Origin: a virus
Direction: 5' to 3' (one strand)
DNA length: 37,617 nt
IMG/VR virus record: IMGVR_UViG_3300027232_000011
Coordinates: 1 to 37,617 of that record
In this document: positions 1 through 37,617 of the stretch, piece by piece
How positions within the stretch are numbered: position 1 is the stretch's first letter
Layout of the letters: every line of letters begins with the position of its first letter
Position numbers and translations under genes: made by a program
The notes under the pieces: generated by a model
What the model saw: only the letters and a program-made list of their open reading frames with translations
The model's database searches: none
What the model was told of the DNA's origin: nothing

Positions 1-1
1 T

Positions 2-3000
2 TCTTTCTTTAAAGATAATATTGATAATGAAATAGGATTTGCTGCTTCTGAAGACTCTAAAATAAAAAATTTTTACAAGGCTGTTAGGCACGCAGCAGAA
101 GTTAGAGATAAGACAAACCCAGAATTTAAAGGAATGCCTGTTGCTGTTTATGTAACTGTACAATCCGCTGGTTCAACCATAGGTAATTACCACGGAGCTG
201 AATTTATGTTAGATAATATAAAAGAAGCTATAGGTAAAAGAAAGCTAAATGCAACTGAGTTAAAGAAAGCTTTTGACTACGCAACAAAAGCTACTATAAA
301 AGCAAGATTAGTTAAATCAAATGGTAAAGAAACAAAAGCTATAAAATCATATAACCAATTTCTTGTTGATTTAAAAAGCATTAAATCTGGGGACTTAGTA
401 AACGAACTTGAAAAATACTTAAAGAAAGAATCTTTTGCTTTTAGATTAGACATTTTAGGTAATATTATTCCAAATATAAATGTAAAATCAAAGAGAGAAA
501 TATCTGATTTTCAAAATAAATTAAAAGAATTAAATATAGATTTACCTAGTTTCTACGATAAGTATTTAGATAAAAATATTTTAAATTCACTAAAAGGAGA
601 TACTCCTGGAGAGAAATATAAAGATAATGGATTTGCTATGACAGGCTTCTATGTTGATCCTTATATGACAGAAGGTGAATATGTAAATAAATCTAATGTA
701 GATAAGTTTAAACATAAACAATTTAACTCTGCATTCCACGGAACTAATCCATTTATTTTGAATGGTAAGTATTATGTAAATCATTTCTTTGATGAAGCTA
801 GATTTTTAGATAGCAGAACTAAGGGAGCTTTTATTCCTGTTAGTGTTTCAGCAGCTGGATCAATGTATCCAAGAACTTGGAACTCTGAAGACTTTAATGA
901 AATAATTGAAAGAGCTGAGAGGTTGACTATTATGCCTTCTCTTGCTGGCGAGTTTGTAGATAAATTAAACGAAACTAAGGAGTCTGATCCAAAGCAATAC
1001 TGGTCAGTAGATAATGTTTCTTTAGAAGATGCTAAACAAGGAACTGTTATTAAAACAGAAGCAGGATATGGTTTTGTTTCTCAAGATGGAGATATCAAAG
1101 GTGTATTTAAAGCTAACAAAGAAAGTGCTGAGAAGACAGGTGATGAAGTATTAAAGAAAGCTGTTAAAGCTGGTGGTATTAAGTTAGATAACTTTGATGG
1201 TTACTTAACTAAGATATATGAAAGAAACGGTTTTAGAGTCGCTTCACGTATTCCATTTAATGAAGAGTATGCTCCAGAAGGTTGGGAAAAAGAAGCTCAC
1301 GGAACTCCTGACGTTGTTGCTATGGTATATGATCCATATAAACAATTAGATATAGAGGAGAAGAGATTCGATGACTATATGGAAGGCATAGACTACAGAG
1401 ATTCATTCGTTGGTTTAGCATATGGTAATGCTATTACTAATGGTGATATGCCTCCACGTATTGATGCAAGACCAGACGACTTAGTTTCTGCTTCACCTAT
1501 CGTTTATGATATGACAGAAGACGGAAACGGTAACTATGTGTTTTACACTGATAAGGTATCGGAAAATAATGCAGATGTTAATGAAGATGGAATGTTGGAA
1601 TTAACAACTGAAAAGAAAGGTATTCAACCTTCAATGGTTAAGGTTCCTTATGAATCTACATATCCATTAGATACAAATCCATTAGGATTAAAAATAAACA
1701 TACAACCATCTATTATAGGCGAAAAAGGTGCCGAAAGATTAGAGACCGCTTCAAGGAATATGAATAACCTACTTGTGGCTAAGAAAATGAAGTCTCAAAA
1801 GAAATCTAAACAAGCAATTAAAACGGCTACTGGATGGGAACTTGGAGCTGATGGCCTTTGGAGAATGGAAGTTACAGATAGTAAATTTAAGTATGACAAC
1901 TTTCAATTGAACAGAATAATTGACAAGGCCATTAATGAAGAGTTTACATACAAATTACTTCCTGATGTAATATCGAACAAAGATTTATTTGATGCGTATC
2001 CATATTTAAGAGATGTTAGTGTTGCTTTTGGAAAAACAGGTTGGGTAAGATTTAGCCCTACCAGTAGATACAATATGTCTCCTACAACAGCAGCTGTTTA
2101 TTTATCAGCAGGGCCAGGCCATCAACATATTATTATAAATTCAGAAGTTCTTAAAGAAAAAGGAACTGAGAATATATTGTCTTATATTGATCACGAGATA
2201 CAACATTATATACAGGAACAAGAAGGTTTTACTCAAGGTTCAAGCTCAAGAGAAGAATTTGATATTATAATAAATAAAATAGATGATAAGATATTTTCGG
2301 ATTCATCAAAACCTTTAGAAAGAAGATTAGCTAAAAGGTTAAATGAAATATCAACAGAAAGAAATAACTTAATGTCAAATCTTAATGAAGAAAATAAACA
2401 AAGATCTTCTGATTTGCATAAGGAAAGACTTGCTATTTATGATAAATACGCAACAGATATTTTAAAGATAGGATCTACTTATGAAAGAGCCTATAAAAAC
2501 TATAACAATAAATACGGTGAAATAGAGGCTAGAAATGTAGAAACAAGAAGACAGATTCCTTTTGAGGAAAGAGCTAACTTGTTACTAGAAGCAACTCAAG
2601 ACGTTAAGAATAAAGATGCTATATTTACAGCTAATGATAAAAAAGTAATATCTGCTTTAGAAACATATGCTAATAAATCAATTCTACAGCAAGCAAAAAA
2701 CTTAGGATTTGCAGCAGTTGTAAATAAAGATATGGAAGGCAATGCAGTTGTTATGAGTGATACTGTTATGCCAGCAGAACCAATAGGCGATACACAACAT
2801 CTTCCTAATAAACAAGCTATTCAACCTTCTTTAGGTTGGGCAGGAAGTAAAGGTGTTCAGCAAGTGGAAGTTGGTAAAATAGGAATGTCTCAACCTGCGC
2901 CTGTAAATCCAATCCCTGGGAACGTAAGAGAGTTAAGTAACAAACAACAATCTGCTTTTAATAACTTTACAAGAATGTATTTGTCTGCTACGCAAGGAAA

Positions 3001-5866
3001 TAGCCAAGCAGCTAAATCTCTTCAAGAAACATTTAAAGGTGAAGAGTCTTATGTTGTAGAGCAAATTAGCAAAGATGCTATTCAATTGTCAAAACAAATT
3101 AAAGAGTTTGTAAATACAGAATCAGCAAAAGCAAGTGGTTTAAAACAAAAAACTATATATACAATAGTTAATAGAGCTATGCTTGGAGAAACAGATCCTA
3201 AAACTGGAGTTAAGTATGTAGATATGCTTCCTCAAGATTTGGCAGAATCAGTTGTTCAAGCAAGACAAAACATTATTACACTTCAAGAGGCTCTTGTAAG
3301 ATCTGGGTTACTTCCTTCTGAGATACAAGCAGTAATAGCATCTACTATAGGATCTTACACTAAAACATCTTATTATGCATTTGAATTGCTTAAAAAGAAA
3401 GGATTATTTAGTTTGTTTACAAAACAAAAAACTTCTCCTTGGTTTGAATCTGTGCCTAAAGATGTAAGAGATAAAGCAAGAGGCATATTCACAGCTATGG
3501 CTATGAATGGAACTCTAGACAATGGATTTAATTTAATATTAGAAGACTATAGAAAGAACTACGAAGAACCATACTTAGCTTTACTTGCAGCAGACCCATT
3601 AATGCAATCTAATGCAACTCAACAAGCAGCAACAGCTATGAATAATAAGTTAGCTGAAGTTAATAAAAAAGCTGGTGAATTTGCAGATGCTGTAATGAGA
3701 AAAATAGAAGACGTTAACCAATCTGGTGATGTTAACTTTACAATAGGCGGATCTGTAGTTTCTATGAAAGATTATATAGAAAAGAATCCAGCTTTACCTA
3801 AAGAGATAAAAGAATACTTAGGTGAGATTAAAGATCCAGCTATAAACTTCCGATTAACTGCAATGAAGTTAACTCGTATGTTATATAACCATCAGATGGG
3901 TGCTCAGTTTAAAAACTTAGGTCTTCAGTCTGGTGATGTTGTATCTGCTTCAGAACCAACTCCAGCAGGATGGATTAAACTTGGAGAAATAACAAAAGGT
4001 GATTCTAAGAAAATAAAAGGAGGTGCATTAGACGAAATGGATGCAGTAAATAAATACGGTCCGTTAAAAGGATGTAGCATTACTCCTGCTATGTATAACC
4101 TTTTATTTGACACACCAATTGAAGGTAATTTATACTACAAGTTTATTACTTCTAACGTCAAGAAGTTTAAAACTATTTACTCTCCATCAACTCAAATTAA
4201 AAACGTATACGGATATCTATACTTTGGTATGGCAAGTGGTGCAATACCAGAAGCTATTTACTATAGCCCAAGAATAGTATCTGGTGCTTATAATCAAATA
4301 AATACTCCAGCAGGATTTATGGGTTATTGGAATAATATGTTTAGTGAAGCTAAAAAAAGAGGTATCAATACATCTTTAGAATTAGAAGAGATAAATAGAA
4401 TTGGTAAAGAGTTAAGCGAAAACAAAGAGTTATTGGCTTCTTTAAAAGGGTCTACTAATCCAGCTCAAACAATATATCAAACATTTACAGATGCATTAAA
4501 TAAAGTAGAAAACTTTTCTAAAAAAAGTATGATGCTTGGTGATGCTATTCCAAAAACAATTATGTTTGAAATATTCAGAAATACAAATGCTGTTATATTA
4601 AATAACACATCTTATTATGAATTGGATGCAAGACAAAAAGAAATAGCAGATGAAATGGCTGCTAGAAAAGTTAAGTTAACAACTGTTACTGATACAAGAA
4701 CTATAAAAGCTATAGACTTAATCCAAAGAAAAATGGGTATCTTCGGAACCTTCCCTAGGTTTATGTCTGAGAGTATTAGGAACTTTGTTAATGCACATTT
4801 ATTAGTTGCTAATCCAGGTATGTTACACGAAGGTTTAACATTGTCGGACAATGCTGCTAAAGATGCTGAAATGAAAAAACAAATGGATATAAAAACCAGA
4901 GCGTCTGGTATATCTGGACTTGCAGGTTATTATGGTTTAATGAGTTTATTGAGAGCAGCTATGGGCTTCGGAGATGATGACGATGAAAAAGTTTCTGTAA
5001 GCGAAATACCTAACGGTATACAAGAGCTTTCTCAAATTATAAATAAACCAGAAGGCACGTTAACTCAAAATGAAGCACTTAGAAGATTGTTGCCTGAGTA
5101 TGATAAATTTGCATCTCTTTCTTTCAAAGTAAATAAAGATGGAACTGTAGAATACAGAAATGAATCAAGCGTAGACCCATTCAATATCTTCCCTCAAGCT
5201 TATAGATCTTTCATATATGCAGATAATATTGCATCTGGTGTGGGTAGTGCGGCATTACAAGTTGCTATGCCAGTATTAGGTTGGGAGATTTTATTTGGCT
5301 CAGCATTAGAGGTGATAAATAACGAGAACTCTAAAGGTGTAGAAATCCATAAAAACTTTGATGACTTTGCTAGCAAAAGAATTGACGATATAGCTTATAT
5401 CTTAAAGAAAGCAGGACCTGGTATTGCAACCTCAACTATGAGATATGCTGACCTAGTTGAGTCTGGAAAGAGAGAAGGAACAGCAACAGGGTATCTTCAG
5501 TTTATAACTACAGAAGGCGTACAAGGTAGAGTATCTACAGCTGACGTTGAATCTAAATTAAGATCAAAAGTAAAAGAGATAAACGATATGTGGATTGCAG
5601 ACCAAAGAAAATACAAGGGTGATTTCTATAAAACAAAATCTGTAGAAGAAAGGGATCTAGTTAATAAACAAAGAGATGAGAATGCTAAAATGTTTGCATA
5701 TGAACTTAACCAATTAGTTGAAGCAGGGTATGCTTTAGGTCTAGATAATAGACAAGTTAAACAAGTGTTCAAAGATGCTAGAGTTTCTAAGAAGGTTAGA
5801 AATGCCTCAATGAGAGGCGGTTCTTCTATAGATAACCTAAATATTAACGATATTAAAGAGGATTAA
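2..5866 (+). CDS. Giant polyvalent virion protein (C-terminal part, open at left edge)
   Basis: The frame is open from base 2 with no stop, so the first ATG (134) is probably internal and the true start lies outside the window. At least 1954 residues are present. Codons 2192-2206 encode HEIQH followed by an EGF.QGSS stretch; with the preceding ATGWE-type segment (about 1820-1860) this matches, from memory, the metallopeptidase-like 'large polyvalent protein associated' domain LPD23. An earlier block (about 980-1350) with FDGYL, ERNGF and YAPEGW is another module recurrent in phage polyvalent proteins. The C-terminal third (about 4150-5250) resembles the LPD38 region. No RNA polymerase DxDGD motif is visible. 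I infer a virion-packaged, probably ejected cargo protein; the cargo role is inference from crAss-like gene neighbourhoods. The IQPS tetrapeptide occurs three times (about 1620, 1708 and 2820) at domain boundaries. Confidence 0.85.
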   Translation, partial: SFFKDNIDNEIGFAASEDSKIKNFYKAVRHAAEVRDKTNPEFKGMPVAVYVTVQSAGSTIGNYHGAEFMLDNIKEAIGKRKLNATELKKAFDYATKATIKARLVKSNGKETKAIKSYNQFLVDLKSIKSGDLVNELEKYLKKESFAFRLDILGNIIPNINVKSKREISDFQNKLKELNIDLPSFYDKYLDKNILNSLKGDTPGEKYKDNGFAMTGFYVDPYMTEGEYVNKSNVDKFKHKQFNSAFHGTNPFILNGKYYVNHFFDEARFLDSRTKGAFIPVSVSAAGSMYPRTWNSEDFNEIIERAERLTIMPSLAGEFVDKLNETKESDPKQYWSVDNVSLEDAKQGTVIKTEAGYGFVSQDGDIKGVFKANKESAEKTGDEVLKKAVKAGGIKLDNFDGYLTKIYERNGFRVASRIPFNEEYAPEGWEKEAHGTPDVVAMVYDPYKQLDIEEKRFDDYMEGIDYRDSFVGLAYGNAITNGDMPPRIDARPDDLVSASPIVYDMTEDGNGNYVFYTDKVSENNADVNEDGMLELTTEKKGIQPSMVKVPYESTYPLDTNPLGLKINIQPSIIGEKGAERLETASRNMNNLLVAKKMKSQKKSKQAIKTATGWELGADGLWRMEVTDSKFKYDNFQLNRIIDKAINEEFTYKLLPDVISNKDLFDAYPYLRDVSVAFGKTGWVRFSPTSRYNMSPTTAAVYLSAGPGHQHIIINSEVLKEKGTENILSYIDHEIQHYIQEQEGFTQGSSSREEFDIIINKIDDKIFSDSSKPLERRLAKRLNEISTERNNLMSNLNEENKQRSSDLHKERLAIYDKYATDILKIGSTYERAYKNYNNKYGEIEARNVETRRQIPFEERANLLLEATQDVKNKDAIFTANDKKVISALETYANKSILQQAKNLGFAAVVNKDMEGNAVVMSDTVMPAEPIGDTQHLPNKQAIQPSLGWAGSKGVQQVEVGKIGMSQPAPVNPIPGNVRELSNKQQSAFNNFTRMYLSATQGNSQAAKSLQETFKGEESYVVEQISKDAIQLSKQIKEFVNTESAKASGLKQKTIYTIVNRAMLGETDPKTGVKYVDMLPQDLAESVVQARQNIITLQEALVRSGLLPSEIQAVIASTIGSYTKTSYYAFELLKKKGLFSLFTKQKTSPWFESVPKDVRDKARGIFTAMAMNGTLDNGFNLILEDYRKNYEEPYLALLAADPLMQSNATQQAATAMNNKLAEVNKKAGEFADAVMRKIEDVNQSGDVNFTIGGSVVSMKDYIEKNPALPKEIKEYLGEIKDPAINFRLTAMKLTRMLYNHQMGAQFKNLGLQSGDVVSASEPTPAGWIKLGEITKGDSKKIKGGALDEMDAVNKYGPLKGCSITPAMYNLLFDTPIEGNLYYKFITSNVKKFKTIYSPSTQIKNVYGYLYFGMASGAIPEAIYYSPRIVSGAYNQINTPAGFMGYWNNMFSEAKKRGINTSLELEEINRIGKELSENKELLASLKGSTNPAQTIYQTFTDALNKVENFSKKSMMLGDAIPKTIMFEIFRNTNAVILNNTSYYELDARQKEIADEMAARKVKLTTVTDTRTIKAIDLIQRKMGIFGTFPRFMSESIRNFVNAHLLVANPGMLHEGLTLSDNAAKDAEMKKQMDIKTRASGISGLAGYYGLMSLLRAAMGFGDDDDEKVSVSEIPNGIQELSQIINKPEGTLTQNEALRRLLPEYDKFASLSFKVNKDGTVEYRNESSVDPFNIFPQAYRSFIYADNIASGVGSAALQVAMPVLGWEILFGSALEVINNENSKGVEIHKNFDDFASKRIDDIAYILKKAGPGIATSTMRYADLVESGKREGTATGYLQFITTEGVQGRVSTADVESKLRSKVKEINDMWIADQRKYKGDFYKTKSVEERDLVNKQRDENAKMFAYELNQLVEAGYALGLDNRQVKQVFKDARVSKKVRNASMRGGSSIDNLNINDIKED

Positions 5867-5869
5867 AAA

Positions 5870-5880
5870 GCGTATTATAT
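5870..5880 (+). promoter_or_regulatory. GCGTATTATAT motif, plus-strand copy
   Basis: Exact copy of an 11-base word that otherwise precedes minus-strand virion genes. It sits 19 bases before the ATG at 5900, directly after the stop of the giant protein. Because the orientation flips with the gene, the motif acts relative to transcription. It is probably a phage-specific promoter core. Confidence 0.65.
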
Positions 5881-5899
5881 AAACAATAAATAAAGAATT

Positions 5900-6727
5900 A
5901 TGCCAATAATAGCAGGTGCAGTAATAGGTTTAGGATCAGGGTTATATCAAACCATATCTGGTTCTCAACAACAGAAAAAAGGACAAAGAGCTTTTGAAGA
6001 GGCTATGGCTGCAAGGCCACAATACGAAATAAGCGATACGGTTAAGCAACAATTAGCTGAAGCTCAATCAAGATATAATGCTCAGAACCCAGCTATTGCT
6101 ATGGCTTACCAACAAGCTCAGCAAGGTATGGCTGGACAAATGGCTAATGCTCAAAGAAATGCATCATCTGGTGCGCAAGCTTTGGCGGCAGGAGCAGGTG
6201 CTCAAGCGCAGCTACAATCTATTGCGCCTCAATTGGCTGCTCAACAAGCTGCATTTCAACAGCAACAACAAGCTAATTTAAATCAAGCTAGAGGTTTAAT
6301 GAGCCAAGAAGAAAAGACTAAATTTTCTGATATGTTAGCTACTAACCAAGCTAGACAAAACTTTGGATTAGGCTTGGCTCAGGCAGGTTCTGCTATGAAA
6401 AGCCAAGGGTTAGGGTCTATCGCACAAGGAGGTCTTAGCTTAGCAACAGCTGGATTGAACGCAAATGCTGGAAAAACAACAACTCCTAGCGGTTTCACAA
6501 CTAGCAATCCTTTCCCAACTAAATCAATTTCAGATGGTACAATATCTGGAGCTTTGGCTCCTGCTACAACAGGCGTTCCTATAAATGCACCAGCTGGGAT
6601 GAAATCTGCCTTTAATGCGCCTATATCTCCATTTCAAGTTGGATTAAATGCAGCAATGCCAAATACTGCAACATATCAAAATGCTTTACCTGCTTGGTAC
6701 GGATTTGGTTGGAATCCAAACTCTTAA
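5900..6727 (+). CDS. Ala/Gln-rich candidate cargo or ejection protein
   Basis: 275 residues. The N-terminus (residues 2-20) is a Gly-rich hydrophobic stretch that could insert into a membrane. Residues about 30-140 are dominated by Ala, Gln and Met, as in amphipathic helical internal virion proteins or the pilot proteins of other phages. The C-terminal 100 residues are Gly/Pro/Asn-rich. It starts 33 bases after the giant protein and has its own GCGTATTATAT motif 19 bases upstream, so it can be made separately. An internal, DNA-delivery role is inference from composition and position. I do not recognise a named family. Confidence 0.8.
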   Translation: MPIIAGAVIGLGSGLYQTISGSQQQKKGQRAFEEAMAARPQYEISDTVKQQLAEAQSRYNAQNPAIAMAYQQAQQGMAGQMANAQRNASSGAQALAAGAGAQAQLQSIAPQLAAQQAAFQQQQQANLNQARGLMSQEEKTKFSDMLATNQARQNFGLGLAQAGSAMKSQGLGSIAQGGLSLATAGLNANAGKTTTPSGFTTSNPFPTKSISDGTISGALAPATTGVPINAPAGMKSAFNAPISPFQVGLNAAMPNTATYQNALPAWYGFGWNPNS

Positions 6728-6744
6728 TAATAATACAAAATAAG

Positions 6745-6767
6745 AAACCCACCTAAATGGTGGGTTT
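6745..6767. terminator. Two-way intrinsic terminator between convergent blocks
   Basis: AAACCCACC, a 5-base TAAAT loop, and GGTGGGTTT form a perfect 9-base-pair stem. It is followed on the plus strand by TTCTTTTCTT and on the minus strand by CTTATTTT. It lies between the stop of the 275-residue gene (6727) and the stop of the muzzle gene (6796), exactly where two opposed transcripts must end. Confidence 0.85.
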
Positions 6768-6795
6768 TTCTTTTCTTGCACTATCATCTTTTCTT

Positions 6796-9700
6796 TTAGT
6801 GTCCGCTTGACGGTTTCACCTCAAGCCTTGCACCTTGAAAATTAATCTGTTGCTCAGCTGGGAAGGTTACCTGAACCCAAGGCGTTTTAGAACGTATTCT
6901 ATCTCCTTTTATTCCTTGGTAATCATAAGTGTTATTTGCAGCTACACCTACGCTTATTGAAGCGGTAGCTTGCGTTCCACCTGATGGGGGCACACCTACT
7001 GATATCGCAGGAGTTATAGTATAACCAGTTCCTGGGTTTGTTATTGTATAACCAATTACTTCACCTGCGGTATTTATTATAGATACAGCAACCGCTTGTG
7101 TTCCACCAGCTACATCTGGAGGTCCTATTGCAACAGATGGTGCAGTTAGATACCCACTACCTAAACTTATTGGAGATATAGATAGCACTTGAGATTGGTT
7201 AGCGTTATTGCTTAATCTGTTTCTTAATACAGGCGCAAATTTCTCTCCCTCTCTTGTAGCATAGTTAGAATCATTCCAACAAGTTACTTGAGTCAAATTA
7301 TTGTTTACACTTGTAGAGCTATCTCTTGCGTATACAACTGTTTTTGTCGTAGTTAATTGACCCATAAGTATTACGCTCAAAGGTTCAATAGTTGCAGGAT
7401 ATCCTTCCGATATTGGGAAAGATATGTAACAACTTGGATTAGCCGACTGGTTGAAGTCTCCTGGAGTTGAATCAAACTCTTTGTATAGATTTAATCCATT
7501 GTTTAAATATTGAGAACCAACAGTAAATACATCGTCACCCACCCTTATCCATTGATCTGGATTGTCTTCATATGCACCTACCCATCTGTTTAATTGATAG
7601 TTATATACATAGCTAACTTTCTTGTCACCTATATATTGATTTAATCTATTTTCTCCGCAATTAGCAGGGAATTGAGTAGGAGTAATATTAGGCGCAGGAC
7701 AAGTAATAAATACTTCTGAGGTATATGGATTGATACCTATTTTAATATTCTTTGCACTTATAGCAGACTCGTCAAAAGGAAGATTTCTAAATACTTGATT
7801 CCATAAGAAACCAGCTTTTTGTTGACTAATTGGAGTTGCTCCATCGCCAGCTAATTGGATAATCTCTCTGTTTAATGCATCTGCCCAAAACACCATACCT
7901 TTGTAAGATATAACACCTTGCGGGCTTATACATCCCCATTGTCCAGTAATTGGTTGAATTGTGCCAAGTACAGGAGCAGAAGATAAAAATGCAGTAGACT
8001 GATCTTGGCTATAAATTTGAGCCTGACCAATTAAACCAATAAAGCTTCCGCTATTGCAAAGAATAACCAATCTTGATGCTAAGTTAGCCTCTTTAGAAGA
8101 CAATATAATTGATGTAATAGGACCTGCGTTTGAATCTACATCAGCAACATCTAAAGCATCAAAAGAAGATAATCCATTTACACTGCTATTAGGTATTTTT
8201 ACGTTAGACCAACGTATTTGATTAGTTAGCCCTTTTTGTCCAACTGTATCTTCTGGGGTAATTCTTCCGCTATTTTCTATCCAATAATTATATCTGTTTT
8301 CGTTATTTGTTTTAGATACAACATTAAATGCACCTCCCTCAGAGTTACTTCCCTGTATATAAGTGTCTCCATATAGTTTTGCAGAGAGGCCGTTATATGG
8401 AGCTAAAAGGCTTCCTCCAGAAACTTCTCCAAAAAACGCAACTTCGTAAAAAGATCTTTGAACTGTTTTAGGGGTATATAATGTGCAAATAAAAACTTGT
8501 TGATTTAGTTGAGCAGGAGCGTATGCATAGTACTGAACAGAAGGAGATCCTGACGGAGTCCAAATACCAGCAGAAACAGAAAGGTATTGAGCTGTGCCGC
8601 TATATTCTCCGTAGCTATAAACAACCGTGTAAGGAACTGCATAAGAAGAAAAATCCCAAGTTCCAGAGTTTGAATAAACAACAAAACCTGATTGTCCAGC
8701 CCAAGCTCCAACTGGTGCGTTTCCAATTAAAAATACATCTCCAACTTTAGGATTGGTTATAAGAGCTGGATCATTTAAGAAGTCATTTACAAATGTATTT
8801 ACAGTAGATCCAGATGCCGAAGTATATTGAACTTTTTTTCCTTGATAGGAAATATAATTATTAAAATTTGATTTTGGAGAATTTACAATAATATATCCAT
8901 CAATTGATGTAATCACAGGCAATGTATATGATCCATTGTAAGTTGAAGTGTTATAATCGTATATTTCAAATTGACAAAGGTCTCCTTCTGTGTATGCGTA
9001 ACCCTGGCTTCTATCTGAAAGAGAAGTTAAAGGTACAGCAACGCCATAGTAATCTCCAATAGGGCTGGCTTCATCTTGATCATATACTATAATTCCAGCA
9101 GAACTTTTGTATGCAAATCTAATTATATCTGGAACAAATTGTAAAAAAGAAGATGCTTTATTGTTGTTTGTTAAGTTTATACTATAGTATTTTGCCCAAC
9201 TAGGAACAGATCCAGAAGGTTGGACTCCAGTTACATTTACATCAATGCTTTCTACAAGGGTTTTTGTACCTGCATTATAAGAACCAATAGTTATGTCTCC
9301 TATGTATTTATTTCCGCTTTTTCTTAAAGCTTCATCATAAAATGTTGCCCCATAAGAATAAGTAGAACTAGGTAAGAATGCAGCTTTTCTAGAGTTAAGT
9401 GTATTGTTTAAATACCCAGAAGGTGAAAAAACTTTACACATATTTGGGGTTATGATAAAACTAAATGTACCTATATTGTAAAGAGGAACACATATATTGT
9501 TTGTTCCTAAAGATGAATACAAAGATTTTTGCCCCCAATGTTCATTTAGCTCTGAAATTATTCTAACCCTTGCGTTCCTTTGACCTCCAGAAGGAGAGCT
9601 TACCCTTAATGGATCAAAGTTTTCAGACTCACTTAATTCTATTAAGCTATCTTCACTAATTGTTTGAGGTAAAGATATAAATGTATAGTCTGTAGATTTT

Positions 9701-11151
9701 AATCCAACAATGTTATAAGAGCCGCCACCTTGAAATGCATCAAAAACAATATTTTGCGATGGCAATGGAAAAGCATAGTTCTTACCATTTCCATAGTTTC
9801 TAGTAACTACAGCTGCATACCAAAACCCACTTAAGTCTTCTCTTATTGCTAACAAGTAAGGAGTTAGCGAATACATTATTTTACTAAAGCTAGTGGTTGC
9901 TGTATTCTGAGTTAATGTAATATCTATTGCGGTTGCAGGCGTGTCATACCCTTCTAAGTTGTTAGCTAGAAACAATCTATTAGACGTGAACTCTAATGAC
10001 TGAGAAGTAATAGGTATTGAATCAAAAGCTTTTGCGCAATATGCAGGATCTAAAGTTTCTACAATAATAGATCCATCATAGTTCTGCACTGTTATGTACG
10101 GAACTAAAAATGGACTTGTATTGTGTTCGTAAACTAATTGAGCGTCTGTGTAATAAACAGGACCCATACCAAAATTGTATTCTCTGGAAGTTGTATCGTA
10201 TTTATCAAAGGTTCTAATTACATCGAATGTATTAGTGTCTAAATACCTCATAACAAAATCAACCTTCTTCCAATTGTCTGGTATTTTTTGATCTTTACTT
10301 AAACTAATTGTTATAACATTTCCAAAGAATGGATCAACTTCAACTTCTTCTTGTCTTGCAGGAAGTGATGTTATACTGAACGGAGATAAAACAGAAATGA
10401 ATCCATCTTCATTCAATATTCTATACATAAACTGAACAGCCTTGAATTGTAATGTAGCTGCCTTTGTTGGATCAGATCCTCTATCTGCAATCAATGGAAC
10501 AACCCCAGGCTCTGTAATTAAAGACAACTCATTAAGAGTTGGATTGTTGGTTAAGTAATCTTTATTAACATCAACATATCTAACAGGGTTATGACCATCA
10601 GTAAATATTAATTGACTTCCACTTGTTCTAGCAGATATAAAGTATTCAGGCTGAAATGCTAAATTATCAGAAGCAGGGCCTAATACCCAAAATCCACTTA
10701 AAAGAACTGAAGAGTCAGCTATTGATATTGTATTTACTTTAGTTGTGGCATTGTATTTAATAGCGACTTTTACTATCCAAGAGTTTTCTAAAGTAGTGCT
10801 AAAAGCAGGAGTGTATATAAATAAGTAAAAAAACCTTGTGTTATTACTTATGGATTCGGTATCATCTACTGCGTAACCTATACACTTAGCGCCATTCTGA
10901 TTGTAACCAGTAACGCCTAATGTAGAGAATAAAGTAGTCCAATCTGTATTGCCAGCAAATGGCTCTAGAACCCCTAGATCACCTCCAATATTATATCCAC
11001 TCATATCTCCACTCTGACCATCGCTTACGCCCAATAAAGAGCCTAAAGAGAAATGGACATTCATAGCAGAAGAATACGACTCCTTCTCTTGCAAGTGGGG
11101 AGCCGTATCAGTATCTAAACCTTTTGTAAAAAGTTTTGTTATTTGAGCCAT
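6796..11151 (-). CDS. Muzzle / tail stabilization protein (crAss-like)
   Basis: 1451 residues and the last gene of the tail operon. Residues 183-195 carry FTDGHNPVRYVDV, the TDG-x-N-x-x-R motif I know from crAss-like muzzle ('stabilization') proteins. Size and position next to the ring proteins and fibres also fit. In phages of this type the muzzle closes the distal end of the short tail, like the nozzle of T7. Near the C-terminus (about residues 1330-1400) two copies of a GSGY-x-x-AP / GTGY-x-x-TP module are separated by a Gly/Ala/Val-rich stretch, a small beta repeat common in phage tail proteins. There is no GCGTATTATAT motif upstream; the 16-base gap to the fibre gene suggests co-transcription. 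Family assignment is by motif and context, without a search. Confidence 0.75.
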   Translation of the reverse strand: MAQITKLFTKGLDTDTAPHLQEKESYSSAMNVHFSLGSLLGVSDGQSGDMSGYNIGGDLGVLEPFAGNTDWTTLFSTLGVTGYNQNGAKCIGYAVDDTESISNNTRFFYLFIYTPAFSTTLENSWIVKVAIKYNATTKVNTISIADSSVLLSGFWVLGPASDNLAFQPEYFISARTSGSQLIFTDGHNPVRYVDVNKDYLTNNPTLNELSLITEPGVVPLIADRGSDPTKAATLQFKAVQFMYRILNEDGFISVLSPFSITSLPARQEEVEVDPFFGNVITISLSKDQKIPDNWKKVDFVMRYLDTNTFDVIRTFDKYDTTSREYNFGMGPVYYTDAQLVYEHNTSPFLVPYITVQNYDGSIIVETLDPAYCAKAFDSIPITSQSLEFTSNRLFLANNLEGYDTPATAIDITLTQNTATTSFSKIMYSLTPYLLAIREDLSGFWYAAVVTRNYGNGKNYAFPLPSQNIVFDAFQGGGSYNIVGLKSTDYTFISLPQTISEDSLIELSESENFDPLRVSSPSGGQRNARVRIISELNEHWGQKSLYSSLGTNNICVPLYNIGTFSFIITPNMCKVFSPSGYLNNTLNSRKAAFLPSSTYSYGATFYDEALRKSGNKYIGDITIGSYNAGTKTLVESIDVNVTGVQPSGSVPSWAKYYSINLTNNNKASSFLQFVPDIIRFAYKSSAGIIVYDQDEASPIGDYYGVAVPLTSLSDRSQGYAYTEGDLCQFEIYDYNTSTYNGSYTLPVITSIDGYIIVNSPKSNFNNYISYQGKKVQYTSASGSTVNTFVNDFLNDPALITNPKVGDVFLIGNAPVGAWAGQSGFVVYSNSGTWDFSSYAVPYTVVYSYGEYSGTAQYLSVSAGIWTPSGSPSVQYYAYAPAQLNQQVFICTLYTPKTVQRSFYEVAFFGEVSGGSLLAPYNGLSAKLYGDTYIQGSNSEGGAFNVVSKTNNENRYNYWIENSGRITPEDTVGQKGLTNQIRWSNVKIPNSSVNGLSSFDALDVADVDSNAGPITSIILSSKEANLASRLVILCNSGSFIGLIGQAQIYSQDQSTAFLSSAPVLGTIQPITGQWGCISPQGVISYKGMVFWADALNREIIQLAGDGATPISQQKAGFLWNQVFRNLPFDESAISAKNIKIGINPYTSEVFITCPAPNITPTQFPANCGENRLNQYIGDKKVSYVYNYQLNRWVGAYEDNPDQWIRVGDDVFTVGSQYLNNGLNLYKEFDSTPGDFNQSANPSCYISFPISEGYPATIEPLSVILMGQLTTTKTVVYARDSSTSVNNNLTQVTCWNDSNYATREGEKFAPVLRNRLSNNANQSQVLSISPISLGSGYLTAPSVAIGPPDVAGGTQAVAVSIINTAGEVIGYTITNPGTGYTITPAISVGVPPSGGTQATASISVGVAANNTYDYQGIKGDRIRSKTPWVQVTFPAEQQINFQGARLEVKPSSGH

Positions 11152-11167
11152 TAAAAAGCTTTATATA

Positions 11168-13066
11168 TTATTGATATAATTGTATCCATCTGTCACCTAA
11201 GCCATCTACTCTTACTCTTATAAATTCAGCAGGAGCTGGCGGAGCAGGTGTATCTACAAAGTCTTGAGTCATAACTATTGAAGGAGTAGCACCACCTGTA
11301 CCTCTTGCGCCAAAGTAAGAAGCATTTGCAGGAGTTTCCACATCTGTACCGAATACAAACTCATTGCCAGCTACATCTAAAAATATACCTGTAGTTAAAC
11401 CAGCCACTTTAGTTTTAACATTACCTGTAGTAGAATCTACTTCCAAACCTGTGGTTAACGTACCTAAATTAGCGATATTACTTGAGATTATTAACCCTGT
11501 ATTTGATACATAGTTTCCTAATTTAAACACGTCAGTAGATGTATTGATATATAAACCTTCAATATTAGTACCTAAAGTATAAGTATTTGAAGTTGTATTT
11601 ACAACCAATGCTTTTAATCCATTACCTAAGTAGTAAGTATTATTTACTAAGTCAATGTATAATCCAGTACCAGCAGACGAATTTCCAAGTTTAAATATTT
11701 GACTTGCTGCATTTATATTTAATTCAAGATTGCTTCCTGCAAAACCTAATTGGTAAGTTTGGTTATTAGTATCTATGAATAAACCTTTTGTAGAATATTC
11801 TCCTAGTTTATACAAGTTACTATTGATATTTACAGATAACCCTTTTGTTGTAATACCAACACTAGCTGTGTTAGCAGTATCATCAAGAGTTAAATTGATT
11901 GAACTATTACCAGCAATCATTGTTGTTGCAGTATAGTTATAACCAAATGTTGCAGAACCAAGTCTACCTGTTGTAGCAGTTAATGATAAACCATATCCTG
12001 CAAAAGTACCTAATATATAAGTTTCTGCTGCTAAATTTATAAATAAACCTTTACCAACTGTTTGGTTTGCTAAATTATATATGTCACCAGCTGCGTTATT
12101 GTATACATAAAGCCCATTTCCTGAAGATAATGAACCTAAATTTATAGTAGCAGCTAACGGTACTGAATAGTCAATTTTTAACCCATAAGTTGGTGTTCCT
12201 AATGTGTAATCATCAGTAGTTAAATCAACAAACAAACCTTTTGTTGCGTCTCCTAAACTTGCTACGTTAGCAGTATCATTAAGAGATAAATTAATTGAAC
12301 CATTACCTGCGAATAATGATGTAGCGTTATAATTATATGCCCAAGTAGATGTACCTAAATAACCATTAGATGCATTTATCACAACACCTTCGCTTGTAGA
12401 TGTGTTACCTAACTTAGAAACAGTATTTGCTGTATCAACAGACAAACCCTTGTTTGCATCAATATCTCCAATCTTGTGAATATTGTTAGCAAAGTCTAAT
12501 TTGATACCTTTGTTAGCAGTAGCTTTTTTACTGTTAATTACTTGGTTTTTATCATCTATTGTAAGTATAACATCGTTACCTACTGAGTCAGTATCACCAC
12601 ATTGAAAGTAAGGACCAGTAGTAGTAGATTTGTTTGCTACAAAACTACCACCTACCATTTTAATTTCGTCAGTAGTACGTTGCAAATAACTTGCTACTAA
12701 GCTAGAACCATTACTGTATGGTATGAAACCAGCTGGGATAACAGAAGCAACACCAAACTCAATTAAGTTCCAGTATCCATTGCTTCCTGCTGGGAAGTTA
12801 ATAGTTGACTCTTGGGTTAAACTCCAGTAGTAAATACCATTGTCAGAAACAGTTGCATCGCTTGTAACAAATGCTAATTGTGAGTCATCATTTGTAACAC
12901 CTGCTAATGAGTTTGTAGTAGCAACAACTTGAATAGCATTTTGAGAGAACAAATATTCTACTTCTTGTTGTATTCCTTTTAAAGAAGTATCTGTCCACTC
13001 AATCTTTCCAGATGTTGTGCTTTTTGCGTTAGCAATTAAGTTTGTTAAATTATTTAAAGTTGCCAT
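11168..13066 (-). CDS. Beta-solenoid tail fibre with ~20-residue repeats
   Basis: 632 residues. Residues 1-105 are homologous to the N-termini of the 172- and 999-residue neighbours (IQ-x-x-V near residue 33, GYWNLIEFG near 97), so this is a shared tail-attachment domain. Residues about 186-575 consist of some 19 units of 16-30 residues with the pattern GL-x-[IV]-[DN]-x(4-6)-Y-x-LG, as in KGLFIDTNNQTYQLG. These should stack as a trimeric beta-helix shaft. A stretch of about 56 residues at 235 recurs at 367 with 32 identities. The last 60 residues (PAPPAPAEFIRVRVDG..RWIQLYQ) form a small tip. It probably helps recognise the host surface. Confidence 0.8.
   Translation of the reverse strand: MATLNNLTNLIANAKSTTSGKIEWTDTSLKGIQQEVEYLFSQNAIQVVATTNSLAGVTNDDSQLAFVTSDATVSDNGIYYWSLTQESTINFPAGSNGYWNLIEFGVASVIPAGFIPYSNGSSLVASYLQRTTDEIKMVGGSFVANKSTTTGPYFQCGDTDSVGNDVILTIDDKNQVINSKKATANKGIKLDFANNIHKIGDIDANKGLSVDTANTVSKLGNTSTSEGVVINASNGYLGTSTWAYNYNATSLFAGNGSINLSLNDTANVASLGDATKGLFVDLTTDDYTLGTPTYGLKIDYSVPLAATINLGSLSSGNGLYVYNNAAGDIYNLANQTVGKGLFINLAAETYILGTFAGYGLSLTATTGRLGSATFGYNYTATTMIAGNSSINLTLDDTANTASVGITTKGLSVNINSNLYKLGEYSTKGLFIDTNNQTYQLGFAGSNLELNINAASQIFKLGNSSAGTGLYIDLVNNTYYLGNGLKALVVNTTSNTYTLGTNIEGLYINTSTDVFKLGNYVSNTGLIISSNIANLGTLTTGLEVDSTTGNVKTKVAGLTTGIFLDVAGNEFVFGTDVETPANASYFGARGTGGATPSIVMTQDFVDTPAPPAPAEFIRVRVDGLGDRWIQLYQ
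11342..12511 (-). repeat. Coding tandem repeats of the solenoid fibre
   Basis: This is the DNA for the roughly 19 GL-x-[IV]-[DN]...Y-x-LG units. A larger duplication is visible in it: 12197-12364 and 11801-11968 encode related 56-residue blocks with a constant offset of 396 bases. Short and long duplications together suggest growth by unequal recombination. Confidence 0.7.
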
Positions 13067-13075
13067 ATTTTAATT

Positions 13076-13594
13076 TTATAATGTGTGAACTACGTCTGAT
13101 GGATCTTTGTATTTTAAAACTCCAGCTTGAGCATATAAAACAATACCTGCTGATGGAGCAGATGGAACTGTAGTTACATTTGGTAGATATAAAGGACTTT
13201 GTACTTTTAATACTCCGTCTTTAGCATATACATTTACCCCTCCTGTAGGAGCGGCTAAATCAGTTCCCACATTTGGAAAAAAGTTTCCAATAGCTTGCAA
13301 TTTCCAAAAACCACCATCGTTTGCCATCAAAACATTGCTACCATTTGCTGGGCCACTTCCTGGAGGAAACCAAGTATAAACACCAACTCCTTGAACAATT
13401 GCATTTTGAGAATTGTTTTTACCTTGAGCGTTTAAATCAGTAACCGTAGGCACTACAATACAGCCACGTGCCCTGATCTCCTCAACGATATCGTCTTGGA
13501 TTATTTTCAATCCATTAGTGCCAGACCAGCTCACCGTATTATTAGGTGTCTGATCGGCATTAAAGATTTTATTAAGTAAGTTTGTAATAAACAT
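13076..13594 (-). CDS. Short tail fibre / adaptor sharing the anchor domain
   Basis: 172 residues. Residues 1-103 closely resemble the start of the 999-residue fibre: both have NKIF, NNTVSWSG-x-NGLK, IQ-[ED]-DIV and ANDGG at matching places. The remaining 70 residues contain two copies of an AP-[ST]-[GA]-G-[VI]-x-[VL]-YA-x-x-GVLK unit, ending in a VVHTL tip typical of short phage fibres. A GCGTATTATAT motif lies 17 bases before the ATG, so it begins a transcript that can continue into the solenoid fibre and muzzle. It may be an adaptor that competes for or extends the same binding site as the long fibres; that is inference. Confidence 0.75.
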   Translation of the reverse strand: MFITNLLNKIFNADQTPNNTVSWSGTNGLKIIQDDIVEEIRARGCIVVPTVTDLNAQGKNNSQNAIVQGVGVYTWFPPGSGPANGSNVLMANDGGFWKLQAIGNFFPNVGTDLAAPTGGVNVYAKDGVLKVQSPLYLPNVTTVPSAPSAGIVLYAQAGVLKYKDPSDVVHTL

Positions 13595-13611
13595 CGTTAT
13601 CGGTATTTAGT

Positions 13612-13622
13612 ATATAATACGC
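13612..13622 (-). promoter_or_regulatory. GCGTATTATAT motif before short fibre
   Basis: Exact minus-strand copy, 17 bases before the ATG at 13594, in the 33-base gap after the stop of the 97-residue gene. It would start a short-fibre, solenoid-fibre, muzzle transcript. Confidence 0.65.
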
Positions 13623-13627
13623 TTTAA

Positions 13628-13921
13628 TTAGTTCAATTCTGCCCCTGGAACAAAGGTTAAATTCAACTGTTCAGCAGCCCAATCCATAATCCAATTGTTA
13701 CTTCCGTCCCATTGTGGGTACTCATTTGGTTCTAATGTAAGGTTACCTTGAGCCAATTGAGTCTCAGTAGCAGGCTCTACAGTTGCATCACTTGCTAATA
13801 ATTGATAATAGAATGTTGCTGTATCCAATAGATTGTCAGAAATTGAAATCATACTAAATAAGTTAGCGTTTTCGCTTTTACCGTTTGTCCAGATTGATAC
13901 TGGGTTAATTGCTCTTTGCAT
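13628..13921 (-). CDS. Small tail-associated protein
   Basis: 97 residues with no signal peptide or membrane segment. It begins MQRAINPVSIWTNGK and has an acidic C-terminal half with YPQWDGSNNWIMDWAAEQL. It sits between two fibre genes, 20 bases after the 999-residue fibre, so a structural or fibre-accessory role is plausible. Similar small proteins with a W-D-x-S-x-x-W segment occur beside fibre genes of other aquatic phages, as far as I recall. The exact function is unknown. Confidence 0.65.
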   Translation of the reverse strand: MQRAINPVSIWTNGKSENANLFSMISISDNLLDTATFYYQLLASDATVEPATETQLAQGNLTLEPNEYPQWDGSNNWIMDWAAEQLNLTFVPGAELN

Positions 13922-13941
13922 TTTATTTTATTTAAAGTTTA

Positions 13942-16941
13942 TTAATTTACTTGATTTACTGTTAATATTGCTGATGCTGCACTTGGTGGTGGAGAACCTG
14001 CTGGATAAAACTCTATTGATACTCTTGTGTGGTCTGAAGTTGACCATACCAATTGGAAGAAATCTCCAGCTGCCGCTTCTACAAAGTAGTTCCAAGCTGC
14101 AATAATTGTACCTGGTGTGCCTCCGTGAGAGTTAGGTACTGATACAAATCCAGCAGTTGCAGGAATGTCGTCGAGAGACGTATTTCCATTCTTTCTTAAC
14201 CAAATTGTAACATCTTTTATTTGTCCATCTGTGTTTTGTAATTGTAAACTAAATTGGATATTATATACACCATTATTTACCATTTCAATATAAGTAGCAT
14301 CTCCAAAAGGGTCATTAATTACATTCACACCATAGCCACTAATATCAGGAGTTGAAAACTTAACTCCATATCCTGTATTACTAGAAGCAGCCGTTTGAGT
14401 TGTATCTTCTTGCCAAGCGCCAAATGATTTAGTTGGAATAGAAGGTATTGCTTGGGTTGATAAAACCCCTGTATTGTCAGCTACAACCATTTGTGTACCA
14501 CCGCCACCTAATGAACTAAGTGTAGTTGTTCCGCTAACTCTTGCTGTTCCGCTTAAATCTAATTTGTATGAAGCTGTTGGGGTTGTTCCAATACCTACAC
14601 TACCAGCTATATAACTTTTAGCACCACCACTTAAATATAAGTCATAGTGGTTAGATGCAGAATTTAATGTACTTGAAAATGCATATATAGTAGCATTTGT
14701 TTCACTTGTTATTGTAGGGGAAAAATTGTATCCGTGTAAAGCAATTGTTCCTGCTGTAATGTTAATTGCCCCAACCGCTCTAAAATAAGAATTTGACTCA
14801 GCATTTACTTGAGTATTACCATTATAAGAAGTTGAAAATCCATATCCTTGACCGCCTATATTTACATTAAAACTTCTTGGATTTGAGTTAGTAGTAGATA
14901 TTGCACCTCCACTTGTATAATAACCTGTAATAGTTATTGCTTGAGAGTTTGCAGCAGCTGCTCCTAAAACTAATGAGCCACTATTTACATATCCTGTTAA
15001 TACATTTCTAAATATACCTGTGCCGTTCACGTCTAATTTATAACCAGCATCTGTTGACGTTCCAATTAAAAGATTACCTGTATATTGTAATCTCATTTGC
15101 TCTGAAAAGTTATAATACCATATGTGAGAATGGCTTACACCATTTCTTGAACAATTGTATTTAACGGTTCCACCACTTCCATTCATATTGCCATACCAAA
15201 CATCACCACCTGCAATAGTGCCAACAAAACCAACACTTACTGGCTGGTTATATGTATTTTGAACTGTTGCTTGTGGATTTGCATAAAATCTACCAACAAC
15301 TGATTGACTATTAAAAGTAAAATACACATCAGCATTAGAGTTCATTGAAAAATTTGAACTGCCAGCGCCAACCAGAGCAAGTGGTTGTGTATCTCCATTC
15401 ATAATAACTTGAGCAGCAGAAGAACCTCTTGATGTGAAGTTTATATTGCCTGTACCAAAATCATTTAGTATTGATATATTGCCTGCTCCGTAATTATATA
15501 TATATCCATCATTTGCAGCAACAGTTTTATATGCAGTTGATGTTGCAGAGTATTTCCCTAAAGAAGCACCACCATTGCTTGAAATAGCTTTTATTGCAGA
15601 AGAAGCAGTTGTACCAGAAGTAGTATTAGAAACAATTAATGATGTTTCTGCGTTTTGATTTAAAGAAACTAAAGAGTTACCTTGAAATCTAGTCGTACCA
15701 ACAATATCTAATTTATAACCAGCATCTGTTGTTGTTCCTATAAGTACATTACCATTTGTGTTAAATTGCGTACCAGTAGAACCTATTGCATTAACTTTTA
15801 ATACTGGCGTCCACGCTACATTACCTTGCTGTACAGTTAATGCCGCATTGCCATTTGTGCCTGTTATGGTTGTAGCAAAATTAGATGTCATTCCGCCACC
15901 ACCACTTAAATTCAAATTATATCCATTAGCAAATATAACCATTGCATTAGATGCATATTGCGTGTAAATACGCATCTGATGACCACTTGTTGTATTAGGG
16001 AAAAACAATGTGGCATCAGCAGCTCCTCCTATTGTAATACTTGTTTGGAATCTTCCTGTTCCATTGACATCTAACTTGTAACTAGGGGTAGTTGTTCCTA
16101 TACCTATATTTGTTCCATCATCATAAACTAAACTATTGTTTAAACTAGAACTACTTGTCCATTTAGATAAATAGTTAGTAGTGCCAGTACCAGTTACAGG
16201 GTTGGTTATTACCGATTGATATTGAGGAATATTTAATGTAGAACCTACTAATGTAGCAGCACCACTTGTACCAGTTGTAGTAAGCGTTATTGCATTTTGT
16301 TTACTATTAAATGTAGACCAATCAGTAGGAGATAATACACCTCTGTTCACAGCAGAAGCCGTAGGTACACTTAATGTAATTACAGGGGTAGTAGTAGGAT
16401 TAGCTACAGTAGAACTTAAATCAGTTCCAGATGTATTTAAAGTTAATGCAGACACATTGGTTACCGTACCACCTGTAGGAGTAGGTAATGTACCTAATGT
16501 ACCATCGCCTTTAATGTATTGAGCAGATGTACCATTAGCAGCTATATCTATAACACCACTTGTAGTTACAGGGCTATTAGTAACAGTAAATGCAGCAGGT
16601 GCTGTAATACCAATACTTGTTACCGTTCCATCTGTATCACCTATTGTTTCTTGAACCCATACACCTCCATCATTAGCAGGGAATATAGTAGTACCATTCG
16701 GTGTACCACTTGCTTGCCAGCGAAAGAATGCGTTGTCTTGAACATAACAAAGGATAGCATTATTAAACCCTTGATTTGCTAAAGCAGCAGTTGTAGGCAC
16801 AGTAAAGAAAGTTCTTTGTCTGATAGTATCTACAATATCCTCTTGAATAGATTTTAAGCCATTAGACCCAGACCAACTAACTGTGTTGTTTTGAGTCTGA
16901 TTAGCTCTAAAAATTTTATTTATTAATGCTTGTATGGTCAT
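13942..16941 (-). CDS. Long tail fibre with C1q/TNF-like tip
   Basis: 999 residues. Residues 1-105 are the anchor domain shared with the two neighbouring fibre genes. Next come low-complexity Thr/Ser/Gly filament repeats (GTVTSIGITAP, SAVNRGVLS). Four modules with an IG-T-T..YKLD-[VIL]-x-GT motif follow, encoded near 16063-16110, 15693-15740, 15025-15072 and 14551-14598. The C-terminal 150 residues (SFGAWQEDT..., YNIQFSLQLQN, WLRKNGN, FFQLVWST, VSIEFYPAG) look like a C1q/TNF-type jelly-roll head, the usual receptor-binding end. No S74 self-cleaving chaperone motif is visible. The stop is followed closely by the small tail gene, and the gene starts 2 bases after ring protein 1, so it is in the ring operon. 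Confidence 0.85.
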   Translation of the reverse strand: MTIQALINKIFRANQTQNNTVSWSGSNGLKSIQEDIVDTIRQRTFFTVPTTAALANQGFNNAILCYVQDNAFFRWQASGTPNGTTIFPANDGGVWVQETIGDTDGTVTSIGITAPAAFTVTNSPVTTSGVIDIAANGTSAQYIKGDGTLGTLPTPTGGTVTNVSALTLNTSGTDLSSTVANPTTTPVITLSVPTASAVNRGVLSPTDWSTFNSKQNAITLTTTGTSGAATLVGSTLNIPQYQSVITNPVTGTGTTNYLSKWTSSSSLNNSLVYDDGTNIGIGTTTPSYKLDVNGTGRFQTSITIGGAADATLFFPNTTSGHQMRIYTQYASNAMVIFANGYNLNLSGGGGMTSNFATTITGTNGNAALTVQQGNVAWTPVLKVNAIGSTGTQFNTNGNVLIGTTTDAGYKLDIVGTTRFQGNSLVSLNQNAETSLIVSNTTSGTTASSAIKAISSNGGASLGKYSATSTAYKTVAANDGYIYNYGAGNISILNDFGTGNINFTSRGSSAAQVIMNGDTQPLALVGAGSSNFSMNSNADVYFTFNSQSVVGRFYANPQATVQNTYNQPVSVGFVGTIAGGDVWYGNMNGSGGTVKYNCSRNGVSHSHIWYYNFSEQMRLQYTGNLLIGTSTDAGYKLDVNGTGIFRNVLTGYVNSGSLVLGAAAANSQAITITGYYTSGGAISTTNSNPRSFNVNIGGQGYGFSTSYNGNTQVNAESNSYFRAVGAINITAGTIALHGYNFSPTITSETNATIYAFSSTLNSASNHYDLYLSGGAKSYIAGSVGIGTTPTASYKLDLSGTARVSGTTTLSSLGGGGTQMVVADNTGVLSTQAIPSIPTKSFGAWQEDTTQTAASSNTGYGVKFSTPDISGYGVNVINDPFGDATYIEMVNNGVYNIQFSLQLQNTDGQIKDVTIWLRKNGNTSLDDIPATAGFVSVPNSHGGTPGTIIAAWNYFVEAAAGDFFQLVWSTSDHTRVSIEFYPAGSPPPSAASAILTVNQVN

Positions 16942-16943
16942 AT

Positions 16944-17867
16944 TTATTCTCTTGTTCTGCCAAACGCAGCTTGTAATGAACGCTTGATATCTGTAGTAGT
17001 AAGATTGTCGTTTTTAGCTCTAAGTAATCTAAACTCCTGATCGTAAATTTGTTTTCTCAAGCCAGCTTCTTGTAATCCGTTACGTCTTACAGATGCTATT
17101 TTATAGCTAATATAAGCCTCAATAACAACTTGCGCCTTCTTAGGAATCATAGACATAGAGTCTACATTTCCAACTCCTACATAGCACAAATAAAGTTCCC
17201 TTCCTGGGAAATTAGACGGACAAGTTATAATTCCTTGTTCTACATTTATGTTTACAGAGTCAACTCTGTTTCCGTCTGCATAACCAAATGCTCTACCTTT
17301 TAATTGGCCCCAATCATTATAAATATCTGAATAGAAAAAAGGAACAAAACCTTGGTATGGAGTATATGTTTGTCCAACTGGTGAAACAGTAGGATTAAAA
17401 ACAGCAGGAGGAGCAATAGGATCTTGAGTAGTAAAGTCATCCATATAGAAATCTGTTGCCCAAAAGTCTGCTTCGTTGCAAGATTCTCCTACCCAATTCA
17501 TCCACTCTCCAGATGTATTCATCTCTCCAGGAATCTCACTAAATTCACTTGGATTATATTGAGCAAGTCCATCACTATAAGGAAAAGGCATAATCCCTTT
17601 TCTTATTCCTATCGGTCTCCAATATTGACCAACTCTAATTCCAGCACTTACGTAATCTGTGTAATCGCTAGGTAAATCCCACCAGTCTTGGCAGTCTCTA
17701 ATTAATATTTTATGGTTAACCAATTGGAGAGATGTAACAGATAACTCACGTACAGCCTCAGCTGCAAAAGTAAGCACCTTTGCGTAGTTATGAATGGTTT
17801 TGCCATTCTTAAATAACCACGCATTGATTATCTCATCCAATGATACAAAAGCTCCGTTTGGTGTCAT
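16944..17867 (-). CDS. Ring protein 1-type tail tube protein (crAss-like)
   Basis: 307 residues, Trp- and Tyr-rich, and mostly beta before a helical C-terminus. The segment SMSMIPKKAQVVIEAYISYK near residue 237, followed by a basic helix with QEAGLRKQIYDQEFRLLRAK, is characteristic of crAss-like 'tail tubular' ring proteins that stack below the portal. It is the last of three adjacent ring-type genes and leads straight into the fibre, matching the order rings, then muzzle. Which numbered ring it is cannot be settled without alignment. Confidence 0.7.
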   Translation of the reverse strand: MTPNGAFVSLDEIINAWLFKNGKTIHNYAKVLTFAAEAVRELSVTSLQLVNHKILIRDCQDWWDLPSDYTDYVSAGIRVGQYWRPIGIRKGIMPFPYSDGLAQYNPSEFSEIPGEMNTSGEWMNWVGESCNEADFWATDFYMDDFTTQDPIAPPAVFNPTVSPVGQTYTPYQGFVPFFYSDIYNDWGQLKGRAFGYADGNRVDSVNINVEQGIITCPSNFPGRELYLCYVGVGNVDSMSMIPKKAQVVIEAYISYKIASVRRNGLQEAGLRKQIYDQEFRLLRAKNDNLTTTDIKRSLQAAFGRTRE

Positions 17868-17873
17868 TTGTTA

Positions 17874-18521
17874 TTATTTTATAAAGTTCTCTGGTGATGC
17901 TTGTAAGCTTTCGTCTCTGATTGTTCTAGGCTCAGCAATGTAGATTGAAACAACAGCTTGGATAGCTTGCTCTTCTAATTCTGGAGACAAAGGCAGTGGA
18001 TCATTTGGACCGAACTGAGATAAGTCAGCAATAGCTATTTTCATATCTACAGTAAACATACCGTCACCAATAATATTTCTATATATTGTTATTTTTTGTC
18101 CTTCCCATACGTAAGGAACTCTACCCAACAAAGAATTAACTTCTTTTACTTGCTGTAATATGTAGTATTGGCCAGCAGGAATAGGAATAAATTCTAACTC
18201 AGGATAGCTAGATGGATATACGCTAAACACACCCATCTTCTCTGGAAGATACATTGGCGTAACAGGGAGCTTCACTGTGCACGTGTCATTTAGCCCACCT
18301 GTTACTGATACGTTTTCATATGTTGCTAAAACAACTCCATCAGGAATTGTAGCACCGTCTATGTTAAATGTTGTATTTAAAACTTCTGTTTTTAATAGTC
18401 TGTTCATCGCAGACTCTAGATGCTTTTCAATCTCAGCATCACGCACACGATCTCTGTTTGATGGGAAACCACCAGACAACATTCTTCTGCAACGCTCAAT
18501 CATTTGTGATTTAGTAGTCAT
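17874..18521 (-). CDS. Ring protein (head-tail connector type)
   Basis: 215 residues. It begins with a helical segment (SQMIERCRRML, AEIEKHLESAMNRLLK) followed by beta strands with a central PVTPMYLPEKMGVFSVYPSS stretch and WEGQKITIYR, a pattern I associate with crAss-like ring proteins. Its start overlaps the stop of the upstream ring gene in a TAATG arrangement (base 18521 shared), indicating translational coupling. It ends 7 bases before ring protein 1. A role in the portal-to-tail ring stack follows from this context. Confidence 0.65.
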   Translation of the reverse strand: MTTKSQMIERCRRMLSGGFPSNRDRVRDAEIEKHLESAMNRLLKTEVLNTTFNIDGATIPDGVVLATYENVSVTGGLNDTCTVKLPVTPMYLPEKMGVFSVYPSSYPELEFIPIPAGQYYILQQVKEVNSLLGRVPYVWEGQKITIYRNIIGDGMFTVDMKIAIADLSQFGPNDPLPLSPELEEQAIQAVVSIYIAEPRTIRDESLQASPENFIK

Positions 18522-19240
18522 TATACAGATTGTATTTGTTGGTTAGCTAATGCTTGTACTTCTTGTGCGGACAAGTTAACGCCTACGTAAGGTAGTGCTC
18601 TAGCAACTAATTCAACCCAATATGTAGAATCAAACTGAGGCGGAATAGATGTACTATTATTAATAGTAATAGTATTACCTGTAACTGTATAGTTAATAAC
18701 CACATCATCAGGAAGGCCTATATAGTGAACTTCCGCTGCATATCCAGCAGGCATAGTAGTTCTTGGATATAATTGAATTAAATCATTCTCAAATACAAAT
18801 ACTTGATCATCTACTGTTACTGGATATAGTGAAGACCTTAAAGCCTCTACTATCTCTGAGTTCAAGTATTGATTAACTCCACTTATCTCATTAGTTGTTG
18901 TGTTTATTTTAAACAAACCAATAAAGTGGCCAAAGTCAGGTATTTGATAACTAACACTATTGTTATATAAATATATAATTCCTCCAGGTCCTGGAGTTAC
19001 TTGAGTTCTAGTTCTAAATGGACTTAATGCGTCAATAGTTAATTGGCTGGATCCGTAGTCTGGATTAGGCGCTCCACCCTTTAATGCTTGGGCAGTTTGC
19101 GGTAAACCCCAATAGTAGTTCCAAAGGTCTACTTGAGCCGAAGATAACGCTTGGGAGATCTCTTCTGGAGACAAATACCCTCTGCGATTCTTATCAGCTA
19201 TGAAGTTTATAAAGTTGTATAAATCAGATACATTCTGCAT
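18521..19240 (-). CDS. Ring protein (head-tail connector type), first of ring operon
   Basis: 239 residues. The N-terminus is helical (VSDLYNFINFIADKNRRGYL, PEEISQALSSAQVDLWNYY) and the body beta-rich, with YLYNNSVSYQIPDFGHF and QLYPRTTMPAG. The C-terminal helix (STYWVELVARALPYVGVNLS) is typical of this ring family in crAss-like phages. A GCGTATTATAT motif stands 16 bases before the ATG, so this gene heads the ring-fibre operon. Assignment to the ring family is from general pattern and operon position. Confidence 0.65.
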   Translation of the reverse strand: MQNVSDLYNFINFIADKNRRGYLSPEEISQALSSAQVDLWNYYWGLPQTAQALKGGAPNPDYGSSQLTIDALSPFRTRTQVTPGPGGIIYLYNNSVSYQIPDFGHFIGLFKINTTTNEISGVNQYLNSEIVEALRSSLYPVTVDDQVFVFENDLIQLYPRTTMPAGYAAEVHYIGLPDDVVINYTVTGNTITINNSTSIPPQFDSTYWVELVARALPYVGVNLSAQEVQALANQQIQSV

Positions 19241-19256
19241 CTACGTTAAGTTTCCT

Positions 19257-19267
19257 ATATAATACGC
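19257..19267 (-). promoter_or_regulatory. GCGTATTATAT motif before ring operon
   Basis: Exact copy 16 bases before the ring gene ATG (19240), in the 30-base gap after the spanin gene. Confidence 0.65.
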
Positions 19268-19270
19268 TTC

Positions 19271-19810
19271 TTAAAAGGGCTTAACGAGTCTAAGTAAGGG
19301 TTTTCTAAACAGTAATAAGGTCATTATTACTATGATTGCTAATAACTTAAATTTGGTCTTTTTGGTAGATTCAATCTTGTTTTTTAAATCGTATATCTTT
19401 CTTTCTTGATTTGCGCAAGAATCTATTAATATAGCCTCTTTCGCTCTGTCTACAACAACGTGAGTCGTTTGTTTATTTATGGTTCTAGTAGGCACTTGAC
19501 CTAACCATTTAACCCATAAGTTGCCATTCTCCAAGTAAACACTAAAGTCATTTACAATAGTATCCAAATGACATTCCATTGGCATATTAACTTTAAAGCT
19601 GTCGTGAATAACGGTATCTTTGTAGATAATAGTATCTTTTAATATTTCTTGTGTGATCGTGTCATTAGCGCATTCTCCACGTAGTATAACTTCTCGCTTA
19701 ACTTGCGCATAATATTTTGGCGTTGTAAGGACTCTCTTAACAGGATTACAGCTAAATGTAATAAAGCTAACAACACCCAATAAGAATATATAAAAAACCT
19801 TTTCACGCAT
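19271..19810 (-). CDS. Single-protein spanin (u-spanin) candidate
   Basis: 179 residues. The N-terminus is a lipoprotein signal: MREK, a hydrophobic core, then FITFSC with Cys21 as the expected lipidated residue. The C-terminus (about 154-168, LLAIIVIMTLLLF) is a membrane helix followed by basic residues. Between them is a periplasmic domain rich in Val, Thr and Asp (DTIIYKDTVIHDSF) and a short coiled coil. A protein tethered to the outer membrane by lipid and to the inner membrane by a C-terminal helix has the u-spanin layout described for phage T1 gp11. It is the last gene of endolysin-holin-spanin, which strengthens the call. Confidence 0.75.
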   Translation of the reverse strand: MREKVFYIFLLGVVSFITFSCNPVKRVLTTPKYYAQVKREVILRGECANDTITQEILKDTIIYKDTVIHDSFKVNMPMECHLDTIVNDFSVYLENGNLWVKWLGQVPTRTINKQTTHVVVDRAKEAILIDSCANQERKIYDLKNKIESTKKTKFKLLAIIVIMTLLLFRKPLLRLVKPF

Positions 19811-19813
19811 AAA

Positions 19814-19993
19814 TTATTTTCTTTTCTTAAGATTTTTTTTAATTTGAATAACATAATTAATTATAGCAAGAATAGAAACAATAACACCTAATACGAATGT
19901 TGTATTTGTTTTATCTAAGTTTGCTAAAATATTCAATATAATGCTTGACCAAAGCAAGATATGGTTATCCTGCGTCTCGTTACCTGTGATCAT
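19814..19993 (-). CDS. Small holin candidate (59 residues)
   Basis: A 59-residue frame: MITGNETQDNHILLWSS..., a weakly hydrophobic segment at 12-26, a membrane helix at 34-51 (VLGVIVSILAIINYVI), and the basic tail IKKNLKKRK. Its ATG overlaps the stop of the endolysin in TAATG (base 19993), and its stop lies 3 bases before the spanin start. Size, one or two membrane segments, a basic C-terminus and position between endolysin and spanin all fit a holin. No family is recognised. Confidence 0.7.
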   Translation of the reverse strand: MITGNETQDNHILLWSSIILNILANLDKTNTTFVLGVIVSILAIINYVIQIKKNLKKRK

Positions 19994-20592
19994 TAGAATA
20001 AAAGCTTTTTGTAGTTATTAAATCTTTCCACTCTATCTGCAAGTCCGTGAGTTCCACCGTTAACTCTTTTAGTTATTTTTTCAACAGTAGAGCTGTCTCT
20101 CAAGTTGTCTGTGTCAGCAATCTTACTTAATCCGTTTTTATTCCAAAACCAAATAGCACTTAGTCCTGCATATTTATCTTCAGCAACTTGATCTGGATTT
20201 GTTAATATAGATGGTTCTTTAGCCCATTCACTAAACGCTTTATAATTATCTTTACCAGTTAATTGGATGTATCCACGTCCTTTAAACTTCCAACCATCTT
20301 TACTTGCTTCATCACCGTTACCCATACGATTAGCATAAACTTTAGATGCAATCTTTTCTGGGTTTCTATTATATGCTTCAGCAGATGCTGGAGTAAAATA
20401 CTTAGGGAAGATCTTTAATAATCCGTCTTTACCGTAGTTTAAGTTTTCTGACTTAAATTTAAACCCACCTGACTCGTGAGCTGCTTGCGCTAAAAAGTGT
20501 GCTGCTCTTAACGGAGTATCAATATCGTGAGCAATCATATCGTCTATAAGAGTCTGAGGAACAAGCCCTTTTAATTTATCAAACATTTCCAT
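19993..20592 (-). CDS. GH19 (chitinase-like) endolysin
   Basis: 199 residues. FLAQAAHESGGF with Glu40 and SENLNY with Glu49 match the acid and base residues of phage GH19 lysozymes. KGRGYIQLTGKDNY and the C-terminal VNGGTHGLADR also match. It cleaves peptidoglycan; there is no signal peptide, so it should depend on the holin. Two in-frame starts exist, at 20592 (MEMF) and 20586 (MF). The second lies 17 bases from the upstream GCGTATTATAT motif, closer to the 16-23 seen elsewhere than the 11 of the first, so 20586 may be the true start. Confidence 0.92.
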   Translation of the reverse strand: MEMFDKLKGLVPQTLIDDMIAHDIDTPLRAAHFLAQAAHESGGFKFKSENLNYGKDGLLKIFPKYFTPASAEAYNRNPEKIASKVYANRMGNGDEASKDGWKFKGRGYIQLTGKDNYKAFSEWAKEPSILTNPDQVAEDKYAGLSAIWFWNKNGLSKIADTDNLRDSSTVEKITKRVNGGTHGLADRVERFNNYKKLLF

Positions 20593-20603
20593 AAAATATA
20601 CTC

Positions 20604-20614
20604 ATATAATACGC
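20604..20614 (-). promoter_or_regulatory. GCGTATTATAT motif before lysis cassette
   Basis: Exact copy, 11 or 17 bases from the two possible endolysin starts. It lies just after the hairpin at 20633-20650, so the lysis cassette has its own unit. Confidence 0.65.
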
Positions 20615-20632
20615 ACTTTATAAAAACTCAAA

Positions 20633-20650
20633 GCCCCTAAGAATAGGGGC
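20633..20650 (-). terminator. Terminator hairpin after the 292-residue gene
   Basis: GCCCCTA and TAGGGGC pair around a 4-base loop. On the minus strand the stem is followed by TTTGAGTTTTTA. It sits 28 bases beyond the stop at 20679 and before the lysis promoter motif. Confidence 0.75.
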
Positions 20651-20678
20651 CGTTGAGCAACACAAACACATCTTTAAG

Positions 20679-21557
20679 TTATTTCTTAGCTTTCTTTTTA
20701 GCTAATTTTGCATCTACTAATTTATTCATCTGATCAAGTACAGCTACTTGTTTTTTCTTGTCAATAAAGTCTGCGAATTGTTCGTAAACCATATCGTCTT
20801 CAAGGTCTGCAAGCTTCATAATGTCTCCGTCAGAATCTGTCCATTTTAATTTAGATTCTTCTACGCTAACGTAAGCAACGTCTAAAACAATAGCTTGTGC
20901 AACTAATGCTTTGATTCCAACTTGCTTGTCATTAATGCGTTCCATAAAATCTTCTGGTTCACCTTCGGCGTAATCCTCAATGTTAAATCTCATTTCCTCT
21001 TCAGAAAGTTCTGTATCGTAACCAAGTAACAATGTTAAATTGAATACTTCTTCTTTAGATAAAGCAGCTGCTTTGATTAAAGCATCTCTCTTCATACGTA
21101 AAGCTTGACGGTTTTCCTTAGCCTCCGCTTCAAAATTAACTCGCTCTAAAATAGGGTGAATCTCTTCATCTCTATTTGCATTAGCTGAATTAAACGAAGC
21201 AAGCTCAAGATATTGGAATAATTCATCATCTTGTGAATTACCAATAGTTAAATGCAACATACCTGCATTCTCTTGTGGTGATGCCCAAACTCTTCTTACT
21301 CTGTTAGGAATTGGATTTCCAAAATGATCTACACCAGATACTAAACCTATTTCAACCCATTCGTTTTTACCTGGATCAAAACATTTAGAAAATGGAGGGA
21401 TTTTTAACTTGGCTTTATATACAGACTGACCACTCATTGGGTCTTCGTATATATCTAAAAATCTGTAGGAAATTTGCGTACCTTTTTTAGGTAAAGCAAT
21501 AAGCTTTTTTAATTCATCAGAGAAGTCGTTATAGACTCCTAACTTTTTAAGTGCCAT
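20679..21557 (-). CDS. Conserved-looking structural-block protein of unknown function
   Basis: 292 residues, soluble. The N-terminal half is beta-type (ISYRFLDIYEDPMSG, SGVDHFGNPIPNRVRRVW, DDELFQYLELASFN). The C-terminal half is helical and acidic with a final Lys-rich tail (AKLAKKKAKK). It follows the major capsid gene, separated from it by a strong UUCG hairpin, and is closed by a terminator. Its long leader repeats AACACAAA. A capsid-associated or DNA-binding role is possible from position and the basic tail, but I do not recognise the family. Confidence 0.75.
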   Translation of the reverse strand: MALKKLGVYNDFSDELKKLIALPKKGTQISYRFLDIYEDPMSGQSVYKAKLKIPPFSKCFDPGKNEWVEIGLVSGVDHFGNPIPNRVRRVWASPQENAGMLHLTIGNSQDDELFQYLELASFNSANANRDEEIHPILERVNFEAEAKENRQALRMKRDALIKAAALSKEEVFNLTLLLGYDTELSEEEMRFNIEDYAEGEPEDFMERINDKQVGIKALVAQAIVLDVAYVSVEESKLKWTDSDGDIMKLADLEDDMVYEQFADFIDKKKQVAVLDQMNKLVDAKLAKKKAKK

Positions 21558-21610
21558 TTGTGTTTTGTGTTTTGTGTTAAAAAATGTTTGTGTGTTTTAA
21601 GTGAAGATTA

Positions 21611-21628
21611 GAGGGGGCGAACCCCCTC
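21611..21628 (-). terminator. UUCG-capped hairpin after the capsid gene (attenuator or 3' stabiliser)
   Basis: On the minus strand, GAGGGGG, the loop TTCG and CCCCCTC form a 7-base-pair stem with five consecutive G-C pairs, strikingly GC-rich here. It is followed by TAATCTTCACTT rather than a pure T run, so termination is probably partial. It lies 17 bases after the capsid stop. Confidence 0.65.
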
Positions 21629-21644
21629 CTTTCCTCAAGTTTTA

Positions 21645-23102
21645 CTATGCTAAGATATTAGTAATTTTAGCAAATTTGTTTGGAGCAAATACTTCAAGAC
21701 CCATATTTGAAGTCCAAGAAACTGTTAAGCTTTGTTCTTGGTTTGTAGGGGTTGGAGCAAGAGCACCAGTCATTAATTCTGCTGTCTCTACAGAACCTGT
21801 ACCAGGAGCTGGTTGAGCCATATATTTGTAACGGAAGTAATCGTTCATTCCACCACCAACAGTTTTTACTTTACCCATTGGTAAGAAGTAGATAGATTTA
21901 GCGATTGGTCCACCAGTGTAGTTGATAACGTCAGTATTAGATAATACTTTGAACGCTTTCAAGTTATAAGTGTAACCACCGTGCATAAACTTCTCAGCTT
22001 GTAAATCGATCTCACGACCATTAACACTTAACATACCAGAGTTAATACCAGATTTGTAGAAACCGTTATTAGCAGTTGATTGAGAAGAAAAACCAACTGG
22101 AGGAGTTGCAGTATTTACGTTAGTAGTAATTGTAGCACCAGAACTTGGTAAGTTTTTCAAGAAATCAGAAATAACTGCAACAGCTGGATTAGAACCTGCG
22201 ATCATATATTCCATTGGAGCACGAACAGCAGTTAATTGAGCTTCTAAGTCAGATAAATCAGATAAAGTGAAAGTACCAGCAGTAGTAACTGAATCATTAA
22301 TACCGTAGTTAGTGATGTAAGAATCCATACCACGAGTAGTTTGAACACCATAACCAGTAGTACCTTGTAAGTAAGGAGGAGTTGCAGTTGCTGTTGGACC
22401 ATCTACGTCAGCAAATAAAGTGTTTGAAACTTCACCTAACCACATAGCCAAAGAAATATCACCACGGTGTTTTTGTAAACCTTGGATCATTTCGTAAGGT
22501 AAGATGTATGGTTTACCATTGAACTCTAACTCGATTTTAGAAGCGTTCTGAACGTCTGTAATTTTAATTGCATTACGGAAGATTTGAACACGGTTTTGTA
22601 AAGAGTTAACTGACCAACGGCGAGTACCTGGCTCAACTGAACCCTCTTCTTGCGCATTAGAGAAAGCAGATAACTTAACACCATTCATTGCAGCTAAAGA
22701 AGCAGCTAAAGCTGTACCAGAAACTGATTGAACTTTAATGATAGCCGCAGATTGTTTTTCTTGAACACGACCAACTGCTCCACTAGGGAATTTTAACAAA
22801 TCACCAACTAAAATAAAGTTGTAATCAGCAGTAGATAAAGGGATCAAAGGAATAGTTGTAGTTCCAGTTGGAACGCCAGCTACTGTTAACAATTTGTAAA
22901 GATTGTCATTGTAGAATGAAGTATAGAAAGGAACCGCAGTTGCGTCTTTTTTTCCTGCCATATACATAAAATCTAACCACTCAGCATCGTCTTGGATGTC
23001 GATAAGTTGGTTATAAATCTCTCTTTGGTCTAAGAGAGCCACCGCTGATGCGGTATACTTGTTGGTAGCACCTGCTACACCATTGCCGTAAGTAAACGCC
23101 AT
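21645..23102 (-). CDS. Major capsid protein (HK97 fold, crAss-like)
   Basis: 485 residues, the usual size for crAss-like capsid proteins. It follows portal and scaffold directly. The sequence begins MAFTYGNGVAGATNKYT, has an N-terminal helical region (LDQREIYNQLIDIQDDAEWLD) and a long Gly/Ala/Thr-rich body. The segments ISLAMWLGEVSNTLFAD, LTAVRAPMEYMIAGSNPAV and KFMHGGYTYNLKAFK are compatible with a spine helix, A-domain and beta-strands. No signal or cleavage site is evident. It has no GCGTATTATAT motif of its own and probably reads from the scaffold or portal promoters. It ends with TAG, one of three genes here not ending in TAA. Confidence 0.85.
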   Translation of the reverse strand: MAFTYGNGVAGATNKYTASAVALLDQREIYNQLIDIQDDAEWLDFMYMAGKKDATAVPFYTSFYNDNLYKLLTVAGVPTGTTTIPLIPLSTADYNFILVGDLLKFPSGAVGRVQEKQSAAIIKVQSVSGTALAASLAAMNGVKLSAFSNAQEEGSVEPGTRRWSVNSLQNRVQIFRNAIKITDVQNASKIELEFNGKPYILPYEMIQGLQKHRGDISLAMWLGEVSNTLFADVDGPTATATPPYLQGTTGYGVQTTRGMDSYITNYGINDSVTTAGTFTLSDLSDLEAQLTAVRAPMEYMIAGSNPAVAVISDFLKNLPSSGATITTNVNTATPPVGFSSQSTANNGFYKSGINSGMLSVNGREIDLQAEKFMHGGYTYNLKAFKVLSNTDVINYTGGPIAKSIYFLPMGKVKTVGGGMNDYFRYKYMAQPAPGTGSVETAELMTGALAPTPTNQEQSLTVSWTSNMGLEVFAPNKFAKITNILA

Positions 23103-23142
23103 TTTGTTTTAATTTAAAAGTTTTAAAAAATTGTTTTATATT

Positions 23143-24285
23143 TTAACCACCAAATGGTTTCCCATCGATAGCTTTTATCACGAATCCAGAACCTCTTGAT
23201 GGAGTCTGAACAACATCCTCTGCCTTAGTATTTTTAAGCTCATTAAATAATCTTTTTTCTCCTAGGGATTTACCATAATTGATTAAAGATTTTTCTACAG
23301 CAGCTGGGTTGTTTGCATATGTCCAAGCTTTCATCCATTTCTTCATATCCAATTGACCATCTTGGCCAACGAATTTTTGAAAGAACTTGTTTTGGTCTAA
23401 TGTTTCACCCAAGAAGTCAGCATTTTTTTCTACCTCAAAATTCATTCTGTTTTCACCGTCTCCAAATTCTACAAGCCTGCTCGTCTCGAATTGCTTGAAG
23501 TCTGGTAGTGAGGTTAAATGACTCTTGAAGCTTTCTACTTGTTGCTGAATTGCCTCCTGTTGAGCTTTCAACTGTGCTTCAAATTTTGACGCTTCGTTTT
23601 CAAAAGTTTTTGGTTTGTATTGAGACTGTTCAGCTTTTAATCCATCTCGGATCTTGTCTGCCTCTAGCTTCATCATCAAACGTGCAACTTTATCATCGTC
23701 TTCGTCACCTGTTATTCCATACTCTTTCTGTAGAGTCTTCTGTAATATCAGATTCTTTTCTTCTTCACCTAAACTTGGATATTTAGAATCGATCTGAGTT
23801 TTAATGATCTCTTCGTCTGTATACAAGTCATAGTTTGTATTCGTCTTAATTAAGAACTCGTCAAGCTGGTTAGTTTTATAAGCATCGATTAATTGCTTTG
23901 CATAATCGTCTTCTTGTAAACCTAACTTCTCCCAAGGATCAAAAACAATTGGTTCTTGAGTAGCTTGCTCTTGTGAAGATACTACGCTTTCTGTTGTATC
24001 TTCTGCTCTATAAACTGGAACTTCAGGCGTTTCAGTTGTTGCATTTTCTGCAACAGTTGAAGTTTCTTCTACCTTTGTTTCAGTAGGTGCTTCCTCAAAT
24101 TGATTTACAGGTTGGTTGTATTGAACCCCTGCACTTGAGTGCTCACCTTTTATTGTCCATTTTCCTTCTCCTGCAAATGGATTCTCTTGTGGAGCTTCCG
24201 CTTGTGGAGCTTGTGCTTCTGCAACTGGAGCAGTTTGTTCAACTACTTGTTCAGCTACTTGTGCCGTTTCTTGTGTGTTTTCCAT
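23143..24285 (-). CDS. Prohead scaffold protein
   Basis: 380 residues, strongly acidic. Residues 1-120 are Glu/Gln/Ala/Pro/Thr-rich and look disordered. The middle is helical (YKTNQLDEFLIKTNTNYD, FEAQLKAQQEAIQQQVESF coiled coil), and the C-terminus ends RGSGFVIKAIDGKPFGG. Composition, length and the place between portal and capsid genes are those of scaffolding proteins such as T7 gp9. It would shape the prohead and leave before or during packaging. A one-mismatch copy of the promoter motif overlaps the end of the portal gene, 23 bases before the ATG. Confidence 0.75.
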   Translation of the reverse strand: MENTQETAQVAEQVVEQTAPVAEAQAPQAEAPQENPFAGEGKWTIKGEHSSAGVQYNQPVNQFEEAPTETKVEETSTVAENATTETPEVPVYRAEDTTESVVSSQEQATQEPIVFDPWEKLGLQEDDYAKQLIDAYKTNQLDEFLIKTNTNYDLYTDEEIIKTQIDSKYPSLGEEEKNLILQKTLQKEYGITGDEDDDKVARLMMKLEADKIRDGLKAEQSQYKPKTFENEASKFEAQLKAQQEAIQQQVESFKSHLTSLPDFKQFETSRLVEFGDGENRMNFEVEKNADFLGETLDQNKFFQKFVGQDGQLDMKKWMKAWTYANNPAAVEKSLINYGKSLGEKRLFNELKNTKAEDVVQTPSRGSGFVIKAIDGKPFGG

Positions 24286-24308
24286 TTGTGTCTGTGTTTA
24301 TGTTATGA

Positions 24309-24319
24309 ATATATTACGC
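24309..24319 (-). promoter_or_regulatory. GCGTAATATAT, variant motif before scaffold
   Basis: One mismatch to GCGTATTATAT. It overlaps the portal stop codon and lies 23 bases before the scaffold ATG (24285). It could give extra scaffold and capsid transcript. Confidence 0.45.
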
Positions 24320-26947
24320 ACCTTGTTGATTCTGAAATGCTAACATATCTTGCATTTGCTGTTGTTCCTCACTCATTTGCGCTCCTTGTTCTTCTTGCGC
24401 ACCTGCCATTTCCTCTTGCATACCTTGTTCTTCTTGCATTGGATTAGCAGCATTCATTTGCTCGTTCATTCCCTGTTGCATCATATCTGCACCTTGAGCA
24501 GCTGGAGATTGTTGATTAGCATTTCCTAAGAAAGAAAATCCTGAAGGCTCTTGAATGTTTAATTGTTGACCTCCTGCTGTTTCTGGAGCTACTCTAGATT
24601 CTAATTCTGCTGGAACGTCAATCTCACCCATATCTTCCATTTTGCCATCTTGCATCAACTTGGTTTTGTTGTCTCTGATATTAGCAGCATCTCTTTCTTT
24701 AGCTTGAACAAACGAAGACTCAACTCTACCTGTTGCAGAAATTCTTTCTCTCTCTAAATCAAACTGACCACGCAATTCAATTAAACGAGCTTCCATATCC
24801 GCCTTTACCTTTTCAAGTTCAGACTTCATTTGGTATTCCATTTGGATAGTTTGTTGTTTAGCTTGCTCAGCTACCATAGCAGATTGTTGTTGGATCTGAC
24901 CATTCATTTGTTGAGCTTGCATTGCTTCTTGTTGCTTCTTCTCGTTATTCTTTTTAACTTTATAAGCTAAGAATAATTCTGCTTGTTTAATATTTTGAAT
25001 GTTATTTAAACGTATAACATCATCAATATTAACTTGACCAGATTGTAAAGCAACTTTAACTAACTCATCTAATTTAGCCTTTTCTTCAGCTGTAGGTTTG
25101 TCTACAATTGAAATACCATAAGTGTATTTAGAAATCTCTTGTGAGCGTTTTAATAGCTCTACAGTTCCTAAGCCTAATGAATTATCATAAGCTTCACCAC
25201 CACCTCTTTTAATTACATCTTGCACACGAATAACAACTGCTTCAGCTAGCGATTGAGCAATAGCTCTATCTGCATAGCTAATATCGCTTAACGCATTATT
25301 AGTTCCAGATGCAGCTAATTGTGCAACTGTAGTTAAGAACTTAGGATTAGGCGTTGAACCGTCTGTAAGTTCATTTAAACCTAGAGTCTGACGAATCATA
25401 TCTAGATTATTATTAATCATATTCCAATATTCAGAAATAGCATTACCTACACCACCTTCTAACTGGTTAATAGCTGGAGGAACTTGTCTTCCATCTGCTG
25501 CTACTGAACGACTGACTAACACACCTCTTTGTAAATACAAATCAATGATATCAGAAGGACTCATAGCTTTTCCTCCACCAGATAAACTTACTTCTTCTAA
25601 GGCTGCAAGGTTAATATTAAAACCACGTGGAACAGCGGTATTTAATTCGTGTTGTAATCTATAAAATGCCAACTGAATTGCATCAGCGTAAGGAATAATT
25701 GCTTCCATACGGCTAAATGTCTTCATATCAAAGAAATCAACTGGAGCGATATGGAAACTAGATTTAGCTCTTGCTATGTTAATTGGATCACGTTTAATGT
25801 TCCATTGTTTACCATAGTCAAAGCAAATGTTAGTTCCAACAATCCATTTAACTCTATATATACCTACAACTTGTTTTCTTTTAAACTTTTGTTTTTTATT
25901 ATTTGTATCTTCAAATCCAGCTCTTCCAAAAATAGTATTTCCTCTACGGTCAACTCTTTCTTCTCTAACTAAATCATCTGTAGACATAATCTCAAGATCC
26001 AATACTTGAACCTTTCCTTTATTCCAAAAGTCATTATATGTACCATAGTATGCATTACCTACTGGCATATTTCCACGCCATTGATTTGCGTTTGCATACT
26101 TATAAATAAACTCAATATCTTCTTTGGTTAACTCACCATTGCTCATTTGAATTAATTGAGCAACAGGAACCTCTAATACCTCACCTGCATATCTTAAATC
26201 TCTAAAGTCAGGGTATGTACAGAAATTAGATAAGAATCTTCTAGGGTCTACTCTTCTAAATCCTACTAAACCATCTTGTTCGTAATCTTTAAATATAGCA
26301 ACACCATAGTCAAACTGATCTTGTAATTGTTGTCTACGTTGTCCTTCGTAATCGTTTTGGTCAAACACCAACTCAACTACTAACTCAGCTTCCATAGATG
26401 TCTTATGACGCATACCTAATTCAGCAACTTCAATTCCATCTAAATCATCTGGCTCTCCAGGGTTAGCCATAATTGCTGCACTTTCCGCTAGATCTGGTCT
26501 TCCTTGTTTTTTAAATTCTTCTCTAAGAATAGCTTTTGCTTTCATTTCAGCAACTAGCATATCCTTCTCTGATTGAGCAAACGGATCCACTGGATCTATT
26601 TGAATATCATAGTTTTGTTTCTCTAATAATCCTAAAGCTGTTCTTCTGAACTTAGGTATAATAGGCAATACAGACCAGTCAACAACAAGGTTATTGTTAT
26701 TGGGATCTTGATCTGGTGTTAATACTCTTTTGTATCTTTCTATAGATTGACGACCTTGAGCGTATGTTTTAATCCACTCATATTTGTCTCTAGATCTATA
26801 ACCGATTGAGCCAAATGGTGTGTCTCCGTAGGAGTTAAATGCTGCTTGCGCAAATTGCATTAACCACTCTTTTGATTCTTTTTCTTTAGGGCTTACATCC
26901 TCGTTTGGGAATAAGGTCCTTGCATTGCTAATTATTTCTGCTGACAT
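24314..26947 (-). CDS. Portal protein (crAss-like)
   Basis: 877 residues. The N-terminal two thirds contain RQSIERYKRVLTPDQDPNNN, PKFRRTALGLLEKQNYDI, FDYGVAIFKDYEQDG and VDPRRF, a pattern I know from large crAss-like portals. From about residue 650 a Gln/Met/Glu-rich coiled coil (KQQTIQMEYQMKSELEKVKA) suits the barrel that projects into the capsid. The last 120 residues are Gln/Met/Gly low complexity. It forms the dodecameric DNA gate with TerL outside and the ring proteins below. An exact GCGTATTATAT lies 21 bases upstream, in the 33-base gap after TerL. Confidence 0.88.
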   Translation of the reverse strand: MSAEIISNARTLFPNEDVSPKEKESKEWLMQFAQAAFNSYGDTPFGSIGYRSRDKYEWIKTYAQGRQSIERYKRVLTPDQDPNNNNLVVDWSVLPIIPKFRRTALGLLEKQNYDIQIDPVDPFAQSEKDMLVAEMKAKAILREEFKKQGRPDLAESAAIMANPGEPDDLDGIEVAELGMRHKTSMEAELVVELVFDQNDYEGQRRQQLQDQFDYGVAIFKDYEQDGLVGFRRVDPRRFLSNFCTYPDFRDLRYAGEVLEVPVAQLIQMSNGELTKEDIEFIYKYANANQWRGNMPVGNAYYGTYNDFWNKGKVQVLDLEIMSTDDLVREERVDRRGNTIFGRAGFEDTNNKKQKFKRKQVVGIYRVKWIVGTNICFDYGKQWNIKRDPINIARAKSSFHIAPVDFFDMKTFSRMEAIIPYADAIQLAFYRLQHELNTAVPRGFNINLAALEEVSLSGGGKAMSPSDIIDLYLQRGVLVSRSVAADGRQVPPAINQLEGGVGNAISEYWNMINNNLDMIRQTLGLNELTDGSTPNPKFLTTVAQLAASGTNNALSDISYADRAIAQSLAEAVVIRVQDVIKRGGGEAYDNSLGLGTVELLKRSQEISKYTYGISIVDKPTAEEKAKLDELVKVALQSGQVNIDDVIRLNNIQNIKQAELFLAYKVKKNNEKKQQEAMQAQQMNGQIQQQSAMVAEQAKQQTIQMEYQMKSELEKVKADMEARLIELRGQFDLERERISATGRVESSFVQAKERDAANIRDNKTKLMQDGKMEDMGEIDVPAELESRVAPETAGGQQLNIQEPSGFSFLGNANQQSPAAQGADMMQQGMNEQMNAANPMQEEQGMQEEMAGAQEEQGAQMSEEQQQMQDMLAFQNQQGA

Positions 26948-26968
26948 CTCGTCTTATTAGTTGTGTTG

Positions 26969-26979
26969 ATATAATACGC
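26969..26979 (-). promoter_or_regulatory. GCGTATTATAT motif before portal
   Basis: Exact copy between the TerL stop (26981) and the portal ATG (26947), 21 bases from the latter. It would start the portal-scaffold-capsid transcript. Confidence 0.65.
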
Positions 26980-26980
26980 T

Positions 26981-29023
26981 TTAAAAACCTAGTTTTTTGC
27001 CCAAAAGGTTGCTAGAGCTCTTTCCCCTTAAGAATGGTAATACGTTCAAAACATCAATATCTTCTTTCTTTCCGACCTTTGGATTATACTTATGGTTATT
27101 AATTAACATAAGTGCATAACCTGCTGCCATTGCGCTATCCGACTTGGTCGTATCGCCTGGGTCAAATTGTAACCATTCCTCTATAAGCCCCTCAAACCAA
27201 ACATTGTTTATGTGGTCATTTATGTACTGGTCCGTTAGCTCGGCCATATACGTAGTCGTCTTTAATGTAGCTGACAAACCCCTTGTGGTCTTATCTGGAG
27301 GCATAAAGCAAAAGTCTGCACAGCCTTTCTCCTCAAGGTAATAAATAATACCTGGTTTATTGTTCTCTATAAGCGCATTACAGCCATAAAAGCACAAAGC
27401 CATACGTACGTCCTCATAAAAGGTTTCAGGCGAATCTGGGCGATTACAATAGTAAAGAACAGGACTCATATCGTACTCAGTAGGAGATAATGGGTTTGCT
27501 TTTTTAAATATAACCATAGCTCCGTTAGAAGCTCTTGATTCGTGAGACTTGCTTACCGTTTGGTGAGAGAATGGATCGACACCTGCTGAATACATAGAAC
27601 TATTCATAGGCTTGATAACACTTCCTTTCTTTTCAAAAGCATTTGGCTTAGCTGGCATCTCGGCAATTAAAAATCTACCGTTTACACTTTCTCTAAACTC
27701 AACCTCAGAATCTCTAACTCCATCTTTCCATTGGAAGTTTCCTTTCTTTAATCTAGACTTGCTCCACTTTAATATATCTAGCCTATCGTTTAATAATATT
27801 GGATTATATACACAAACAGAACTATCTGATTGAAACGCTTCTTTCTCATCTAGCGGTTCCTTTCTTTTTGCAGAAGATAAAGCTCTAGGATCTTCTTTCA
27901 AAGACTCCCTTTCTTCTAATATCTCAGCTCTAGCTAATTCTTTATTTGCTATACCATATCTTGGATGAAGATGTCTTGTTTCATCTGCTGCCACAAAGAA
28001 TCTAGCAAGACCGCTGGCTGTTCTCTTTCCTTTCTTTTCATATTGGTTTGAGTTCTTCCATAAGTCCAACATCTGACTACCACCTGCTTCCATTTCCTCT
28101 ACCGTTGTTGTATGGAAAGACTTTCCTATTATCTTACCTTGATCGTCAAGTAAACAATACTTAACGACATTCCATCTATCCCTAATGTCTAATAGTGTTA
28201 CCTTACCAATCTCATCGTGTAGATAGTATCCTAGTTTTTGACCATCATAAGCCGTAACACCAGAAGATCTGAAATCAATACCTGACATCAACTCTTCTTC
28301 GTCTAGTTCTAATTTACCTGTAGAGAACTTAAGACCAGTTGCTGGAACCTTTCCTGTTAAAGGAACATCCGACAATGGCCTAAAGAAAGAAGGTAGCTTT
28401 CTATATGCGTTTATAATTGTTTTTCTAAATAATATCTTTGCATCCTCATCTGTTTTAGATTGGATACCTGCCCAAAAGTTTTCACTTCTAGACGCTGCCT
28501 CTAATGCAATACAACCTGCTGTAAAAGACTTACCAGATCTACGTTTAGTTACATATACAATACCAAAACTTTCTGGATCTTCTACATTGTAGTCCCAAAA
28601 GTAAAACAGCTCTCTATCTTTATCTCTATATCTTGGAAGGCCAACGTCCATATGATAGCAAGACAAGTAGTACCAATGAACACCTGTAATGTACGTAGGT
28701 TCTCCGTTGTTGCTAAACCAATGTCCGCTCAACCTTCTAATCCAGCAATATCTTTTAAAATCCTCCAACTCTGGATGGATATATTCTGGATCTTTTTTTT
28801 GTTTTGCCTTCTCTTCTAGTTCCCACTTTTGATATTCTTGAAACCTAGGATCTGGTTCCCAATAGCACAACTCCATCTTGGTAGATCTACGTTCAATACC
28901 AAAGTATTCCCACTTAGAAGTAAATGGATTATACAGCCACCCCTTTGCAGGTATATGGCAATTTAATCCTGCAATCTCTACTTCTGTAGATGACCAGTTC
29001 TGTTGTTTTATTGGTTTAAACAT
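26981..29023 (-). CDS. terL: Terminase large subunit
   Basis: 680 residues. The ATPase half has a Walker A-like TKRRSGKSF (residues 159-167) and a Walker B-like GYYLHDE (265-271). The nuclease half has GVDPF with Asp483, LIEN with Glu553 and TKSDS with Asp629 as the likely RuvC-type metal ligands. A long N-terminal extension (about 90 residues, Trp/Tyr-rich) precedes the ATPase, as in crAss-like terminases. It drives DNA packaging through the portal. Its ATG overlaps the end of the preceding small terminase candidate by 8 bases. Confidence 0.93.
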   Translation of the reverse strand: MFKPIKQQNWSSTEVEIAGLNCHIPAKGWLYNPFTSKWEYFGIERRSTKMELCYWEPDPRFQEYQKWELEEKAKQKKDPEYIHPELEDFKRYCWIRRLSGHWFSNNGEPTYITGVHWYYLSCYHMDVGLPRYRDKDRELFYFWDYNVEDPESFGIVYVTKRRSGKSFTAGCIALEAASRSENFWAGIQSKTDEDAKILFRKTIINAYRKLPSFFRPLSDVPLTGKVPATGLKFSTGKLELDEEELMSGIDFRSSGVTAYDGQKLGYYLHDEIGKVTLLDIRDRWNVVKYCLLDDQGKIIGKSFHTTTVEEMEAGGSQMLDLWKNSNQYEKKGKRTASGLARFFVAADETRHLHPRYGIANKELARAEILEERESLKEDPRALSSAKRKEPLDEKEAFQSDSSVCVYNPILLNDRLDILKWSKSRLKKGNFQWKDGVRDSEVEFRESVNGRFLIAEMPAKPNAFEKKGSVIKPMNSSMYSAGVDPFSHQTVSKSHESRASNGAMVIFKKANPLSPTEYDMSPVLYYCNRPDSPETFYEDVRMALCFYGCNALIENNKPGIIYYLEEKGCADFCFMPPDKTTRGLSATLKTTTYMAELTDQYINDHINNVWFEGLIEEWLQFDPGDTTKSDSAMAAGYALMLINNHKYNPKVGKKEDIDVLNVLPFLRGKSSSNLLGKKLGF

Positions 29024-29591
29024 TTTTCTTTGTTAGTTTAGACATAGCCTCTGGAGTAAACATAGTTTTTCTATTATGTTCTTCAATTAGGTCTTGGTCA
29101 TTAGAGAATAACTTACCGTATAGTTCATCTATAGAGTTACTCATATCTGCCATCTGATTAAGCATCTTATTCTTAATCTCTACGGCTTTTAATATATCGA
29201 TTTCTTTTCCGTTTTCAGAATCCTCAATACGCTTTGCTACACGCTCTGCATATTCGGTAAACGTAGACTCTAAGCTACATATTAAAGTCCAAGTTCTAGA
29301 CTTTACCACCTTAGTTAAAAAAGAAACGGCAAGCTCGTAACTAGGATCTTGTGTGATCTCAGTTTCAAGTCTTGCCCATTCTTTTCTTTTGTTTATGTCT
29401 GAGAAGTCCCTTACGGCAGGGGAGTTGAAGTCATAAACCCAAGAGAGAAATGCTATCTGCTGTGTTATGTGTTTCGTGTTTGTGTTTCCAATAACTTCTT
29501 TAAGTCTTGGGTATTCAGATAGCACATCTCCGCAATATGGATTGATAATCATTTTAGCTACCTGTGTTTGTGCGTATTTACTCGTAGCCAT
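29016..29591 (-). CDS. Terminase small subunit candidate
   Basis: 191 residues, mostly helical. It has a possible N-terminal DNA-binding helical region (ITQQIAFLSWVYDFNSPAVRD) and a long central coiled coil (ESTFTEYAERVAKRIEDSEN, DILKAVEIKNKMLNQMADMSN). It overlaps TerL by 8 bases and the GroES-like gene by 14, so the three are a tight unit. Small terminase proteins diverge quickly. The call rests on position immediately before TerL, size and helical content, not on a recognised motif. Confidence 0.55.
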   Translation of the reverse strand: MATSKYAQTQVAKMIINPYCGDVLSEYPRLKEVIGNTNTKHITQQIAFLSWVYDFNSPAVRDFSDINKRKEWARLETEITQDPSYELAVSFLTKVVKSRTWTLICSLESTFTEYAERVAKRIEDSENGKEIDILKAVEIKNKMLNQMADMSNSIDELYGKLFSNDQDLIEEHNRKTMFTPEAMSKLTKKNV

Positions 29592-30171
29592 AAATCCTAT
29601 CTTTCTTTAATATTACAAATTCTGTGCCATCTTTAAATCTATACACAGATCGGTACATTTCTTGAAATAAAACTGTACTGTTGACAGGAACATCTAAGTC
29701 TCCTGACAAAAATGTACACTTGCCTTGCTTATATTTTGTAGTAATTGTATCTGGTATTATTATAAGACTTGATGTTATTTCATTCTCTGGAATAGCCTTA
29801 AGTAAAACCCAATCGCCCACTGCTTTCCACTCTCCGTCAACTTTGTGAGCCATAATAAAACCTTCATCACAAAGCCACACAAGCTTGTCATCAATATTGA
29901 ACACTCTATTAAACTTACGATCGCCATTGTCATCGACAAAGTAATCAGCAGCCATATGATAAGATATAGCAATTTCATCATCTTCTTTTACATTTAATTT
30001 ACATCGACCACCTAAAGAATAAACTTTTCCATTTACTTGAGCGTGTTGTTCAGGTTCAAATGAAGGATCGATAAATAAAGTTACTCCGTTTTCGGTAGTA
30101 ACAGTAGACTGGAGAATCTCTGGAACCTCAACAAATAGTTGATTGCCAGGAGGCATAGATCTTTTACTCAT
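29578..30171 (-). CDS. Two-domain GroES-like co-chaperonin
   Basis: 197 residues. The second half (119-197) follows GroES closely: DWVLLKAIPENEITSSLIII, then GKCTFLSGD, VPVNSTVLF and a C-terminal DGTEFVILKKDRIYGYE, equivalent to the VIVK, GEV..VG, VGD.VIF and EVLIMSESDILAIV strands. Residues 10-113 repeat the plan: NQLFVEVPE, GVTLFID, GKVYSLGG, VKEDDEIAISY and FIMAHK. Each half has a possible mobile loop with a hydrophobic tripeptide (TLF and LII). It heads the terminase operon, like phage co-chaperonins that help capsid folding (compare T4 gp31). Function is inferred from fold pattern. Confidence 0.7.
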   Translation of the reverse strand: MSKRSMPPGNQLFVEVPEILQSTVTTENGVTLFIDPSFEPEQHAQVNGKVYSLGGRCKLNVKEDDEIAISYHMAADYFVDDNGDRKFNRVFNIDDKLVWLCDEGFIMAHKVDGEWKAVGDWVLLKAIPENEITSSLIIIPDTITTKYKQGKCTFLSGDLDVPVNSTVLFQEMYRSVYRFKDGTEFVILKKDRIYGYE

Positions 30172-30194
30172 TGTGTGTTTGTGTTTTATATTCG

Positions 30195-30202
30195 CAAAGA
30201 TA
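30195..30202 (-). promoter_or_regulatory. Host-type -7 element (TATCTTTG) before GroES-terminase unit
   Basis: Minus-strand TATCTTTG matches the Bacteroidota TAnnTTTG -7 box, 23 bases before the ATG. A clear TTG at the -33 position is not seen, so this is a weak candidate. The leader then reads AAAACACAAACACACAATG. Confidence 0.4.
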
Positions 30203-30227
30203 CGTAAATATCCGTAACTTATACTAA

Positions 30228-30353
30228 TTATTTTCTTCCTTGGCCTCTATATGCTTTAGGCTTTGGAGTGTGTTTATTGTAAGACTTCTGTGACTTTCCT
30301 TTTTTTCTAGCACCAAAAGTTACTTTGTTTGAATTGGATACTTGCTTTGCCAT
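30228..30353 (-). CDS. Very small basic phage protein (41 residues)
   Basis: A 41-residue frame, MAKQVSNSNKVTFGARKKGK onward, ending KAYRGQGRK. About one third is Lys or Arg. The KVxFGxRKxGK...YRGQGR pattern is one I have seen in small proteins of many phages, of unknown role. It starts 4 bases after the stop of the HNH gene. It may bind nucleic acid or be packaged; that is inference from charge. Confidence 0.65.
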   Translation of the reverse strand: MAKQVSNSNKVTFGARKKGKSQKSYNKHTPKPKAYRGQGRK

Positions 30354-30357
30354 TATA

Positions 30358-30894
30358 TTACCATTTTACTTTATTAGCCACAGACGTACACATTTCTATG
30401 AAGTCTTCTTGGCTATATTGTTGTTTACACATATTTACCATTTTATGAACCCACTGCACATTTCCTTTAACATATCCTACGCTCGAGTCTATTCTATCTA
30501 ATGAAGCGGTATTGTTTCCAACACTCAAAGCATCTATGTCCCACCCAGTTAAAGAGCATTTAAAATCTTGCTCTATAAGCAAATCAGCTAAATATTCATA
30601 TTCTAAATTCCACTCTATATTTCTTAATTCTGCATTAACTTCATATTTTCTACAAAAAGAATATCTCAATACGTCTTTTATCCAACCTTTATGGTTATTG
30701 TTTTCTGGCTTTGAATTTGCACACTTCTTGCATTCTTTTTTATTTTCAAAAGAAAGTATTGCATAACTCTTTCTTAAATAAGATTGTTCTACGCCACAAT
30801 TTGGACAGTTTTTATACCACCTTCCATCTATCCCTTTAAACACTTCTACTGGTAATTCTAAAGTTGCACCCATATTAATATTAATATAACCCAT
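30358..30894 (-). CDS. HNH homing-type endonuclease
   Basis: 178 residues. Four Cys (30, 33, 55, 58) in two C-x-x-C pairs form an N-terminal zinc site. The HNH core shows CSLTG (113-117), ASLDRID (130-136) and GNVQWVHKMVN (144-154), followed by SQEDFIEMC, a common free-standing phage HNH type. The first ATG overlaps the preceding basic-protein gene by 37 bases; a second in-frame ATG is at 30873. Its last codons, ANKVKW-stop, repeat the natural end expected of the upstream gene, which suggests insertion at that gene's 3' end. It is probably a selfish element. Confidence 0.88.
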   Translation of the reverse strand: MGYININMGATLELPVEVFKGIDGRWYKNCPNCGVEQSYLRKSYAILSFENKKECKKCANSKPENNNHKGWIKDVLRYSFCRKYEVNAELRNIEWNLEYEYLADLLIEQDFKCSLTGWDIDALSVGNNTASLDRIDSSVGYVKGNVQWVHKMVNMCKQQYSQEDFIEMCTSVANKVKW

Positions 30895-31157
30895 TTGATT
30901 TTATTAGACCAAAACGCAGCACTCATTTTTCCTTTAGCAATATTTTTTGCGTGACGAGCTTTAAAAGAAGCTTTTCTTGCTTTCTCAGAAGCCGTCTTTG
31001 GATTTTTACCAGCACCGCTAACGCCTTGTTGTCCAAAGCGAATAAGCTTTACTTTACTTCCGTCTTTAGCAAGTACAGCGTGGCTTTTCTTTGGATGACT
31101 TGGAGTTTTCTTAGGCTTGTTGTAACCTGCAAACTTTTCTTTACCTTTCTGAATCAT
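30858..31157 (-). CDS. Small basic phage protein, DUF6321-like, with replaced C-terminus
   Basis: 99 residues. GYNKPKKTPSHPKKSH, VKLIRFGQQGVSGAGKNPK and FKARHAKNIAKGKMSAAFWS are the signature of a widespread small phage protein that I recall as DUF6321. Members I remember end shortly after a Trp near A-N-K-V-K-W. Here SNKIKW is followed by VILILIWVQL before a TAG stop. The extra 10 residues are read from the start of the overlapping HNH gene. The function is unknown; the high Lys content and virion-block position suggest a DNA-associated or internal protein. Confidence 0.75.
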   Translation of the reverse strand: MIQKGKEKFAGYNKPKKTPSHPKKSHAVLAKDGSKVKLIRFGQQGVSGAGKNPKTASEKARKASFKARHAKNIAKGKMSAAFWSNKIKWVILILIWVQL

Positions 31158-31350
31158 TTAGATGAATTGTATTGTTTGTACTAAGTTTAATATCATTTGA
31201 ATCGTAATGACGAACTCTTCCATCGTTCTTATCTGCCACAACCCATATAGTGTTTTGATGTATCCCATAGTCTATCATTAATATTGCGATTCCTTCTCCG
31301 TGGGGAGTGTCAACCCAATATGTAGATTGAAACTCGTGGATAGTAGCCAT
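31141..31350 (-). CDS. Small conserved phage protein of unknown function
   Basis: 69 residues. STYWVDTPHGEGIAILMIDY followed by IHQNTIWVVADKNDGRVRHYDSNDIKL is a pattern shared by small proteins of many aquatic phages (TPHG-x-G, DYG-x-H-x-N, HYDSN-x-I). It looks like a small beta-barrel, SH3-like fold, but that is only an impression. It starts in a TAATG overlap with the preceding 48-residue gene and overlaps the next gene by 17 bases. Confidence 0.7.
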   Translation of the reverse strand: MATIHEFQSTYWVDTPHGEGIAILMIDYGIHQNTIWVVADKNDGRVRHYDSNDIKLSTNNTIHLNDSER

Positions 31351-31496
31351 TACTTTTTCTTTTTAGCCTTAGCATTTATTTTTTTAGCAGCAGCAACAGC
31401 TTTAACAAAAGCTTTGCTTCCTTTCTTTGCAGGCTTTTCGCCTCTTGCTCTTTTGGCCCTAATGTTTTCCCAAAGACCTGGTAATTTTGCTTTCAT
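31350..31496 (-). CDS. Very small basic protein (48 residues)
   Basis: A 48-residue frame, MKAKLPGLWENIRAKRARGE onward, ending in a Lys run. About 40 percent of residues are Lys or Arg. The LW-x-NI-x-x-KRARGE-x-PAKKG start recurs in small phage proteins. Its stop shares base 31350 with the next ATG (TAATG), and it begins 1 base after the stop of the 50-residue gene, so it is inside a tightly packed unit. The function is unknown. Confidence 0.65.
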   Translation of the reverse strand: MKAKLPGLWENIRAKRARGEKPAKKGSKAFVKAVAAAKKINAKAKKKK

Positions 31497-31497
31497 A

Positions 31498-31650
31498 TTA
31501 CATTCGTTTTTTAGCCATCTTAGATTGAACCTTAGTCTTTACCTTGTTAGGTAACTTCTTTCCTTTTGGAGTTTCTTTCTCCCAACGCTTTGCCATCTCT
31601 GGGTTATTAGCGTACATAAATCCTCTTTGTGCTTTACTTTTAAATGGCAT
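31498..31650 (-). CDS. Very small basic protein (50 residues)
   Basis: A 50-residue frame beginning MPFKSKAQRGFMYANNPEMA, then KRWEKETPKGKKLP and a basic end. The MPFKSKAQ-x-x-FM-x-x-NP-x-x-AKRW-x-KETP pattern is a common small phage and prophage protein of unknown function. It is 2 bases after the stop of the 140-residue gene. Confidence 0.7.
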   Translation of the reverse strand: MPFKSKAQRGFMYANNPEMAKRWEKETPKGKKLPNKVKTKVQSKMAKKRM

Positions 31651-31652
31651 AG

Positions 31653-32075
31653 TTATTTTTTCTTTTTAATTACTTCAATTGTTTTAGGACTCAGAAATGG
31701 TTTTGAGGTCATTTGGCCTGCGCTTTTATATCCATTAGCTGCAAACCACTCTGCTTCTTCTGGTGTTTCAAATTGTATATATTCTCCAGTCTTGTCAGCA
31801 TAATCATACGCCCTTTCTCCTAAATCTTGAAGCTTACCATCTACCATTACAATTTGAGGAAACACTCTCATTGACTTTGGGTCGTGTGACATCCAATGAG
31901 TTGTTACTTCTTCTTTAGGCGCAGCAATCATTCCTTCAGCACCCATTAATCTATTTGTCTGCAACTTAGGATACATATCAGGCATAAGGTAACGCTTAAC
32001 AAAGTTTAAGTTTTTGTTAGCCATCATTACGCTGTCTGCATAAGCTTTAGGATCTTTAGGTTTAAAACCTGGCAT
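31653..32075 (-). CDS. Conserved phage protein of unknown function
   Basis: 140 residues, soluble. The central VTTHWMSHDPKSMRVFPQIV, then MVDGKLQDLG and TGEYIQFETPEEAEWFAANG, is a module seen in phage virion-associated and polyvalent proteins (VFP-x-IV-x-x-DGKL, F-x-TPEEAEWFA). The N-terminus is helical (KAYADSVMMANKNLNFVKRY). It lies 3 bases after the periplasmic-protein gene and leads into the small basic gene cluster. A structural role is possible. Confidence 0.7.
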   Translation of the reverse strand: MPGFKPKDPKAYADSVMMANKNLNFVKRYLMPDMYPKLQTNRLMGAEGMIAAPKEEVTTHWMSHDPKSMRVFPQIVMVDGKLQDLGERAYDYADKTGEYIQFETPEEAEWFAANGYKSAGQMTSKPFLSPKTIEVIKKKK

Positions 32076-32078
32076 AGT

Positions 32079-32477
32079 TTAATATTTATCTAGTACGTAT
32101 TTTCTTCTTATATACTTCGCCCTTCTCATTAAGGCGCTATCTAAAGATCCGCTCATATCTTCAAAAGCTTTCTTTAACCCTTCGTTATATCCAAACAATT
32201 GATTGTTAGCGGTAATAGCAATCTCTAGTCTTTCCTTTAAACTATCAATTACAGCTTTATTCCCAACTTTGCCAAGTAAGAAGAGACTATCGATTTTAGC
32301 TTTTTGAGTATTAATTGTTTCATTGTAGTTGTTGAATTTAGTGTTAATATCATCTGCTTGGCTTTTTAATAAAAGCACGACAGTATCTCCATTAATTATC
32401 TTTGTCTTTGGATACGATTGGCTTAAGCTCAAATGGCTCACCAACAACATCATCATCAGTACCGTTAACCTTTTCAT
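32079..32477 (-). CDS. Exported coiled-coil protein, possible outer spanin partner
   Basis: 132 residues. A signal peptide is evident: MKR, hydrophobic VLMMMLLVSHLSLS, then QSYP. There is no lipobox Cys, so it is probably cleaved by ordinary signal peptidase. The rest is a long helical, coiled-coil region (AKIDSLFLLGKVGNKAVIDS, KERLEIAITANNQL) with a basic C-terminus. It overlaps the upstream membrane-protein gene by 86 bases in another frame, as Rz1 overlaps Rz, but lacks the lipoprotein feature. A role in the cell envelope is supported; spanin function is uncertain. Confidence 0.6.
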   Translation of the reverse strand: MKRLTVLMMMLLVSHLSLSQSYPKTKIINGDTVVLLLKSQADDINTKFNNYNETINTQKAKIDSLFLLGKVGNKAVIDSLKERLEIAITANNQLFGYNEGLKKAFEDMSGSLDSALMRRAKYIRRKYVLDKY

Positions 32478-32748
32478 TTAGTTTTTTATTTTCTTGTTTC
32501 AATTCAGTTACTACTTCTTTAAAGCTATCACAAGCTTTTTCTGCTTGCTTTAACTCACCAACCCTCTTTTGGATGAATGCACTATTTTTCTTTACGGTTA
32601 CGCTAACCATAGAGTCTATGTTCATAGAATGCCATCCTTTAACAGGGTGGGGCTTAATAGCTTTCTGTGCTGTTATAGAGGTTAACATTATTAATATCAA
32701 CCCAAGTATCGTAAGTATAATTACTATTCCTGCTTTATTTGGTTGCAT
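32392..32748 (-). CDS. Inner-membrane coiled-coil protein, possible inner spanin
   Basis: 118 residues. One N-terminal membrane helix (residues 7-27, IVIILTILGLILIMLTSITA) anchors a periplasmic domain. That domain has a coiled coil (FIQKRVGELKQAEKACDSFK, VVTELKQENKKLNEKV) and an acidic tail. This is the Rz (i-spanin) topology. The next gene starts inside it in another frame and is exported. It overlaps the preceding membrane gene by 14 bases. With the two-helix protein upstream it looks like part of a second lysis-type cassette. Confidence 0.65.
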   Translation of the reverse strand: MQPNKAGIVIILTILGLILIMLTSITAQKAIKPHPVKGWHSMNIDSMVSVTVKKNSAFIQKRVGELKQAEKACDSFKEVVTELKQENKKLNEKVNGTDDDVVGEPFELKPIVSKDKDN

Positions 32749-33037
32749 TGATAATGGCTTGTTGTGCTATAATATTATAAATGATTGAGTCTTTCTTGTC
32801 AACTGTCTTTTGTAGATTACGGTTATCTTCTATACAATTGTCAATACCTTTGCTTGATCCAGCTTTCATATCCTTGTATACATAGATAATACCAAATACA
32901 CAAAGGAAAGCTACCGCAGCTATTGGGTACTTTCTAAACTGGTTAAAACTAACAGGTAACTTAACTGCACCTGACGCTGCATCTGTTACTTTCTTTGTTG
33001 TAGTTCTCTTAGTTGCTGGTTTCTTCGCTTGAGTCAT
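32735..33037 (-). CDS. Single-pass membrane protein with basic N-terminus
   Basis: 100 residues from the ATG at 33037, chosen because the earlier ATG at 33082 would overlap the preceding gene by 74 bases; 115 residues if that is used. The N-terminus is Lys/Thr-rich (MTQAKKPATKRTTTKKVTDA), then one membrane helix (YPIAAVAFLCVFGIIYVY), then a short coiled periplasmic end (CIEDNRNLQKTVDKKDSIIY). The topology matches its downstream neighbour. I recognise no family; a lysis or envelope role is inference from its partners. Confidence 0.6.
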   Translation of the reverse strand: MTQAKKPATKRTTTKKVTDAASGAVKLPVSFNQFRKYPIAAVAFLCVFGIIYVYKDMKAGSSKGIDNCIEDNRNLQKTVDKKDSIIYNIIAQQAIINATK

Positions 33038-33290
33038 CAGTTCCGTTTTTCTTTCCAAAATATCCATCAATAGCTTTTTCAACTACTTTCAACCCTAATA
33101 GGGCAGCAATTAATAAAGTTACTGAATATACTAAAGCTTCAGAAGGAGCTACGTGTTGCTCACTAAAGCTATTATGATATAGGGTTACACCTAAAAGGAT
33201 ACCTAAGAATAAAGCGATTAAACGCTTCATTGAAGGAGCATCTGGTTTATCTAAAAAGAAACCTGCGATAAAGTTTATTAGTTTTTTCAT
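33009..33290 (-). CDS. Holin-like two-helix membrane protein
   Basis: 93 residues. After an amphipathic start (MKKLINFIAGFFLDKPDAPS) come two membrane helices (RLIALFLGILLGVTLYH and EALVYSVTLLIAALLGLKVV) and a hydrophilic, acidic C-terminus. This resembles holin-type proteins I recall from Bacteroides phages, which share the NSF...SEALV-x-x-V region between helices. It heads a run of three overlapping membrane or exported genes. It is distinct from the 59-residue holin candidate near the endolysin. Confidence 0.6.
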   Translation of the reverse strand: MKKLINFIAGFFLDKPDAPSMKRLIALFLGILLGVTLYHNSFSEQHVAPSEALVYSVTLLIAALLGLKVVEKAIDGYFGKKNGTDDSSEETSN

Positions 33291-33306
33291 ATGTCTAAGT
33301 TTTAAA

Positions 33307-33328
33307 AAGGGAGAACTTAATCTCCCTT
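33307..33328 (-). terminator. Intrinsic terminator after the 48-residue gene
   Basis: On the minus strand AAGGGAGA, a 6-base loop and TCTCCCTT make an 8-base-pair stem followed by TTTAAAACTT. It ends the unit of the 48-residue gene before the holin-like gene begins. Confidence 0.75.
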
Positions 33329-33332
33329 ATAA

Positions 33333-33479
33333 TTACTCAGCTTCTACTACTTCCGCTTCTTGAGATTTGATAACCTCGTTTAAGAAGCTTACAATTGGAG
33401 CACCATATTTCATTGGCATCTCTTGTAAGAAAGCATCTAAAGCTTTTAATTGTTCTTCATTTAATACTACTTGTTTCAT
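33333..33479 (-). CDS. Small acidic protein (48 residues)
   Basis: A 48-residue frame, MKQVVLNEEQLKALDAFLQE onward, with a KYGAPIVSFLNEVI segment and the acidic end QEAEVVEAE. It has no membrane helix and is probably two helices. Its leader contains AAAACACAATACACACAATG, the same type of AC-rich leader as the GroES-like gene. A terminator follows within 4 bases of the stop. The function is unknown. Confidence 0.65.
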   Translation of the reverse strand: MKQVVLNEEQLKALDAFLQEMPMKYGAPIVSFLNEVIKSQEAEVVEAE

Positions 33480-33507
33480 TGTGTGTATTGTGTTTTATTG
33501 TTAAAAA

Positions 33508-34122
33508 TTAAGGTTCTCTAAGTTCTATTTTATATTGATTACCATTTAATGTAATTACTAAATGTTTTCCAGATTGGTTACCAGAAGATGTAGACTCTAA
33601 ACCTGCTCCATTAAACTCTATGGTATCAGTTGTAATATTGGTATTATTAGCAACTCCGTCTATTTTAATAAAAGCGTTATTAGAAGTAAGCGTTATATCA
33701 TTAGTTCCTGAAAAATAGTTTTGCATTATTGAATTGCCACCAGATACATTTGCTCCTAAGAAAGTAGCAAAGAAATTTGAAGCACCTGCTGCCATCTTAT
33801 TATAAGATATACCAGAACCAAATGGGGCATTATAACCAATAAATACAGAACTACTTGAGTCGTTTACTTGAACAGAAATACCATTAGCAGTATTATCATA
33901 GTCACCAAGAGTAAACTTATTATTAGAAAAATTTAAATCTAACCCTATATTAGAAGCTAAGTATTGAGTTCCTAATCTAGTTTCTGCTATTTGCAATGGA
34001 GTAATATTACCTAATCCATCAGATATAATAGCTGGAGCAGAAGTAGGCAAGCTACCGTTGTTATTTATTTTAAGTAAGGATTGGTAAGTATTCTTTACCT
34101 GGGTACCTGTTAATGTTGCCAT
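33508..34122 (-). CDS. Short fibre-type protein with solenoid repeats
   Basis: 204 residues. The N-terminus (GTQVKNTYQSLLKINNNGSL, then IISDGLGNITPLQI) is a conserved start of tail or head fibre proteins in Bacteroidota phages (Q-V-K-x-TY-x-SLLK...DG-x-GN). It is followed by GLDLNFSNNKFTLGD, the same GL-x-[IV]-[DN]...F-x-LG unit as in the 632-residue fibre. It ends with a beta-rich tip (HLVITLNGNQYKIELREP). It differs from the other three fibres in its anchor, so it may attach elsewhere, for example to the head. Confidence 0.75.
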   Translation of the reverse strand: MATLTGTQVKNTYQSLLKINNNGSLPTSAPAIISDGLGNITPLQIAETRLGTQYLASNIGLDLNFSNNKFTLGDYDNTANGISVQVNDSSSSVFIGYNAPFGSGISYNKMAAGASNFFATFLGANVSGGNSIMQNYFSGTNDITLTSNNAFIKIDGVANNTNITTDTIEFNGAGLESTSSGNQSGKHLVITLNGNQYKIELREP

Positions 34123-34140
34123 TAGTTATTTTTTATATTG

Positions 34141-34263
34141 TTAAGCTTCCCAATTGCTTGAGTCGTTTTCCCAGTTAAGGGAAATTAAATTCCATATTCT
34201 CGTTACAAACGTAGCAGCAGAATCTGCTGAGTCTACTATTGTATTCCAAATAATGTTTACCAT
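34141..34263 (-). CDS. Tiny Trp-rich protein (40 residues)
   Basis: A 40-residue frame beginning MVNIIWNTIVDSADSAATFV, with four Trp spaced W-x(17)-W-x(6)-W-x(6)-W. Its ATG overlaps the stop of the 100-residue gene (ATGGTAA), so translation is probably coupled. Small Trp-spaced proteins next to fibre genes occur in other aquatic phages, as far as I recall. The role is unknown, possibly minor structural. Confidence 0.55.
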   Translation of the reverse strand: MVNIIWNTIVDSADSAATFVTRIWNLISLNWENDSSNWEA

Positions 34264-34559
34264 AAACCCATAATGTTTGTAGCAGTAGATGTAGAGCTTA
34301 CTTTCTTAACTTGGATAGGAAGGAAAGTACCTGCCTTAACACCATTGAAAGTAACCAAAGTATCTGTAGTATCTTGAGCCATTACAACTATCAAGTTACC
34401 ATCACCACCAATATATATACCACCGCAGTATCCTGCTGGATTTAAAGAAGGATTTATGTTAGCATTATAAGCAACTTCAATAACTGGATTAGTAACTGTA
34501 GTTACAAACAACTTAGCTACACCTGCTTGATAATTTACGTCTTTTTGAAAAGAAGCCAT
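34257..34559 (-). CDS. Small beta-sheet decoration or spike-type protein
   Basis: 100 residues. GGIYIGGDGNLIVVMAQDTT, then VTFNGVKAGTFLPIQVKKV and TNIMGLW at the end, follow a pattern common to small structural phage proteins (YxGxxGxxxVxM...G..LPIxVxxV...T.I..LW). An exact GCGTATTATAT motif lies 20 bases before the ATG, so it is expressed with the virion genes. Likely a capsid decoration or fibre-base protein; which one is not shown by the sequence. Confidence 0.7.
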   Translation of the reverse strand: MASFQKDVNYQAGVAKLFVTTVTNPVIEVAYNANINPSLNPAGYCGGIYIGGDGNLIVVMAQDTTDTLVTFNGVKAGTFLPIQVKKVSSTSTATNIMGLW

Positions 34560-34579
34560 TAGTTTTAAATTTTATACCT

Positions 34580-34590
34580 ATATAATACGC
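34580..34590 (-). promoter_or_regulatory. GCGTATTATAT motif before decoration-type gene
   Basis: Exact copy 20 bases before the ATG at 34559, in the gap after the RepL-like gene's stop. It is flanked upstream by AAGT, as in the copy at 20604. Confidence 0.65.
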
Positions 34591-34592
34591 AC

Positions 34593-35030
34593 TTACTTCT
34601 TGATCCTATTGCCATTAAAAACCATATTAGGATTTACATAGTACAGATTAACTATCTCAGTGCGTGCTATAACGCACGCCTCTATTAGCCCCTTTACGGC
34701 CTTATAGAAAGGACCCTTGGTCTTCCATCCTAAATCCTTACAAACCTCAGTACTGCGTAAATAAACATAGCTATCCTTATACTCTAGATCATTCATTATA
34801 TAAAGACTCAATTTAATGGTTGCCTGACAATTAGTTCTAACCATAAAAGCCAACATCTCATAGTATACCTTTACAAAGGGCAAGGAATCTATTACCTTTT
34901 CCTCCCCCGCTTGGAGTACCTCAAATACTTCCCCTGTTTTAGGATCCATTAATTGGTTAACCACCTTCTTGGTTATAACCTTCCTTAAACCATTAAGAGG
35001 CGTAATTTCTTTTTGTTTGTTTATCGTCAT
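34593..35030 (-). CDS. RepL-like winged-helix replication or regulatory protein
   Basis: 145 residues. GEVFEVLQAGEEKVIDSLPF, FVKVYYEMLAFMV, IKLSLYIMNDLEY, a helix-turn-helix-like STEVCKDLGWKTKGPFYKAV and the terminal YYVNPNMVFNGNRIKK follow the order of plasmid RepL proteins (NPN-x-x-FNG-x-R near the end). It is transcribed away from a 1.1-kb gene-free region full of repeats, which is where a replication initiator would act. The host-type promoter is so close that the mRNA would be nearly leaderless, and an inverted repeat inside the promoter suggests autoregulation. It could instead be a pure transcription regulator. Confidence 0.65.
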   Translation of the reverse strand: MTINKQKEITPLNGLRKVITKKVVNQLMDPKTGEVFEVLQAGEEKVIDSLPFVKVYYEMLAFMVRTNCQATIKLSLYIMNDLEYKDSYVYLRSTEVCKDLGWKTKGPFYKAVKGLIEACVIARTEIVNLYYVNPNMVFNGNRIKK

Positions 35031-35034
35031 AATA

Positions 35035-35064
35035 CAAAGGTAGGAGTATTCTAGGAGAATACAA
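35035..35064 (-). promoter_or_regulatory. Host-type promoter of the RepL-like gene with internal operator
   Basis: On the minus strand: TTG (35064-35062), 19-base spacer, TACCTTTG (35042-35035), then TATT and the ATG. Within the spacer GTATTC (35046-35051) and GAATAC (35057-35062) form an inverted repeat with a 5-base centre. A bound protein there would block RNA polymerase. Confidence 0.55.
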
Positions 35065-35249
35065 AATATATCTTTTTGGAAATACCATAGGTATTGACAA
35101 TCATAGAGTTATAACACCTTCCTTCTTATATAATAAGATACACCCTATATATAACCAATAATAATGAGGCCTTCCAAAGGCCGAACTTATGGCTAAATAC
35201 AGGCGGATCATACGCATAAGCATATAAAATTGGGACATAGTGTGTTACT

Positions 35250-35291
35250 GGGGTTATAGGGGGGATAGGGGGGCTAGCTTTCTCTAGGGGG
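35250..35291 (+). other. Four G runs, possible G-quadruplex
   Basis: Runs of 4, 6, 6 and 5 G at 35250-35253, 35259-35264, 35268-35273 and 35287-35291, with loops of 5, 3 and 13 bases. This is exceptional in such AT-rich DNA. It is noncoding. Confidence 0.55.
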
Positions 35292-35348
35292 ATTCTCGTT
35301 TCTCCGAGTGGGTAGGTATGGCTATATGAAAGTTTTTTTACTATGAGT

Positions 35349-35414
35349 TATGTAGGCTACTTGAAGTATTACTTTAGGTATACTATGTAGGTTACTTGAA
35401 GCTTTACTTTAGGT
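35349..35414. repeat. Tandem 35-base direct repeats
   Basis: 35349-35379 and 35384-35414 match at 28 of 31 positions (TATGTAGG, TACTTGAAG and TACTTTAGGT are conserved). A partial third copy, TATGTAGGTA, begins at about 35427. The period is 35 bases, so copies lie more than three helical turns apart. They are iteron-like. Confidence 0.65.
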
Positions 35415-35586
35415 CACTACCCTGCATATGTAGGTAAATTGGAAAGCCTAGCTTAAGGTGAATTTTATTTTTATTGTGGTGTAATAAATTTGTTTAGGTA
35501 GTAAGGAAAAACAAGGGACTACCTCCCTCCCCTTTTTACCTTCCGACTCCATCTGATTCCATCATCATCACCTAGGTAAATTTACA

Positions 35587-35923
35587 CCTGTTTACCCTGT
35601 TTTGTTTGGCTGTATTTTACACACAGGTTGCGATACTGGTATGCGTTAAGGAAATGTTAAAATTCGGCTGTAACTCAAGCCTGTATTGGTTTAGACAACT
35701 GCCTGCCTGTTTCTCAAAATTGCCCCTTTTTTGCCATTTGGCGTGTGTTTTGATATTATCATTTTATATATATATCTTCCCTGTATGCAAGGTTGCCCCT
35801 GTTACCTGTATATATGTTCACCTGTATACCTGTATTAAAATAACCATTTAGTATATCCTGTTTCTTATCCTGTTATTGTATTACCTGTTCGCTTCCTGTT
35901 GCATATGTTTTTATCCATCCTGT
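35587..35923. repeat. CCTGT word array
   Basis: CCTGT begins at 35587, 35596, 35680, 35706, 35780, 35798, 35805, 35821, 35829, 35857, 35869, 35884, 35895 and 35919, all on the plus strand, with one inverted copy (ACAGG, 35623). Several are extended to ACCTGT or ATCCTGT. Spacing is irregular, 7 to 84 bases. Confidence 0.75.
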
Positions 35924-36052
35924 AATTATTTTACCTTTTATCTAAAATTATTTTAAACTTTTTTTGAACATCAGGACGGCTGATTCCATTGGGCTAGATG
36001 CTCATTATAAGTTTTATCTATAATTGATATAGAAAATAAGTATAGGAAATAT

Positions 36053-36083
36053 TTGGAAATTGTTTTTTCCCGTTGTATGTTTG
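36053..36083 (+). promoter_or_regulatory. Host-type promoter of the right-hand gene block
   Basis: TTG (36053-36055), a 20-base spacer and TATGTTTG (36076-36083) match the Bacteroidota -33/-7 consensus. The leader to the ATG at 36128 is about 40 bases. Confidence 0.65.
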
Positions 36084-36127
36084 CATTATCAAATTAATTA
36101 ATCATTTAACCAATTAAACTTTAAACT

Positions 36128-36490
36128 ATGAAAAACGAATTAACAATCAACGGAATGCAAAATTTATTAGGAAAGAATATGGATTCATTCATTAACTTAT
36201 TCTTTTATAAACCTATTCAGCTACAAGAAGGATGGCAAATGGTATTAAATTCAAGTAAATTTAAAAACATAGGTGATTGCACGCTAATACAAGAGAAAGA
36301 TAATAAAGACAACCTTACTATATATTCTTGCGAATTGTATATTGGTGACAGAAAAGGCACAATAGAGAATCCGTTTGGTTATGTGCTTGCTTTTATTCAA
36401 AATGTATTTGGTGCAAATTATGCTGGATGGGGAAAAATTAATAAAGATGGGAAATCTTTCGAAATTACAATTGTACATATTAACGAATAA
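36128..36490 (+). CDS. Early-type protein of unknown function
   Basis: 120 residues, soluble, of mixed charge. It contains FFYKPIQLQEGWQMVLNSSK, YSCELYIGDRKG and a Gly/Trp-containing AGWGKINKDGKSFEITIVH end that looks like beta strands. The leader before the ATG is TTTAAACT, shared with the following genes. It has a good host-type promoter, so it may be expressed early. I recognise no family. Confidence 0.7.
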   Translation: MKNELTINGMQNLLGKNMDSFINLFFYKPIQLQEGWQMVLNSSKFKNIGDCTLIQEKDNKDNLTIYSCELYIGDRKGTIENPFGYVLAFIQNVFGANYAGWGKINKDGKSFEITIVHINE

Positions 36491-36548
36491 AACTAACAAC
36501 CTCACGATGTATAGGTAATCGTATTTTTAACCTTTAAAACTTTAAACT

Positions 36549-36680
36549 ATGAAACCTCAACAAGTAACAAACGCAATTATCTTAGTAGCCGTATTAATTA
36601 CGCTATACTTTATCGGCTCTTCAGTGGATAACCAATTAGCAAAAGACGTAAACCAAAACCCTATTAATTTAACTAAATAA
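36549..36680 (+). CDS. Small single-pass membrane protein (43 residues)
   Basis: A 43-residue frame starting MKPQQVTNAIILVAVLITLY, with one membrane helix (9-24) and a polar C-terminus (DNQLAKDVNQNPINLTK). It is preceded by CTTTAAACT directly before the ATG, the same leader as its neighbours, which supports translation. It may be an early host-membrane-acting peptide; there is no direct evidence. Confidence 0.6.
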   Translation: MKPQQVTNAIILVAVLITLYFIGSSVDNQLAKDVNQNPINLTK

Positions 36681-36692
36681 AACTTTTAAACT

Positions 36693-37046
36693 ATGAGAAT
36701 CAAATTCAATATTGGCTTAGGCAATAACCCTTTAACTAAGTTCTACTCAGACGGCACTACGCCTGACAACCTACAATTAGATATCTTTAAATTGCTTATG
36801 CAGTACGGATATGCAGATTCTTACTATAAGATATGTGACGGTATATATAATGATCAAAAAGAGTACACATATGTAGGCAACTTATGGTTAAATGAGGGTT
36901 TAGATATCGATGCTGTAACTGAAGAACTTTGTAAGGCAATGACTCAAGAGTGCATATCATATATGGCAACACAAAGTAAATTAATATATAACCCTAATTT
37001 TGAGGGCGAAAGATATGAATTTAACGAAGAATTTTTTATTAACTAA
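36693..37046 (+). CDS. Conserved-looking small early protein
   Basis: 117 residues. KFNIGLGNNPLT, YVGNLWLNEGLDIDAVTEEL, LCKAMTQECISY and the terminal GERYEFNEEFF resemble small proteins of crAss-like and other Bacteroidota phages (VGLGNN start, ELC-x-x-x-x-Q-[DE]-CI, FN-x-x-[FY]-F end), as far as I recall. The function is unknown. It starts 12 bases after the membrane-protein gene with a TTTTAAACT leader. Confidence 0.7.
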   Translation: MRIKFNIGLGNNPLTKFYSDGTTPDNLQLDIFKLLMQYGYADSYYKICDGIYNDQKEYTYVGNLWLNEGLDIDAVTEELCKAMTQECISYMATQSKLIYNPNFEGERYEFNEEFFIN

Positions 37047-37066
37047 ACTTTAAAAACTTTATAACT

Positions 37067-37351
37067 ATGAAAACTAAAATTGAATTTACAAGTAACTACG
37101 GCTTCGACCACAATTGGATATTAGTATGCGAAACGCCTAAACAAAAAAGAGCCTTTTATCTAGGGCAAGATGTAAAGTTTTGCAATAGGGTTCTAGGTCT
37201 AACGCCTAGAGACATAGTGGAAGCTATAGGAACTAGAGAGATAACGACTAAGCAAGGCAATATTAAGCTAGCTAAGTTTATATGTAAACAACTAGGTATA
37301 AACGGAAAGAATATGCATAAGCTACAAGATTGGAGCATATGCGCTGAATAG
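37067..37351 (+). CDS. Conserved-looking small early protein
   Basis: 94 residues. KRAFYLGQDVKFCNRVLGLT, followed by IVEAIGTREI, KLAKFICKQLGING and LQDWSICAE, recalls a small protein family of Bacteroidota phages with a helical core (FYLGQD-x-K-x-C-x-RVLG and a W-x-x-CA end). The role is unknown; the helical pattern would suit nucleic-acid or protein binding. It ends with TAG. The leader AACTTTATAACT before the ATG is a variant of the block's shared leader. Confidence 0.7.
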   Translation: MKTKIEFTSNYGFDHNWILVCETPKQKRAFYLGQDVKFCNRVLGLTPRDIVEAIGTREITTKQGNIKLAKFICKQLGINGKNMHKLQDWSICAE

Positions 37352-37383
37352 ACAAAGCCTATAGCCATATAATAAAAATCAAT

Positions 37384-37413
37384 TTGGATATAAATTTTAA
37401 CTAACTATCTTTG
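37384..37413 (+). promoter_or_regulatory. Host-type promoter before the last gene
   Basis: TTG (37384-37386), a 19-base spacer and TATCTTTG (37406-37413) match the Bacteroidota consensus. The leader is about 31 bases. Confidence 0.65.
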
Positions 37414-37444
37414 CAATATTAAATAACCCTTAAAACTAAAAATT

Positions 37445-37617
37445 ATGAATGACAACGCACTGACTAAGAAGTCAACGATCAAAATCAAAGAAACCTATTG
37501 TGGTCCAATTGTAAACACTGGAGTAAGAAACCTAGACGGACCTATTCAAGACAAAGAAAAATACTATAAGCAATTGCAGAAGCAAGGCTTCATAGTAGAG
37601 CGTACAAAGTACGGCGT
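37445..37617 (+). CDS. Protein of unknown function, cut by the right edge
   Basis: The first 57 residues are visible: MNDNALTKKSTIKIKETYCG..., then PIVNTGVRNLDGPIQDKEKY and YYKQLQKQGFIVERTKYG, still open at the end of the window. It begins with its own host-type promoter and a TTAAAACTAAAAATT leader. Too little is present to assign a family. Confidence 0.65.
   Translation, partial: MNDNALTKKSTIKIKETYCGPIVNTGVRNLDGPIQDKEKYYKQLQKQGFIVERTKYG

Follow-up and report, generated by a model that had tools for sequence, protein, structure and literature searches.

A lineage-specific array of CCTGT words between the early and late genes of a predicted Bacteroidota phage, tentatively read as part of a replication origin

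A dense array of the five-base word CCTGT, nearly all in one direction, lies between the early and late genes of a 37.6-kb IMG/VR virus record (here called the window, meaning the whole stretch analysed), and is confined to one phage lineage. We tentatively interpret the array as a lineage-specific, fast-turning platform of many protein-binding sites, most likely part of a replication origin, an interpretation which we regard as possible rather than probable. Judged from its sequence, the window is a fragment of a podovirus, distant kin of the Flavobacterium elemoviruses, and a Bacteroidota-infecting phage. Its large terminase is ~29-31% identical to those of Flavobacterium elemoviruses and Cellulophaga phages, and it follows the genome plan of these phages, with late structural genes on one strand and early genes on the opposite strand. 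The array sits in the divergent intergenic region of ~1.1 kb which separates these two units, with repL adjoining (Table 1).

Table 1. Features of the intergenic region and its borders, in window coordinates
Feature	Coordinates	Strand	Remarks
RepL-family replication protein, 145 aa	34593..35030	-	PF05732, E 1.3e-7
repL promoter-like site TTTG...TACCTTTG (TACCTTTG at 35042), with palindrome GTATTCNNNNNGAATAC	35035..35065	-	
Two 31-bp direct repeats TATGTAGGYTACTTGAAGNWTTACTTTAGGT (TATGTAGGYTACTTGAAG..TTACTTTAGGT)	35349..35414		Similar repeats in both nearest relatives
Bidirectional terminator-like hairpin, left edge of block	35514..35528		Similar one in both nearest relatives, by eye
Non-aligning array block, an island between conserved flanks	35541..35923		Counterparts of 184 and 166 bp in nearest relatives
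CCTGT word array	35587..35923	+	14 plus-strand and 1 minus-strand copies, spacing irregular
AT-rich tract TTTTGATATTATCATTTTATATATATATCTT within array	35745..35778		Candidate unwinding element, inferred from sequence
Densest part of array	35780..35923	+	10 words in 144 bp, CCTGT at both ends
Early promoter-like site, TATGTTTG at 36076	36055..36085	+	Kept in relatives
120-aa ORF, first early gene	36128..36490	+	Not in L005 or L006

The original prediction counted 14 plus-strand copies and one inverted copy of CCTGT in 337 bases, and this count is exact: plus-strand words start at 35587, 35596, 35680, 35706, 35780, 35798, 35805, 35821, 35829, 35857, 35869, 35884, 35895 and 35919, and the sole minus-strand word within 35587-35923 is at 35623. 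When the 337 bases were shuffled 3000 times with dinucleotides preserved, CCTGT occurred 1.29 times on average and at most 7 times, compared to the 14 observed; among complex 5-mers in general, the most frequent one averaged 4.3 copies and never exceeded 8, so 14 copies are extreme even if the word could be freely chosen. An earlier expectation of less than one copy was thus right as to over-representation but too low as a figure, the dinucleotide-aware value being ~1.3 because the array is locally T-rich. Among all 5-mers in the window, CCTGT ranks first in over-representation (13-14 observed, ~0.4 expected). Outside the array, 35 plus-strand and 23 minus-strand copies are spread across the whole window with no more than 5 per 337 bases on a single strand.

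Successive plus-strand words start 9, 84, 26, 74, 18, 7, 16, 8, 28, 12, 15, 11 and 24 bases apart, and showed no helical phasing at 10, 10.5, 11 or 21 bp (at 10.5 bp, R = 0.11, p ~0.8). Tandem Repeats Finder reported only weak short stretches in the array. Both analyses agree with the predicted irregular spacing, and a tandem microsatellite was rejected as head-to-tail units of fixed period are absent. The flanks of the 14 copies have no strong base preference beyond the five core positions and no conserved longer unit. The extended motif CCTGTW was rejected: A or T follows each of the 14 words, yet it also follows most copies elsewhere in the window. Two word pairs recur in like context (CACCTGTTTACCCTGT and CACCTGTATACCTGT). 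The DNA had been described as gene-free, and indeed no substantial gene was found in the array; the early genes of relatives contain no homologue of a 65-81 aa frame that lies in the region.

RepL scored 31.7 bits against PF05732, for which the gathering score is 20.3, placing it in that family, and its closest plasmid relatives are of the pBI143 type (~32% identity). The palindrome at the repL promoter-like site is retained in L005, one of the two nearest divergent relatives. The array lies upstream of the early promoter, with a gap of ~130 bp between them. A GC-skew switch had been proposed as a check on the array, and the cumulative GC skew of the window does reach its minimum nearby, at 35175; skew also tracks gene strand and so gives no independent evidence of an origin. 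A further terminator-like hairpin, GGCCTTCCAAAGGCC, is present at 35168-35182, and by eye both sides of its stem differ in L005 and L006 (GGCCTCTCGAAGGCC, GCCCCCTCAAGGGGC).

Two contigs, L002 and L004, match the window identically through the array, and an exact-pattern scan of IMG/VR for further array-bearing lineages returned solely contigs identical to the window; no homologues of the array were found among phage or plasmid records. Of the divergent relatives, L005 (RepL 94% identical) and L006 (RepL 82% identical) are the nearest; they are ~90% and ~85% identical to the window in the nucleotides flanking the array and retain the promoters. Neither has an alignable counterpart of 35601-35900, and the densest part of the array corresponds in them to a few bases only (CCTATATTCA, in an alignment made partly by eye). 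There are no CCTGT words in the intergenic region of L005 and two in that of L006, just one of them near the block. The blocks of L005 and L006 align to each other with a score of 151 (shuffles ~50), while the window scores only 51 and 65 against them (shuffles ~48). Because the two relatives align well together and the window aligns weakly with both, the change occurred in the lineage of the window, either through an insertion and rapid local change or through replacement. The original prediction had looked to related phages for conserved words with drifting spacers, and had named loss of the words in close relatives as evidence against binding sites; it is the second pattern that was found, in an unalignable block with no CCTGT in L005 and one in L006. 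The 120-aa ORF is lineage-specific, as is the array.

RepL itself had been put forward as the binder of the words, but L005 has none of them even though the putative recognition region of its RepL hardly differs from that of the window (GWKTKGPFYKAVKGLIEA), so RepL is disfavoured as the direct reader. Relatives of RepL in bacterial genomes amounted to one distant match, in Paraburkholderia, and nothing comparable to the array is present in the RepL phages L109-L113. A DnaA domain IV protein of 129 aa, stand-alone and without an AAA+ domain (PF08299 match at G002:C1:6041-6241, minus strand), is encoded in the early region of the window lineage (L077; G002:C1:1-12300); it is 98% identical in L005 and 82% identical in L006 and is possibly a phage-borne DnaA-box binder. 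It retains the DHTT signature of DnaA, from which we presume that it would recognise canonical DnaA boxes. Both L005 and L006 carry TTACCCACA in the block corresponding to the array; no DnaA box (TTATCCACA-like) was found within one mismatch in window positions 35031-36127. An array of DnaA boxes was rejected on the absence of any near-consensus box from the window's intergenic region, and CCTGT is no DnaA box. Matches to PF08299 occur in 12 of 23 related records. Also encoded in L077 is a sigma factor (reverse-complement positions 10644-11498, Sigma70_r2 E 8.8e-8), which adjoins a Sak single-strand annealing protein. The relative G004, which looks complete as its contig ends have an 89-bp repeat in common, has a gene for a PriCT-1 primase fused to a DnaB helicase. 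Sequence comparison suggests that no conserved phage protein is an obvious reader of CCTGT, because L005 and L006 lack the words, yet compared with the window lineage their RepL is 94% and 82% identical and their DnaA domain IV protein 98% and 82% identical, respectively.

Twenty distant contigs have the small early gene at 37067-37351 in common with the window. RepL was not found in these contigs, and a scan of their non-coding DNA gave word arrays in about half. The word ATGACGAAA occurs with its inverse on opposite sides of an AT-rich core, in mirrored arrangement (AATATGACGAAA...TTTCGTCAT), in L053-L055, L057, L059 and L064 (at 5426-5775 in L053); ATGACG/TTGTCAT words, related to ATGACGAAA, occur in L060 and L061, and ATGTCGA words form a mirrored array around an AT-rich core in L063 and a weaker array in L062. 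The array of G035 (13191-13531) lies where strand blocks meet, with the circular GC-skew minimum (13785) 250 bases away; those of G032 and G038 are ~1-4 kb from the circular minimum, and in G004 the locus homologous to the array region is close to it. A layout of this kind, with words mirrored around an AT-rich core close to a skew minimum, resembles that of an origin, and it is mainly because distant relatives have such arrays that we favour an origin for the window. This support is by analogy, given the distance of these phages and the mirrored orientation of their arrays, compared to 14:1 in one direction here. The lack of regular iteron spacing also counts against an origin, and with only one small gene in common the mode of replication may differ between these phages and the window. 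The same scan also gave a dense array of near-palindromic AACAATGTT words in non-coding DNA of the larger, 170-kb contig L050 (151-525).

If the array is part of an origin, a sequence-specific DNA-binding protein (a phage initiator, an accessory factor or a host protein) would load onto the CCTGT words, which surround the AT-rich tract, and would help to open that tract, where the phage primase-helicase would then enter. The plan of a word array with an AT-rich tract near the early/late junction would be constant in the family, with the word itself changing between lineages. Also in favour of an origin are the short-word repeats upstream of repL in RepL-type plasmids, the DnaA domain IV protein of the lineage and the primase-helicase of G004. 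The predicted multi-site binding platform fits its setting of RepL, divergent units, skew minimum and arrays in relatives, but not in respect of conservation or of RepL as the binder. It was also proposed that the strand bias points to a process acting on one strand, but this need not follow, since in ordinary iterons too every copy has the same direction.

The array could instead control transcription, as an operator or enhancer at which a phage or host regulator sets the early/late switch; we consider this unlikely, if still worth serious attention. Divergent promoters (35042, minus strand; 36076, plus strand) bracket the region, the lineage encodes its own sigma factor, the adjoining 120-aa ORF is as lineage-specific as the array, and regulatory site arrays can turn over fast. 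However, 14 sites in 337 bp, with minimal spacing of 7-8 bp and no helical phasing, would be odd for an operator, and the promoters are conserved in relatives without the words.

A particular form of the origin reading, which we think distinctly unlikely, is that the origin word has been replaced from one close relative to another with little change in the replication proteins, and that the reader of CCTGT, acting on one strand, is the primase-helicase of the phage itself or a lineage-specific factor such as the adjacent 120-aa protein. Slightly less likely again is strand-specific priming or single-strand recognition, with CCTGT, or ACAGG on the opposite strand, as the start word of a phage primase or of a single-strand binding or annealing factor, so that one strand would offer many sites for priming. 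The 14:1 strand bias and the irregular, very short spacing would suit a small single-strand reader, and candidates exist in the PriCT-1 primase-helicase fusion of G004 and the Sak protein of the lineage, but L005, without the words, is expected to have the same replication genes, and a primase gene is absent from the examined contigs of the window's own lineage.

It is improbable that the array is a recent, largely neutral and functionless expansion, which slippage or recombination enlarged in situ or which was imported as a block. Its restriction to one lineage (the window and identical contigs), with near relatives lacking it, would be expected of such an expansion, as would the weak in-register traces of the relatives' sequence that persist in the block (local score with L006 of 65, compared to 47.5 +/- 6.7 in shuffles). 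The spacers are mutually unrelated, though, unlike the products of slippage, and 14 identical cores amid differing spacers suggest selection on the core.

A packaging or terminus signal, resembling the short-repeat arrays of T7-like podoviruses, seems very improbable in spite of the podovirus kinship, the short-word array in non-coding DNA and a contig (G005) which stops at ~35552, the left edge of the block: the window and two other contigs continue straight through, the terminase gene is >6 kb away, and the end of G005 could be a point where the assembly broke off in a variable block. We give equally little credence to an RNA-level array, in which repeated CCUGU or ACAGG in a transcript would act as a CsrB-like sponge for an RNA-binding protein, for while many copies of a short word lie on one strand and terminator-like hairpins flank the block, a hairpin (35514-35528) separates the array from the nearest rightward promoter match (35485), and structured RNA and CsrA/CsrB readings were rejected on folding at chance level for both strands (z -0.9 and -1.5), no match in Rfam, and only a minority of the words fitting GGA by reading ACAGGA on the minus strand.

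Should the array prove to belong to an origin, one would expect short-word arrays in related phages, with a word that differs between lineages and evolves faster than the replication proteins do, and the rewiring of origin recognition would become directly testable. It would also offer a compact and easily tested binding platform for Bacteroidota phages, whose replication origins are poorly known.

A literature search on T7 SRL, the origin of pBI143, DnaA domain IV encoded by phages and origins with pentanucleotides yielded nothing of use. The array is unlike CsrB-type sponge RNAs, lacking their stem-loop GGA pattern. T7-like podoviruses have SRL/SRR short-repeat arrays beside their terminal repeats, and both these and the window have a short C-rich word array in a podovirus, but word and spacing differ; apart from G005, which ends at the block edge, contigs read through the region. 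DnaA-box arrays would be in keeping with the DnaA domain IV protein of the lineage, yet the window's intergenic region has no such box. Iteron-type plasmid and phage origins likewise have many copies of one word, mostly in one direction, with a Rep gene near and an AT-rich tract, and the 14 same-direction words with RepL adjoining match their pattern of multiple direct copies near an initiator gene. Iterons are ~17-22 bp long, whereas the core here is 5 bp only with irregular, unphased spacing, and the words are gone in L005 though its RepL is 94% identical. Plasmids of the same RepL family have eight copies of a five-base word upstream of repL, GGAAA in pBI143 (L073, upstream of position 1567) and GTTGA in pES183-2 (L074, upstream of position 2653), as the window has words near repL, but theirs run in both directions and lie directly at repL, while the array here is ~560 bp away and runs in one. 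The ATGACGAAA and ATGTCGA arrays (L053, L063 and others) differ in being mirrored, in their word and in the lack of any RepL found in those records, but are likewise non-coding, with an AT-rich core, and near the early/late junction and the skew minimum.
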